A stretch of DNA of 64,000 nt, from assembly GCA_902524535.1 (NCBI GenBank), contig CABZDR010000001.1:485001-549000 (forward strand), in the 5' to 3' direction. The notes beneath the pieces were generated by a model that did no database searches, had not been told where the DNA came from, and saw only the letters and a list, made by a program, of their open reading frames with translations. Positions 1 through 64,000 of the stretch are shown in pieces. Made by a program: the position numbers and the translations under genes. This DNA comes from an uncultured Pelagibacteraceae bacterium (lineage in GTDB: Bacteria; Pseudomonadota; Alphaproteobacteria; Pelagibacterales; Pelagibacteraceae). Each line of letters starts with the position of its first letter. The first letter of the stretch is position 1.

Positions 1-7
1 CGAATTT

Positions 8-613
8 TTGAAATATTGTGAAGGAAAATTTTTGGGCTTGAAATTAAATACCAATGCAACATTATTAGATGAAAAAAAAATTAATTTATTACTATCATCT
101 GATCTACAAACTCTTGTACTTTCAATAGATGAAAAAAATAAAGAAAATTACGAGAAGATAAGAGTAAATGCTAAATTTGAAAAAATTATGCAAAATTTAG
201 AATTACTTAAAAACATCAGAGAAAAAAAATATAAAAATTCTAAGATTAAAATAAGAATTTCTGGTGTTAAAATAAATACTGATCAGAGTGTTGATGAGAT
301 GAACCAATTTTATAAAGAATTTGCAGATGAAATTGCTTTAGTAGATTATTCTCCTTGGGAAAGTGCGTATGACAACGAGGTTAATAATATACAAGCCGAA
401 TGTTCTGAACTTTATAGAAGAATATTTGTTTGGCAAGATGGGAAAGTAAATCCATGTGACTATGATTATAAGTCTACACTTAGTAAGTGGAATGCAAACG
501 AACATTCAATTAAGATGATATGGAATTCTGATTATTACAATGAAATAAGAAGACTTCATAAATTAAAAGAGAGAAAAAAAATTGAACCCTGCAACAGATG
601 TATAGGCACTTAA
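8..613 (+). CDS. Radical SAM/SPASM-domain protein, C-terminal part (5' end outside window or internal start)
   Basis: ORF with SPASM-like cysteine pattern (CSELYRRIFVWQDGKVNPCDYDY...CNRCIGT); the N-terminal CxxxCxxC is not in the window. Confidence 0.6.
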   Translation: MKYCEGKFLGLKLNTNATLLDEKKINLLLSSDLQTLVLSIDEKNKENYEKIRVNAKFEKIMQNLELLKNIREKKYKNSKIKIRISGVKINTDQSVDEMNQFYKEFADEIALVDYSPWESAYDNEVNNIQAECSELYRRIFVWQDGKVNPCDYDYKSTLSKWNANEHSIKMIWNSDYYNEIRRLHKLKERKKIEPCNRCIGT

Positions 614-1527
614 AAGTTTGTATTATCGGAAACGGGACTCATTCTAAGAGAATTCAAAAAATTTTAAGAACTTTTAAAATCAAATACGATATTTACAAAC
701 CAGTTTCAAAAAAAAATTATAAAAAGAATAGCTTAAAACAATTAAAAAAATTTAATGTTTTTTTTATCATATCACCAAATCATACACACTATCATTATAT
801 AAAATCTTTACATAAAAAAGGATATATATTTTGTGAGAAACCACCAACTAATAATAACAGAGAATTAACAAGACTAAAAAAAATTGACTCTAAAAAAATA
901 TATTATAATTTTAATTATAGATTTAGCAAAATTTCGCAAATTTTAAAAAATAGAAAAAAATATAATCTTGGAAAATTAATTTATGCAAACTTAATCTCTG
1001 GAAAAGGACTTGCATTTAAATCTGACTACGAAAAAAATTCAAGATCAAATGCCAAGCTCTGTCCAAAGGGAGTATTTGAAATGGTAACAATTCATTGGTT
1101 AGATCTTCTTTATCACTTATTTAACGTGACGAAGATATATGAACCACAGTTGACAAATTTAAGTAAAGTTGGAACAAGTTTTGATAATAGTAATATTAAA
1201 GTGGAAATTGAAAAGAAAATAATTGCTGAGATATTTTGCACATACACAAGTCCTCTTATAAATAAGAAATTATTTGTTTTCGAAAATGGAATTGTAGAGC
1301 AAAATGAAAATATAATTTCAATTAAAGGACCTGCGATTAACTATGATAGGAATAAATTTTTTAAACAACCAAAAATTATTAAAAAAATAAGTATAAGTGA
1401 TAAAAAAGATTATCAAGAATCCCTGGTTAAAAGTATTAAATTTTTTTTAGAATTTGTTCGAAAGAAAAAAGTTTTCTCAAAAAAAGAGAATACAAAATCT
1501 TTAGTAATAAATAAAATGATAATTTAA
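598..1527 (+). CDS. Gfo/Idh/MocA-family oxidoreductase
   Basis: N-terminal Rossmann start (VCIIGNGTHSKRI) and the EKPP motif typical of the family; overlaps the upstream ORF by 16 nt. Confidence 0.65.
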   Translation: MYRHLKVCIIGNGTHSKRIQKILRTFKIKYDIYKPVSKKNYKKNSLKQLKKFNVFFIISPNHTHYHYIKSLHKKGYIFCEKPPTNNNRELTRLKKIDSKKIYYNFNYRFSKISQILKNRKKYNLGKLIYANLISGKGLAFKSDYEKNSRSNAKLCPKGVFEMVTIHWLDLLYHLFNVTKIYEPQLTNLSKVGTSFDNSNIKVEIEKKIIAEIFCTYTSPLINKKLFVFENGIVEQNENIISIKGPAINYDRNKFFKQPKIIKKISISDKKDYQESLVKSIKFFLEFVRKKKVFSKKENTKSLVINKMII

Positions 1528-1562
1528 CTTTTAACAGTAACAACTAGGTTGGACATATAAAA

Positions 1563-4004
1563 TTAAAAATTGTCCCACGTGATAGGTTCGTCTTTTTGAA
1601 TTTTTCTTTTTGTTTTTTTATTAATTATCACATCTAGATATTTTGGAAGTAAACCGCCCGCTGGCCCTTTAATTGTAACATTACTTTTTGTAAATTTCTC
1701 TCCTTTTTTAATGTTCCTATTAGCATATAAACTTTTCTTTTGTGAATTAATTGTTATGTATTCATTGGGCTGAATTTTTTTAACCCCATCACCTAAAATT
1801 AATTTAATTTGTTCTTTTTCCCTCTTTTTCCTTTTTTTAAACCAAATATCAAATTTATTATAAAATTTTTTAAACTTAACTAAATTTGATATTTCTATTC
1901 GATCAGAAGAAAGCATGTGATCAGGCCCCTCCATTTTTTTGTTTAAAGTAAAATGTCTTTCAATTATATCTGCTCCTAGAGTTATAGCAGATTTTGAGGC
2001 TAATAAGTCTGTTGTATGATCAGAAAATCCAACAGGAATTTTATAAAGAGACTTTAGATTTTCCATGAACTTCAGATTTACCTCTGAATAAGTAGAGGGA
2101 TAAGAGGAATTACAATGTAAAACAGCTAGATTTTTATTCCCAGTCGATCTAACAGTTTCTATAGCATCATCAATTTCGGAGATTTTTGACATTCCAGTAG
2201 AAATTATTATTGGTTTATTTTTTTTGGCTACGTGTCTAATTAACGGTAAATTTACCAAATCAGCCGAGGCTATTTTATAAGCATTTACCCCAAGTTTTTC
2301 TAAAAAATCTGCACTTTTAATATCAAAAGGTGTCGAAAATATAAATATTCCTTTTTTTTTGGCATATTCAAATATTTTTCTTTGTGTAACAAAATTTAAA
2401 CTTAGTCGACTAAACAATTGGTGTATGCTTTCTTGCGTACCTATGATTTTTTCTGAATATTTTTCAGATTTAACTTTTTTTGAAACTCTACTATCTGGCA
2501 GAAAAGATTGAAATTTTATTGCATCACATTTAGATTTCTTAGCTTCGTCAATAAGTTTTTTTGCAATTTTTAAACTTCCATTATGATTTAATCCAGCTTC
2601 TGCAACTATAAAAGTTTTATTTCCATTACCAATAACTTTCTTCCCTAATTTAAAAGATTTTTTAAAATCTACTCTATTTAAAATTTTAGTTTCATTAGAG
2701 AATAAATTAAATTTATTTGTTAAACTATTCACAAGATCAAAAGATTTATGAAATAAAATTTGACTATCAGCATAATTAAATTCACCCCCAGCTCCAACTG
2801 AATAAAGATTATTAAAGCTCTCAATAAAACTTTTTATGTAATACGTTTCACTTTTATAATCCATAAATTGCACAGGATAAACGTATGGCTCATAATTTAT
2901 CGATGCATCTATCAAATTTCTTTTATCAACTAAATTTGTTTTAGTTACATCTTTGATCACTTGTGAAATGACATCTTTAGGATTTTTTTTTGAAAAATTA
3001 TCTCCTTGAGTGTAGGTTATTTCTGCTGTTAAAAAACTTTGACTTTTAGGTGCAACAAATTTAGATAATTTTTTATTTTCTGTAATTCGATTAAACAAAG
3101 TTTTTTCTGAGTCAAAATACAACCAATGAATTTTTTTTGGTAAAATTACTTCTTGGTTATAAAATAAATAAACAGAGCAGACTCCTCTAAATTTTAAGTT
3201 ATTTTTTTTACCAAGTAATCTTGAAGTAATACTTATAGGAAGTGTAGATATAACTATTTCATTTTCTCCAATTTTATATTTTTTTCTTGTTGTAAAAATT
3301 TCTGAAATCTTTTTATTTTCAGATTTTAAACCAATTACAGTTTGATTAAATTTAAATTCTCCACCAAGTTTAATAATCTTATCTCGTATTCTGTCATAAA
3401 TGCATCCCGTGCCATATTTTCCCACAGCCGCATACTCTTCATGATAGAAAGGAAGTATCTTATCTCTAAATTTAATTCTATTAGGAGCCCAATCAGGAGT
3501 CATCTTATCGGTATCTACACCCCAAATTTTTTTGGGGTATTTTTCGTAAAACATTTTTCTTAGAGTGGGTCCTACAAGAGAATCAATATACTCTTTATAA
3601 TTTTTTGCTTTAAATCTATTTTCAAGATTTTTACAATTGTTTAGCTCAGACTTTATTTTTTTTCTAATTTTGAAATCAAAATTATTGAGAGCTTCATTAG
3701 AAAATGGATAGTCATAAAACTCATTTAATTTTTCACCTTTTACATTCTTACAATAAAATTTTCCTTCTACTAACAAATCCTTAAAATTTGATTTCCAAAA
3801 TTTTTTCAATTCTATATCAGGAGTGTGAAAAATATGAGGACCAGTGTCTAATATAAATTTGTTATGCTTCCATGATCGACATAAACCACCTGAATTCAGA
3901 TTTTTTTCAATGATTAAAACATTCAAACCTTTCTCCAACAACTTCCAAGCAGTAATTAAGCCTGTTGGGCCTGAGCCTAAAATAATTACTCTATTTTTTT
4001 TCAT
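1563..4004 (-). CDS. Fusion protein: N-terminal FAD-dependent amine-oxidase/UGM-like domain plus C-terminal NeuB-type nonulosonate synthase with SAF/AFP-like tail
   Basis: One continuous 813-aa ORF. N-term VIILGSGPTGLITAWKLLEKGLNVLIIEKN (dinucleotide-binding). From about residue 450, FIVAEAGLNHNG...DAIKFQSF...STPFD...IISTGM...LHCNSSYP...GFSDHT...IERHFTL...GPDH (NeuB motifs). Confidence 0.85.
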   Translation of the reverse strand: MKKNRVIILGSGPTGLITAWKLLEKGLNVLIIEKNLNSGGLCRSWKHNKFILDTGPHIFHTPDIELKKFWKSNFKDLLVEGKFYCKNVKGEKLNEFYDYPFSNEALNNFDFKIRKKIKSELNNCKNLENRFKAKNYKEYIDSLVGPTLRKMFYEKYPKKIWGVDTDKMTPDWAPNRIKFRDKILPFYHEEYAAVGKYGTGCIYDRIRDKIIKLGGEFKFNQTVIGLKSENKKISEIFTTRKKYKIGENEIVISTLPISITSRLLGKKNNLKFRGVCSVYLFYNQEVILPKKIHWLYFDSEKTLFNRITENKKLSKFVAPKSQSFLTAEITYTQGDNFSKKNPKDVISQVIKDVTKTNLVDKRNLIDASINYEPYVYPVQFMDYKSETYYIKSFIESFNNLYSVGAGGEFNYADSQILFHKSFDLVNSLTNKFNLFSNETKILNRVDFKKSFKLGKKVIGNGNKTFIVAEAGLNHNGSLKIAKKLIDEAKKSKCDAIKFQSFLPDSRVSKKVKSEKYSEKIIGTQESIHQLFSRLSLNFVTQRKIFEYAKKKGIFIFSTPFDIKSADFLEKLGVNAYKIASADLVNLPLIRHVAKKNKPIIISTGMSKISEIDDAIETVRSTGNKNLAVLHCNSSYPSTYSEVNLKFMENLKSLYKIPVGFSDHTTDLLASKSAITLGADIIERHFTLNKKMEGPDHMLSSDRIEISNLVKFKKFYNKFDIWFKKRKKREKEQIKLILGDGVKKIQPNEYITINSQKKSLYANRNIKKGEKFTKSNVTIKGPAGGLLPKYLDVIINKKTKRKIQKDEPITWDNF

Positions 4005-5025
4005 TTTTTAAAATTTTTCTTTTGAGCAAATTATATTGCTTAACAGTTAAATTTTTTAATAAACCTTTATTTCCACAAATTCCTATAATTCTTCTAGGTT
4101 TTACAACATTATCTACTATTATATCACCACTGTTTCCTAATATACCTTTTTTAATTAATCTAAATTTTCCACGATTATTTATGAAACTACTATTAAAAAA
4201 ATTTTCAGTAGATATTTTTGAGTCTATAAAAGAATTAAGAGAACTTTCAACATCAAGTCTAAAAACTGGCACTTTCTTACTGGATAAATGTTTGATATAA
4301 TTTTTTGAGAACATACCTTGCCCAACATCAATTATCATTGGGTGTTTTTTGAAATTGTTTATTTTTTTAAATTTTACCTCTCTGTCTGTACATCCGATAA
4401 TTATGTCATAACTTTCAAGTCTTAACTGATCCTTATAAATAATAGAACTTTTGGCCTCTGTATATGATGGTTTAATTATATTAAGAGCATTATTGATAAT
4501 TCTAAGTTTTTTTTTACTTCTTCTTAATAAACTAACTAAACCACCAGACTCTAAAAGTCTTAAAGCAATCTTAGATCCAATATTTCCCGCTCCAACAATT
4601 AAAATTTTTTTACCCCCCACACCTCTCAAATCTTTTATAAAAAAATCTTGGATAAAATTTTCTATTGAATTAACAGTTATATCATTAGGTTTATAATTTT
4701 TTATAATGGATTTACTTATTGTTTCTTTTGTAGCTCTTTCAATATTAGTCAAGATATCTAGTTTACTTGATATTTTTTTTTCAATATCGACAAAAACATA
4801 ATTTACGTTGCCATCAATTTTTTTTGCAATATCTTTTGCAGTTTTATTATTATTTACAATAGCACCCATATATATAGTTTTTTGACTTTCTCTATAGGGT
4901 GTTAAATAAAAATTGTTAGCAAATTTTTTTTTTGTGTTACCAATTAAAAAACAGGTTTTTTTTCTCTTTTTTTTAGCTTTTGAATTTATAAGTTTTAAAA
5001 AATAATTAATTTTATTGTATTTCAT
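3991..5025 (-). CDS. NAD(P)-binding Rossmann-fold protein of unknown function
   Basis: GKKILIVGAGNIGSKIALRLLESGG Rossmann motif in a 344-aa ORF; its 3' end overlaps the start of the NeuB fusion by 14 nt. Confidence 0.6.
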   Translation of the reverse strand: MKYNKINYFLKLINSKAKKKRKKTCFLIGNTKKKFANNFYLTPYRESQKTIYMGAIVNNNKTAKDIAKKIDGNVNYVFVDIEKKISSKLDILTNIERATKETISKSIIKNYKPNDITVNSIENFIQDFFIKDLRGVGGKKILIVGAGNIGSKIALRLLESGGLVSLLRRSKKKLRIINNALNIIKPSYTEAKSSIIYKDQLRLESYDIIIGCTDREVKFKKINNFKKHPMIIDVGQGMFSKNYIKHLSSKKVPVFRLDVESSLNSFIDSKISTENFFNSSFINNRGKFRLIKKGILGNSGDIIVDNVVKPRRIIGICGNKGLLKNLTVKQYNLLKRKILKNEKK

Positions 5026-5099
5026 AAAATCTCTGTATTTTTATACTAAATTTTTAGTTATTTGTCTGATTTTAAAAAATTAAAATACTTAACAAATTA

Positions 5100-5954
5100 T
5101 CAGACCCAATTACGAGGATTTACCCACCTTTTTTTTTGTTTAGAAAGATAGATTAGTTGCTTCATAATTTTTTTACTTAGGCGACGTTTTTTTTTAAATC
5201 TAATAATATTTTTTATATTTTTGAGGTCTACAGAGCCAATGATTGCATAATCTAATCTGCTTAGTGAAAATAAAAATCTATAAACTAGCTCTTCTCTAGA
5301 TATATGATAATTATTACAAATATTGTCAATTTTTTCTTTATATTTTCTAATCTGGTTTTGAAAGTTTTTTCTGACTACAGAATTTAGCAAAGCACCTTGC
5401 AAAACAAGGGATCTAGCAACAATAGTTTTTTTACGCATTTTCTTTTTATATTCAAAAAAGAAATAACTGTCTGCTAAGTTCAGTGGAATTTGAATATATC
5501 TATAAAGATTATTGTTAATTGCAAATTTTAATTCATTCTCCGAGTAAATAGATACACCAAAATTTTTTACAATTTTGTCTTTTTTAAGTTTTTTTAAAAC
5601 ATTTAAGACTTTATAATTATTTATAATTTTAAGAGAATTTTCATGTAAATATAAAACTTTTATTTTTTTTGTGCTATGACTTTTATTATAGAATTTGATT
5701 TTATTTCTGAAATAATTTTCAATTGTTTTTTCACTTTTTTTAATTGGTAATTTAGAAATTTTAAAATGAATATCTTTATTTTTTAAAAATTTAACATGAT
5801 CTATGGATTTTCTGTATATATCTGCACATTCAAAGATATGAAAATATTTTTTAATATGGGATAAAAATTTTTTTTTATCTAAAGATTTTGGCTTAGAGCC
5901 AAAACCATATTTCAAATTTGAAAATTTTGCTAAACCATAAATTAACTTAACCAT
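5100..5954 (-). CDS. Aldo/keto reductase family protein
   Basis: Overall AKR pattern (YGLAKFSNLKYGFG...FECADIY...KVLYLHE...NFGVSIYS...QIPLNLAD...AIIGSVDLKNI). Confidence 0.65.
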   Translation of the reverse strand: MVKLIYGLAKFSNLKYGFGSKPKSLDKKKFLSHIKKYFHIFECADIYRKSIDHVKFLKNKDIHFKISKLPIKKSEKTIENYFRNKIKFYNKSHSTKKIKVLYLHENSLKIINNYKVLNVLKKLKKDKIVKNFGVSIYSENELKFAINNNLYRYIQIPLNLADSYFFFEYKKKMRKKTIVARSLVLQGALLNSVVRKNFQNQIRKYKEKIDNICNNYHISREELVYRFLFSLSRLDYAIIGSVDLKNIKNIIRFKKKRRLSKKIMKQLIYLSKQKKRWVNPRNWV

Positions 5955-6639
5955 TATATCTGGATTTTTTTAAATCTTGCATAGTATCAATATCCCCATA
6001 GGATTTAACAATTAGCGGTAGTACATAATTTCCACTTACAGAACCTTTAAATATGGTCTTTCTTTTAATCAATTCTATGTCGCCTGATTGAAAAAATAAT
6101 TTAGGCAGTTGTTGTCGTGGAATATTATAAGGCTCTTTTTTATTTTTTATTATAGACTCCATTTTTCCATATTTGTTTATCTTCCAGTGCCTATAAGGAT
6201 GAATTTTGGTATTTATAACAGATCTTACAGAGCTTGATTTTTTATTATTATGTAATTTTTTCAAACCCCTTTCTATTAACCTTGATTCTCTAAATGGAGA
6301 AGTTGGTCTTAGTAGAATTATATAATTAAATTTGGTCTTAAAAAATTTTTCCGATTTTATTAAACACTCTAAAATAACTGGATAATCCTGAATTTTATTC
6401 CCAGCCAACTTTCTTGCTCTTAGAAAAGGTACTTTTGCTCCAAATTTTTTTGCTATTTTTGCATATTTTGTAGATTCTGTGCTTACAATTATTTCATCCA
6501 CTAACTTACACTTTTTAGCATAAATTATTGAGTAACTAAGCAGAGGTTTATTTTTTATTTTTATTATATTTTTATTTTTAATTCCTTTACTTCCTGATCT
6601 TGCTGGGATTATTACAAGGATTTTATTGTTTTTATACAT
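5947..6639 (-). CDS. Acylneuraminate cytidylyltransferase (CMP-nonulosonate synthetase)
   Basis: IIPARSGSKGIKNKNI, LLRPTSPFRE and GDIDTMQDL motifs of the NeuA/PseF/LegF family. Confidence 0.85.
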   Translation of the reverse strand: MYKNNKILVIIPARSGSKGIKNKNIIKIKNKPLLSYSIIYAKKCKLVDEIIVSTESTKYAKIAKKFGAKVPFLRARKLAGNKIQDYPVILECLIKSEKFFKTKFNYIILLRPTSPFRESRLIERGLKKLHNNKKSSSVRSVINTKIHPYRHWKINKYGKMESIIKNKKEPYNIPRQQLPKLFFQSGDIELIKRKTIFKGSVSGNYVLPLIVKSYGDIDTMQDLKKSRYNG

Positions 6640-6771
6640 GTAGAATATTTTTATTCTTAAGCCTTTTTTTTAATTATTAAAAAGTTTAAAAATTTTTGTA
6701 TTTATCATGTTTATTATATAAAATGTAATATATATAGTTTTTATTTTTAACATATTTAAACATTTTAACAT

Positions 6772-8562
6772 ATGATATATTTGGGAATAAACGTAAGCCA
6801 TGGTGCAAGTGCAGCATTAATGATTGATGGAGAGATTGTTATGGCTTTTCAAGAGGAAAGGTTCAATAAAATTAAAAACTTTATTGGTTACCCAAAAAAA
6901 TCTATTGAAGAATGCATTAAATTTGTGAATAAAAACAATTTAAAGATAGATAAGGCTGGTTTTAGTACTATTAATAACATTGTATTCCCCTTCAAATATC
7001 CTATTGATAATTACTTAAATGTAGACGATTATCTGTCGTATTATTTAGATGATTTTTTTAATAAAAAATTAAAAATAAAAAAAATTAAACAAAAAATAAA
7101 AAATAAAAGAAAATTTAAAAAAATTGATCAATACTTAAACTATAGTAAAATTAAGGAAAAAGATTATTTTTCAAATTGTTCTATTTTTAGAAATTTACAA
7201 AAATCATTCTTAGAAAAACAGGCTAAAGGTTTGATAAATGAAATTTCTTTTATTGACCATCATACCTGTCATGCACATTATTCTGCTTTTGCACCAAATA
7301 TTAAAGAAAATAAATCTGCTATAATTACTCTGGACAGTGAGGGAGACGGGATAAATCAAACATTTTGGATATTTGATAAAAAAAAAAATTCTTTGGAAAA
7401 AATAAACGAAAGTTCTGAATGTGATCTTGCAAGAATATATAAGTTTATAACTTTAATTTTAAAAATGAAACCCATGGAACACGAATATAAGGTAATGGGT
7501 TTAGCCCCGTACGCGAAAAATGAATATTTAACAAGTGTTTACAACAACATATTTAAAGATATCCTTAAAGTAAAAAACTGCAAAGTTTTACATAAAAACA
7601 GACCAAAAGACCTGTTTAGGTATTTATATCAAAAAACTAGGGAATATAGATTTGATAATATCGCAGGTGCAACTCAGATATTAGTAGAGAAGGTATCAGG
7701 TGAATTGCTGACTCAAATTTATAAAAAATACAAAATAAAATCTTTTTCTATTAGTGGAGGTGTTAGCATGAATATCAAAATGAATAAAAATTTATCAATG
7801 CTACCTTTTTTGAAAAAAATATATGTTGCTCCCACGGGTACAGATGAATCTCTTGCACTTGGAGCCTGCTATTATTTAAATAAAAAAAACAAATCAAATA
7901 AACCAATAAAAAATATATATCTTGGTCAGAATATATCTTCATTAAAAATCACTGATACAACGATTATAAAAAAATTAGCTGATCAAAAAAAATATATTGT
8001 AAGAAAAAAAGTTTCTCACGAACAAATTGCAAAATTACTTAAAATGGGTGAAATTATTGCAGTTGCTCGTGGAAAAGAGGAGTTTGGAGCTAGAGCGCTT
8101 GGTAACAGAAGCATAATTGCAAATCCATCGGTTGATGGGGTTGTACAAAAAATTAATGAACAGATTAAAAACAGAGATTTTTGGATGCCCTTCGCAATAA
8201 CTATTTTAAGCGAAAAACACAAAAATTATATCTTTAATAATAAATCATTAGATTGTGAATTTATGACTATTGGCTTTGATACAAAATTGAATAATTACCA
8301 AAAAATTAAAAATGGCACTCATCCATACGATAAAACAGTCAGGCCTCAAATATTAAAAAAAAAATTTAATGAAAAATACTATTCTTTGATAAATGAATTT
8401 TATAAAATTTCTAATATACCTGCTTTACTGAATACTAGTCTTAATCTTCATGGTCTACCTATTTCATCAACAATTGACGATATACTTTATACATTTAAAA
8501 ATAGTGGCTTGAGGTTTCTTTATCTTGATGACAGAATTCTAATTAAAAAGAGATTATCATGA
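6772..8562 (+). CDS. Carbamoyltransferase, NodU/CmcH family (copy 1)
   Basis: YLGINVSHGASAALM, DHHTCHAHYSAF, EYKVMGLAPYA, FGARALGNRSI, RDFWMPFA motifs. Confidence 0.9.
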   Translation: MIYLGINVSHGASAALMIDGEIVMAFQEERFNKIKNFIGYPKKSIEECIKFVNKNNLKIDKAGFSTINNIVFPFKYPIDNYLNVDDYLSYYLDDFFNKKLKIKKIKQKIKNKRKFKKIDQYLNYSKIKEKDYFSNCSIFRNLQKSFLEKQAKGLINEISFIDHHTCHAHYSAFAPNIKENKSAIITLDSEGDGINQTFWIFDKKKNSLEKINESSECDLARIYKFITLILKMKPMEHEYKVMGLAPYAKNEYLTSVYNNIFKDILKVKNCKVLHKNRPKDLFRYLYQKTREYRFDNIAGATQILVEKVSGELLTQIYKKYKIKSFSISGGVSMNIKMNKNLSMLPFLKKIYVAPTGTDESLALGACYYLNKKNKSNKPIKNIYLGQNISSLKITDTTIIKKLADQKKYIVRKKVSHEQIAKLLKMGEIIAVARGKEEFGARALGNRSIIANPSVDGVVQKINEQIKNRDFWMPFAITILSEKHKNYIFNNKSLDCEFMTIGFDTKLNNYQKIKNGTHPYDKTVRPQILKKKFNEKYYSLINEFYKISNIPALLNTSLNLHGLPISSTIDDILYTFKNSGLRFLYLDDRILIKKRLS

Positions 8563-9680
8563 CATTAAATTCTAAAAAACTTTTCTGGTGTAAAAGTTGT
8601 TTAAATAATTCTCTCAGACCTAGAATTGAATTTGATAAGAAAGGCATTTGCAATGCATGTCAATGGATGAAAGAAAAAAAAAACTTTAAATGGAGCGCAA
8701 GAAAAAACGAACTTAAAAAAATGATAAAAGATTATAAATCAAATAGTGTTTACGATTGTATTGTTCCAGTGAGTGGAGGAAAAGATGGATCTTATGTTTC
8801 CTATAAAATTAAGCATGAATTAGGTTTAAACCCTTTAACTGTAACTTCTAAGCCCCCACTAGAGCTGGATGTTGGAAAAAAAAATTTAGAAAACTTTTTG
8901 AAAAAAGACTTTGATCATATCCATGTTACTTCAAATTTTAATGCAATGAGAAAATTAAATAAATTAGGATTTATAGAAAAAGGATCACCTTATTACGGTT
9001 GGTTAACATCAATTTTTTTGACTGTTATTAAGGTAGCCCTGATATTTAATGTAAATTTGATATTTTGGGGAGAAGATGGGGAAATAGAATATGGAGGATC
9101 AACAGAAAATAAAAATAAACCAATTTTTGACATTAAGTATATGATTAATAATTATTTTGAAGGTGGTTATCACGAAATTATTAAAAAATCTAAATTAAAA
9201 AAGGAGGATTTATTCTGGTTCGAACTTCCACCTATCGAAAGTATTAAAAATAAAAAAATTGGTCTAACTCATTGGAGTTACTTTGAACCTTGGGACTCAT
9301 ATAGAAATTATTTATTAGCTAAATCAAAATTTAATTTAGATGAACATAAAGAAAGTAGCGCAGGAACATTTACAAACTTTGCGCAAAATGATCAGTCATT
9401 ATATGCCTTACATACATATTTAATGTATTTAAAATTTGGCTTTGGAAGAACAACTCAAGATGCTGGCATAGAAATTAGAAGAGGAGCAATGACAAGAGAT
9501 CAGGCTAAAAATTTAGTAAATTTATATGATAATAGTTATCCAGAAAAATTTATTGCTGATTATTTAGATTATTATCAAATGAGTAGAAGTCAATTTGATA
9601 AAGTTATAGATAAATGGGCAAATAAATCTCTTTTCAAAAAGATAAACGGTAAATGGACACCAAAATTTAAAATTAAATGA
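8559..9680 (+). CDS. N-acetyl sugar amidotransferase (WbpG/PseA-like)
   Basis: N-terminal CxxC pairs and PP-loop PVSGGKDGSYV; followed directly by HisH- and HisF-like genes, as in amidination clusters. Confidence 0.85.
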   Translation: MTLNSKKLFWCKSCLNNSLRPRIEFDKKGICNACQWMKEKKNFKWSARKNELKKMIKDYKSNSVYDCIVPVSGGKDGSYVSYKIKHELGLNPLTVTSKPPLELDVGKKNLENFLKKDFDHIHVTSNFNAMRKLNKLGFIEKGSPYYGWLTSIFLTVIKVALIFNVNLIFWGEDGEIEYGGSTENKNKPIFDIKYMINNYFEGGYHEIIKKSKLKKEDLFWFELPPIESIKNKKIGLTHWSYFEPWDSYRNYLLAKSKFNLDEHKESSAGTFTNFAQNDQSLYALHTYLMYLKFGFGRTTQDAGIEIRRGAMTRDQAKNLVNLYDNSYPEKFIADYLDYYQMSRSQFDKVIDKWANKSLFKKINGKWTPKFKIK

Positions 9681-10294
9681 AAAAGAAAATTGGCATTATA
9701 GATTATGGAATGGGAAATTTATGGTCAATTAAAAATGCTTTTGACTATTTAGGATATGAAAACCATTTTTTTAGTGATTATAAAAAAATAAATGATTTTT
9801 CTCATATAGTTTTACCAGGTGTTGGAGCTTTTAAAAAAGCTATCAGAAACTTAAAGGATATTAAGTTATTTAAACCATTAAAAAAAATTATTGGAAAAAA
9901 AACTAAATTATTAGGTATATGTTTGGGTATGCAACTACTCTTTGATAGCAGTACTGAAGGTGGATTTACAGAGGGATTGGGTTTAATAAAAGGTAAAGTG
10001 GAAAAATTTAGTACCAAAGAATTAAATTCAAAAAAGATTCCTCATGTAGGTTACAATCAAGTGTTTTTCAAAAAAAATAAGATTTTTAATGGAATTAAAA
10101 ATAACGCAGATTTTTATTTTGATCATAGTTATAGAATTAAAGAATATGATGAAAATATTTTCCCCATTTATTCCAATTATGGGACAAAATTTCTTTCAGG
10201 TTTTATCTATAAAAATATTTATTCTGCACAATTTCATCCAGAAAAAAGTCAATCCAACGGACTTTTATTTTTAAATAATTTTGTAAATAGATAA
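9677..10294 (+). CDS. hisH: HisH-like glutamine amidotransferase (imidazole glycerol phosphate synthase subunit paralog)
   Basis: IIDYGMGNLWSIKNAF, GICLGMQLLF (nucleophile Cys), AQFHPEKS (His/Glu). Confidence 0.85.
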   Translation: MKKKIGIIDYGMGNLWSIKNAFDYLGYENHFFSDYKKINDFSHIVLPGVGAFKKAIRNLKDIKLFKPLKKIIGKKTKLLGICLGMQLLFDSSTEGGFTEGLGLIKGKVEKFSTKELNSKKIPHVGYNQVFFKKNKIFNGIKNNADFYFDHSYRIKEYDENIFPIYSNYGTKFLSGFIYKNIYSAQFHPEKSQSNGLLFLNNFVNR

Positions 10295-10296
10295 TA

Positions 10297-11097
10297 ATGC
10301 TTAAAAAAAGAGTAATTTTTACACTTCTATATAATGATGGTTTTTTTGCTCAAAGCAGAAATTTTAATTTACAAAATGTAGGAGATTTAGAGTGGTTAAA
10401 AAAGAATTACGATTTTAGAAAAATTTCTTATTATATCGATGAATTGATAATCTTAGATGTGTCTAGAAAAAAAAAATTTTCAAATCAATTTGTTGAAAGT
10501 ATTAAATTAATTTCAAAACAATGTTTTATTCCAATTACTGTAGGTGGTGGAATAAGAAACCTAAAACAAGCTAAAACATTATTTTTAAATGCATGTGACA
10601 AGGTATGCATCAATTCTAATCTTGAAAAAAAGCTTATTACTCAAATAGCAAATATTTATGGCCAACAATCAATTGTCGCAAGCTTAGATTTTAAAAAAAT
10701 AAAAAACAATTATTATTTTTTTACTAGTAATGGTTCAATAAAAAAAAAAGAAAGTTGTCGAAATTATTTGAGGAAAATTTTGAAATTACCAGTAGGTGAG
10801 ATCGTGGTAAATTCTATTGATAGAGATGGGACTGGAATAGGTTTAGATTTTGGTATTTTAAAATTTTTTCCAAAAAAAATTGATAAATCCTTAATTATAT
10901 CTGGTGGTGTAGGTAACTTTTCTCATTTGTACGATGGTTTAAAAAATAATAGAATAGATGCAGTTAATACTGCAAATTTATTAAATTTTTTAGGAGACGG
11001 TTTAAAAAAAACAAGAGAAATGTTGATAAAAAAAAAATTAAAATTACCAACATGGAATTCTAAGATTATTGAAAATTTAAATTTTTCAAACCAATGA
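10297..11097 (+). CDS. HisF-like cyclase-subunit paralog, probable ammonia-channel partner for sugar amidination
   Basis: ITVGGGIRNLKQA, ASLDFK, NSIDRDGTGIGLDF, IISGGVGN; adjacent to HisH and the amidotransferase. Confidence 0.85.
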   Translation: MLKKRVIFTLLYNDGFFAQSRNFNLQNVGDLEWLKKNYDFRKISYYIDELIILDVSRKKKFSNQFVESIKLISKQCFIPITVGGGIRNLKQAKTLFLNACDKVCINSNLEKKLITQIANIYGQQSIVASLDFKKIKNNYYFFTSNGSIKKKESCRNYLRKILKLPVGEIVVNSIDRDGTGIGLDFGILKFFPKKIDKSLIISGGVGNFSHLYDGLKNNRIDAVNTANLLNFLGDGLKKTREMLIKKKLKLPTWNSKIIENLNFSNQ

Positions 11098-11216
11098 AAT
11101 TAAAAAATTTTAAAGAATATTTAATTAAAGACACTGAAACAACTATCACATTTTTAATTAAACTTGAAAATTTATTTGATTATGGTTTTAAAGAGAAATA
11201 TTTTAAAAAAAATTAG
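11094..11216 (+). CDS. 40-aa micro-ORF, function unknown (possible remnant)
   Basis: My translation: MKLKNFKEYLIKDTETTITFLIKLENLFDYGFKEKYFKKN*; ATGA overlap with the HisF-like stop; below the ORF-track length cut-off. Confidence 0.4.
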   Translation: MKLKNFKEYLIKDTETTITFLIKLENLFDYGFKEKYFKKN

Positions 11217-11217
11217 A

Positions 11218-11955
11218 ATGCTAAATTTGTCCAAAAAGGTCTGTCTAATAACTGGTTGTAACGGTTATTTAGGTAAATCAATTTGTCAGTTATTTAAAAA
11301 ATTAGGAGCAACAGTTATAGGTATTGATATCATCAATAAAAAAAATGACAATTTAGACAATTTTTTTAAAGTTGATCTAAATAATAAAAATCAAATAGAC
11401 ACTTTAATTAAAAAGATGAAAAAAATAAAAAAGATTGACGTGTTGGTTAACAACGCTGCTTTTTTAGCAAACAGCAAGACTAAAAATATAAAAGAGAAAA
11501 AATTATTTTATAATCACAAATATGAAAATTTGAATCTGACTAACACAATATATTTAACTAATTGCGTTATTCCATTTTTAAGAAAATCAAAAAATGGATC
11601 TATTGTAAATATTTGCTCAATTTATGCTTCTTTAGCCTATGATTATAATCTTTATAAAAATACAAATATGAAACCCTCACTTGCTTATGGAGTGAGTAAG
11701 GCTGGTTTAAAACATTATTCAAAAATTTTAGCGAGTATAGTTTCCCCAAAAATTAGAGTTAACTCTATTTCTCCGGGCGGCATTTTAAGAGGACAACCAA
11801 AAAAATTTATTTCTAAATATTTGAGCAAAACACCGATATCCAGAATGGCTAAAGAAAAAGATATATCAAACGTAGTTGCCTTTTTTGCTAGCGATTATTC
11901 AATTTATATTACAGGACAAGACTTGATTGTAGACGGAGGCTATTCTATTTCTTAA
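11218..11955 (+). CDS. Short-chain dehydrogenase/reductase (ORF track start 11164; likely start 11218)
   Basis: VCLITGCNGYLGKSIC, NNAA, YGVSKAGLKHYSK, NSISPGGI, DGGYSIS. Confidence 0.8.
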   Translation: MLNLSKKVCLITGCNGYLGKSICQLFKKLGATVIGIDIINKKNDNLDNFFKVDLNNKNQIDTLIKKMKKIKKIDVLVNNAAFLANSKTKNIKEKKLFYNHKYENLNLTNTIYLTNCVIPFLRKSKNGSIVNICSIYASLAYDYNLYKNTNMKPSLAYGVSKAGLKHYSKILASIVSPKIRVNSISPGGILRGQPKKFISKYLSKTPISRMAKEKDISNVVAFFASDYSIYITGQDLIVDGGYSIS

Positions 11956-12079
11956 TAGAGAATTGATGAAAAAAAAAGTTATGTATTTTTTTTCAAACTA
12001 TTTTGTTAACAATGGTTCCCAAGTTGTCTTGAAATGTACAAAAAACATTATACTAATCTTTTAAAATTAAGGATACTTA

Positions 12080-13459
12080 TTGAATATTTATATTAACATT
12101 GAAATTTCTGTTCGAGAGCTTGATGGTAAACTTCTATTAGGAACAATTGCGGCTGCAAGAGGTCATAATGTTATTATTTCCGATATGAGCGGTATCGATA
12201 GAGGATTACGAAATAAGTTTTTTGCACCAGGAATTTTTCATAGCAAGTGCATTACTCCGTTCGATGCTAAAATTAATGCCCACCAAACTATGATAAATAA
12301 TGGCTTTGTTATCACAAGTCTTGATGAGGAAGCTAATTTACAGATGACAGGATATGATGAATTTTCAAAAAGTAGATATTCTGAAAAAACTATTGGACAA
12401 TCCTCAGCTGTATTTTGCTGGGGAAAAGAAGATTTAAAAATGTTAAAACAAATTTATCCAAAACATGCATCAAAAATACACATGACTTGCTCTCCACGAG
12501 TTGATCTTTGGAGATCATTTTTTAATGATTATTGGGGAAAGCCTAATGGTATGCCAAAAAAGCCCTTTTTACTGATATCATCAAATACGGCTTATGCTAA
12601 TCCTATTAAGCCTTTTTACGAAAATATTAATTTTACTGATAAAGCAGGCTATTACAAACGTGAACCAAAATTATTTGAGCAAGATTTTGGTAATGCATCT
12701 GAAGATTATCTTAAAATGTATTATTTTATAAAAGCTATCAAATATCTTTCTAAAAATAATAATGGTTACGATATTGTTTTGCGCCCACACCCTAGCGAGA
12801 ATATTGAATCTTGGAAAGTTTTTTTAAAAGGAATACCGAATGTTCATGTAATTCAGGAGGGTGCAATAACACCTTGGGTAAACAAATCATTTGCTGTGAT
12901 GCATAATGGTTGCACTACTGGTTTTGAGGCAATTGTTTCAAATAAACCCTTAATAACCTACGTTCCTTTCAAACAAAATTACAGTACAGTTTTATCTAAT
13001 CAGCTTGGTTCACGCGTTGAAACTTTAGAAGAACTTTTAAAAACAGTTAATGATTTATTTTCTTTAAATAAAGAAGGTAATGATAAAAATATAAATAAAA
13101 CTATGCCAAACCTAATTATGGATAAGCTAAATCTTGACGATGAGTTGGCAGCAGAAAAAATAGTGAAAATATGGGAAAGTTTAAGTAGAGATGGTTTATC
13201 AAAAACTTCAAATTTTAGTGCTTTCCAATTACTTAATAAGTTAGTCGAATTTAGAGATTCAATTGGTTTTTTCCTAAGAAAAATTTTCCCTGAGAGATTT
13301 AGTCGTTTTAGAAAAGATCTTAAATTTGAGCCACTTGAAAGAAATGATATTTATAATCGGGTAAATAAACTTCAAGGAATACTTGGAATTCAAGAGAAGG
13401 TCGAATGTAAACTTCTTGCCAAAAGAACAATATTAATTAAACCAAATAATTTAACATAA
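12080..13459 (+). CDS. Surface carbohydrate biosynthesis protein (GT-B-like)
   Basis: MNIYINIEISVRELDGKLLLGTIAAARGHNV start and RPHPSE...VMHNGCTTGFEAI motifs; TTG start. Confidence 0.65.
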   Translation: MNIYINIEISVRELDGKLLLGTIAAARGHNVIISDMSGIDRGLRNKFFAPGIFHSKCITPFDAKINAHQTMINNGFVITSLDEEANLQMTGYDEFSKSRYSEKTIGQSSAVFCWGKEDLKMLKQIYPKHASKIHMTCSPRVDLWRSFFNDYWGKPNGMPKKPFLLISSNTAYANPIKPFYENINFTDKAGYYKREPKLFEQDFGNASEDYLKMYYFIKAIKYLSKNNNGYDIVLRPHPSENIESWKVFLKGIPNVHVIQEGAITPWVNKSFAVMHNGCTTGFEAIVSNKPLITYVPFKQNYSTVLSNQLGSRVETLEELLKTVNDLFSLNKEGNDKNINKTMPNLIMDKLNLDDELAAEKIVKIWESLSRDGLSKTSNFSAFQLLNKLVEFRDSIGFFLRKIFPERFSRFRKDLKFEPLERNDIYNRVNKLQGILGIQEKVECKLLAKRTILIKPNNLT

Positions 13460-13461
13460 AT

Positions 13462-15195
13462 ATGTATCTTTTAGGAATTCATGATGGTCATAATGCATCA
13501 GCCGCTTTAATGAAAGATGGGGAAATTATAGATGCTATACAAGAGGAGAGATTCAATAAAATTAAAAATTTTGGTGGCTTTCCTGAAAATTCAATTTCTT
13601 ATATTTTAAAAAAAAATGATTTAAATATAGATCAGATTGATAGATTTGTATTTGGAGGTTTATTATCAAATGCTGAGGGTCAAGAGAATAGAGAAAGAGT
13701 TTTGACTAAATATAAGAATAATTTTTACAATAAGCATTCATTTTTTCAATTTCTGAAAAAAAAACTTATTATTTTTTTTCCGCAGTTTCTATTAAATATT
13801 AGAAAGAATTTGAAAATAAAGTTATTACAAAAAAAAAGAATTAAAAATTTGTTATCCAAAGGTGTTAGTCTCAAAAAAATTGATTTTATAGATCATCATC
13901 TTTGTCATGCCTCAACAGCTGCATATGGATCAGGTAATAAAAAAGATACTTTAGTTATTACTCTTGACTCGACAGGAGACTTTTCTTCTGGATCTGTGAG
14001 TATTTTCAAAAATCATAATTTAAAAAAATTTCTGGATATACATTCAGATGACTCTATTGGTAGGTTATATAGTTACGTAACGTATTATTTAGGGATGGTT
14101 CCTCTTGAACATGAATATAAAATTATGGGGTTGGCTCCATACGCAGAAAATTCAATTCGCTCAAAAGAAATATCAAAGTTTTTTAGAGACATGTATTACT
14201 TCGAAAACGAAATCTCGTTTAAAATATCTAAAAAAATTTGGTCTGCAAAAAATTTGGGTAAATACATATTACTAGGATTGAAACAAAAAAGATTTGACAA
14301 TATTTCATCTGGTCTCCAAATATTTTTGGAGGAATTTATTTGTGAATGGATAGAAAAATTAGTCAAACATACTAACATAAGAGATTTAGCTTTAAGTGGA
14401 GGTGTTTTTATGAACGTGAAATTAAATAAAAAAATTTCTGAATTAAAATGTATTGATAGTGTTTTTGTATACCCATCATGTGGAGATGAAACTAATTCTA
14501 TTGGTGCTTTATATAGAAAATATTTTGAATTAACTGCAAAACTCCCAAAAAAACTGAACTCCTTTTATCTAGGAAATAGCTATAAAAATGAGGATATTAA
14601 AGAACAATATGAGAAATTTAAGTTTCAAAATTTTGAAACTAAAATTTGTTACTATGAAAATATAGAGGAAAAAATAGCTAAATTGATATTTGAAAACAAT
14701 ATAGTAGCTAGATTTAAAGGAAGAATGGAATTCGGAGCTAGATCACTAGGTAATAGAGCAATTTTATGTAATCCAAAAGACATTAGTTTAGTAAAAGAAA
14801 TAAATTATATTATAAAAAATAGGGATTTCTGGATGCCATTTGCTCCATCTCTTGTTAATGATAAAAAATATTTAGTTAACCCAAAAAATGTAAACATGGA
14901 GTTTATGATGATCGCTACAAACTTTAAGAGCGATTTTGAAAATTTATTCATTGGAGTATCACACCCTTATGACTCTAGTTGTAGACCAAATGTTGTAAAT
15001 GAAAATTCAAATTATGATTATTACAAATTAATTAAATATTATGAAGATTTATCGAAACACAGTATTATATTAAATACTTCTTTCAATCTTCATGGATTGC
15101 CTATTGTTTGTGAGCCAAGTGATGCATTTTATGTTTTAGATAACTCAGGCTTGAAATATTTAGCGATAGAAAATTATTTAATAGAAAAAACTTAA
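13462..15195 (+). CDS. Carbamoyltransferase, NodU/CmcH family (copy 2)
   Basis: LLGIHDGHNASAALM, DHHLCHASTAAY, EYKIMGLAPYA, FGARSLGNRAI, RDFWMPFA. Confidence 0.9.
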   Translation: MYLLGIHDGHNASAALMKDGEIIDAIQEERFNKIKNFGGFPENSISYILKKNDLNIDQIDRFVFGGLLSNAEGQENRERVLTKYKNNFYNKHSFFQFLKKKLIIFFPQFLLNIRKNLKIKLLQKKRIKNLLSKGVSLKKIDFIDHHLCHASTAAYGSGNKKDTLVITLDSTGDFSSGSVSIFKNHNLKKFLDIHSDDSIGRLYSYVTYYLGMVPLEHEYKIMGLAPYAENSIRSKEISKFFRDMYYFENEISFKISKKIWSAKNLGKYILLGLKQKRFDNISSGLQIFLEEFICEWIEKLVKHTNIRDLALSGGVFMNVKLNKKISELKCIDSVFVYPSCGDETNSIGALYRKYFELTAKLPKKLNSFYLGNSYKNEDIKEQYEKFKFQNFETKICYYENIEEKIAKLIFENNIVARFKGRMEFGARSLGNRAILCNPKDISLVKEINYIIKNRDFWMPFAPSLVNDKKYLVNPKNVNMEFMMIATNFKSDFENLFIGVSHPYDSSCRPNVVNENSNYDYYKLIKYYEDLSKHSIILNTSFNLHGLPIVCEPSDAFYVLDNSGLKYLAIENYLIEKT

Positions 15196-16988
15196 TGGAA
15201 AATTTTAAAAAACTTTTATACCTTTTAACACCTCATGAGACTAAACAAGCCTTATATCTTCTTGTTATGATGCTTTTGATGGCATTATTAGAAATGATAG
15301 GTGTATTATCTATTTTGCCATTTATGGCAATCTTAGTCAATACAGATCTAATAGAAACTAATATAGTTTTAAATTATGCTTTTCAGAAATCGAGCATATT
15401 TGGTGTAGAGACAAATCAAGAGTTTTTATTCTTATTAGGAATTATTTTTTTTTTAATATTGATTACTTCATTGGCTTTTAAGTTTCTTACAGTTTATACT
15501 CAGTTTCGTTTCACTTCTTCACTAAATTATACCCTAGCAAAGCGATTAGTTGCAGGTTATCTAAATCAACCTTATAGTTGGTTTTTAAGTCGTCATAGTG
15601 CTGACCTTGGAAAAACAATACTCTCAGAGGTAAGTTTAGTTGTCAATCAAGGTTTGAATCCTACTTTAGACTTAATAAGACAAAGTGTTGTTACCTTTGC
15701 AATCATGATGGTGCTAATTTTTGTGGATGTAAAATTAACACTTATAGTAATTTTAACGCTGAGTCTAATTTACGGTCTAATCTATTTTTCCATCAGAGAT
15801 TTTATTCAAAAAATTGGTCAAAAGCGTTTAGATGCTAATCAGTGGATATTTACGTCAACAAATGAAGCTTTTAGTGCCACAAAAGAAATAAAAGTAAGTG
15901 GCCTCGAGGAGGAATATATAAAGCGATTTTCTTCACCGGCAAAAAATCTATCTAAAATACAAGCCTTGGCTGGAATCATTAGTCAGTCCCCACGCTTCGC
16001 TTTAGAGGCAATTTCATTTGGGGGAATGTTGTTGGTGGTACTTTATCTAATGGCCAAAAGTTCAAACTTCGTAAATGTTGTGCCTGTAATTGCGCTATAT
16101 GCCTTTGCTGGTTATAGACTTATACCCGCAATACAACAAATTTATGTTTCCACGACATTGCTGAGGTTCGTTGGTCCAGCCATCGATAATTTACAAAAAG
16201 ATTTCAAAAGTATGCAAATACCCTCTTTAGAGAAAAATTCAGAGGTTTTACCATTAAAAAAAAATATTATTTTAAGAAACATTCATTATTATTATCCTAA
16301 CGCATCTCAAAAAGCTTTAAAGGATATTGATTTTACTATCCCAGCTCATTCAAGTATAGGTATTGTTGGAGCTACTGGAAGTGGCAAAACTACAACTGTA
16401 GACATAATTCTGGGTTTACTTGAACCTCATAAAGGATCTTTAGAAATTGATGGAACAATAATTAAAAAAGACAATCTTAAGTCTTGGCAACGTTCAATTG
16501 GATACGTTCCACAACATATTTTTTTAGCTGATGATACAATTGCCGCTAATATCGCCTTTGGCATAGATCCTAAAAAAATTGATTATGAGGCAGTTGAACG
16601 ATCTGCGAAAACTGCTAAATTACACGAATTTGTTTGTAACGACTTACCTCAAAAATATAATACCACTATTGGAGAACGAGGAGTCAGATTATCTGGAGGT
16701 CAAAGACAACGTGTTGGAATCGCTAGAGCTCTATATCATAATCCACAAGTATTAATTTTAGATGAAGCCACTAGCGCCCTAGATAATAATACTGAAAAAC
16801 AACTAATGAATGAAATAAAAAAATTAGGCAAAGATATCACAATAGTTATGATTGCCCATCGCTTAAGTACTATTAAAGAATGTAATTCAATTATTTTATT
16901 GGAAAAAGGAAAACTTAAAGGACAAGGTACATTTGAAGAATTGTCTAAAACAAATGAAAATTTTAGATCGATGTTAAATTATAAATAA
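15195..16988 (+). CDS. ABC transporter, fused permease and ATP-binding protein (MsbA/PglK-like exporter)
   Basis: N-terminal TM region; Walker A GATGSGKTT; signature LSGGQRQR; Walker B VLILDEATSALD. Confidence 0.9.
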   Translation: MENFKKLLYLLTPHETKQALYLLVMMLLMALLEMIGVLSILPFMAILVNTDLIETNIVLNYAFQKSSIFGVETNQEFLFLLGIIFFLILITSLAFKFLTVYTQFRFTSSLNYTLAKRLVAGYLNQPYSWFLSRHSADLGKTILSEVSLVVNQGLNPTLDLIRQSVVTFAIMMVLIFVDVKLTLIVILTLSLIYGLIYFSIRDFIQKIGQKRLDANQWIFTSTNEAFSATKEIKVSGLEEEYIKRFSSPAKNLSKIQALAGIISQSPRFALEAISFGGMLLVVLYLMAKSSNFVNVVPVIALYAFAGYRLIPAIQQIYVSTTLLRFVGPAIDNLQKDFKSMQIPSLEKNSEVLPLKKNIILRNIHYYYPNASQKALKDIDFTIPAHSSIGIVGATGSGKTTTVDIILGLLEPHKGSLEIDGTIIKKDNLKSWQRSIGYVPQHIFLADDTIAANIAFGIDPKKIDYEAVERSAKTAKLHEFVCNDLPQKYNTTIGERGVRLSGGQRQRVGIARALYHNPQVLILDEATSALDNNTEKQLMNEIKKLGKDITIVMIAHRLSTIKECNSIILLEKGKLKGQGTFEELSKTNENFRSMLNYK

Positions 16989-16993
16989 TTGTA

Positions 16994-18481
16994 TTATTTT
17001 TCTTTTAAACATCCGATCAAATAATTAGTTATTTGAACATTATTTAACCCTTCTGTTAAATTTTTTTCACACTTAATATTATTCTTAATAAGATTAAAAA
17101 TTTTATTTCTTTTTCCATACTTTTTTTCTGAGAGTATTGACATTTGCCAATTATGATCTGATTGAAAAATTACCAAAGCATTTTTATCTGTTTCTTCAAT
17201 AAAATTTATTATGTTTGTGATTTTTTTTATGACACACAAATATGAATTTTTATATCCTTCAAAGTTAGTCTTGCCGGGAAATTTTTTATAATCACAGTTT
17301 TTATCATGTCTATAAGGCCAATGAGGGTGCATATGATGTATAAAATAAAATATCGAATTTTTTTTCTGATAATTTTGACTAAGAATTAGAAATTTTTTCA
17401 ATTTGCCTATTGCATCACCTCTATCATTAATCTGTAAATTTTTCTGTATAATTTCAGTTTCAGTTAACTTATTAAAAATTTGAGTTAAGGGAGTTTTTTT
17501 TAAAAATGACTGAACAATATACCAGTCAATATACTCCTCTTTCTTATTGCTTAAACAATATCTATAGTTATACCTAGAGCAATCTGCAAAATTATTTCCA
17601 ATCCATTTAAATTCATAACCTAAATTTTCTAATTTCGAAATTAAAATAGGATTATATTGTTTTTTTAAAAGACCTGGAAAAGTTTTATAAATTCCAGGTT
17701 TATATTCATTCTTTTTTTCCTTTTTATAATCAATATAAATCTCTTCTTCTAAAAAAAATAAAGATGTTAAAGTTGCAACGGTATCGGGGTAAAGGTTTAG
17801 AGTATTTTTAAAGTATTTATATTTTTTTTCATCATAAAAATTTTTAAAATCTGATAAGTTTATCTTATAGTAATTTTCAAATTCATTTAATGGCATCATA
17901 GCGTCGAGTACAAAAAAATAAATATTAGGTTTTTTTGTATTGTCACTCTGAACCTTTTTATCTTGTTCAAATAATTCTATGACTTTTTTTTTGGAGTATA
18001 ATTCAGTAGTTAATTGCAGAGCTGAAAAAAAAAAATTTAAACTTAAAAAAATTATAAAAAAATTTGAAATGATTATTTTTTTTTTTATAAAAATATAAAA
18101 TAAATAAGTTAAAATTAATATAAAAACTAACGCAATTTCCGAAGAATATTTGGCTGATATATTTATTATATTAAAAAAGAGATTTATGTTAGATTTTAGA
18201 AAATTATGTTGAAATAATATCCATATAAAAATTGAAATGAATGATACTAATGAATATCCTGTCAACGGTGAAAAAAAAACAAAGATTAAGTAAATAAAAA
18301 ATATTACAAAAAAATATATAGCTAATAAAATTATAAAATTATTATTAAATATAAAATCCAACTCATCCAAATTGGCGTTAACAAAATCTATCCATGGAAC
18401 CAAAGTCAAAGTTAAGAGAATTAATACTAAAAAAATTTTTTTTAAGTATTTATTGAAATTTTCGACCTTTGATATATTCAT
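16994..18481 (-). CDS. Membrane protein with C-terminal sulfatase/alkaline-phosphatase-superfamily-like domain
   Basis: Hydrophobic N-terminal half, then NIYFFVLDAM, TVATLTSLF, ALVIFQSDHNW. Confidence 0.55.
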   Translation of the reverse strand: MNISKVENFNKYLKKIFLVLILLTLTLVPWIDFVNANLDELDFIFNNNFIILLAIYFFVIFFIYLIFVFFSPLTGYSLVSFISIFIWILFQHNFLKSNINLFFNIINISAKYSSEIALVFILILTYLFYIFIKKKIIISNFFIIFLSLNFFFSALQLTTELYSKKKVIELFEQDKKVQSDNTKKPNIYFFVLDAMMPLNEFENYYKINLSDFKNFYDEKKYKYFKNTLNLYPDTVATLTSLFFLEEEIYIDYKKEKKNEYKPGIYKTFPGLLKKQYNPILISKLENLGYEFKWIGNNFADCSRYNYRYCLSNKKEEYIDWYIVQSFLKKTPLTQIFNKLTETEIIQKNLQINDRGDAIGKLKKFLILSQNYQKKNSIFYFIHHMHPHWPYRHDKNCDYKKFPGKTNFEGYKNSYLCVIKKITNIINFIEETDKNALVIFQSDHNWQMSILSEKKYGKRNKIFNLIKNNIKCEKNLTEGLNNVQITNYLIGCLKEK

Positions 18482-18487
18482 TTATTT

Positions 18488-18715
18488 GTGAAAAAAATTT
18501 TAATCTTTTTTACTTATAATATTATAGCAATTTTCTTAATTGTTTCTAATGCTTATGCATATTTAGATCCTGGAACTGGAAGTTTTATTCTTCAAGCCAT
18601 AATTGGTTTTTTAGCAGCTGTTTCAGCTGGTTTTTTATATTATTGGACAAAGGTGAAAAATTTTTTCTTAAAATTATTTAAGAAAAAAAATAATGACGAG
18701 AAAACTGATATTTGA
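18488..18715 (+). CDS. Small membrane protein with YLDPGTGS motif
   Basis: 75-aa ORF: signal/TM segment, AYLDPGTGSFILQAIIGFLAAVSAGFLYYW and basic tail; GTG start. Confidence 0.65.
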   Translation: MKKILIFFTYNIIAIFLIVSNAYAYLDPGTGSFILQAIIGFLAAVSAGFLYYWTKVKNFFLKLFKKKNNDEKTDI

Positions 18716-20084
18716 TGATGGATCATTTAGAGATCCAGACGCAAGAGTAGTTCATTACAATGATACAATTTATAGAATTGTTTATCATAATGGATTTAAG
18801 AAATTTGATTTAATAAAAAAACTTTTAAAGGATGAGGCAATTTCAAAATACTTAATTGAAACAAAAGAAGTAGACCAGCAAGAGTTAGATTCCTTAGAAT
18901 TTGAAAATCAAAAAGATATAAAAGTTTTCAAACATAAAAAAGTTGATTTCATTTCATATCCTTATGAATGGAGTTTTCATAGATTAAAAGATGCTGCACT
19001 ACATCACCTTAATTTACACATTAGTCTTCTTAAAAAAGATGCAACATTGATTGACGCATACAGTTATAATATTCAATTTAATAATTATTCTCCTATATTT
19101 ATTGACCTTACTTCAATAAAAGAATACTCCGAGGGTGAATTTTGGAGTGGACATAAACAGTTCTGTGAAAGTTTTTTAAATCCTCTCGTTCTAAAATCAA
19201 AGCTTGGAATAAATTTCAATAATTGGTTTAAAGGAAATTTAGAGGGAATTGATACTGGTGAATTATCAAAATTGTTAAAATTTAGACATATATTTTCATG
19301 GAATATTTTTTATAATATTTTTCTTCTTAATTATTTTGAAAAAAAATACAAAAAAAAAGGAAATTTAAATATTACAAAAAACAAAAAATTAAAAAAAAAC
19401 TATTACATATCTATTCTAACAAATTTAAAGAGTTTTATAACTAATTTAAAACCCAAAAAAGAGTCAACAGTATGGGGGGAGTATTCAAGAGATAATACAT
19501 ATAATGATGAGGAGAAAAAAAATAAATATGAATTTATTTCAAGTTATTTTAATAAAACTAAATTTAATAGAGTTTTGGATTTAGGTTGCAATAATGGAGA
19601 ATATTCTAAATTAGCGATACAATCAGGTTGTAAGGGTGTTGTTGGTTTAGATTATGATCTTAATGCTATTGATGAAGCTTATTTGATTTCAAAAAAAGAA
19701 AGATTAAATTTTTTACCTTTATATTTTGATGTTTCAAATCCAAGTTCTAACATTGGATGGCATCAAAAGGAACGAAAAGGTTTTATGGAAAGAGTAAACT
19801 TTGACTTTGTATTGGCCCTAGCGTTTGAACATCATTTGGCTATAGCAAAAAATATTCCATTAGAAGATGTGATAAACTGGATAACATCCTTAGCATCAAA
19901 AGGTATAATAGAATTTGTTCCCAAAAATGATGTTACTATACAATCAATGATAAAATTAAAAGGTGATATCTTTCCAAATTATAATTTAGAAAATTTTAAA
20001 AATTTCCTATCCAAAAAGACAAAAATAACTTCAGAAAAAATTGTTAGTAAATCTGGCAGAACTTTATTTTCTTTTGAAAAATAA
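18693..20084 (+). CDS. Class I SAM-dependent methyltransferase
   Basis: VLDLGCNNGEYSKLA motif; overlaps the upstream small ORF by 23 nt. Confidence 0.75.
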   Translation: MTRKLIFDDGSFRDPDARVVHYNDTIYRIVYHNGFKKFDLIKKLLKDEAISKYLIETKEVDQQELDSLEFENQKDIKVFKHKKVDFISYPYEWSFHRLKDAALHHLNLHISLLKKDATLIDAYSYNIQFNNYSPIFIDLTSIKEYSEGEFWSGHKQFCESFLNPLVLKSKLGINFNNWFKGNLEGIDTGELSKLLKFRHIFSWNIFYNIFLLNYFEKKYKKKGNLNITKNKKLKKNYYISILTNLKSFITNLKPKKESTVWGEYSRDNTYNDEEKKNKYEFISSYFNKTKFNRVLDLGCNNGEYSKLAIQSGCKGVVGLDYDLNAIDEAYLISKKERLNFLPLYFDVSNPSSNIGWHQKERKGFMERVNFDFVLALAFEHHLAIAKNIPLEDVINWITSLASKGIIEFVPKNDVTIQSMIKLKGDIFPNYNLENFKNFLSKKTKITSEKIVSKSGRTLFSFEK

Positions 20085-20318
20085 TAATATTTAATAGCGT
20101 TCTTATTTATTTTTTATCTAAAAGACTGTAATTTAATGGCTTTGTGTTGAAATTAAAAAATACAATATCTACAATCTTGAACTTTATCTAAATATTTATG
20201 ATATTTAATTATTTTTTTTTGGATTTTCTATGGTAAATAATCTTTAAATGAAATTTACATATCGTCCAAAAATAAATAGTCTAACAGATTTTCAATAAAG
20301 TTTGTTTCAATAATATAA

Positions 20319-21224
20319 ATGAAAAATCCAATTATAAATGAATTAAAAAGATTGAGATTAATTAATAAATCAAATTTAATTACAATAAGCAATAAAACTA
20401 GAGATAGAAAAATAAAAGTTTTTAAGGATAAAAAAACCAAAATTATTTTTTTAGAAAAGTATCTTGCTACCAAGGAATATTACACTTCTTTAAGATATAA
20501 AGACTATGATAAAAAAAATATTGAGAGTTTAAAAAATAAAACAACAAAATTGGTCTCTTCTGGTAATATAAAATTACCAATTATAGAGGACGACTACAGA
20601 AGGGTTTTTCAATTTAGTAAAATTTTAAAGAATAAAGATATATTGGATTTTGGCTGTGAATGGGGAGGATTTTTAAAATGTTTAAAAAATTATAAATCAT
20701 TAAATGCTGTTGAAATAAGACCAGAATGCATAAACTATATCCAAGCAAATATAAAAAAGATAAATGTTTTTGAAAATATTAATTCTTTTAAAAAAAAATT
20801 TGACATAATTACTTTATTTCACGTTTTAGAGCATCTTCCATATCAAATAGAAACTTTAAAAGTTTTAAAATCAAAATTAAAAAATAAAGGAAAAATAATC
20901 ATCGAGGTTCCTCATGCTGAGGATTTTTTAATTTTACAAGATGAGTTAAAAGAATTTAAGAAATTTACTTTTTGGAGCGAACATTTAATTCTCCATACTT
21001 ATAGATCTCTGAAGACCATACTCACTAGATCTGGATTTAAAAATATAGATATTCAATATTATCAAAGATATAATTTTTCAAATCATCTAGGTTGGTTTTT
21101 AAAAAGAAAACCTGGTGGACATAACTTTTATAAAGAAATTGTAAGTGATAGATTAAATTCATCTTATTGTGAGAATTTAAAAAAATTACGTCAAACAGAT
21201 ACTTTAATCGCTATAGCAGAATAA
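20319..21224 (+). CDS. Class I SAM-dependent methyltransferase
   Basis: ILDFGCEWGGFLKCL, IITLFHVLEHL, GKIIIEVPHAEDF. Confidence 0.75.
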   Translation: MKNPIINELKRLRLINKSNLITISNKTRDRKIKVFKDKKTKIIFLEKYLATKEYYTSLRYKDYDKKNIESLKNKTTKLVSSGNIKLPIIEDDYRRVFQFSKILKNKDILDFGCEWGGFLKCLKNYKSLNAVEIRPECINYIQANIKKINVFENINSFKKKFDIITLFHVLEHLPYQIETLKVLKSKLKNKGKIIIEVPHAEDFLILQDELKEFKKFTFWSEHLILHTYRSLKTILTRSGFKNIDIQYYQRYNFSNHLGWFLKRKPGGHNFYKEIVSDRLNSSYCENLKKLRQTDTLIAIAE

Positions 21225-21360
21225 ATAAGGATTGCTGTCCTATGGATAATAGGAGAAATAGAGACAGACCGGAGCCTAGAGAGATAAAAATAAATTTATT
21301 TGCTTATTTGATAATTTTAAAACATAGTATACACATAATCATTAACTAATATGAGAAATA

Positions 21361-21445
21361 GACGAATGGTGTAACTGATAGACGTGCTGGACTTAGATCT
21401 GTCGCTAGAAATAGTGTGAGAGTTCAAGTCTCTCTTCACTCACTA
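21361..21445 (+). pseudogene. Degenerate tRNA-Leu(UAG)-like sequence
   Basis: Perfect T-arm GAGAG-TTCAAGT-CTCTC (21418-21434), 5-bp variable arm CGCTA-GAAA-TAGTG (21403-21416), anticodon-loop-like CTTAGAT with TAG at 21394-21396, 3' ...TTCACTC-A-CTA; anticodon and acceptor stems do not pair properly. Confidence 0.6.
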
Positions 21446-21473
21446 AATTGAGCAAGGAATTTAAAAAGAAGAA

Positions 21474-22148
21474 ATGAAAAAAATATTGTTTTTAGGAAGA
21501 AAACATTGCGAAAATACTTCAAGAATATTTAGATATTTAAAAAAGAAAACAAAAAATGTACAATTAATTTATTCTTATTTTCCTGGGGAGTCTTTAAATT
21601 TAAAAAAAATAGATAAAAATTATGACTACATATTTTGTTTTAGAAGTTTTTATATATTAAGAAAAAATATTCTCAAAAGAGCAAATTTTGCAGCTATAAA
21701 TTTTCATCCCGGTCCACCTGAATATAGAGGTATGGGTTGTGTTAATTATGCGTTATATGATGAAGTAAAGAAATATGGTTGTACAGCTCATATAATGAAT
21801 AAGCATATTGATCTAGGCACAATTGTAAATGTAAAAAGATTTGCAGTAAAAAAAAAAGATACCGTTAATTCTGTTTTAAAAACAACATATAAAAATATGG
21901 AAATTCAAGCTAAAAAAGTTATGAATTTATTGATAAAAGATCCAACGAATTTAAAAAAACTTATCAATAAATCAAAAAAAGAAAAATGGTCTAAAAAAAT
22001 TTACAAAAAAAACAATTTAGATAAATTTTATGAAATAAAAATAAATATTTCCAAGAAGGATATAATTAAAAAAATTAGAGCTACAAATACAGAAAAATTT
22101 AAACCTTATTTACTAATTCATAATTACAAATTTATTTACAGTGAATAA
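21474..22148 (+). CDS. Formyltransferase-family protein (Fmt/ArnA-like fold)
   Basis: AAINFHPGPPEYRGMGCVNYALYD...YGCTAHIMNKHIDLGTIV. Confidence 0.8.
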   Translation: MKKILFLGRKHCENTSRIFRYLKKKTKNVQLIYSYFPGESLNLKKIDKNYDYIFCFRSFYILRKNILKRANFAAINFHPGPPEYRGMGCVNYALYDEVKKYGCTAHIMNKHIDLGTIVNVKRFAVKKKDTVNSVLKTTYKNMEIQAKKVMNLLIKDPTNLKKLINKSKKEKWSKKIYKKNNLDKFYEIKINISKKDIIKKIRATNTEKFKPYLLIHNYKFIYSE

Positions 22149-22155
22149 TTAAATT

Positions 22156-23193
22156 ATGAAAGTTAACAAATTTTACAAAAATCTGAAAAAAACGTACATT
22201 ATTGCCGAAATTGGAGTAAACCATAATAACCGTTTATCTTTAGCTAAGAGATTAATAAAAGAGGCAAAAATCGCTGGTGCAGATGCAGTAAAATTCCAAA
22301 CCTTTTCCGCAGATAGACTTGTTATCCCAGGAACGCGGAAGGTCAAGTATCAAAAAAAAAATTATCATGATAAAGAAACTCATCATGAAATGATAAAGAA
22401 ATTAGAATTGAGTTTTAAATATCATAAGATCTTATTTGATTATTGTAAAAAAATTAAAATTGAATTTATTTCAACACCTTATGATGAAGAAAGCGCTAAG
22501 TTCTTGACTAAACTAGGTGTCAAAATATTCAAGACGGCATCTGCTAATTTAACAGATTATGAGTTGCACAAATATTTAGCAACTACTAGAAAACCAGTTA
22601 TAATTTCAACAGGTATGGCTACTATAAAAGAAATTAGCTCAACTTTAAAAATCTATAAAAACAAAGGTAACATTGCTTTGTTGCATTGCGTTTCAAACTA
22701 TCCATGTTCTTTAACGTCATTAAATTTAAATTCACTTAAACTTTTAAAAAAATATTTTAAATGTACAATAGGTTACTCTGATCATAGCAGGGGTAATCTT
22801 GCATCATGTATATCGGTAGCTCTTGGCTCCATGATAATAGAAAAGCATTTCACACTTAATAAAAATATGAGTGGACCAGATCACAAAGCTTCGTGTACTC
22901 CTAGTGAACTTAAAAATATGATTTACGAGATAAGGAAAACAGAATTAATTCTTGGAAAAGAAAAAAAAGAAAAACAAAGAGAAGAAAAAGAAATGTCAAA
23001 AATTTCAAAAAAGAGCTTATTTTATAGTATGAATTTAAAAAAAAATTCTTTATTAAAAAAAAATAGTCTTATTGCTTTAAGACCTGGATATGGCGTATCG
23101 CCAATGAATATTCCAAGAATATTAGGAAAAAGAATTAATCTTGACGTAAAAATAAAAGAACCATTTAAATTTAAGCATATAGGTAAAAAATAA
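22156..23193 (+). CDS. N-acetylneuraminate-type (nonulosonate) synthase, NeuB family
   Basis: YIIAEIGVNHNN, DAVKFQTF, STPYDEESAKFL, IISTGMAT, LHCVSNYP, GYSDHS, IEKHFTL, GPDH; C-terminal SAF-like region. Confidence 0.9.
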   Translation: MKVNKFYKNLKKTYIIAEIGVNHNNRLSLAKRLIKEAKIAGADAVKFQTFSADRLVIPGTRKVKYQKKNYHDKETHHEMIKKLELSFKYHKILFDYCKKIKIEFISTPYDEESAKFLTKLGVKIFKTASANLTDYELHKYLATTRKPVIISTGMATIKEISSTLKIYKNKGNIALLHCVSNYPCSLTSLNLNSLKLLKKYFKCTIGYSDHSRGNLASCISVALGSMIIEKHFTLNKNMSGPDHKASCTPSELKNMIYEIRKTELILGKEKKEKQREEKEMSKISKKSLFYSMNLKKNSLLKKNSLIALRPGYGVSPMNIPRILGKRINLDVKIKEPFKFKHIGKK

Positions 23194-24056
23194 TGAATAA
23201 TTTTAAAAATGTATATGTTTCGACAGGATATTTCAAAAATTTAAATGGTACGCAAATGATTAAAAAATTTAGTTCCAATGGTATTTTTCAGTTAGAATTA
23301 TCAGGAGGTAAATTTTCTAAAAATATTGAATCAAATTTAATCAAACTAAGTAAAAAATATGACTTGAGAATTCATAATTACTTTCCACCACATGACAAAG
23401 GGTTTGTGATTAACCTTGCCAGCACAAATAAAAATGTTTTAAACAAAAGTATCAAACATGTAATAAGTGCAATAAATCTAGCTAAAAAAATGAAAAGTAA
23501 ATTTTATAGTTTTCATGCTGGATTCAGAATCGATCCAAATTTGAAATATTTGGGAAAAGAATTTTTAAAAACTAAATTAACCAAAAGATCTACAGCTTTA
23601 AAAAGGTTTAAAAAAAATGTTATTTTTTTGGAAAAAATTGCAAAAAAAAAAGGTATACAACTTTTTATTGAAAACAATGTGATTACAAAAAAAAATATTG
23701 AAAAATTTAATACAAATCCTCTTTTACTAACTAATCCAAAAGAAATTGTAGATTTTTTCAAAGATATGCCCAAAAGTGTTGGATTGCTTTTAGATGTAGG
23801 TCATTTAAAAGTTAGCTCATTAACAGAAGGCTTTTCTTTATCTGTTTCTATGAAAAAACTAAACAAATATATTAAAGGCTATCATCTTAGTGATAATAAT
23901 GGCCTAACTGATAGTAATGATAGTTTTTCATCCAAATCTTGGTTTTTTCAATATCTTAAAAAAGATCTAAATTATTATACAATTGAAGTTTATAATAAAT
24001 CATTTAAGGAATTAAAAAGGCAAAAAAAAATTATTGAAGATAATTTAAAAAATTAA
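23193..24056 (+). CDS. Sugar phosphate isomerase/epimerase-like TIM-barrel protein (xylose isomerase-like)
   Basis: FYSFHAGF, LFIENNV, VGLLLDVGHLKVS, GYHLSDNNG. Confidence 0.7.
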   Translation: MNNFKNVYVSTGYFKNLNGTQMIKKFSSNGIFQLELSGGKFSKNIESNLIKLSKKYDLRIHNYFPPHDKGFVINLASTNKNVLNKSIKHVISAINLAKKMKSKFYSFHAGFRIDPNLKYLGKEFLKTKLTKRSTALKRFKKNVIFLEKIAKKKGIQLFIENNVITKKNIEKFNTNPLLLTNPKEIVDFFKDMPKSVGLLLDVGHLKVSSLTEGFSLSVSMKKLNKYIKGYHLSDNNGLTDSNDSFSSKSWFFQYLKKDLNYYTIEVYNKSFKELKRQKKIIEDNLKN

Positions 24057-24062
24057 TTTTCT

Positions 24063-25529
24063 ATGCAACCAAAAAATTACTCAATTCCTGAATTAAATAA
24101 ATTTATTGTACCTGAAACCTGTAAACTAAAAAATTGCCTAAAGACATTAGATAAAAATGCAAACGGTTTAGTTTTTGTATGTAATAAAAAAAAGAAATTG
24201 ATTGGCGTAATTACTGATGGTGACATTAGAAGATACTTAATTAGAAAACCTAATCTAAATTCTTTTGTAACAGAAGTAATGAAGAAAAATTTAGTTTCTT
24301 TACCTGTCAACTCAAAACCAGAAAAAATTCGAGAAAAATTTAGTTCTGAAATTAAATTCATACCTCTAGTTGATAGCAACAATAGAATAGTTGACATGGC
24401 TAGTATTTACCGATTTAGCTTACTTCCTTTGTATGAGCCATATTTGAAAGGTAATGAACGAAAATATATTAACAGATGTATTGATTCTGGTTGGATTTCA
24501 AAAGGTGAATACGTCAAAAAATTTGAAGAGGCTTTTGGCAGAAAAATTGGTGCTAACAACACAATTTCAGTCACAAATGGTACCACAGCTATACAGCTTG
24601 CACTTGTAACATTGGGAGTTGGTCAAGGAGATGAAGTTATTGTTCCTAGTCTTACTTTTGCTGCAGTTTACAACGCCGTCATATTTAGTGGAGCTAAACC
24701 AGTTATGGTAGATATTAATTTGGAAACCTTAGGCTTAAATCATAAATTAATAGAAAAAAAAATAAGTAAAAAAACTAAGGCTATTATACCAGTTCATTTG
24801 TATGGTTGTCCTGTTGATATAGAAAATATTTGTAAGATAGCAAAAAAATTTAATCTTTTTGTAATAGAAGATTGTGCCGAGGCGCTTGGGAGCTATTACA
24901 AGAAAAGACATGTGGGAATTTTTGGTGATGCTGGCACATTTAGCTTTTATGGAAATAAAACGATTTCAACAGGAGAAGGTGGTATGGTTGTGTTTAAATC
25001 AAAAAAAAATTTTAATAAAGCTATGCTTATTAAAAATAATGGTATGTCCGACAAAAAAGCATATTGGCATGAAGATTACGGATTAAACTTTAAGATGACA
25101 AATGTACAGGCAGGTATAGGTTTGGCGCAAGTAGAACAATTTTCTAAAATTCTTAATAAAAAAAAACAAATTTCCAATTATTATATTAAAAAGCTTTCAA
25201 AACTTAAGACTGTTCAATTGGTAAAAACACCAAAAGAATGTGTAAATTCTTATTGGTTATTTACAATAATTTTGAATGATCAATCAAAAATTTCTAGAGA
25301 CAAATTAATAAAAAAATTTTTGCTTAACGGAATAGAAGCCAAAAGGGTTTTTTTTTCAGCCGATGAAATGCATGTATATAGAAAATATATAACTAGAAAA
25401 GAAATTTTTCCTAATTCTAAGCTAGTGTCTGCCAATGCTTTGTGTCTGCCCAGTTTTGTTAGTTTAAAAAAACCTTCTTTGGATAGGATTATATCTATAA
25501 TAGAAAGAGAAACTTTGCAGAAAGTATGA
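24063..25529 (+). CDS. CBS-domain pair fused to DegT/DnrJ/EryC1/StrS-family PLP aminotransferase
   Basis: N-term LIGVITDGDIRRYL plus second CBS-like repeat; then NGTTAIQLALVTLGVGQGDEVIVPSLTF, EDCAEALGS, TFSFYGNKTISTGEGG. Confidence 0.85.
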   Translation: MQPKNYSIPELNKFIVPETCKLKNCLKTLDKNANGLVFVCNKKKKLIGVITDGDIRRYLIRKPNLNSFVTEVMKKNLVSLPVNSKPEKIREKFSSEIKFIPLVDSNNRIVDMASIYRFSLLPLYEPYLKGNERKYINRCIDSGWISKGEYVKKFEEAFGRKIGANNTISVTNGTTAIQLALVTLGVGQGDEVIVPSLTFAAVYNAVIFSGAKPVMVDINLETLGLNHKLIEKKISKKTKAIIPVHLYGCPVDIENICKIAKKFNLFVIEDCAEALGSYYKKRHVGIFGDAGTFSFYGNKTISTGEGGMVVFKSKKNFNKAMLIKNNGMSDKKAYWHEDYGLNFKMTNVQAGIGLAQVEQFSKILNKKKQISNYYIKKLSKLKTVQLVKTPKECVNSYWLFTIILNDQSKISRDKLIKKFLLNGIEAKRVFFSADEMHVYRKYITRKEIFPNSKLVSANALCLPSFVSLKKPSLDRIISIIERETLQKV

Positions 25530-26254
25530 ATAATATTTTGTGCACAATATGTATGAGAGGCGGATCGCAGGGAGTAAAGAGCAAGAATATCAGATCGATT
25601 AATGGAAAACCGCTGATGTATTTTACAATAAAGCAAGCTATAAAATCAGGAATTTTTAACCACATAGTCATATCCACTGACTCAAAAAAAATATTGAATT
25701 GCGCTAAATCTTATGGTGCAGAAGGTTGGTTCATGCGCCCAAAGAGATTTTCAGATAATTACAGCTCAAAAATACCAGCAATTAGACATGCTTTGATAAA
25801 ATCTGAAGAACGTTACAACAAGAAATTTGATTTAATAGTAGATTTGGATGTTACTTCTCCATTAAGAAAAGTTGAAGATATAATTAATGCATATAAATTT
25901 TTTACAAAAAAAAAAGCGGATGTTTTGATAACAGGAACTAAGTCAAGAAGGAATCCCTATTTTAATATGGTTGAAATAGTAAAAAACAGAGTAAGAAAAG
26001 TTAAAATCGCAAAAAAAAAAATTTACAGAAGACAAGATGCACCCCAGACTTTTGATATGAATGCATCTATTTACATATGGAATAGAAAAACTTTAATTAA
26101 TTCTACTAATGAAATTAGGTCTTTAGAAAAAAATACAAAAAGTAAAACAATTTTTTATGAAATGCCTGAGGATAGATCATTAGATATTGATAGCGAGCTT
26201 GATTTTAAATTGGTAGAATTTTTACTAAAAAGTAGAAATAAAAAGATTATATAA
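25526..26254 (+). CDS. Acylneuraminate cytidylyltransferase (second copy)
   Basis: CTICMRGGSQGVKSKNIRSINGKPL, DLDVTSPLR, DRSLDIDSELDF. Confidence 0.85.
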   Translation: MNNILCTICMRGGSQGVKSKNIRSINGKPLMYFTIKQAIKSGIFNHIVISTDSKKILNCAKSYGAEGWFMRPKRFSDNYSSKIPAIRHALIKSEERYNKKFDLIVDLDVTSPLRKVEDIINAYKFFTKKKADVLITGTKSRRNPYFNMVEIVKNRVRKVKIAKKKIYRRQDAPQTFDMNASIYIWNRKTLINSTNEIRSLEKNTKSKTIFYEMPEDRSLDIDSELDFKLVEFLLKSRNKKII

Positions 26255-26263
26255 ATAAAAAAG

Positions 26264-27025
26264 ATGATTAAAAATTTTTTTTTAAAAAGTGGATTTTTGA
26301 GAAGTCTTTATTGTTATATAAGATTTATATACTTTTTTTATTTACTTAAAAGGTATTCATTTTTTTATGAGGATAAATTAGAAAAATTAAATTCCTTAGA
26401 TCCTAATCTTTTAGGTTACGATGGAAGTGAAAATATTGATACAAAAACATATTTAAGTAGAATGCAAGCTTATGAAAAACAATCATTAATCGATGCTGCT
26501 AGCATAAAAAATTTTAAATTTTTGTTCTCTGGGGATAGAACTTCTTTATTAATCAACCCTTTAATGTCTTGTAGATTCATTGATAAAAAAAATGCAAAAG
26601 TTTTATCAGTTGGACCTAGAACAGAGGGAGAAATATATAATCTAATTTGCAAAGGTTTCTCTCTCAAGAATATTACAGCGATAGACCTGCAAACTTATTC
26701 TCCTTTAATTAAGTTAGGTGATATTCACAATCTTGAGTTGCCAGATGATTATTTTGACATCATAATTTGTGGTTGGACTATAGCCTACTCATATAATAGA
26801 GCAAAAGCTGCCTCTGAATTAATAAGAGTTGCTAAAAATAATAGTTTATTATCAATATCAGGCACTTATAAAGAAAAAGAAAAAATCTCAATTACTATTG
26901 AGGAATTAAGTGATTTATTTAAAGATAATATTAAAAAAATACTATTTAATTTAGATCATAAAGATTTTTCAGATGGGGATAAAAGAAAACATGTTATTTT
27001 AACTGCTTCACTTAAAAAGTCTTAG
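26264..27025 (+). CDS. Class I SAM-dependent methyltransferase-like protein
   Basis: KVLSVGPRTEGEIYNLI...ITAIDLQTYSPLIKLGDIHNLELPDDYFDIIICGWTIAYS. Confidence 0.6.
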   Translation: MIKNFFLKSGFLRSLYCYIRFIYFFYLLKRYSFFYEDKLEKLNSLDPNLLGYDGSENIDTKTYLSRMQAYEKQSLIDAASIKNFKFLFSGDRTSLLINPLMSCRFIDKKNAKVLSVGPRTEGEIYNLICKGFSLKNITAIDLQTYSPLIKLGDIHNLELPDDYFDIIICGWTIAYSYNRAKAASELIRVAKNNSLLSISGTYKEKEKISITIEELSDLFKDNIKKILFNLDHKDFSDGDKRKHVILTASLKKS

Positions 27026-27048
27026 TAAATATTATATTACTATTTTCT

Positions 27049-28047
27049 ATGAAATACTTGATCTTTATATTTAAACACAGATTTAGAAGAAATTCTTTAA
27101 ACAATATACTAAAGTGTAAAAAAATTAATCAAACTCACGTCATAGATCTTTCAGGACCTTTACTTTGTTTTTTTGGTAAGCTTTTGTATTTTTTTATAAG
27201 AAGTAAAAAAGTAGTCTTTATTTCTTGTGATGGTTTAGATTTTCTAAAAAGAGAAACAAATGGTATTAACTTTTGGTTAGGAGGAACCTCAGAAAAGATT
27301 CAAGAAAAGTATAGAAAATTTAAAAATAATTTCGTGATGGGGAGCACTGTATTCACTGACGATACAAAGATATTAACATTTTATCCAATATTAATTAAGA
27401 AAAGCAAATTAAATTTTGATTTTAAATTCGTTTATATTTCAGAAAATAAAGAAATTACTAATAACAAATCAATTAAAATCTGGGAAGAATATAAAAATAC
27501 AATTTTAGATAATTTGGATTTAATTGATAAAAAACATTTTTGGAAAGATATAGTAGATGAGAAAAAAGAACCTGTTCAAAAAATATACATAGATATAAAA
27601 TCCTTAATAAGGTTAGAACTTGTAAATGAGTTGATAAAGATTTTAGATGATAGACTCATTTTAATTGGATCTAATTGGAAAAGCATCTATTCTAAAGCAC
27701 TTTCAAGCAACTACTCAAATGAATATATAGAAAATGTTTATAGAGGAAATATATGCGTGGATTTTGGTAGTAAAAATAGTGATAAATGTATTTATCCTAG
27801 AACTTCGAAAATTATCGAGAGTGGAGGGCTATTATTTCAGTCTATACATTCAGACAGTAAAGATATTTTTAAAGGTTTGTTTGATAAAACCTGTTTTACA
27901 TCTATAGAGGATATGAAAAAAAAAATTTTTTTCTTTATAAAAAATTCTAATCAAACAAATGAACTTTTGATTAAACAGCAAAATAATTTTGAAAATGAAG
28001 AATTGAATTATAAAACTTTAAAAAAAATTGAAACCTTCATTAATTGA
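27049..28047 (+). CDS. Hypothetical protein, possibly glycosyltransferase-like
   Basis: ORF in an operon of glycan genes; weak GT-B-like C-terminus (GNICVDFGSKNSDKCIYPRTSKIIESGGLLFQ). Confidence 0.4.
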   Translation: MKYLIFIFKHRFRRNSLNNILKCKKINQTHVIDLSGPLLCFFGKLLYFFIRSKKVVFISCDGLDFLKRETNGINFWLGGTSEKIQEKYRKFKNNFVMGSTVFTDDTKILTFYPILIKKSKLNFDFKFVYISENKEITNNKSIKIWEEYKNTILDNLDLIDKKHFWKDIVDEKKEPVQKIYIDIKSLIRLELVNELIKILDDRLILIGSNWKSIYSKALSSNYSNEYIENVYRGNICVDFGSKNSDKCIYPRTSKIIESGGLLFQSIHSDSKDIFKGLFDKTCFTSIEDMKKKIFFFIKNSNQTNELLIKQQNNFENEELNYKTLKKIETFIN

Positions 28048-29222
28048 TGAAAAAAATATTTTTAGATTTAGGAAGACAGCCATTAGCAAATAATTTTAGT
28101 AAAAATTACACTCCTCCGCTTTTTAGGCTTAAACTCAAATTTGATACTAATTCAAAATTAGTGATGATAAATAAGCATATGAAAAAAGAGAAAATGTTTA
28201 ATAAATCTTATCCATATAGATCTTCAAAATCAAAATTAGTAAAAAAATTATTTAAAGAATTATCTAAAAAAATTAAAAAAAAATTAAAACCTGAAAATAT
28301 TTTGGAGATAGGTAGTAACGATGGAACATTTGCATCAAATTTTGATAAAAAAAAAATTACATGTATAGAACCTTGTGGTGATGTTGCTATTGAAGCAAAA
28401 AAAAAAGGTTTAAAAGTATATGTTAAATATTTTGATGATTTGTTAGTAAAAAAGCTGCTCAAGGATCATAAAAAATTTGATACGATATATTCAGCCAATA
28501 CTATAACTCATATTTCAGATTATGACTCTGTTTTTTTTAATTTATCGAAAATTCTAAGTGATAATGGTACGCTTATAATTGAGGAGCCTTCTTTATTGGA
28601 AACAATAAAAAAAAATTCATATGATCAGTTTTACAATGAGCATATTTATGTTTTTTCAACTATAGCGTTACAAAATATTTTGAGGAAAAATAGTTTAGAA
28701 ATCTATGATGTAGAAAATATTAACGTGCATGGTGGATCCAACCGTTATTATATTAAGAAAAAAAAAAATAAAAAGATTAAATTCTCAAATAAATATAAAA
28801 AGAATTTAAAATTAGAAAAAAAATACGGTCTTCACAAATTCTCATGTTTTAAAAATTTTTCAAAAAAGGTCCAAAATTCAAAAAAAAATTTAATAAAATT
28901 ACTAAAAAATATTAAAAAAAACAATAAAACGATCATTGGATATGGCGCATCCGCAAAAGCTGTGACAATATTGAATTATTGTAATTTAAAAGAGAATTAT
29001 TTTGACTTCTTTTATGACACAACAAAACAAAAAATAGGAAAATTTTTACCAGGTACTAAAATCAAAGTTCTAAAATACAAAAAACTAAAAAACACCAGGA
29101 CATATGTTTTTTTAGGGGCATGGAATTTTTATAAAGAAATAATAAAAAAAGAAAATTATTTTTACGCAAACTCTGGAAAATTCATTACTCACATACCACA
29201 TCCAAGAATTATAGAGAAATGA
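28044..29222 (+). CDS. Sugar C-methyltransferase-like SAM methyltransferase
   Basis: ILEIGSNDGTFASNF, IIEEPSLLE, QFYNEHIYVFS, GGSNRYYI, IIGYGASAKAVTILNY; N-terminal Zn-binding cysteines not seen. Confidence 0.75.
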   Translation: MMKKIFLDLGRQPLANNFSKNYTPPLFRLKLKFDTNSKLVMINKHMKKEKMFNKSYPYRSSKSKLVKKLFKELSKKIKKKLKPENILEIGSNDGTFASNFDKKKITCIEPCGDVAIEAKKKGLKVYVKYFDDLLVKKLLKDHKKFDTIYSANTITHISDYDSVFFNLSKILSDNGTLIIEEPSLLETIKKNSYDQFYNEHIYVFSTIALQNILRKNSLEIYDVENINVHGGSNRYYIKKKKNKKIKFSNKYKKNLKLEKKYGLHKFSCFKNFSKKVQNSKKNLIKLLKNIKKNNKTIIGYGASAKAVTILNYCNLKENYFDFFYDTTKQKIGKFLPGTKIKVLKYKKLKNTRTYVFLGAWNFYKEIIKKENYFYANSGKFITHIPHPRIIEK

Positions 29223-30352
29223 AAAAAAATTTTTTTTGGTCACCACATATAGACCCACAAGTTGCTACATTAAGATCTGTTTCAAATACTTTAAATTTTT
29301 TATCTAAATATGAAAAAAAATCTAAAAATTTTTTGATTAATGTTTTTGGGGAATGGGATGATTATAATTCAAAATCAGTTGAAAAGATTGATTTAACAAA
29401 TAATAAGTTTTTAAAACAAAAAAAATTCAAAGGATTTTTTCACTCAAGATTACTTTATTTCTTAATTTTTTTTTTTTCCTATTTTCCATTAAAAAGAATT
29501 TTAAATAATGATAAACCAAAATATTTGATAGTTCATTTAATTACTTCAGTTCCAATATTAATGTTCATTCTGAATAAATTTGAGACAAGATTGATCCTTC
29601 GAATATCGGGATACCCAAAGCTAAATTTTTTTAGATTTTTACTTTGGAAAATTGCTGCAACCAAAATTAGATACGTTATTTGCCCAACTGAAGAAACGAA
29701 AAGTTTATTATTAAAAAGAAAAATTTTTACAGAAGGCCAACTTATATTTATCCCAGATCCAATTCTTAACGTTAAAAAAGTAAATATTATGAAAAGAGAA
29801 AAATTAGAAAAAAAATTTACCAAACCTTTTTTCTTAGCAATTGGAAGATTTACAAAGCAAAAAAATCATATTTTTTTATTGGATTTTTTTTCAAAAAATT
29901 CTCATTACTTAGAGGACAATAAATTAATTATTATTGGCCAAGGTGAGCTAAAAAAGACATATGATAAAGTTATCAGAGAAAATAACTTAAAAAATAAAGT
30001 TGAGATTTTAAATTATAAAAAAAATATTTTTAATTATATTTCTAATGCGAAATGTGTAATCTCTAGTTCTTTATGGGAAGATCCTGGTTTTGTAATGGTG
30101 GAGGCGGCTTATATTGGAACACCAATAATATCATCGGATTGTCCTAGTGGACCAAAAGAATTTATTGGAAGAAATGAATGTGGATACATATACAATTTGA
30201 ACGATGAAAACAGCTTTAAACTAGCATTAGATAATTTTATTTTATCCTCGACTAATAGTATTGATCTAAAATTAATTAATGCAAAAAAAAAATCTAAAAT
30301 ATATACATGTTTCTATAATTCAAAAAAACTATCTGATATTTTAAGAAATTGA
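29219..30352 (+). CDS. Glycosyltransferase, GT4/GT1-like
   Basis: FFLAIGRFTKQKNHIFLLDFF; SSSLWEDPGFVMVEAAYIGTPIISSDCPSGPKEFI. Confidence 0.8.
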   Translation: MKKNFFWSPHIDPQVATLRSVSNTLNFLSKYEKKSKNFLINVFGEWDDYNSKSVEKIDLTNNKFLKQKKFKGFFHSRLLYFLIFFFSYFPLKRILNNDKPKYLIVHLITSVPILMFILNKFETRLILRISGYPKLNFFRFLLWKIAATKIRYVICPTEETKSLLLKRKIFTEGQLIFIPDPILNVKKVNIMKREKLEKKFTKPFFLAIGRFTKQKNHIFLLDFFSKNSHYLEDNKLIIIGQGELKKTYDKVIRENNLKNKVEILNYKKNIFNYISNAKCVISSSLWEDPGFVMVEAAYIGTPIISSDCPSGPKEFIGRNECGYIYNLNDENSFKLALDNFILSSTNSIDLKLINAKKKSKIYTCFYNSKKLSDILRN

Positions 30353-30438
30353 AAAAATATAATATGATTAAAAAAATTATTATTTTAATTAATAATATAA
30401 TTTTATATTATATTTTCTTGAGCTATGAATAATCAATT

Positions 30439-31410
30439 ATGAAAAAAAAAAAAATATTAATAACTGGTGTGGCAGGCTTCATAGGTTTTTCACTAGCTAG
30501 AAAAATTATACAATATAAAAATTTTGAGGTAGTAGGTATTGACAATATAAACTCTTATTATAACAGAAAACTTAAACTAAAAAGATTAAGTCTTCTAAAA
30601 AATAAAAATTTTAAGTTTTACAAAATTGATTTAATAGAAAAGAATAAACTTTATAAATTATTTGAAAAAAATAATTTTGATATAGTTTTTAATTTTGCAG
30701 CACAGGCAGGTGTAAGATATTGTTATGAAAATCCAAAATCTTACACTGACTCTAATATAATAGGTTTTATAAATCTTTCTGAAATGATTAAAAATTTTTA
30801 CGTAGATAGATTTATTTTTGCTTCTTCAAGTTCTATTTATGGAGATCAAAAACCATTTCCGAAAAAAGAAAATTCTGAGGTAAATCCAATTAATTTATAT
30901 TCGCTATCTAAATTTTCAAATGAGCAATTTGCAAAGTCAATCAGCAAAACAATAAATACAACTATGGTTGGATTAAGATTTTTTACTATTTATGGTCCAT
31001 GGGGAAGGCCAGATATGATGATTTTAAAATATCTTATTTCAGCTTATAAAAAATTAAGTTTTCCTCTTTTTAACAATGGTGATCACTATAGAGATTTCAC
31101 ATATATTGATGACGCCATTAATATTTGCTTCGCTTTATTGAATAAAAAAATGATAGGTAAATTTGCAATTTTTAATATTTGCTCTTCAAAACCAATAATT
31201 ATTACAAAAATTTTAAAAGAAATTAATAAATACTCAAAAAAACCATTAATTAAAAAAAAACCTAGAGACAAGGCAGATGTTTATAAAACTTATGGAGATA
31301 ACAAGAAAATAAATAATTTCTTAAAAAAGAAAATAAAGTTCACAAGTTATACTATAGGAGTAAAGAACACTTGTGACTGGTTTTTGAAAAATAAAAATCT
31401 CTTTAGTTAA
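30439..31410 (+). CDS. NAD-dependent epimerase/dehydratase, UDP-glucuronate 4-epimerase-like
   Basis: ILITGVAGFIGFSLARK, FNFAAQAGVRYCYENPKSY, YSLSKFSNEQ, RFFTIYGPWGRPDM. Confidence 0.8.
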   Translation: MKKKKILITGVAGFIGFSLARKIIQYKNFEVVGIDNINSYYNRKLKLKRLSLLKNKNFKFYKIDLIEKNKLYKLFEKNNFDIVFNFAAQAGVRYCYENPKSYTDSNIIGFINLSEMIKNFYVDRFIFASSSSIYGDQKPFPKKENSEVNPINLYSLSKFSNEQFAKSISKTINTTMVGLRFFTIYGPWGRPDMMILKYLISAYKKLSFPLFNNGDHYRDFTYIDDAINICFALLNKKMIGKFAIFNICSSKPIIITKILKEINKYSKKPLIKKKPRDKADVYKTYGDNKKINNFLKKKIKFTSYTIGVKNTCDWFLKNKNLFS

Positions 31411-31445
31411 ATTAAAAAAAACTCTTTTATTTGCCACTAAAACAG

Positions 31446-32744
31446 TTATTTATTGAAAGTCTCATTTAAAAAATTTTGTACTTTTTTTCCTGATTTTCCA
31501 TCAACAATACCAAGATAATATTTGAGCGTTTTTTTGTCCTCATGAGAAAGATTTCTATTTTTATATTTTGAATTTAAATAAAAATTTATTTTTTGATTGA
31601 ACTGTTTTTTGGTATTAACAAAATATTCTTTGTTAGTTATTTTTAGTAACAAATTTTTTTTTTTTATATTCTCTTTATTGAAATTTGGGATGATTAAATT
31701 TCTATTACTTGCGATCGTCTCTAAAACTATGGTTGAATTGAAAGCAATAACAACAGATGCGTCTTTTAAAAATTTTTCCCCCGTTCCACCTACAACGAAG
31801 CTACAATTTTTAGGTAAAATTTTTAAATCTAAATCATTAATTTTATGAGAACCGATTTTTCCCTTAAAAATTATTTTTACAGAAGGATTTTTTTTTGCAA
31901 AATCTATTAGATATTCAAGTGTTTGATCGTAAAGCTTTTTCCAATTTATATTAGATTTTTTTAAGATTATGTCATTTCCTCTATATTTTTCAATCAAGTA
32001 ATAAACTAAGATATTCTTTTTTGGTTTAGTTTTTCTTAATCTAAAAGAATAATCTGATCTTGGACATCCATTAATATGTATCTGTTTATCTTTAGCAATT
32101 TTACTTTTAATCAAAATTTTTCTTTGGTTTTCCGAATATACGGAAATTTTATGTGCTAAAGACTCAGTGTTGTATCTTTTATAAACTCTTGTACTATTTA
32201 TTTCTTCTATCGGTGTAAATGTAGACTCTTTATGTAAAATAATAAACTTTTTACCTAGATTTTTAAAAACTTCCTCTAAATATTTTTCAGTATAATTAAA
32301 AATATTAAAACTAATAAATCCATCTAATTTTATAAATTTATCTAATATAGAAAATGTGTTTGTTAAATATTTGATATATTGATTTTTATAATAGGTTTCA
32401 AGCAAATTAGCAGGTTTTGTGAAATAATTTCTTTTATCAATATTCTTAAAATAGTAAGAAAGAAATTTTCTTAGGAACCGCCTTGGCAATATAAAAAAAG
32501 CAATGTTATTATTATTTTGATTATAATAAGATTCTATCAAGTCTTCATATCCACCACTTTTTGGAAAGACTAAAACTTTTTTTAAGTTTTTAGATTTATA
32601 TTTGATTATTCTTACTTTTCGAATATTTAGCCATATTATGAATGCAGAAATTCTGTAACTGTTAATTCTCATAGATAAGTCTATTAAAAGAGAGGAAATA
32701 ATTAATATTAATTGATATAACTTTTTTTTGATAATCATTAGCAT
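31446..32744 (-). CDS. Probable surface polysaccharide biosynthesis protein (GT-B-like)
   Basis: KFIILHKESTFTP...HINGCPRSDYSF...DASVVIAFNSTIVLETIA resembles capsule/surface carbohydrate proteins. Confidence 0.45.
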   Translation of the reverse strand: MLMIIKKKLYQLILIISSLLIDLSMRINSYRISAFIIWLNIRKVRIIKYKSKNLKKVLVFPKSGGYEDLIESYYNQNNNNIAFFILPRRFLRKFLSYYFKNIDKRNYFTKPANLLETYYKNQYIKYLTNTFSILDKFIKLDGFISFNIFNYTEKYLEEVFKNLGKKFIILHKESTFTPIEEINSTRVYKRYNTESLAHKISVYSENQRKILIKSKIAKDKQIHINGCPRSDYSFRLRKTKPKKNILVYYLIEKYRGNDIILKKSNINWKKLYDQTLEYLIDFAKKNPSVKIIFKGKIGSHKINDLDLKILPKNCSFVVGGTGEKFLKDASVVIAFNSTIVLETIASNRNLIIPNFNKENIKKKNLLLKITNKEYFVNTKKQFNQKINFYLNSKYKNRNLSHEDKKTLKYYLGIVDGKSGKKVQNFLNETFNK

Positions 32745-32746
32745 TT

Positions 32747-33841
32747 TTACTTAATATATATTTCTTTTGAAAAGTGAATAATTCTTTGACAACGTTTATC
32801 CCATGTATATTTTTTTACTGTTTTATAGGCATTTTGTCTTAAATACGTATTTTTGTAATTTTTTTTAAAAGCTAGTTGAATTGCCTTAGACCATTTCTCA
32901 TCTTCATTTACATTTACTAATATGCAATTAAAATCATTCTTAAGTATGTGTTTGTAAACTTTGAGGTTTGAAGCAATTATTATCATATTAGCAGCCATGT
33001 AATCGAACATTTTTAGAGGAGACATATAGTTTTGTAACCAGATGGAACCTCTGCCTTTAACTTTTTCTTGATAAGGCATTAAAGCTACATCATACTTAGA
33101 TAAAATTTTAGGTATTTTTGAATAATTAACGTAATTAAAAATTCTTATATTTTTTTCTTTTTTCTTCAATTTTAGATATTTCTTTTCTCCATAAAGATGA
33201 AACGTAATTTTTCTATTTTTTTTAGCTAATCTAAATATTTGTTCAATACCTTTACCCTCAAAAAAACTTCCAATATAAACGCACGTTTTTTCCAATTTTG
33301 AGTTATTTTTGTATTTAAAATCTCCCAAATTAACAGCATCATCCAGAATTATAAAATTTTTTTCTTTGATCTTGTATATGTGATTTAGATTTTTATTCAA
33401 AAATATAAACTTTAAATTCTTAATCAAATTAAGATTTTTAAATAATAAATATATTATTTTTGAAAAACCTGTTATCTCATGATGTAATTCTAATATTATT
33501 TTCCTTTTAAAAAAACTTGCAAATAAACTAAAAATAATACTTCTCGAAATAAATAAAGCATCTTGATCAATTTTTTTTGAAAGAATTTTTAAAGAAAATA
33601 TTATTCTTAAAATAAAATTGAGTAAAATAAATTTATTAAAAATTGAAAAAATTTTAAATTTATTATTTATGTTATAAATTTTATTGATTATTTTTATATC
33701 TTTATTATTTATAACAAATAAATTTATGTCATAATTTAGCTTTGAAAATGCTTCACACATTTTCATAACATGTATAGAGTAAGCCGATTTACTTGGAAGG
33801 TTTAATTCAGCAACATAACAAATTTTCTTTTTCTCTTGCAT
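32747..33841 (-). CDS. Glycosyltransferase, GT4-like
   Basis: CVYIGSFFEGKGIEQIFRLA; YDVALMPYQEKVKGRGSIWLQNYMSPLKMFDYMAANMIIIAS. Confidence 0.75.
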   Translation of the reverse strand: MQEKKKICYVAELNLPSKSAYSIHVMKMCEAFSKLNYDINLFVINNKDIKIINKIYNINNKFKIFSIFNKFILLNFILRIIFSLKILSKKIDQDALFISRSIIFSLFASFFKRKIILELHHEITGFSKIIYLLFKNLNLIKNLKFIFLNKNLNHIYKIKEKNFIILDDAVNLGDFKYKNNSKLEKTCVYIGSFFEGKGIEQIFRLAKKNRKITFHLYGEKKYLKLKKKEKNIRIFNYVNYSKIPKILSKYDVALMPYQEKVKGRGSIWLQNYMSPLKMFDYMAANMIIIASNLKVYKHILKNDFNCILVNVNEDEKWSKAIQLAFKKNYKNTYLRQNAYKTVKKYTWDKRCQRIIHFSKEIYIK

Positions 33842-33919
33842 ATGTAATTAAGAGCTGTTTAGTTTTACATGTTTTTCAAAATAAAAAAAGATTAATGTGT
33901 TTTAATGAAGCTAAAATAA

Positions 33920-34666
33920 ATGAATAAAGATTTGGTATCAATAATAATTCCTTTTTACAAAAAAAAAGAATATATATTTAAAACAGTAAATTCAATTTTG
34001 AACCAATCTTATACTAATTATGAAATTATTATAGTTTATGATGATGAAGATTTGTCAGATTTTGATTATCTAAAAGAATTTTTTAAATCTATAAATAAAA
34101 TTAGGATGATAAAAAATTTACAAAATATTGGAGCAGGACTATCAAGGAATAAAGGTATTGTTAATGCCAAAGGTAAATTTATTGCATTCCTAGATGCGGA
34201 TGATATTTGGAAAAAACACAAATTAAAAAACCAAATTAATTTTATGAAAAAAAAGAACTTAAAATTTACACATACTTCATACGAAGTTATTGATAAAAAC
34301 GATAAAGTTTTAGGAGAAAGGATCTCACGAAATTTTGAAAAAGTAGATGATTTAATTAAGTCCTGTGACATAGGATTATCAACAGTAATTATTAAAAAGG
34401 AAATAATAGATCACCAAACTAAATTCCCAAATTTAAAAACTAAAGAAGATTTTGTTTTATGGCTAAAAATTCTTCAAAAAAATATTTCAATTAATTATTT
34501 TAATGAAACGTTATCATCATGGAGAAAGCTTGACAATTCTCTATCTAGTTCTGTTATACAGAAATTAATAGATGCTTTTAAAGTTTATAATTATTACATG
34601 AAGTTCAATTTTATAAAATCTTTCTATTACACTATATGTTTAAGTATTAATTATTTAAAAAAATAA
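33920..34666 (+). CDS. Glycosyltransferase family 2
   Basis: VSIIIPFYKKKEYIFKTVNSILNQSYTNYEIIIVYDDE; IAFLDADDIW. Confidence 0.85.
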   Translation: MNKDLVSIIIPFYKKKEYIFKTVNSILNQSYTNYEIIIVYDDEDLSDFDYLKEFFKSINKIRMIKNLQNIGAGLSRNKGIVNAKGKFIAFLDADDIWKKHKLKNQINFMKKKNLKFTHTSYEVIDKNDKVLGERISRNFEKVDDLIKSCDIGLSTVIIKKEIIDHQTKFPNLKTKEDFVLWLKILQKNISINYFNETLSSWRKLDNSLSSSVIQKLIDAFKVYNYYMKFNFIKSFYYTICLSINYLKK

Positions 34667-34667
34667 C

Positions 34668-35693
34668 ATGTATTATTTATTTTTTTTTTTGATCCCAGTT
34701 TTAATCTATTTTACAAATACTTTTATTGTTAAAAATAAATATCTTTTAAATTTTTCTGGTGAGACTCACCAAAAAATTTTAGGAACAAAAAAAACACCAT
34801 TATCTGGTGGGATTTTTCTAATAATTTTTTTATCAATTATTCTTATTGAAAGAGATCAAATATCCTATGTTTTTTTTATTTTTATATTTATATTAGGTCT
34901 ATTCTCTGACTTGAAAATCTTATCTGTTCCATCAAGAAGATTATTTTATCAATTTATATTAGTCTTATTATTTGTTCATTTTTTAAGTTTAAACGGAATT
35001 TCAACTAGAATTTTATTTATTGATAAAGTTTTAGAAAATTATTATTTAAGTGTTTTGTTTAGTACTTTATGTATAATGATTTTAATCAATGGAACCAATT
35101 TCATTGATGGATTAAATGGTTTAGTTCTCACATATTACTTTATAGTTCTAGTTCTACTTTATAAATCAAACCTTTTAATTGGCATAAATTTTACAAACTT
35201 TAATTTAATCTATTTGTGTTACCTTTTATTTGTTCTTCTTGTCTTTAATTTTTTTAATCAATTATATTTAGGAGACTCAGGTGCATACTTATTAGGGTTA
35301 TTCATGGGTTATTTATTAATTGAGTTGCATAAATATCATCCTAATATTTCACCTTTTTATATTGTGCTATTACTATGGTATCCAAGTTTTGAAAATTTAT
35401 TTTGTATTATAAGAAAATTTAAATTAGGCAAATCACCAGTTTCTCCAGATAGTAAACATTTTCATCATCTATTATTTTATTTTTTAAAAAAAAAATTAAA
35501 ATCTAACAATTTAGTTTGTAATAATTATTCAAGCTTAATTATTAATTTCTACAACTTTGTAATTTTATTAATTGGAACTCAGAGTATTTATAATACCCAA
35601 ATTTTAGTAATATTAATTTTAATTAATATCTTAATTTATACTATAATTTATCTAAAATTATTTAAGTTCAAATACAAAAGCGTTAATTTCTAA
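34668..35693 (+). CDS. WecA/MraY-like polyprenyl-phosphate sugar-phosphate transferase
   Basis: Polytopic; TPLSGGIFL, NGTNFIDGLNGLV, QLYLGDSGAYLLG, DSKHFHH. Confidence 0.85.
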   Translation: MYYLFFFLIPVLIYFTNTFIVKNKYLLNFSGETHQKILGTKKTPLSGGIFLIIFLSIILIERDQISYVFFIFIFILGLFSDLKILSVPSRRLFYQFILVLLFVHFLSLNGISTRILFIDKVLENYYLSVLFSTLCIMILINGTNFIDGLNGLVLTYYFIVLVLLYKSNLLIGINFTNFNLIYLCYLLFVLLVFNFFNQLYLGDSGAYLLGLFMGYLLIELHKYHPNISPFYIVLLLWYPSFENLFCIIRKFKLGKSPVSPDSKHFHHLLFYFLKKKLKSNNLVCNNYSSLIINFYNFVILLIGTQSIYNTQILVILILINILIYTIIYLKLFKFKYKSVNF

Positions 35694-36354
35694 TGACAAA
35701 TAGCTTAATCATTTGCATTAATATCATGAATCCATCTTTAAATGCGTTAACTTTCTTTTTCCCTCCAATTCTTGATCTTTCATAAGCTTTGGAAGTGGCT
35801 AATTTACAATTCATTCTTTTGGCTTTTATTGGTAGTTCGACACAAATTCTAAAATCTTTAGATATTAAATGTAAGTCTTTAGCTCTAGTCGTCTTTCCTA
35901 TTACATAAGTATATAAAATATCAGTAATATTCAAACCAAAGAATAGATTTCCAATTTTAGTAAAAACAAAGTTACCAATTAAAGTAATTATAGTGTCATC
36001 ATCACTACCACAGTTTTTTTCATATCTAGTTCCAAAAATAAAATCAGCTTTAGTGTTATTCATCTGCTCAGTCATTTTTGAAAGTTCTTTTGGATCAAAC
36101 GAACCATCTGCATTAAATATGCAAAATAATTCTGTTTCTACTGAGTTAATTCCAAAAATTAATGCATCACCGTAACCTTTCCCACTTTGATAAAGAATTT
36201 TGCAATTATATTTTTTTGCGCATTCAATGGTTTCTTCATCTTCCCTTTCTAAAACGATCAAAATTTTAAGATTGAAACTTTTTAATTCTTCTAGCACTTT
36301 GGGTAAAGATTCTTTCTCATTTTTAGCTGGAATTACTAGTGTAAGATTGTCCAC
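35683..36354 (-). CDS. Glycosyltransferase family 2 (dolichyl-phosphate-sugar synthase-like)
   Basis: LTLVIPAKNEKESLPKVLEEL; GKGYGDALIFGIN; FCIFNADGSFDPKEL. Confidence 0.8.
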   Translation of the reverse strand: MDNLTLVIPAKNEKESLPKVLEELKSFNLKILIVLEREDEETIECAKKYNCKILYQSGKGYGDALIFGINSVETELFCIFNADGSFDPKELSKMTEQMNNTKADFIFGTRYEKNCGSDDDTIITLIGNFVFTKIGNLFFGLNITDILYTYVIGKTTRAKDLHLISKDFRICVELPIKAKRMNCKLATSKAYERSRIGGKKKVNAFKDGFMILMQMIKLFVIRN

Positions 36355-36485
36355 AAAAACTCTAAATATTTATTATTTTATGTTAATAGTAGTTAAATTG
36401 ATTTATCCTAAAATATAGACTTTTTAAATAAAATAATATCAAAAATTTTTTTGACAAAATTATTTATATACAAATAAAAATATTA

Positions 36486-38150
36486 ATGAATTTGACAATT
36501 TATTTATCGTATTACGTAATAATAATAACATCGATAATTGGTTATGGTTTATTGTTTTTAAAAATATTTAAAAACACTATAGATATTGAGTTTGAGTATA
36601 ATTTACTTGGGAGCTTACTTTTTTTAATATTCCTATCATTCTTTACTCATTTTTTTTTAAGTCACGGGTATATTCATAATTTGATAATTTTATTTATAGG
36701 AATTATTTCATTTTTATTAAATTTTTCAAAAGAAAAAAAAAATATTAGAAATCATATAAAATACATTAGCATAATTTTTGGAATTCTTATCATAGCGCTT
36801 TTAACGCACAAAACTCACGATGATTTTCCCTATTATCATTTTCCTTACACTTATTATTTAACACAAGAAAATTTAGTAATAGGAGCTGGTCAACTTGTTC
36901 ATGCTTTTAGAACACCTTCATCAATTTTTTATCTTAATTCTTTATTTTACCTACCAATTATCGAATATTTTTTATTCAATATGGGTGCAATATTGATACT
37001 AGGATTTTCTAATTTAATATTAATTTTTAAATTAAAAAATGATTTTAAGAGCAAAAGATACGATTTTATTTTCTTTTTAACTCTCTTATCTTTTTTGTTT
37101 ATTAATATATTTTTTTACAGAATAGCCGAACATGGGACTGACCGATCTGCTCAAATATTAATTTTAATTTTATTTATTGAAGTTTTAAATTTTTACAGAA
37201 TGTCAATTAATAAAGAAAAAATTTTTACTAAAATTTTTATACTATTAGGTTTAATTATTACATTGAAAGCTTTCTATGTTTTATACTTATTGATTTTAAT
37301 TCCAATATTGATCGAAATAAAAAAAAGTAGATTATTTTTAAATTTTTTAAAGAATTTTTATTTTTATATTTTTTGTTCGGTTGGGTTTTTTCTAATATTA
37401 ATCAATATTTTCAATTCTGGTTGTTTTTTATACCCTGTAGCCATTACTTGTTTTACAAATCTCGAATGGTCATTATTTTACGAAGCAAAATCATCAAATG
37501 ATTGGTATGAACAATGGGCTAAGGCCGGTGCTGGTCCTAATCATAGAGTAAATGATCCAGAAAATTATATTAAAGGTTTTAATTGGGTTTCCAATTGGGT
37601 GGAGATGTACTTTTTTAATAAAGTAAGTGATTTTATTCTTGGTCTAGTTTTTTTATTGTTAGTAGTTTTATTTACGTTTTATTCAAAAAAAAAAACTTAT
37701 AAAAAAATAAAAAAACAAAATTATTATATCTATCTGATAGTTTTAATCTTGTTTTTTGAGTGGTTTTATAATCATCCTAGTCTTAGGTATGGAGGATATA
37801 GCTTAGTAGCACTAATAATGTTTATGCCTTTCTCTATATATATTTCACAATTTATCTCAATTAGGTTTTTAAAGGAAAAAATTGTTTTTTTAATTGCGTT
37901 ATCCTTGATAATCTTTGTTGGAAGGAATGTAAATAGAATTAACTATGAAATACAAACATATGACTATAAGATTTTTTCATATCCTTTTTATTACTTGGAT
38001 CAAGCTCATTTCAGAGTAGATAAATATTTTAATAGCATGTTAGTAAATTATCAAAATTGTGTAAAAAATAATGAAATAAATTGTGAGAGTTTAGAAGGAT
38101 TGTCTCTAAGTAAAAAAAATATTTACTATATCCTAAAAAGAGATAAATGA
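36486..38150 (+). CDS. Polytopic membrane protein, possibly glycan polymerase or GT-C-like
   Basis: Multiple hydrophobic helices in 554 aa within the glycan operon. Confidence 0.45.
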   Translation: MNLTIYLSYYVIIITSIIGYGLLFLKIFKNTIDIEFEYNLLGSLLFLIFLSFFTHFFLSHGYIHNLIILFIGIISFLLNFSKEKKNIRNHIKYISIIFGILIIALLTHKTHDDFPYYHFPYTYYLTQENLVIGAGQLVHAFRTPSSIFYLNSLFYLPIIEYFLFNMGAILILGFSNLILIFKLKNDFKSKRYDFIFFLTLLSFLFINIFFYRIAEHGTDRSAQILILILFIEVLNFYRMSINKEKIFTKIFILLGLIITLKAFYVLYLLILIPILIEIKKSRLFLNFLKNFYFYIFCSVGFFLILINIFNSGCFLYPVAITCFTNLEWSLFYEAKSSNDWYEQWAKAGAGPNHRVNDPENYIKGFNWVSNWVEMYFFNKVSDFILGLVFLLLVVLFTFYSKKKTYKKIKKQNYYIYLIVLILFFEWFYNHPSLRYGGYSLVALIMFMPFSIYISQFISIRFLKEKIVFLIALSLIIFVGRNVNRINYEIQTYDYKIFSYPFYYLDQAHFRVDKYFNSMLVNYQNCVKNNEINCESLEGLSLSKKNIYYILKRDK

Positions 38151-38195
38151 TTATATTTAGAATATTAATGTACTAAAAAAATAAACTTTTAAAAA

Positions 38196-39242
38196 ATGAA
38201 AAAAAAAGTCGCTTTAATTTTTGGCATCACTGGCCAAGATGGATCTTATCTTGCTGAAATATTATTAAAAAAGAATTATATAGTTCATGGAGTCAAAAGG
38301 AGATCTTCAAGCATAAACACACTTAGAGTAGATCATATATACCAAGATCCTCATGATAAAAATTATAGGTTCAGACTTCACTATGGGGATGTTACAGATT
38401 CTCTATCAGTATCAAATATTATAAAAAAAATAAAACCAGATGAGGTATACAATTTAGCTGCCCAATCTCATGTTGCTGTATCTTTTGAGGTTCCTGAGTA
38501 TACAGCAAATGCTGATGCTCTAGGAGCTCTTAGAATATTAGAAGCAATAAAATTTCACAAATTAGAAAAAAAAACAAAGTTTTATCAGGCAGGAACTTCA
38601 GAAATGTATGGCAAAGTACAGAGCAAACCTCAAAATGAAAAAACTTCCTTTTATCCTTTAAGTCCATACGGTGTTGCAAAATTATATGCCCATTGGATTA
38701 CTAAAAATTACAGAGAAGCCTATAAAATTTTTGCTTGTAATGGAATTTTATTCAATCACGAAAGTCCAAGACGAGGTGAAACCTTTGTTACAAAAAAAAT
38801 TGTTTCTGCGCTTTGTAGAATTAAAGAAGGAAAGCAGAAAAAGTTATTTCTGGGTAACTTAAATTCAAAAAGAGATTGGGGTCATGCAAAAGATTATTGT
38901 TATGCAATGTGGAAAATGCTTCAACAAAAAAAACCTGATGATTACGTTATAGCTACAGGAAAACAATACTCTATTAAACAATTCATAAATTTAACATCAA
39001 AACAATTAAAGATGAAAGTTATTTGGAAAGGAAAAGGAATGAAGGAAAAAGGGTATAACGAGTTAGGATTTCCAATAATAGAGTGTGATAAAAATTATTT
39101 TAGACCGTTGGATGTAAATACCTTATTAGGTGATGCGAAAAAAGCAAGAAGACTGCTTAAATGGCAACCTAGAAGTGATATCAATTTATTAATTCATGAA
39201 ATGATCAAATCAGAATATGAAACATTAAATGCAATTGAATAA
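38196..39242 (+). CDS. gmd: GDP-mannose 4,6-dehydratase
   Basis: [67 protein letters not shown]. Confidence 0.95.
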
Positions 39243-40167
39243 AAAAAGCAAAATATTCATCGCAGGTCATATAGGCATGGTGGGTTCATCCATTGTAAGA
39301 CACTTTAAAAAAAAAGGTTATAAAAATTTAATCTTAATAAATCGTAAAAATCTTGATTTAATAGATCAAAAAAAAACTTACTTGTTTATTAAAAAAAAAA
39401 AACCAGATTTTGTTATTATTGCTGCTGCAAAAGTGGGAGGTATCTCTGTTAATAGTGAGCAAAAAGCAAAATTTATTTACGAAAATATCATGATACAAAC
39501 AAATTTAATTCATTCATCCTTTTTAGCAGGTGTAAAAAAACTTATCTTCTTAGGATCTAGCTGCATTTATCCAAAGCATTCCAAACAACCAATTAAAGAA
39601 GAATATTTAATGACAGGCAAACTTGAAGAAACAAATGACGCATACTCTGTTGCTAAAATAGCCGGTTTTAAAATGTGTGAGTCTTACAACAAACAATATA
39701 AAACAAATTATATATGCTTAATGCCGACAAATTTATATGGACCTAATGATAATTATAATCTTAAAACATCTCATTTTTTTCCAGCTCTAATAGCAAAAAC
39801 ACATCTTGCTATAAAAAAAAATCTTAAAATGATAAAAATTTGGGGGGACGGAACTCCAAAAAGAGAATTAATGTATGTAGATGATCTTGCAGATGCTTGT
39901 GAATTTTTTTTAAAAAAAAAAACAAAACATTCATTAATCAATATTGGAAGCGGTGAGGAAAAATCAATTTTGGGATATTATAAATTTATTGCAAAAAAGC
40001 TTAATGTAAATTTAAAGATTAGTTTTGATAAAAAAAAACCAAATGGTACTCTAAGAAAAAAACTAGATTCAAGTCTAGCAAAAAAATATGGATGGAAATC
40101 AAAATATAACTTAAGTAAAGGTTTTGATTTAACTTATAAGGATTACATAAAAAAAGTTAATAGTTAG
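39229..40167 (+). CDS. fcl: GDP-L-fucose synthase
   Basis: [43 protein letters not shown]; overlaps gmd by 14 nt. Confidence 0.93.
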
Positions 40168-40172
40168 TAAAA

Positions 40173-41060
40173 ATGAAAAAAGTTATAGTTGTGACAGGCG
40201 GATGTGGTTTTGTTGGAAGTAATTTAATAGAATATTTAATTAGAAAAACTGATAAAGATATAATTAGTTTAGATGATTATTCATCTGGAACAAAGAAAAA
40301 TCATATTAAGTCTAAAAGAATAAAATATATCAAAGGAAATACTAAAGAGATTGATAGAATTTTAAAAAAAAATGTTTCCAAAATTGACTCATTATTTCAT
40401 TTTGGTGAATTTTCAAGAATTTATCAAAGTTTTTTAAACATGAATAAGTGTATACAATCTAATTCAATTGGATCTAACGCGGTTTTTGATTTTTGTTTAA
40501 AACATAAGATTAGACTGATCTATTCAGCAACGTCTGCGTCTTTGGGTAATGGTGGAAAAGATAAAAATCTTTCTCCATACGCATTTACTAAAGCAAAAAA
40601 TTTGGAACTTTTAGACAATTTAAGAAGATGGTTTAATTTTAAGTATGAAGTAATATTTTTTTACAATGTTTATGGTCCCGGTCAAATTAAAAGAGGAAAC
40701 ATGTCAACTGTAATAGGAATTTTTGAGGATTGCTATATAAGAAACTTGCCGTTGCCAGTAGTTAAACCTGGTTCACAAACTAGAAGATTCACACACATAA
40801 CTGACACTATTAAGGTATGTTATAAGGCTTGGAAAAATAACAAATCTAGATTTTATAGTATCTCAAATAGAAACAGCTATACCATTCTAGAGGTCGCAAA
40901 AATGTTTGGAAAAAAAATCAAATTTTTACCCCCTAGAAAAGGTGAGAGATATGCATCAGCTTTATCGAACTTGAGTTTGTCAAATAAGATTTTTCGAACT
41001 TATGGCAAAATAAACTTAAAAGATTATATTAGGAATTTTGTAAAAAATACTGAAAAATAG
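40173..41060 (+). CDS. NAD-dependent epimerase/dehydratase
   Basis: VVTGGCGFVGSNLIEYL, SPYAFTKAKNLE, VYGPGQ. Confidence 0.8.
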   Translation: MKKVIVVTGGCGFVGSNLIEYLIRKTDKDIISLDDYSSGTKKNHIKSKRIKYIKGNTKEIDRILKKNVSKIDSLFHFGEFSRIYQSFLNMNKCIQSNSIGSNAVFDFCLKHKIRLIYSATSASLGNGGKDKNLSPYAFTKAKNLELLDNLRRWFNFKYEVIFFYNVYGPGQIKRGNMSTVIGIFEDCYIRNLPLPVVKPGSQTRRFTHITDTIKVCYKAWKNNKSRFYSISNRNSYTILEVAKMFGKKIKFLPPRKGERYASALSNLSLSNKIFRTYGKINLKDYIRNFVKNTEK

Positions 41061-41120
41061 TGATTTTTTTTGATTACAAAACTTTGTTTACATTAAATAA
41101 TTTATCTATATAAGTTTTCC

Positions 41121-41234
41121 GCCGGTAATTATTGCGAAAGTGTTACACCCGATTCCATTCCGAACTCGGAAGTTAAGCCTTTCAGCGCCGATGGTACTTT
41201 GTCTTAAGATACGGGAGAGTAGGTCATTGCCGGC
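41121..41234 (+). rRNA. rrf: 5S ribosomal RNA
   Basis: Terminal stem GCCGGTAAT/...ATTGCCGGC and conserved CCGAACTCGGAAGTTAAGC...GCCGATGGTACT...GGGAGAGTAGGTCA. Confidence 0.95.
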
Positions 41235-41245
41235 ATAAAAATCTT

Positions 41246-41371
41246 ATGAAAATAAAAAGTTCATTAAAATCTATCAAAAAAAGAGACCTCAACTCTAAAT
41301 TGGTCAGACGTAGAGGGAGAGTTTATATAATAAATAAAACTAATCCAAAGTTTAAAGCAAGACAGAAATAG
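41246..41371 (+). CDS. rpmJ: 50S ribosomal protein L36 (bL36)
   Basis: My translation: [41 protein letters not shown]; absent from ORF track (short). Confidence 0.9.
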
Positions 41372-41375
41372 TTAA

Positions 41376-41486
41376 ATGGATAATGAGGATCATCAGAAAA
41401 CTTGGAATAATTTCACGAAATTTGTATTGTGGGGAACTGTCGCTGTTGTAATAGTTTTGGTTCTAATGGCAATTTTCTTATTATAA
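41376..41486 (+). CDS. aa3-type cytochrome c oxidase subunit IV-like short membrane protein
   Basis: My translation: MDNEDHQKTWNNFTKFVLWGTVAVVIVLVLMAIFLL*; W..FTKF..WGT pattern; immediately upstream of pntAA. Confidence 0.7.
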   Translation: MDNEDHQKTWNNFTKFVLWGTVAVVIVLVLMAIFLL

Positions 41487-41497
41487 GGTAAGTTATT

Positions 41498-42586
41498 ATG
41501 AAAATAGCTTCTCTTTCTGAAAATTTGAATCTTGAAAAAAGAGTGGCCATAACTCCAGATATAGTAAAAAAATACAGCTCCCTAGGTTTTGAAGTATTAC
41601 TCTCAAAAGATTATGGTATTCATTTAGGTTTCGATAATGATGATTATATATCTCAAGGGGCAAATATCTTTGAAAATGACAAAGATCTTTTGAGCAATTG
41701 CGATATAGTATTACAATTAGGCTTACCATCTGAAGATAATCTGTCTTTATTAAAAGAAAATCAAAATTTGATAGGGGTTTTAAATCCTTTCTTAAATAAA
41801 GAGAAGTTAGAAAAATTATCAAAAAGAAAAATAAATAATTTTTCATTGGAGTTGCTCCCAAGAATTACTAGAGCCCAATCAATGGATATTCTATCATCTC
41901 AAGCCAACCTTGCAGGATATAAAGCAGTAATCGAGTCATTTGCTAATTTTGAAAAAGCAATACCTATGATGATGACTGCTGCTGGAACAGTACCTGCAGC
42001 AAAAGTCTTGGTTGTCGGTGCGGGTGTTGCGGGTTTACAAGCTATAGCAACGGCAAAAAGAATGGGCGCCATTGTTTTTGCTACAGATGTTAGAATGGCA
42101 TCAAAAGAACAAGTTGAGAGTTTAGGTGGTAAATTTTTAACTGTAGAGGGATCTGAAAATCTTGAAACTGAGGGAGGTTATGCAAAAGAGGCCTCAGAAG
42201 AATTCAAAAAAAAACAAGAGGATTTGTTAAGTGAAACTTTGAAAAAAATTGATATAGTTATATGTACAGCATTGATACCTGGTAAGAAGGCCCCAGTAAT
42301 AATAAAAGAAAATATGATTAAAAATATGCAAATAGGATCTGTAATTTATGACTTAGCAGCCGTTCAGGGAGGAAATACAGCATACACGGAGGTTGATAAA
42401 ATAATTGATCATAACGGAGTAAAAATAATGGGGGAAATGAATATTTTAAATAAGCTACCTATTTCTGCATCAGCTTTGTACGCAAAAAATTTGTTTAATT
42501 TTGTATCAAATTTATTAGATAAAAAAACTAATAAAATTAATATAAATTTAGAGGACGAGATAATTGAAAAAACTTTAATTAAGTAA
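41498..42586 (+). CDS. pntAA: NAD(P) transhydrogenase subunit alpha part 1
   Basis: EKRVAITPDIVKKY, AAGTVPAAKVLVVGAGVAGLQAIATAKRMGA. Confidence 0.95.
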   Translation: MKIASLSENLNLEKRVAITPDIVKKYSSLGFEVLLSKDYGIHLGFDNDDYISQGANIFENDKDLLSNCDIVLQLGLPSEDNLSLLKENQNLIGVLNPFLNKEKLEKLSKRKINNFSLELLPRITRAQSMDILSSQANLAGYKAVIESFANFEKAIPMMMTAAGTVPAAKVLVVGAGVAGLQAIATAKRMGAIVFATDVRMASKEQVESLGGKFLTVEGSENLETEGGYAKEASEEFKKKQEDLLSETLKKIDIVICTALIPGKKAPVIIKENMIKNMQIGSVIYDLAAVQGGNTAYTEVDKIIDHNGVKIMGEMNILNKLPISASALYAKNLFNFVSNLLDKKTNKININLEDEIIEKTLIK

Positions 42587-42589
42587 ATT

Positions 42590-42901
42590 ATGGAAATTGA
42601 TCCCTTTATTTTTAGATTAAGTATATTTATTTTATCAATCTTTGTCGGATATTATGTCGTTTGGAGCGTAACACCATCTTTACATACGCCCTTGATGTCA
42701 GTAACTAATGCTATCTCTTCAGTCATTATCGTTGGCGCTATAATTGCAGCTCTTGCTAGTAATGAAGGGGTCATTTTTACCTCATCGACTTTTTTTGGAT
42801 ATCTAGCAATCACTTTAGCAGCAGTAAATATTTTTGGTGGCTTCTTAGTTACTCAGAGGATGCTAGCAATGTATAAAAAAAAAAAGAAAGATAAAAAATG
42901 A
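42590..42901 (+). CDS. pntAB: NAD(P) transhydrogenase subunit alpha part 2
   Basis: VWSVTPSLHTPLMSVTNAISSVIIVGA; three TM segments. Confidence 0.95.
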   Translation: MEIDPFIFRLSIFILSIFVGYYVVWSVTPSLHTPLMSVTNAISSVIIVGAIIAALASNEGVIFTSSTFFGYLAITLAAVNIFGGFLVTQRMLAMYKKKKKDKK

Positions 42902-44295
42902 TATCGGCAAATTTATCTGCAACCTTTTATTTAATTTCAGGAGTGCTATTTATTCTTGCATTAAGAGGTTTATCTTCTCCAGAGACATCAAGACAAGGAA
43001 ATCTTTATGGTATAATTGGAATGGTGATAGCTATTACTGTTACTTTCCTCTCTGTTGGTAACTTCTCTTCTGGATTTTTTTATGTAATGGTTTTCCTTCT
43101 TGTTGGTGGTGCTATAGGAGCATTTATAGCATTTAAAATTCCAATGACTGCAATGCCTGAATTAGTGGCCGGCTTTCATAGTCTTGTCGGTCTTGCGGCG
43201 GTTTTTGTGGCAATCTCAGCTTTCATTAATCCTGAGGCTTTTAATCTTGGTTTCCCAGGTAAAATCAAACTTGCGAGTTTGATTGAGATGTCTATCGGAG
43301 CAGCTGTGGGAGCAATTACATTTTCGGGTTCAATTATAGCTTTCTTAAAACTTCAAGGCATCATGTCTGGCGCACCCATTACTTTTAAAGGTCAACATCT
43401 ACTGAATGCATTAATATTAATTTCCATTGTAATTCTAACTTATTTTTTGTGTATAACACAAAATTCTAATTTATTTTGGATCTTGATAGGCATTTCCTTC
43501 TTAATTGGTTTTTTATTGATAATTCCTATTGGAGGAGCAGATATGCCTGTCGTTATCTCAATGTTAAATTCTTATTCTGGTTGGGCTGCAGCAGGGATCG
43601 GATTTACTTTAGAAAATACCGCTCTAATCATTACCGGTGCTCTTGTTGGATCATCTGGGGCGATTCTATCATATATTATGTGTAAAGGAATGAATCGATC
43701 ATTCTTCAATGTTATCTTAGGAGGTTTTGGTGCTACAGATCAATCTTCAAAAGGTAAAAATAAAGAGCAAAAACCAGTCAAAAGTGGTAACGCAGATGAC
43801 GCAGCTTTTTTAATGAAAAATGCATCCTCAGTTATTATTGTGCCTGGATATGGTATGGCAGTCGCTCAAGCTCAACATGCTTTAAGAGAGATGGTTGATA
43901 CTTTAAAAAAAAATGGCATTAAAGTTTCGTACGCGATTCATCCAGTTGCAGGTCGTATGCCAGGACATATGAATGTATTACTTGCTGAAGCTAATGTACC
44001 TTATGATGAAGTTTTTGAATTAGAGGAAATTAATAACGATTTTGCTAATGCGGATGTCGCATTTGTAATTGGAGCAAATGATGTAACAAATCCTGTAGCA
44101 AAAACAGATCCTCAAAGTCCAATTTATGGAATGCCAGTTCTTGATGTTGAAAAATGTAAATCAGTTCTTTTTGTTAAAAGAAGTCTATCGCCAGGTTATG
44201 CAGGGATTGATAATGATCTTTTTTATAAAGAAAATACCCTCATGTTGTTTGCTGATGCGAAAAAAATGACAGAAGATATCACAAAAAATCTATAA
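42898..44295 (+). CDS. pntB: NAD(P) transhydrogenase subunit beta
   Basis: VPGYGMAVAQAQHALREM, HPVAGRMPGHMNVLLAEA, GANDVTNPVA. Confidence 0.96.
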   Translation: MISANLSATFYLISGVLFILALRGLSSPETSRQGNLYGIIGMVIAITVTFLSVGNFSSGFFYVMVFLLVGGAIGAFIAFKIPMTAMPELVAGFHSLVGLAAVFVAISAFINPEAFNLGFPGKIKLASLIEMSIGAAVGAITFSGSIIAFLKLQGIMSGAPITFKGQHLLNALILISIVILTYFLCITQNSNLFWILIGISFLIGFLLIIPIGGADMPVVISMLNSYSGWAAAGIGFTLENTALIITGALVGSSGAILSYIMCKGMNRSFFNVILGGFGATDQSSKGKNKEQKPVKSGNADDAAFLMKNASSVIIVPGYGMAVAQAQHALREMVDTLKKNGIKVSYAIHPVAGRMPGHMNVLLAEANVPYDEVFELEEINNDFANADVAFVIGANDVTNPVAKTDPQSPIYGMPVLDVEKCKSVLFVKRSLSPGYAGIDNDLFYKENTLMLFADAKKMTEDITKNL

Positions 44296-44301
44296 CAATT
44301 A

Positions 44302-45000
44302 ATGAATACAAAGATATATTGCGATATTGCAGAACTAAATCAAATTAGAAAGTTTAATAAAAAGAAAATAGTAAAAGGTTTTACTACTAATCCAAGTTTA
44401 ATGAGAAAAGCTGGAGCAAAAGATTATAAAAATTACTCAAAAAATATTTTAAGAATTTGTAAAAAAAAGCCAGTATCACTTGAAGTTTTTGGTGATAAAT
44501 TTGATGAAATGATTGAACAAGGTTTAAAAATAAGCACTTGGGGGGAAAATGTCTATGTAAAAATACCTATTGTTAATTCTAGGGGAAAATTTACAGGCAA
44601 AGTTATAAAAAGATTAAACCAAAAGAAAATAAAATTGAATATAACTGCAGTCTATAATTCAAACCAGACAAAAAAGATTTTGAATGTAATTGATAAAAAA
44701 ACTCCAGTTATTATATCAATTTTTGTTGGTAGAGCCGCAGATGTTGGTAAGGATCCAATACCAGAGATTAAAAGAAGCATATCTATTTCAAAAAAACACA
44801 AAAATGTCAAAATTTTGTGGGCTAGTGTAAGAGAGCCTTATAATTTCATACAAGCCAAAAAATTAGGATGCAGCATAATAACAATACCTCCATCAATGAT
44901 TGAAAAAATTGAAAAGTTTGGAAAATCTTATCAGGATCTAACAATTAATACTGTAAAAGCTTTTTTAATTGATAGTAAAAAATCTAAATTTAGGATTTAA
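44302..45000 (+). CDS. tal: Transaldolase / fructose-6-phosphate aldolase-like
   Basis: KGFTTNPSLMRKAG, NITAVYNSNQ, ISIFVGRAADVG. Confidence 0.85.
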   Translation: MNTKIYCDIAELNQIRKFNKKKIVKGFTTNPSLMRKAGAKDYKNYSKNILRICKKKPVSLEVFGDKFDEMIEQGLKISTWGENVYVKIPIVNSRGKFTGKVIKRLNQKKIKLNITAVYNSNQTKKILNVIDKKTPVIISIFVGRAADVGKDPIPEIKRSISISKKHKNVKILWASVREPYNFIQAKKLGCSIITIPPSMIEKIEKFGKSYQDLTINTVKAFLIDSKKSKFRI

Positions 45001-45005
45001 AGAAA

Positions 45006-46265
45006 TTGGAAAATGTAAATTTTAAAGAAAAAATTTTTTTATTTTTACTATACACATCTTTATTAATTGGGTTCTATTTTGAAGAAAACTTAAATTCTGG
45101 ATCATATCTAGATTGGGTAAGAGCTTATAATCCTGTTCTTAAAGATTTATCAAAAGATCTCAAAAATACTCTTTTAGAATATGAAAGTTATGGTCAAAGA
45201 CATTCACCTGTTTATATCATTTTCTTATCATTTTTTCTTAAACTTGGTTTAAGCTTTGATTTTATAAGATTAATTCATTTACATATTTCCTTAAGTTTAA
45301 TTTTGGTTTTTTACAGTTGTCTTAAATTAAAATTTAAGGATACAAATCGAATTATTCTAAGGATATTAGCATTATCAATTTTTCTATCACCAACTTTCCG
45401 TTCACTAGCTATCTGGCCCGATAGTAGAATGCCTGGTCTGATCTTTTTTATATTATCAATATACTTTTTTTTGAAATTTTTATTAATGACTAAAAATCAA
45501 AACAAATTTGCATGGTATACTTTATTTTCATTAATAATTTCGTCTTATATTAGTCCAAATTTTTCATTGTTTTTTATTTTTTTTATTTATCATTTTTTTC
45601 AAAAACTAAGACTGCAAGAATTTTTGTCATTAATTCTATTCAGTTTTATTGCATCAATACCAATGATTTATTACGTCTTTTTTTTAGATATCAATTTTAT
45701 TACAGCTGGAAAAACACCTCTTGGTTCAGACGGGATTGCGACAAGTTTAAGTTTTAATATATCTAACAAAATAATGATTATTAGTTCAATAATTTTATTT
45801 CATCTAATACCAGTATTATATTTTTTGTTAGATCGAAAAAAACTAATTTCATTTTTTAAAAAAAAGATATTTTTTATTTTAATATCTTTTTTAATCTTAG
45901 CCTATTTCTTCAATTATCAGTTAACTTTTACTGGTGGAGGAGTTTTTTTCCAATTATCACAAATTTTACTTAATAATAATTTGATTTTTTTTATTATCAG
46001 TTTTTTTAGTTTTTTTATAATCATATATTTATCGAGTTTGCATAAAGATAATTTTATTTTAATTTTTTTGTTAATCTTATCTAATTTGCAAAACACTATT
46101 TATCACAAATATTATGAACCTTTAATTTTGATTATAATTTTTATTTTATTCAACAATTTAGATTACAAAAATTTTTTTTCAAAAAAAATCAATTTAATTT
46201 ACTTATATGGTTTTAGTTTTTTTTATGTCTTTTTGAGAGTATTTAAAAATATCTATTTGATTTAA
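45006..46265 (+). CDS. Hypothetical polytopic membrane protein
   Basis: 419-aa ORF with many hydrophobic segments; TTG start. Confidence 0.55.
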   Translation: MENVNFKEKIFLFLLYTSLLIGFYFEENLNSGSYLDWVRAYNPVLKDLSKDLKNTLLEYESYGQRHSPVYIIFLSFFLKLGLSFDFIRLIHLHISLSLILVFYSCLKLKFKDTNRIILRILALSIFLSPTFRSLAIWPDSRMPGLIFFILSIYFFLKFLLMTKNQNKFAWYTLFSLIISSYISPNFSLFFIFFIYHFFQKLRLQEFLSLILFSFIASIPMIYYVFFLDINFITAGKTPLGSDGIATSLSFNISNKIMIISSIILFHLIPVLYFLLDRKKLISFFKKKIFFILISFLILAYFFNYQLTFTGGGVFFQLSQILLNNNLIFFIISFFSFFIIIYLSSLHKDNFILIFLLILSNLQNTIYHKYYEPLILIIIFILFNNLDYKNFFSKKINLIYLYGFSFFYVFLRVFKNIYLI

Positions 46266-46271
46266 TTTGAT

Positions 46272-46348
<77 letters not shown>

Positions 46349-46354
46349 GTGAAC

Positions 46355-46561
46355 TTAAATTCTATTTTTAAGTTTATTTAATTTTTTTACCCTTTTAATG
46401 TTTTCTTGAAGAATTCTTTTCTTTTTTTCTGAAGGTTTTTCGTAAGTGTTTTTAAGCTTTATAATTTTAAAAAAACCATCTCTTTGAAGTTTTCTTTTTA
46501 AGACCCTCAAAGCTTGCTCAACATTATTATCTTTAACTTCTATCTTAATAAATACCTCCAA
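46355..46561 (-). CDS. rpsU: 30S ribosomal protein S21 (bS21)
   Basis: NNVEQALRVLKRKLQRDGFFKIIKLKNTYEKPSEKKKR. Confidence 0.92.
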   Translation of the reverse strand: MEVFIKIEVKDNNVEQALRVLKRKLQRDGFFKIIKLKNTYEKPSEKKKRILQENIKRVKKLNKLKNRI

Positions 46562-46611
46562 AAAAGCGCCTAGATATCACTTTTAAAAAAATATGTCTAT
46601 AATTTTCATTT

Positions 46612-47187
46612 TTAAAGAGCATTAATCTTTTGTTGTTTTTCCTTTTCTTTTTTTTCTCTTTTTATGCGTCTTTCAGCCCTCTCAATTGCTTCAACTAATT
46701 CTTTTTGAGAAAAAAGATTTAAAGCAACAGGGTCTTTTGGATTAAGATTATTAAAATTCCAATAACTCTTATTTCTTATAGAAGTAACTGTATTTTTTGT
46801 AATTCCTACTAATCTCGATATTTGAGAGTCTTTTAGAATATTATGATTCTTAATTAACCACAAAGCGGAGTCCGGTTTGTCTTGTCTTTTTGACAAAGGA
46901 ACATATTTTTTTATTTTTTGATCATTGGAAGAAATTTCAATATCAGTGTTTTTAATTTGTAGAGGCCTATTTTCGTCATTGGAAGATAATTCAATTTCGT
47001 CTCTAGAGAGTTGACCTGATATTATAGGATTATATGCTTTTATACCTTTTGCAACTTCCCCATCGGCTATACCTTGAATTTCTACTTCGTGCATATTACA
47101 AAAATTTGCGATTTGCTTAAAAGTTAATGTAGTATTTTCAACTAACCAAACAGCAGTTGCCATAGGCATTAATGGAGTATTAGACAT
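46612..47187 (-). CDS. DUF1013-family protein (TrcR-like cell-cycle regulator)
   Basis: LMPMATAVWLVENTTLTFKQIANFCNMHEVEIQGIADGEVAKGIKAYNPI. Confidence 0.85.
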   Translation of the reverse strand: MSNTPLMPMATAVWLVENTTLTFKQIANFCNMHEVEIQGIADGEVAKGIKAYNPIISGQLSRDEIELSSNDENRPLQIKNTDIEISSNDQKIKKYVPLSKRQDKPDSALWLIKNHNILKDSQISRLVGITKNTVTSIRNKSYWNFNNLNPKDPVALNLFSQKELVEAIERAERRIKREKKEKEKQQKINAL

Positions 47188-47417
47188 TAGTTTTTCTTTT
47201 CAGATTTAAAATTTTGAAATTTTTTGTTGAATTTGCTGATTCTACCTTTATCCATCAATTTTTGCTTTCCACCAGTCCAAGCTGAGTGAGATTTTGGATC
47301 TATTTCTAACTTCAATATTTCACCTTCTTTTCCCCATGTTGATTTTGTTTCAAATTGACTACCATCGGTCATTTCAACTTTAATTTTGTGATAGTTTGGA
47401 TGAATATTTTTTTTCAT
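47187..47417 (-). CDS. rpmE: 50S ribosomal protein L31 (bL31)
   Basis: [20 protein letters not shown]...[25 protein letters not shown]. Confidence 0.92.
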
Positions 47418-47451
47418 GCGAGACTTATAACAAAAGAAATTTTTAAAACAA

Positions 47452-48192
47452 TTAAAAGTTAGTCAGTTTTTCTAACAATTTTGAACTAATATTGCTACTT
47501 GATGCAATAATTTTAATATTTTTATTGGTTGATAGATCTATATCATTTAGTATGCCCCCGGCTTCTTTTATTAAAATTAGACCAGCAGCAATATCCCAAA
47601 GACTCAAATTCTTTTGAAAATAGCCGTCATACCTTCCCGCTGCAACGTATGCCATATCTAATGCTGCACATCCAGATTTTCTGTAATGCAGATCAGGCTC
47701 ATTATTAATTTTTCCTCCGGTAACAAACAAACAGTCATTTATTTTATTTTTTTTTGAAACTCTTATTCTTTGATTATTAAAATATGATCCGTTGTTCTTT
47801 TCAGCATAAAACATTTCATTCTTTATTGGATCAAATATTATTCCAGAAATGATTTCTTCATTTGACTTTAGAGCTATTGATATTGCAAAATGAGGCACTC
47901 CATGTAAGAAATTTATAGTTCCATCTATAGGATCTATTATCCATGTATTATTTTTATCTTTATTATTTTCAATTCCATTTTCCTCGCTTATTATCGAGTA
48001 ATTTGGTTTCGCCTTTTTTAATTCCTCAATTATTATTTTTTCAACTTTTAAATCAGAGTTAGTAACAAAATCATTTGGACCCTTTTTGGAAACTTGTAAT
48101 TTTTCAATTTCACCAAAATCTCTTATCAAAATTTTTGAGGCTTTTTCAGTAGCTTTAATCATAATATTCAAATTTGCGGAGATTGAGTTCAT
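47452..48192 (-). CDS. suhB: Inositol monophosphatase family protein
   Basis: [35 protein letters not shown]. Confidence 0.85.
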
Positions 48193-48196
48193 AAAT

Positions 48197-48757
48197 TTAA
48201 ATTTTTTTTATGTATTCAAGACTTCGACTATCGACTATTACTTCATCACCAGACTCAATAAATGGAGGCACTTGTATATTTAAACCATTAACCAGCATTG
48301 CTGGCTTATATGACGAAGAAACAGTTTGACCCTTTAGGGCTGCATCGGTTGTATCAATCTTACATGTTACTTGATTTGGTAAGTCGACTGATATAGGTAA
48401 ATCATTATAAAAACTTATTGTAACTCCTAAATTTTCTGTGAGTAATTTTCCTTTGTCGCCAATAATATTTTTTTTAATTTCTATTTGATCAAACGATTTT
48501 GTATTAATAAAAAAATAATTATTTTCATCTTCATATAAAAAATTAAACTGTATTTCTTCCAAAGATGCTTTTTCTACAGTTTCGTTAGATCTAAATCTCT
48601 CATTTAATTTTGTATTCTTATTTACACTCTTCATTTCTACTTGAGCAAATGCTCCTCCTTTACCAGGTTTTACATGTTGAGTTTTAAGGACTTGCCATAA
48701 ATCATTTTTATGTTCTAAAAGCATCCCTACTCTTATTTCACCAGCATTAATTTTCAT
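48197..48757 (-). CDS. efp: Translation elongation factor P
   Basis: VLKTQHVKPGKGGAFAQVEMKSV; QVTCKIDTTDAALKGQTVSSSYKPAMLVNGL. Confidence 0.95.
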   Translation of the reverse strand: MKINAGEIRVGMLLEHKNDLWQVLKTQHVKPGKGGAFAQVEMKSVNKNTKLNERFRSNETVEKASLEEIQFNFLYEDENNYFFINTKSFDQIEIKKNIIGDKGKLLTENLGVTISFYNDLPISVDLPNQVTCKIDTTDAALKGQTVSSSYKPAMLVNGLNIQVPPFIESGDEVIVDSRSLEYIKKI

Positions 48758-49368
48758 TTTAAATTTTTAATTGCTCTAATTGGTTTAAGTTTTTTATTAT
48801 TCCAAATGTAGCCTGAGATAGCTAAAAAGTTAGCTTTATTCAATAGAAGTTTTTCATAATTTTTTGAATCGATCCCTCCAATAGCAACAATTGGAATTTT
48901 TGTTATTTTTTTTACTTTTTTAAGTAAGTTAATCGTAGCTTTATACTTAACTTTTTTAGTTTTTGAAGGATTGAATGCTCCAATCGCAATGTAGTTAGCT
49001 TTATCTTTGGCAGCTTTTTTTGCTAACTTAATTGAATTATTACAAGTAATTCCTATTATTTTATTTCCAATAATTTTCCTAGCTTCAAAAATATTCATAT
49101 CTTTTTGTCCCAAATGACATCCATCTGCATTTAGTTTTTTTGCTAACAAAACATCATCATTTATTAAAAATTTAACGTTGAATTTTTTACATATTTTTTT
49201 GATTTTTTTTCCAATTGTAAATCTTTTTCTAAAACTCTCTTTTTTTAGTCTTAATTGAAAAAAACTAACTTTTTTTGAACTTAGAATTTTAATTAAATCA
49301 TTGTAAAAAACTTTGTTAACTTTTGAGGGAGAAATAAGATAAACGAATTTTTTTTTATTATACTTCAA
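48754..49368 (-). CDS. thiE: Thiamine phosphate synthase
   Basis: FFQLRLK, LINDDVLLAKKLNADGCHLGQKD, IAIGGID. Confidence 0.85.
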   Translation of the reverse strand: MKYNKKKFVYLISPSKVNKVFYNDLIKILSSKKVSFFQLRLKKESFRKRFTIGKKIKKICKKFNVKFLINDDVLLAKKLNADGCHLGQKDMNIFEARKIIGNKIIGITCNNSIKLAKKAAKDKANYIAIGAFNPSKTKKVKYKATINLLKKVKKITKIPIVAIGGIDSKNYEKLLLNKANFLAISGYIWNNKKLKPIRAIKNLK

Positions 49369-50365
49369 GATCTTTAGACCATTTACCTTGAGCTGCTAAA
49401 GTATTCATTCTTGCTCGATGGTTAAAAACCTTTTGAGTACCTTCTATGTCTTTGATGTTTTTTGACCAAAATTTCAGAGCACTTTGTTGAAGGGCTCGTC
49501 CAAAAGAATAACTCATTTTAAAATCAGTATTATTGTATTTATTTATTAAGTTTAAATTTTCTGTTGCTTCGATTTCAGATTGCCCACCAGATAAAAAAGC
49601 AATTCCAGGAACTTCAGAGGGTACAGAATCTTTTAAACATTTAAGTGTCAATTTAGCAACCTCCTCATTTGTAATTATATTCTTAGATTTATTACCAGCT
49701 AAGATCATATTAGGTTTTAAAATAATTCCTTTCAAATCAACTTTATGTAAAATTAACTCTTCAAAACATTTTTTTATTACTTCTGAAGTTTTTTCATAAC
49801 ATTCTTTAGCAGAATGATCACCATCCATTAAAACCTCAGGCTCAACTATTGGAACCATTCTACATTCTTGAACAAGTGCAGAATATCTTGCTAATGCATG
49901 AGCATTGGATTGTATTGATAGTTTGCTAGGAAAATTTTTTGTTATAGTATAAACTCCTCGCCACTTAGTAAATTTTGCACCAAGTTTATAGTATTCTTTT
50001 AATCTCTCTCTTAATCCATCTAGGCCTTCTGTAATTTTTTCCTCAGGTGATCCAGCTAAAACTTTTGCACCGGTGTCAACTTTAATACCTGGAGCACTTT
50101 TCATACTTGAAATTAACTCTGGAATTTTTATTTTTTTTGAAGTCTGTTGTTTAATTGTTTCATCATACAATATTACACCTCCAATACAGTCAATCATACT
50201 TGATGAACTAAATAATATTTCTCTAAATAATAATCTATTCTCTGGGGTTGATGGAACATTTACATCATTTAGTCTTTTGGTCATTGTTCCAGTGCTCTCA
50301 TCTGCCGCTAAAATTCCTTTTCCTTTTTCAAGAATTTTTAAAACGATATTATGTAATTCAGACAT
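49358..50365 (-). CDS. fba: Class I fructose-bisphosphate aldolase
   Basis: GKGILAADESTGTMTKR, KWRGVYTI, VPIVEPEVLMDGDHS, GIILKPNMI, GIAFLSGGQSEIEAT. Confidence 0.95.
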   Translation of the reverse strand: MSELHNIVLKILEKGKGILAADESTGTMTKRLNDVNVPSTPENRLLFREILFSSSSMIDCIGGVILYDETIKQQTSKKIKIPELISSMKSAPGIKVDTGAKVLAGSPEEKITEGLDGLRERLKEYYKLGAKFTKWRGVYTITKNFPSKLSIQSNAHALARYSALVQECRMVPIVEPEVLMDGDHSAKECYEKTSEVIKKCFEELILHKVDLKGIILKPNMILAGNKSKNIITNEEVAKLTLKCLKDSVPSEVPGIAFLSGGQSEIEATENLNLINKYNNTDFKMSYSFGRALQQSALKFWSKNIKDIEGTQKVFNHRARMNTLAAQGKWSKDLEV

Positions 50366-51548
50366 TTTGATTTAAGGCTTTTATACCAGGAAGTTCTTTT
50401 CCTTCAAGATATTCTAAAAACGCTCCACCAGCAGTTGAAACAAAGTTAAAACTTTGAATTATATTTAATTGGTTTATTAAAGATATAGTATCTCCTCCAC
50501 CTATTACAGAGTAGATTGAGTCTTTTTTATTTTTTTCTACAATTGCTTTTGCAATCTCGTGACTTCCATTCGCAAAATTTGGATTTTCAAAATAACCTGC
50601 TGGACCATTCCATAAAACTGTATTGCTTATTTTTATTACATTTTTTATTTTTTGAATTGTTTTTGGTCCAATATCTAAAATTAATTCATCGTTATCAATA
50701 TCACCTAGTTCTTTAACTTTTGAATTATCATTTATATTTTTTCCAACTAAAACATCCTCAGGAAGAATGATTTCACAAGAATGGTTTTCAGAGGTTTTAA
50801 AAATCTCTTTTATTGCTGGTTCACAATTAAACTCTTTAATTGATTTACCAATGTTGTGCCCTTTATAGTTTATAATATTGTTAGCCATTCCTCCGACAAT
50901 TATTATATTATTAAATTTTGGTATTAGATTTTTAATTATACCAATTTTTGTTAAAATTTTTGATCCTCCAATAATACAAGTAATCGGTTTTTTTATTTCT
51001 GTTGTAACTTTTTTAAGTGCATTAATTTCAGTTTCTAATTGCAGACCAGCATATGAGGGAAGAAATTCTGTAATTTTGCATACAGACGCATGTAATCTAT
51101 GAGAGCAAGAAAAAGCATCATTCACATATAAATCAGCAAAGCTCGCTAAATGTTTTGCAAAAGACCCATCATTTTTTTCCTCTTCTTTATAAAATCTTAT
51201 ATTTTCTAAAAAAACTATTTGATCTTGAGAACTTTTAAATAAATTTTCTTTTTTAAGTTGAAAAATATTATCAGTTAATAACCGAATTTTTTTCTTAAAC
51301 CTTTTTTCTAAATTTTCACAAATTGGTCTTAATGAAAAAATTTTATTTATTTCTCCTTTCGGCCTCCCAACATGTGAGATAATTATAATTTTTGATTTTT
51401 TTTTAATTAAGAATTCTACGACAGGTACAATTTTATCTATTCTAGTTTCATCAGTGATAAAGCCTTTATTTAATGGAACGTTTAAGTCCAGTCTTAGCAA
51501 AACCTTTTTTTCACTTAGATTTTCTTGGTCTTTTATATTATTCATCAA
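50358..51548 (-). CDS. pgk: Phosphoglycerate kinase
   Basis: KVLLRLDLNVPLNKG, HVGRPKG, ENIRFYKEE, GGSKILTKIG, WNGPAGYFE, IGGGDT. Confidence 0.96.
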   Translation of the reverse strand: MMNNIKDQENLSEKKVLLRLDLNVPLNKGFITDETRIDKIVPVVEFLIKKKSKIIIISHVGRPKGEINKIFSLRPICENLEKRFKKKIRLLTDNIFQLKKENLFKSSQDQIVFLENIRFYKEEEKNDGSFAKHLASFADLYVNDAFSCSHRLHASVCKITEFLPSYAGLQLETEINALKKVTTEIKKPITCIIGGSKILTKIGIIKNLIPKFNNIIIVGGMANNIINYKGHNIGKSIKEFNCEPAIKEIFKTSENHSCEIILPEDVLVGKNINDNSKVKELGDIDNDELILDIGPKTIQKIKNVIKISNTVLWNGPAGYFENPNFANGSHEIAKAIVEKNKKDSIYSVIGGGDTISLINQLNIIQSFNFVSTAGGAFLEYLEGKELPGIKALNQNV

Positions 51549-52546
51549 GAATTCTTGTGAATGTATTCAGCTATGTCACACATCCTATTTGAAAAACCCC
51601 ATTCATTATCATACCAGGCTGAAATTTTTCCCATATTATTTCCAACAACTTTAGTTAAGTTAGAGTCAATAATTGACGACGCTGGATTATGATTAAAATC
51701 AACTGACACAAGTTTTTCTTCAGTGATTTTAAGAATCTTATTTATTTTACTAAAGTTACGAAATGCTAAATTAATTTTTTCGACACTCAGATCTTTTTTT
51801 GTGCAAAAAACAAGTTCAATAATAGAAACATTTGGAGTAGGAACTCTCATCGCAATACCTTCTAATTTCCCCTTTAAAGATGGTATAATTTCACCGATTG
51901 TTTTTGATGCTCCAGTTGAAGTTGGTATAATAGATTGGCTTGCTGAACGTGCCCTTCTAGGGTCTTTATGAGAATTATCCAAAATTCTTTGATCAGTGGT
52001 AAAAGCATGGATCGTTGTCATAAAACCTTTTTCGATTCCAAAATTTTCATTTAAAACATAAGCTATTGGAGCAAGACAATTTGTTGTACATGAAGCTGCA
52101 GAAATTATTTTGTCATCTTTTTTTAATTCAGCCTCATTTACACCAATTACAATTGTCTTATCTGCTTTTTTACAGGGAGCTGAAACTATTACTTTTTTTG
52201 CTCCATTTTTTAAATGAGACTCTAACAGGTCTCTTGAATTAAATTTTCCTGTACATTCAAAAACATAATCAACATCAAATTTTTTCCAATTAATTTTCTT
52301 CAAATTTGTCTCTTGACTAAATGTTATTTTATTTTTGTTTATTATTAGATGTTTGTCATCGTAACCTATGTCTGCATTAAATTTTCCGTGTACTGAGTCA
52401 TATTTTAACAGAGCAGAACAGGCTTCCGCATTCGTTCTATTATTAATGTGTTTAATCTCTATTTTATTATTGTTATTTTCTACTATGGTTCGAATTATCA
52501 TTCTGCCAATTCTTCCCATTCCATTTATTCCAATTTTTATTTTCAT
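51545..52546 (-). CDS. gap: Glyceraldehyde-3-phosphate dehydrogenase
   Basis: [37 protein letters not shown]. Confidence 0.97.
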
Positions 52547-54486
52547 AGTCTATTTTTAATTCTCGTAACTATTTTATCAGTATCCAAGCCGAAGTGATTA
52601 TAAATTTCTCTGTATGGTGCACTTTTTCCAAAATTGTTAATTCCAAAATTTAATCCTTTAGTGCCTGTGTACTTTTTCCAATAATTTGTTTCAGAAGCCT
52701 CTATTGAAACAATTAATTCAGTTTCATTTAATATTTTATTTTTATATTCTTTACTTTGTTGATCAAATAATTCCTGACAAGGCATTGATATTATTTTGGA
52801 GTAAATACTCTCTGTGGCCAATTTATGACCCACATCTCTCGCTAAAATAGTCTCCGATCCGGTTGCTAGAATTGTGACACTTATATTTTCTCCGGTTCTC
52901 AAAATTTCATAAGCACCAGTAGAGGATAGATTTTTAGGTGAATTTTTAAGCCTCACAGGATTAATACTTTGTCTAGTTAAAGCAATCACACTTGGTGTGT
53001 CTTGGCTTTCAAGTGCTAATTGCCAGCATTCAAAAGTTTCAATAGTATCTGCGGGTCTGAAAACATTTAAATTCGGAATTGATCTTAAACTTGTCAATTG
53101 CTCAATTGGTTGATGAGTTGGACCATCTTCACCTAATCCAATAGAGTCATGAGTAAACACGTAAATTACCCTTTGTTTCATCATAGCCGCTAGCCTTATA
53201 GATGGTTTACAATAATCACTGAATATCAAAAATGTACCCCCATATGGAATTAAATTACTATGTAACGCAATACCATTCATTATTCCACACATCGCGTGCT
53301 CTCTAACTCCATAATGAATATAGTTTCCAGAAAAATTATTAGGTTTAATAATTTTATGATCTTTGGTTTTTGTATTGTTTGATCCAGCCAAGTCAGCTGA
53401 ACCACCAATTACATTTGGAAGTTTTGTTAAAATATTTAAAAACATTTCAGATGATTTCCTTGTTGCGATAGGCTTTGAATCTTTTAAATAATCTTTCGTT
53501 ATTTTTTCAATTGAATTTTTTAATGAGTTTGTGTCTTTGAAATTAGATAAAACTTTTTTATATTTAATTTCATGCTTTTTTGCTTTTTTCGACGATTTTT
53601 CTCCAATTTTTTTCCATTCACCCAATAATTCAATAGGGATCTTGAAAGGCTCAAAATTCCACTTAAGTTTTTTTCTAACTAGTTTGATTTCATTTTCGCC
53701 CAAAGGACTTCCATGTACTGAAGCCTTTCCACTTTTATTTGGTGAACCATAGCCAATTTTAGTTTTACAAGAAATTATAATTGGCTTGGTGGATTTTTGA
53801 GCTTTCTTTAATGCAATTGAAATTTCTCTATAATTATGACCATTAACTTTTAAATAATTCCAACCATAACTTTTAAATCTTTTTTCATGATTATCAGAAA
53901 CTGCTAAATTAGTTGGGCCGTCAATGGATATAGAATTATCATCAAATAAAAGAATAAGATTTTTTAATTTTAAATGGCCTGCTAAACTAAAAGTTTCATG
54001 ACTTATTCCCTCCATTAAGCATCCATCACCAGCTAATACATATGTTTTATGATTAATTATCTTTTTTCCAAATTTTTTTTTTAAAATTTCTTCTGATATT
54101 GCAAAACCAACAGCATTAGATATTCCTTGCCCAAGTGGACCAGTCGTAGTCTCTATCCCGGTATTCGGGTGATATTCTGGATGACCAGCACAAATACAAT
54201 CTAGCTGTCTAAAATTTTTAATATCATTTAAAGAAACACTTTTATATCCAGTTAAATATAAGAGACTATAAAGTAGCATAGATCCATGACCTGCAGAAAG
54301 TACGAATCGGTCTCTATTAATCCAATCAGGATTTTTTGGATTAAAATTTAAAAAATCTTTGAACAAAACTGTCGCTACATCCGCCATACCCATAGGCATT
54401 CCTGGGTGTCCAGAATTAGCTTTTTGAACAGCATCGATTGACAAAAATCTAATGCAATTAGCTAAATCTCTATATAGTTTGCTCAA
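52543..54486 (-). CDS. tkt: Transketolase
   Basis: [57 protein letters not shown]. Confidence 0.97.
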
Positions 54487-54540
54487 AAATTATCCTGTCT
54501 AGACTAAGAAGATTCTATTTAATAATATGATTATATATAT

Positions 54541-54864
54541 ATGAATTCTGTAAACGAAAAAGAAAAAAGATTAACTTTAGCGTTAACAAAATTAAAAAAT
54601 TTGAATTTCAAAAATTCGAATGTAAAAAAAAACATAGAAAATTTAGACGAACAGAAAAATCAATTAGAAATTGAAAAACAGGAATTAGAGGAAAAATACA
54701 AAAGATTACTTGATGACTATAATAGTTTAAGCGATAAACTAAGCAAAATTCAAGACCAAGAAAAAAATGAGATAAAAAAACAAGAGCAATTTTCTCAAAA
54801 GATTGATGAATTAAACCAAGAAACAGATAATTTATTAAATGAATTTGATAAATGGCAAACGTAA
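54541..54864 (+). CDS. Short coiled-coil protein, hypothetical
   Basis: 107 aa, heptad-like Leu/Glu/Lys-rich sequence; overlaps zapA start by 13 nt. Confidence 0.6.
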   Translation: MNSVNEKEKRLTLALTKLKNLNFKNSNVKKNIENLDEQKNQLEIEKQELEEKYKRLLDDYNSLSDKLSKIQDQEKNEIKKQEQFSQKIDELNQETDNLLNEFDKWQT

Positions 54865-55298
54865 GTATTAAATTTAACGGAAAAGAGTTTTTATTGTCTT
54901 GCGATGATGGTCAAGAGGAACATCTTGAGGAATTATTAATCCAAATTAATCAAAAATTTAACCAACTTAAAAATGATCTGGGAAGTCTTGGAGAAAACAA
55001 GCTTTTGTTAATTACGGCAGTGAAAGTAATGGATGAATATCATGAGACTAAAAAAAAAGTTGAACAAAAAAAAAATGAATTAAAAAATCTTTCAGATAAA
55101 TTTAAAGAATTGAAAACATTAATTTATGAATATAGAGATAAAAAAGAGGAAGAAATTAGAGAAATAAATAAAAATCATAATAAACTAAAAAATGAAATTG
55201 ATTTAAATCAAAAAAAATATGAAAAATTAATAGATGAAGCTGCTAACGAAATATCAAGTTTTGTTGAAAAAGCAGGTCTAGAGGATTTATCAAAATAA
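54852..55298 (+). CDS. zapA: Cell division protein ZapA-like
   Basis: ANVSIKFNGKEFLLSCDDGQEEHLEELLIQINQKFNQLK...LLITAVKVMDEY. Confidence 0.85.
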   Translation: MANVSIKFNGKEFLLSCDDGQEEHLEELLIQINQKFNQLKNDLGSLGENKLLLITAVKVMDEYHETKKKVEQKKNELKNLSDKFKELKTLIYEYRDKKEEEIREINKNHNKLKNEIDLNQKKYEKLIDEAANEISSFVEKAGLEDLSK

Positions 55299-55304
55299 TT
55301 TCCT

Positions 55305-55853
55305 GTGAATAAATCAGAAATTAGAAAAAAAATATTAAAGATTAGAAAAGTAAATAATCATAAAAACCAAAAAATTGATTTTAAAAATCTATTAAAAATT
55401 ATTAAAAACTCAAAAATAACTGGCAAAGTGATAGGAGGGTATTACCCGTATAATTACGAAATTGACGACATAGAAATTTTAAAAAAACTAGAAAAATTTA
55501 ATTATCATTTATCACTACCAAAGATTAGAAAAGATTACCAAATGGATTTTTTTCAGTGGTCAACAAAAGATCCATTAGAAATAAATAAATTTGGTATACC
55601 TGAACCTCTTTCAGATTCTATTCAATTACCAAATATCTTATTAGTGCCTTTAGTTGCTTTTGATAAAAATCGAAATAGAATTGGTTACGGCGGAGGATTT
55701 TACGATAGATATATTAAAAAATTAAAAAAAAAAAAGAAGATTTTAACAATAGGCTTAGCTTATTCATTTCAAAAAGTTAAAAAAATACCGATTACTAAAA
55801 ATGATATTCAGTTAGACTTTATTGTAACAAACACCGTAAAAGGCAAAAATTAA
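55305..55853 (+). CDS. 5-formyltetrahydrofolate cyclo-ligase
   Basis: NILLVPLVAFDKNRNRIGYGGGFYDRYI; GLAYSFQ; GTG start. Confidence 0.9.
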   Translation: MNKSEIRKKILKIRKVNNHKNQKIDFKNLLKIIKNSKITGKVIGGYYPYNYEIDDIEILKKLEKFNYHLSLPKIRKDYQMDFFQWSTKDPLEINKFGIPEPLSDSIQLPNILLVPLVAFDKNRNRIGYGGGFYDRYIKKLKKKKKILTIGLAYSFQKVKKIPITKNDIQLDFIVTNTVKGKN

Positions 55854-56659
55854 TGAGAATATTATTTTTAGGTGATGTAGTTGGAATTTCTGGCTGTTCT
55901 AAGATTACGAATAATCTTCTCGAGCAAATCAAAATTAATAAAATTGATTTCGTAATAGTGAACGGTGAAAATGCTGCAGAAGCTGGAGTAGGTCTAACAA
56001 AAGAAATATGCGAAGATTTTTTTAATTGTGGAGTTAATGTAATTACAACTGGAAATCATGTATGGGATCAGAAAGAAATAATGAATTACATTGATAAAGA
56101 AAATAGATTGCTAAGGCCAAAAAACTTATTTGAACCTGCACCTGGATCAGGATTTGAAATTTTCAATATTCAAAATGATGTTAAAATAGGTGTCCTTAAT
56201 TTAATGGGAAACGTTTTTATGAAAAAATGTGATGATGTTTTCGAAACCTCAAAAAAATTTTTAGAAAAGTTTAAATTAAAAGAAGACTATGATTTACTTG
56301 TCGTTGATTTTCATGGAGAAATTACAAGTGAAAAAAATGCGATTGGCCACTTTTTTGATGGTAAAGCTACTCTAGTAATTGGAACTCATACTCATATACC
56401 AACTAATGATGCGAGAGTATTAAAAAATGGAACTGCATTTCAAACAGATGCAGGAATGTGTGGCGATTATGATTCAGTAATAGGAATGAATAAGCATAAT
56501 TCATTGAACAAATTTATGAAAAAAGACTCAATTAAACATTTTCCAGCTAAAGGTGATGCCACTTTAAGTGGCGTAATCGTAGATTGTGATTTAGAATCTG
56601 GACTTGCTTCAAAAATAAAAAGTTACATTTATGGAGATTTAATTAATAGCAAAATATAA
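55853..56659 (+). CDS. YmdB-like metallophosphoesterase
   Basis: RILFLGDVVGISG, VNGENAAEAGVGLT, TTGNHVWDQKEI, VDFHGEITSEKNA, GTHTHIPT. Confidence 0.9.
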   Translation: MRILFLGDVVGISGCSKITNNLLEQIKINKIDFVIVNGENAAEAGVGLTKEICEDFFNCGVNVITTGNHVWDQKEIMNYIDKENRLLRPKNLFEPAPGSGFEIFNIQNDVKIGVLNLMGNVFMKKCDDVFETSKKFLEKFKLKEDYDLLVVDFHGEITSEKNAIGHFFDGKATLVIGTHTHIPTNDARVLKNGTAFQTDAGMCGDYDSVIGMNKHNSLNKFMKKDSIKHFPAKGDATLSGVIVDCDLESGLASKIKSYIYGDLINSKI

Positions 56660-56662
56660 TTT

Positions 56663-57385
56663 ATGGCAGGGCATTCACATTGGGCGGGTATTAAACATAA
56701 AAAAAGTAAAGCTGACAAACAAAGGTCGAAAATTTTTTCAAAATTATCCAAAGAAATCACTGTAGCCGCAAAGCTTGGGGATAAAGATCCAAGCATGAAT
56801 CCAAGATTAAGATCTGCAATACAGGCAGCAAGATCTGCCAACATGCCTAAAGACAACATTGAGAGAGCTATAGATAAATCATCATTAAACACAGAATTGA
56901 ATTTTGAAAGTTTAAGATATGAGGGTTTTGGACCAGAGAAAATTGCAGTTATCGTTGAAACTCTTACTGATAACAAAAATAGAACTGCATCAAATATAAG
57001 AACTATTTTTCAGAAAGCAGGTGGCAGTCTTGGTACCCAAGGATCTGCCTCTCATAATTTTACTCAGCTGGGTATAATTAAAATAGATAGAAAAGAAATT
57101 TCAGAGGAACGTATTTTTGAAATAGCTATAGATGCTGGAGCAAATGAATGTAAATCAATCTCTGATTTTCATGAAATTCAATGTTCAATTAGTGACATTT
57201 ACAATGTAAAAAAAGAATTAGAAAAAGAAATTACAAACTTTATATCCACAGAAATAGCTTGGATCCCTTTGAATAAGATTAAGCTTCCTAAAGAAAAAAA
57301 TGAAGATCTAAATAATTTTTTTATGTCATTAGAGGAGGATGATGATGTACAAAATGTTTATTCAAATGTAGAATTTAGGAATTAA
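56663..57385 (+). CDS. YebC/PmpR family transcription/translation regulator
   Basis: MAGHSHWAGIKHKKSKADKQRSKIFSKLSKEI; NMPKDNIERAI. Confidence 0.95.
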   Translation: MAGHSHWAGIKHKKSKADKQRSKIFSKLSKEITVAAKLGDKDPSMNPRLRSAIQAARSANMPKDNIERAIDKSSLNTELNFESLRYEGFGPEKIAVIVETLTDNKNRTASNIRTIFQKAGGSLGTQGSASHNFTQLGIIKIDRKEISEERIFEIAIDAGANECKSISDFHEIQCSISDIYNVKKELEKEITNFISTEIAWIPLNKIKLPKEKNEDLNNFFMSLEEDDDVQNVYSNVEFRN

Positions 57386-57388
57386 GTT

Positions 57389-57883
57389 ATGCTGATTATA
57401 GGAATAGATCCTGGTATTTCTGGTTCAATTTGTTTTTTTGAGGATGGTAAAATTATTGATGTAGTAGAAATGCCAACAATGATAGATGGAAAAAAAAGTA
57501 AAAGACAGGTCAATGGTTCACAGATATACAATGAAATATCGAAAAGAATAAGTAAATTTGAAAATCATAAAATCAGAGTTGTAATTGAACAAGTATCAGC
57601 AATGCCAGGCCAGGGTGTTACAAGCATGTTTAATTTCGGTCAATCCTTTGGAATCCTAAAAGGCATTTGTTCTTCAATGCAATTGCCAATGTATTTTGTA
57701 AGACCAACTAAATGGAAAAAATATTTTAACTTAATAAATTCTCAAAAAGATGCTAGTAGAACTAAGGCTATTGAGATATTTCCTTATTTTTCTCAACAAT
57801 TATCAAAAAAAAAGGACTGTAATAAAGCCGATGCTATTTTAATTTCAAGTTTTTATTATGAAACTTACAAAAAAGACGATTAA
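57389..57883 (+). CDS. ruvC: RuvC-like Holliday junction resolvase (divergent)
   Basis: LIIGIDPGISGSICFF, VVIEQVSAMPGQGVTSMFNFGQSFG, NKADAILIS. Confidence 0.8.
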   Translation: MLIIGIDPGISGSICFFEDGKIIDVVEMPTMIDGKKSKRQVNGSQIYNEISKRISKFENHKIRVVIEQVSAMPGQGVTSMFNFGQSFGILKGICSSMQLPMYFVRPTKWKKYFNLINSQKDASRTKAIEIFPYFSQQLSKKKDCNKADAILISSFYYETYKKDD

Positions 57884-57935
57884 TAGTTTAGAAATAAAGT
57901 CAAAATCATGACACATTTAAGTGTGAGAAGTCATC

Positions 57936-58610
57936 ATGGAAGCAGATATTTCTACCCAAGCAGTTGGCTTAGCGTCAAGCGCTGATTTTTCTTTAATAAA
58001 TTTATTTATAAGAGCAGACATCATTGTAAAATCTGTAATAGTTCTTTTAATTGTTTGTTCAATATACTCATGGGCTGTAATAATTGAAAAATTAAGACTG
58101 TTTAAAAAAATAAATCAATCCTCTGAAGAATTTGAAAAAAAATTCTGGAATTCTAAATCTGCAGAGTCAATGTATAATAGTTTACCAGCAAACCCTGAGG
58201 ATCCAATGGCATTAGTTTTTAAAGATGCGATGCAAAATTTACTTAAAAGAAAATCAAAAACAGATTTAAATTCAAGAATGACAACTATGCTTGAAACTGG
58301 AATAGAAAAACAAATGTCAAAAATTAGTAAAGGTTTTACATTTTTGGCGACTGTAGGTTCAACAGCACCTTTTATTGGATTGTTTGGAACAGTTTGGGGT
58401 ATCATGAACTCATTTCAGTCAATTGCAATTTCAAGAAATACTAGTTTAGCAATTGTTGCTCCTGGTATTGCGGAGGCACTTTTTGCAACTGCTCTTGGAT
58501 TATTGGCCGCGATACCTGCTGTTATTGCCTACAACAAGTTTAATTATGATTCTATAAAATATTCCCAAAAGTTAGAAAATTTTTCTAAACGATTTTTAAC
58601 AATAATTTAA
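57936..58610 (+). CDS. tolQ: TolQ/ExbB-family proton channel
   Basis: FLATVGSTAPFIGLFGTVWGIMNSF; AEALFATALGLLAAIPAV. Confidence 0.94.
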   Translation: MEADISTQAVGLASSADFSLINLFIRADIIVKSVIVLLIVCSIYSWAVIIEKLRLFKKINQSSEEFEKKFWNSKSAESMYNSLPANPEDPMALVFKDAMQNLLKRKSKTDLNSRMTTMLETGIEKQMSKISKGFTFLATVGSTAPFIGLFGTVWGIMNSFQSIAISRNTSLAIVAPGIAEALFATALGLLAAIPAVIAYNKFNYDSIKYSQKLENFSKRFLTII

Positions 58611-58612
58611 AG

Positions 58613-59029
58613 ATGTCTTTTAAATTTAATCGTTCAACAAAAGAGCCAATGAGTGAAATAAATGTTACACCCTTCGTAGATGTAATGTTAGTACTCCTAA
58701 TTATTTTTATGGTTACTGCTCCTTTATTAACCGTTGGAGTTCAAGTTGATTTACCAGAAAGTTCTGCTGACTCACTCCCGGAGGAAAATGAACCTCTTAC
58801 TTTAACCATAAATTCCAAAGGGGAAATATTTATTCAAGAATCTAAAGTTGAATATGAAAAAATAATTGCAAAGGTTTTGGCTGTTTCAAAAAATAGAACA
58901 GACACAAGAATTTATGTAAGAGGTGATAAAACTATAAATTATGGACGGGTACTTGAAATTATGGGTCTTTTATCTGGATCTGGTTTTACGAAAGTAGCAC
59001 TTATTTCTGAACCATATAAAGAGAGGTAA
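58613..59029 (+). CDS. tolR: TolR/ExbD-family protein
   Basis: MSEINVTPFVDVMLVLLIIFMVTAPLL. Confidence 0.94.
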   Translation: MSFKFNRSTKEPMSEINVTPFVDVMLVLLIIFMVTAPLLTVGVQVDLPESSADSLPEENEPLTLTINSKGEIFIQESKVEYEKIIAKVLAVSKNRTDTRIYVRGDKTINYGRVLEIMGLLSGSGFTKVALISEPYKER

Positions 59030-59035
59030 GTTAAA

Positions 59036-59845
59036 TTGAGCAGAAGTATAATTATATCTTCAGTTTTACATTTAATATTAATTTTAATTACGGCTATGAG
59101 TTTACCTTTTTTAGCAAAAAAACCTATAAACTTACCTCCAATAGTTTCAGTTGAGTTAATACAAATATCAGAAAAAACAAACATACCTTTTGCGCCAAAA
59201 GCAAAAAAAATAATTGAAAAAATCAAAGAAAAAGAGGAAAAGTTAGTTTCTGAGCAGGCACCACCAAAAAAAGTTAAAAAAATAAAACCTGACTCAATTC
59301 CAATGCCAGATGAGAATATTGAGAAAATCAAAAAAGTTGAGGAGGACAAGCAAAACCCAGAAAAAATTGACAACGAAGTAAAACAAGTTTCAGAATTTGA
59401 AAAAAAAGAATTATTTGACCCTAATAATATTGCGGCACTGATTGATAAATCAAAAGTTGAAAGTGCTGAGACACTAAAAAAAACGGATAAGATTAGTCAA
59501 GATCAGGATAGGAATATCGAAAATGCTGGCCTGAGTTTAAGTGAGGAGGATGCACTTAAAGCTCAGATTTTTGGATGTTGGAGTATACCTTTAGGTTTGC
59601 CTTACAATGAAAACTTATTAGTCAGAATTAAATTACAATTAAAACCAGATGGCAGTGTTATAAGTTCAGAGATTTTAGATCACGCCAGGATGAATAAGCC
59701 AGGACAGGGATTTTATAAGGTCTTAGCCGAAAGCGCTTTAAGGGCAATAAAACTCTGCCAGCCTCTAAGAGTCCCATCAACAGGATATGAGAGGTGGAAA
59801 GATTTACAATTAAATTTTGATGCAAGAGAGATGTTAGAGGGATAA
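59036..59845 (+). CDS. tolA: TolA-like protein with TonB-type C-terminus
   Basis: N-terminal TM, Lys/Glu/Pro-rich middle, C-terminal domain (KLQLKPDGSVISSEI...ALRAIKLCQPLRVP); position between tolR and tolB; TTG start. Confidence 0.8.
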   Translation: MSRSIIISSVLHLILILITAMSLPFLAKKPINLPPIVSVELIQISEKTNIPFAPKAKKIIEKIKEKEEKLVSEQAPPKKVKKIKPDSIPMPDENIEKIKKVEEDKQNPEKIDNEVKQVSEFEKKELFDPNNIAALIDKSKVESAETLKKTDKISQDQDRNIENAGLSLSEEDALKAQIFGCWSIPLGLPYNENLLVRIKLQLKPDGSVISSEILDHARMNKPGQGFYKVLAESALRAIKLCQPLRVPSTGYERWKDLQLNFDAREMLEG

Positions 59846-59853
59846 AATAAATT

Positions 59854-61194
59854 ATGATAAAAAAAATAACTCTTTTTATTTTTATTCTTTTCCCCTTAAA
59901 TGCATGGGGTTTGATCAAAGTTGATATTACAAGGGGTAATTTAGATCCCCTGCCATTAGCAGTTTCGCCATTAGCAATAGACAATGATTCAAGAACTAAA
60001 TTTCAAAAAATTCTTAATAAAAAAGATATTGGGTCTGAAATATCTAAAATTGTGGAAAAAAATCTTAAGACCTCTGGGCTATTCAACCCATTAGATAGGG
60101 AGGCTTTTCTTCAGAAACCAGACATTGCAAATTTGAAACCGAGATTTGAGGATTGGAAATTAATTAAGGCTCAAGCATTAATTACTGGTAAAGTTAATTT
60201 TATTGATGAAAAATTAAGAGTTGAATTTAGATTGTGGGATATCTTAGCAGGAAGAGAGATGATGGCACTAGCTTTCACAACAGTGCCCACAAATTGGAGA
60301 AGAGTTGGCCATATAATTTCTGATAAGGTTTATGAAAGATTAACAGGAGAAAAAGGTTATTTTGATACAAGGATTATTTATGTAGCTGAAGAGGGACCAA
60401 AAACTCAAAGAGTAAAAAAATTAGCAGTTATGGATCAAGATGGTTTTAATAATAAATTTTTAACTCTTGGAAACGAGTTGGTGCTAACACCACGATTTAA
60501 TAAAACAAGCCAAATGGTGACCTATCTCTCTTATTTTAGAAACCTACCAAGAGTTTATTTACTTGATATAGAGACAGGCACTCAAGAAGTAGTAGGTGAT
60601 TTTCCAGGCATGACTTTTGCTCCAAGATTTTCTCCAGATGGGAAAAAAATTATTATGAGTTTTGCCAAAGATGGTAACTCAGACATTTTTACTATGGACT
60701 TAGAGAGTAGAGTAGTCGACCGTATCACAAATCATCCATCAATTGATACTTCACCTTCTTATTCTCCTGATGGAAAATTTATCTCTTTCAATTCAGATAG
60801 AAGTGGTTATCAACAAATATATGTCATGGAAAGTAATGGAAAAAATGTAAAAAGAATTTCCTTTGGAAAGGGACTTTATGGAACTCCCGTTTGGTCTCCA
60901 AGAGGTGATTTAATTGCTTTTACAAAATTACATAAAGGTAAATTTTATATTGGTGTTATGAGAACTGATGGATCAGGTGAGAGATTGCTAACAGAAAACT
61001 TTTATCAAGAAGCACCATCATGGTCGCCAAATGGTAGAGTTTTAATTTTCTATAGAGAAACAAAAACTGATGATAAAGGAAAGGGCTTCTCAGCTAAATT
61101 ATGGTCTATAGACCTCACAGGCTACAATGAGCGTGAAGTCAAGACGCCTACAGATGCTTCAGACCCATCTTGGTCATCTTTATTAAGCAATTAG
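59854..61194 (+). CDS. tolB: TolB beta-propeller periplasmic protein
   Basis: PRFSPDGKKIIMSFAKDGNSDIFTMDL...PSYSPDGKFISFNSDRSG repeats. Confidence 0.95.
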   Translation: MIKKITLFIFILFPLNAWGLIKVDITRGNLDPLPLAVSPLAIDNDSRTKFQKILNKKDIGSEISKIVEKNLKTSGLFNPLDREAFLQKPDIANLKPRFEDWKLIKAQALITGKVNFIDEKLRVEFRLWDILAGREMMALAFTTVPTNWRRVGHIISDKVYERLTGEKGYFDTRIIYVAEEGPKTQRVKKLAVMDQDGFNNKFLTLGNELVLTPRFNKTSQMVTYLSYFRNLPRVYLLDIETGTQEVVGDFPGMTFAPRFSPDGKKIIMSFAKDGNSDIFTMDLESRVVDRITNHPSIDTSPSYSPDGKFISFNSDRSGYQQIYVMESNGKNVKRISFGKGLYGTPVWSPRGDLIAFTKLHKGKFYIGVMRTDGSGERLLTENFYQEAPSWSPNGRVLIFYRETKTDDKGKGFSAKLWSIDLTGYNEREVKTPTDASDPSWSSLLSN

Positions 61195-61297
61195 ATAAAT
61201 TAAATTAAGTAATTAGATAAATTAGCTTGATTTTTAGACTTGAAACATCTATCTAATTGTGGAAGATTAAACTTAAGCAAATTGATCAAGGAGTTTT

Positions 61298-61777
61298 ATG
61301 GAATTTAACAAAATTTTAAAAAATGCACTTTTGGTAATTGTAGCATTTTTAGCACTTTCTGCTTGTGCAACCAAAAAAGCAGGAACAGGTCAAATGCAAG
61401 GAGATGTTTACACTGGCACAGACACAGTTGAATATCTAGCCTCAGGTGTTCCTGATAGAGTATTTTTTGCTACAAATGAGTCAGTTTTAACCACTGCATC
61501 ACGAGAAACTTTAAGAAAACAGGCTGCATGGTTAAGAAAAAATTCAAAAATAAATATTGTCTTAGAAGGTCACGCTGATGAGAGAGGTACTAGAGAATAT
61601 AACTTGGCTTTAGGTGAAAGAAGAGCTAATGCCGCTAAAGATTACCTAATGACTTATGGTGTTTCTTCAGACAGAATTTCAGTTTTGAGTTACGGAAAGG
61701 AGAGACCAGTTGACTCTGGTTCCAATCCACTATCATGGTCTAAAAACAGAAGATCAGTAACTGTAAAAGCTAATTAA
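61298..61777 (+). CDS. pal: Peptidoglycan-associated lipoprotein Pal (OmpA-like)
   Basis: Lipobox LSAC; VLEGHADERGTREYNLALGERRANAAKDYL. Confidence 0.95.
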   Translation: MEFNKILKNALLVIVAFLALSACATKKAGTGQMQGDVYTGTDTVEYLASGVPDRVFFATNESVLTTASRETLRKQAAWLRKNSKINIVLEGHADERGTREYNLALGERRANAAKDYLMTYGVSSDRISVLSYGKERPVDSGSNPLSWSKNRRSVTVKAN

Positions 61778-61792
61778 TAAAATTAAAATATT

Positions 61793-61829
61793 AAAGACCC
61801 TTAGTTAGGTTACTGAGGGTCTTTTTTTT
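61793..61829 (+). terminator. Rho-independent terminator downstream of pal
   Basis: AGACCCT(61795-61801)/AGGGTCT(61816-61822) stem extended by TAGT/ACTG, followed by a run of T (61822-61829). Confidence 0.9.
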
Positions 61830-61858
61830 GCCATCATTGTCTTTTCTATTCATATTTA

Positions 61859-62842
61859 ATGTATTTTAAAAAAAAATTATCATTTTTAATTATATTATTG
61901 AGTTTAAATTTTTTAATTAATTTTAATGTTAGAGCTGACAATCCTGATGTGTATAAGGTTTTAAGTTTAATTCAAAAAGATCTCAAAACTCTTGAAAAAG
62001 CTGTTTACTCTCAGTCAAATATTACATCAGATGAGAATTCTAATATTTCTGTCAACTCTGAATTTAATTCAGAAGATGTTTTGACAAGACATTTGCTTAA
62101 ACTTTCTGAAATTGAAAGTCAATTTCAAGAACTAACAAATAAGTTTGAAGAGATAAATTTTAAATTAGATAAGCTATCGAATAGATTATCCAAAGTACAA
62201 GCTGATAATCAAATTAGATTCCAGGATTTAGAAAAATCAACTCTAGATAATGAAACAGAAATTAAAGTTTCTAAAAAATCTGGTAGCGAGCAATTACCTG
62301 GAAGTTCTCAACCTCAAGATTTAGGTTCAATATCTTATAAAGATACAACTACAGAGGAAAAAACTCAAAAAATAGAGTCAATTGAGACAACTGCATCCAT
62401 TGTTACAGAAACTTTTCAATCGGAAGAAAAAATATTACCTGAAGCAACAATAGAAAAACAGTATGACTTCGCTACTAGCTTCTTAAAAAACGGAGATTAT
62501 ACAACGGCCGAAAGAGCATTCAGAGAATTTGTTTTAACAAATCCAGAACATAAATTAGCTGGTAACGCACAATATTGGTATGCAGAAACATTTAGAATTC
62601 GACAACTTTATACTGATGCTGCCTCTGCATATTTGGAGGGATATCAGAAATATCCTAAAGGAGAAAAAGCCCCTATAAATTTATTAAAGCTTGGTGTATC
62701 AATGGTTCAGATTGGAGAGAAAGATCAAGGTTGTAAAATGATTAATGGTGTTGAAAATCAGTACCCAGAGGCAAACCAATCAGTAATTCAAAAAGCTAAA
62801 TATGAGTCTCAAAAATTTGAATGTAATAAACAAAATTCCTAA
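61859..62842 (+). CDS. cpoB: CpoB/YbgF-like tetratricopeptide periplasmic protein
   Basis: Signal peptide; C-terminal TPR (YDFATSFLKNGDYTTAERAFREFVLTNPEHKLAGNAQYWYAETF). Confidence 0.88.
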   Translation: MYFKKKLSFLIILLSLNFLINFNVRADNPDVYKVLSLIQKDLKTLEKAVYSQSNITSDENSNISVNSEFNSEDVLTRHLLKLSEIESQFQELTNKFEEINFKLDKLSNRLSKVQADNQIRFQDLEKSTLDNETEIKVSKKSGSEQLPGSSQPQDLGSISYKDTTTEEKTQKIESIETTASIVTETFQSEEKILPEATIEKQYDFATSFLKNGDYTTAERAFREFVLTNPEHKLAGNAQYWYAETFRIRQLYTDAASAYLEGYQKYPKGEKAPINLLKLGVSMVQIGEKDQGCKMINGVENQYPEANQSVIQKAKYESQKFECNKQNS

Positions 62843-63830
62843 GACTTTAGCAATAAAATTAAACAATCAAAGAATTAAAAAATTTTATAAAAAATTTAAA
62901 AAAAATCTCGACATTTCAGAAGATTTCATTGTAGCAGTCTCTGGAGGGCCAGATAGTTTAGCATTAGCATTTTTAGCCAAAATATACTCAATAGAAAAAG
63001 GATTAGGCGCAAAATTTTTAATAGTAGACCATAGACTGAGATCAGAATCTTCTAAAGAGGCAAAAAAAACTCATAAAATTTTAAAAAATAATCATATCGA
63101 CTCAAAGATATTAACTTGGGTAGGTAGGAAACCATCTAAAAATATTCAGTCGATAGCAAGAAAGAAAAGATACGAATTGTTATTTTCACAGTCTGATAAA
63201 TTTAAAATTAAGAACATTCTACTTGGGCACCACGAAAATGATCTTTTTGAGAATTTTTTTATCAGGATGTTAAGAGGAAGTGGTTTAAAAGGATTAGTAT
63301 CTTTAGACAAAAAAGTAGAAATAAATGGAAAAAATTTATTGAGACCTTTAATAGATGAAAAAAAGGAAGACCTCAGATTTATCGCAAAAAAAGTTTTTAA
63401 TTTTTATGTGAATGATCCTTCAAATGAAGATAAAAAATATCTCAGAACTCAGATTAGAAAACTTATAGAGGAACTTAAAGAAAAGGGCCTTGACCACAAA
63501 AAATTAAGCACAACAATTAAAAATTTAAAATATTCAAATAATCTTGTAGAGCACTATGTCAGTAAAAATCTTAAAAAAAACACTTTTTTTTCATTAAAAA
63601 GAAAAAAGTTAATTCTTAAAAATGAATATTTCAAGCAACCATTTGAGATAATTTTAAGATCTCTATCAGAATCAATTAAACTTGTAGGTCAAAAAGGTCT
63701 TCCTGTTAGAGGCAAAAAGTTACAAAAAATTATCTCAAAAATCAAAAATCACGCTTCTTATAAGCAAACTATAGGTGGTTGCATTATAGAAAAGGTCAAC
63801 GAAACAATAATAATATCAAAAGAGCATTGA
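62802..63830 (+). CDS. tilS: tRNA(Ile)-lysidine synthetase
   Basis: FIVAVSGGPDSLALAFLAKIY; VDHRLRSESSKEA; LGHHENDLFENFFIRMLRGSGL. Confidence 0.93.
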   Translation: MSLKNLNVINKIPKTLAIKLNNQRIKKFYKKFKKNLDISEDFIVAVSGGPDSLALAFLAKIYSIEKGLGAKFLIVDHRLRSESSKEAKKTHKILKNNHIDSKILTWVGRKPSKNIQSIARKKRYELLFSQSDKFKIKNILLGHHENDLFENFFIRMLRGSGLKGLVSLDKKVEINGKNLLRPLIDEKKEDLRFIAKKVFNFYVNDPSNEDKKYLRTQIRKLIEELKEKGLDHKKLSTTIKNLKYSNNLVEHYVSKNLKKNTFFSLKRKKLILKNEYFKQPFEIILRSLSESIKLVGQKGLPVRGKKLQKIISKIKNHASYKQTIGGCIIEKVNETIIISKEH

Positions 63831-63893
63831 ATTTTTTAAACTAAGACCAAAATTGTCACTTGTTTAATCCATAATAATTCTTATTTTATACGT

Positions 63894-64000
63894 ATGAATT
63901 TAAAAAATATTGCAATGTGGGCAATAATCGTTTTCCTAACGATAGGTCTATACAATATGTTTAAAAACCCTCAGACAAATTCTTTAGAGGGTAACAAAGT
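63894..64000 (+). CDS. ftsH: FtsH N-terminus (truncated by window end)
   Basis: My translation: MNLKNIAMWAIIVFLTIGLYNMFKNPQTNSLEGNK...; located after tilS, the usual alphaproteobacterial order. Confidence 0.75.
   Translation, partial: MNLKNIAMWAIIVFLTIGLYNMFKNPQTNSLEGNK

Follow-up and report, generated by a model that had tools for sequence, protein, structure and literature searches.

Nonulosonic acids are sugars of the cell coat to which phages, hosts and grazers bind. To our knowledge, all known bacterial nonulosonate pathways start from N-acetylated hexosamines that a dedicated hydrolase has set free, and the condensing enzyme, NeuB, needs the aldehyde form of its sugar. The hydrolases, NeuC/LegG and PseG/SpsG, have unrelated folds, supply NeuB with free sugar and adjoin stand-alone neuB genes. 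The second kind of enzyme of concern here is UDP-galactopyranose mutase (UGM, or GLF), whose reaction passes through a flavin-N5 iminium in which the sugar is open-chain (PMC7662398), and in the Trypanosoma cruzi enzyme Arg327, Tyr395, Tyr429, His62 and Arg176 bind the UDP diphosphate and stabilise the flavin–sugar intermediate (PMC4192007). The UGM-like Fcf2 of Escherichia coli O52, compared here by literature only, is a stand-alone dTDP-fucopyranose mutase that acts on an RmlA/RmlB-derived dTDP-6-deoxyhexose and delivers a furanose to a glycosyltransferase, with no NeuB partner (PMC10888714).

In the window, that is the whole stretch of 64,000 nucleotides analysed here, both kinds of domain are encoded by a single gene, and a literature search found no paper describing such a flavin–NeuB fusion. 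The relevant features are as follows.

598..1527, forward strand: Gfo/Idh/MocA oxidoreductase, convergent neighbour of the fusion (Pfam).
1563..4004, reverse strand: fusion of a UGM-like FAD domain, a NeuB synthase and a SAF domain, 813 aa (single open reading frame, Pfam, recurrence, AlphaFold model).
2685..4004, reverse strand: FAD/UGM-type domain of the fusion, residues 1 to about 430–440 (residue mapping, Foldseek).
2679..2711, reverse strand: disordered linker, residues 432–442 (pLDDT below 50 in the model, poorly conserved, no Met).
1563..2654, reverse strand: NeuB TIM barrel and SAF domain, residues 450/451–813 (Pfam, NCBIfam, residue table, PDB matches).
3991..5025, reverse strand: COMP, a two-domain NAD(P)-binding dehydrogenase-like protein, 344 aa (conserved adjacency, model).
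5100..5954, reverse strand: aldo/keto reductase-like protein of the same operon (Pfam Aldo_ket_red).
5947..6639, reverse strand: CMP-nonulosonate cytidylyltransferase, CTP_transf_3, PseF-like (Pfam, NCBIfam).

The fusion gene starts with an ATG at position 4004 and stops at 1563, and its uninterrupted 813-aa frame, already noted in the original prediction, contains Pfam domains of both halves, all above the curated cut-offs: NAD_binding_8 (residues 8–71), Amino_oxidase (14–355), NeuB (484–710, 276.3 bits) and SAF (758–813, 43.8 bits). With NeuB and SAF both above their gathering cut-offs, the C-terminal half belongs to the NeuB superfamily. Comparison with the PDB using phmmer gave NeuB, PseI and SpsE as matches and placed the beginning of this half at about residue 447–461, from around nucleotide 2655 downward, in agreement with the predicted NeuB core from about residue 450 and its SAF tail. 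The AlphaFold model of the fusion had a mean pLDDT of 88, falling below 50 in the linker. Residues 416–469 lack Met in the window copy, as originally remarked, and in most relatives, and a separate ATG start of the NeuB part is therefore unlikely. The start of the fusion frame overlaps the end of the COMP gene by 14 nt, and a scan of the locus for promoters and terminators gave signals no better than those of shuffled sequences.

Among 397 genomes of the order, full-length copies of the fusion were present in seven other Pelagibacterales species (38–71% identity, no stops) and a further copy lay at a contig edge, about 2% of the genomes in all, whereas 385 sampled genomes of the class contained no other copy. 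Using the flavin domain alone as query against genome_contigs, we obtained 33 loci, some of them from the same genomes as in the order survey, and every one encoded the fusion. Two separate reading frames in related genomes, which would have spoken for a faulty junction, were not seen. In one locus (L071, 5354–7748; single-cell assembly SCGC AAA288-G21) the fusion was broken by a frameshift inside the flavin domain, which both decay and sequencing error would fit. Recurrence in more than 30 independent assemblies ruled out assembly error and chance read-through. According to the record titles, the hosts comprise SAR11, SAR116 and other Alphaproteobacteria, SAR86 and other Gammaproteobacteria, Prochlorococcus, Synechococcaceae, Nitrospirota, Omnitrophota, Elusimicrobiota, Pacebacteria and one Nitrososphaerales MAG, several of these records being MAGs or short contigs in which single taxon assignments may be wrong.

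In phylogenetic trees, the flavin halves were united in a single clade (SH-aLRT 99), the NeuB halves fell into one or two, compatible with a single origin, and the pairwise identities of the two halves correlated with r = 0.91. Owing to this clade structure and correlation, the sequences would fit a single fusion event, after which the gene spread between phyla, both halves having essentially one origin. A phage origin was rejected, as the IMG/VR scan revealed no viral relative of the fusion and tblastn against phages and plasmids no record covering 80% of the query. The best plasmid match (Ensifer, query 373–812) proved to be a stand-alone NeuB, and so did NeuB hits with long open frames in six other SAR11 genomes (G246, G060, G387, G022, G069 and G279), which had resembled additional fusions. 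Close stand-alone NeuB cousins in three Alphaproteobacteria (G743, G585 and G756) had no flavin partner in the sampled neighbourhood.

The NeuB half shares with NeuB/LegI/PseI synthases (TIGR03569 and TIGR03586; structures 1xuu, 8h2c and 1vli) the TIM barrel and SAF domain, the catalytic Glu and Lys, the metal-binding His residues and the PEP-site residues. The catalytic, PEP and metal residues E25, K53, Q55, K129, S213, H215, E234, H236 and D247 (Neisseria meningitidis NeuB numbering) were kept in 35/35 fusion rows. Apart from the flavin domain in front, the differences concern the sugar pocket. The equivalent of Arg314 was Gly, Ala, Ser or Pro in all 35 rows (Gly in the window copy), as against Arg in 40 of 44 unique stand-alone NeuB rows (Fisher p = 2.5e-18, an optimistic value for related sequences). 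Of the SAF residues of N. meningitidis NeuB, Arg314 alone lies in the active site, where it positions the N-acetyl group of ManNAc (PMC6795526); the fusion thus lacks the Arg of N-acetylneuraminate/legionaminate synthases proper (TIGR03569). A switch for C2 specificity has been described at position 132, Gly for Neu/Leg and Phe for Pse (PMC7371886). It appears to correspond to meningococcal position 133, at which the fusion family carries Met, Ala or Val, in two cases Phe, and never Gly. Because Arg314 is lost and position 133 altered, the pocket around C2 of the sugar is, judged from these residues, changed. Both changes are evidence that the putative NeuB half makes a different nonulosonic acid, so that the new variant proposed in the original prediction gained support from the sequence. 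The half also missed the NCBIfam equivalog cut-offs of NeuB_NnaB (TIGR03569, 344.1 of 399.65 bits) and PseI (TIGR03586, 293.1 of 340.25 bits), a result that is weak by itself, since a stand-alone NeuB of the same window misses both too.

The Amino_oxidase match of the flavin half (55.6 bits against a cut-off of 19.8) refers to a broad superfamily and does not imply amine oxidation. Mapping on the UGMs of Klebsiella pneumoniae and T. cruzi revealed the UGM diphosphate-binding residues H57, H60, Y156, W161, R176, Y296, R306, Y376, Y411 and D413 in 33/33 complete rows, D413 being invariant. UGM and PRK07208 relatives share this set, which amine-oxidase and desaturase relatives lack; residue mapping thus ruled out a generic amine oxidase, for which reason that label is misleading. 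Foldseek gave T. cruzi UGM (4dsg) as the best match of this half (TMt 0.78, 3.5 Å), slightly ahead of protoporphyrinogen oxidases (TMt 0.74–0.75). By its fold, its diphosphate-binding Arg/Tyr set and its catalytic His, the flavin half belongs to the UGM superfamily (4dsg, 1wam), but it is only 19% identical to UGM, is fused to NeuB, has the uracil-side and Asn201 positions either not conserved or not alignable, and scored 49.5 bits against the 303.75 required for UDP-galactopyranose mutase proper (TIGR00031). The closest NCBIfam profiles were of the PRK07208 type (NF005545–NF005549; best 176.2 bits, below the cut-off of 389), stand-alone proteins on a separate branch which have the same UGM residues except H60, F186, F304, D413 and Q415. 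With each half below the curated equivalog cut-offs, the protein should be annotated neither as UGM nor as a sialic, legionaminic or pseudaminic acid synthase.

The FAD domain had been proposed to oxidise or isomerise the substrate or product of NeuB. As the UGM diphosphate-binding set is present, and absent from amine-oxidase relatives, the flavin half more likely acts on a nucleotide-diphosphate sugar upstream of NeuB than on the free substrate or the ulosonate. A true redox domain, close to the original prediction, would work together with COMP and the aldo/keto reductase and oxidise or reduce one carbon of the NeuB substrate or of the ulosonate. This would agree with the Pfam match and with the NAD(P)-dependent genes of the operon. 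We nevertheless consider it quite unlikely, given that the diphosphate-binding residues are invariant while a free hexose or ulosonate has no diphosphate, and that the fold fits UGM slightly better than protoporphyrinogen oxidases. The low UGM equivalog score, far under its cut-off, would even accord with a domain without catalysis, acting as a structural element or a regulatory NDP-sugar sensor for the synthase, but the full conservation of the catalytic and binding residues H57, H60, R176, R306 and D413 across several phyla makes this highly improbable. Active-site decay, which would have spoken against the original prediction, was observed in neither half.

On the same strand, the fusion gene is preceded by the genes for the cytidylyltransferase, the aldo/keto reductase and COMP, in this order. 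In 31 of 34 loci a COMP homologue lies next to the fusion, and in 34 control loci centred on a stand-alone NeuB it occurs in none; of the three fusion loci without it, two are short contigs and one (L048) is truly devoid of COMP. The model of COMP (pLDDT 91) showed a two-domain Rossmann dehydrogenase fold, with low TM values of 0.3–0.4 among the PDB matches listed (dipicolinate synthase A, shikimate dehydrogenase and MtdB types). An aldo/keto reductase homologue lies beside the fusion in 5/34 loci. Most loci with enough context have a cytidylyltransferase near the fusion, belonging to one of three families: stand-alone PseF-like, stand-alone of the L048 type, or fused behind a second NeuB-like domain. 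On the other side of the window fusion, the Gfo/Idh/MocA gene is accompanied by a radical SAM gene that ends at position 613, and this pair recurs near some other fusion loci.

Several neighbours deserve separate mention. In one cluster type, the fusion and COMP are followed by a protein of about 580 aa in which a NeuB-like domain is joined to a CMP-nonulosonate cytidylyltransferase (L034 13474–15216, L051 7253–8995, L056 5742–7514, L057 11453–13240, L061 8275–10032 and others). A radical SAM/SPASM gene is often present as well, and the NeuB-like domain of this protein carries the changes C182G, N184Q, Y186F and R314K. Prochlorococcus AG-347-L20 (L075, 5722–7998) has a further uncommon NeuB architecture: the gene immediately upstream of the fusion encodes a protein of 758 aa whose NeuB domain is internal (residues 130–458). 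A class-III aminotransferase resembling glutamate-1-semialdehyde aminomutase (L048 6690–8000, with homologues in seven other loci) recurs close to the fusion or to COMP, in SAR11 and at a few further loci, which suggests an amino group on the product.

The local gene content of the 34 fusion loci was compared with that of the alphaproteobacterial control loci. NeuC/LegG was found within 8 kb in one fusion locus (L059) and in 15 controls (p = 9e-5), where it often abuts the synthase, although only 44% of the controls have it at all, and PseG occurred in two fusion loci (L052 and L080). In each of these three fusion loci the hydrolase lies beside a second, stand-alone NeuB. The UDP-sugar hydrolase/epimerase is thus outside the fusion module, which lacks the NeuC/LegG or PseG beside the synthase that marks a canonical NeuB cluster. 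In the 1.11-Mb assembly to which the window belongs, there was no PF02350 protein and no PseG, the latter search yielding only a weak MurG-type match. Genome-wide loss of PF02350 was rejected as proof of replacement: only 34 of 117 SAR11 genomes have a protein above the cut-off, and with most of them lacking one, only the local linkage contrast is informative.

The window itself contains a second NeuB (22156–23193), stand-alone and with Arg314 kept, in a separate cluster (21474–26254) with a formyltransferase, an AP_endonuc_2-type protein, a CBS-DegT aminotransferase and a cytidylyltransferase. As no recognised NeuC or PseG accompanies this cluster in the genome either, the fusion is not alone in lacking a hydrolase. 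Its AP_endonuc_2 protein (23193–24056) may fill the hydrolase gap there, and its DegT/DnrJ aminotransferase (24063–25529) bears an N-terminal CBS-domain extension in one reading frame. Elsewhere in the window, a WbuX-type N-acetyl sugar amidotransferase with HisH- and HisF-like partners (acetamidino-sugar genes, 8559–11097) and two NodU-like carbamoyltransferases (6772–8562 and 13462–15195) occur in the same polysaccharide region.

rmlA was detected within 8 kb in 8/34 fusion loci and 0/34 controls (p = 0.005), a comparison in which the rmlA-bearing fusion loci belong mostly to groups other than the alphaproteobacterial controls. Seven of these eight loci also carry rmlB, and in one SAR86 locus (L074) rmlB, rmlA, the fusion, COMP and the cytidylyltransferase gene are contiguous. 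RmlB alone was an uninformative marker (8/34 on either side at a loose threshold), even though the copies on the fusion side scored far higher than those of the controls. No rmlC was detected in seven of the eight rmlA-linked genomes, which are incomplete assemblies, and for this reason the RmlB product is probably not for rhamnose in those seven. Most SAR11 fusion loci, including that of the window, have neither rmlA nor rmlB beside the fusion, and the genome of the window does possess rmlC, so that dTDP-sugars may serve rhamnose there, which counts against a dTDP-6-deoxyhexose as substrate.

Taken as a whole, the fusion is very probably a bifunctional ulosonic-acid enzyme with a putative NDP-sugar-binding flavin half and changed C2 specificity. 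For its reaction we tentatively prefer, at somewhat less than even confidence, UGM-type release of the sugar from an NDP-6-deoxyhexose by the flavin half, followed by NeuB condensation with PEP to a product that would lack a C5 N-acyl group; here we infer which substrate is used, in which direction flux runs between the domains, and that the flavin domain releases the nucleotide. The flavin pocket would take up an NDP-hexose, most probably a dTDP-6-deoxyhexose that lacks a 2-N-acetyl group, and N5 of the reduced flavin would displace the nucleotide to give a flavin-N5–sugar adduct. The adduct would open and release the open-chain sugar without furanose closure or re-addition of the nucleotide, and the tethered NeuB/SAF domain would condense it with PEP to an ulosonate. 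This would be CMP-activated by the cytidylyltransferase of the operon, and COMP would reduce or otherwise tailor the nucleotide sugar or the product. Such a mechanism would account for a diphosphate-binding domain linked to a synthase whose normal substrate is a free sugar, for the absence of a hydrolase from the module, whose proposed step the flavin domain would fill, and for the lost N-acetyl contact. Action on a dTDP-6-deoxyhexose has its precedent in Fcf2, and rmlA and rmlB at some fusion loci would be in line with it. On the other hand, PRK07208 relatives share most of the UGM residues. In addition, we know of no UGM-family enzyme that releases a free sugar. The fully specified, hydrolase-free route, from a flavin-N5 adduct on a dTDP-6-deoxyhexose through the open-chain aldehyde and NeuB to a 9-deoxy nonulosonate without a C5 N-acyl group, is rather doubtful.

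The two domains might instead catalyse separate reactions of one glycan pathway, a classical mutase forming an NDP-furanose and NeuB independently an ulosonate, with the fusion serving stoichiometry only. Conserved UGM residues would be expected for this, the linker is disordered and variable rather than a rigid channel, and the UGM-superfamily enzymes acting on dTDP-6-deoxyhexoses are known mutases. However, neither the genomes of the order nor the genome_contigs loci yielded a stand-alone version of the flavin clade of the fusion, and the two domains share one history, which suggests a functional link stronger than co-expression; we therefore regard separate reactions as unlikely.

Each half is drawn from a known superfamily, and there is a real chance of new chemistry. 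The fusion provides a protein amenable to assay, and its combination with COMP and a cytidylyltransferase offers a genome signature for finding producers. The presence of the fusion, with COMP and an altered substrate pocket, in SAR11, Prochlorococcus, SAR86 and others points to an unrecorded sugar, and possibly to unrecorded flavin chemistry, in some of the ocean's most numerous cells. If the hydrolase-free route were true, the UGM superfamily would gain a new reaction, and abundant marine bacteria would be makers of a new class of sialic-acid-like sugar.
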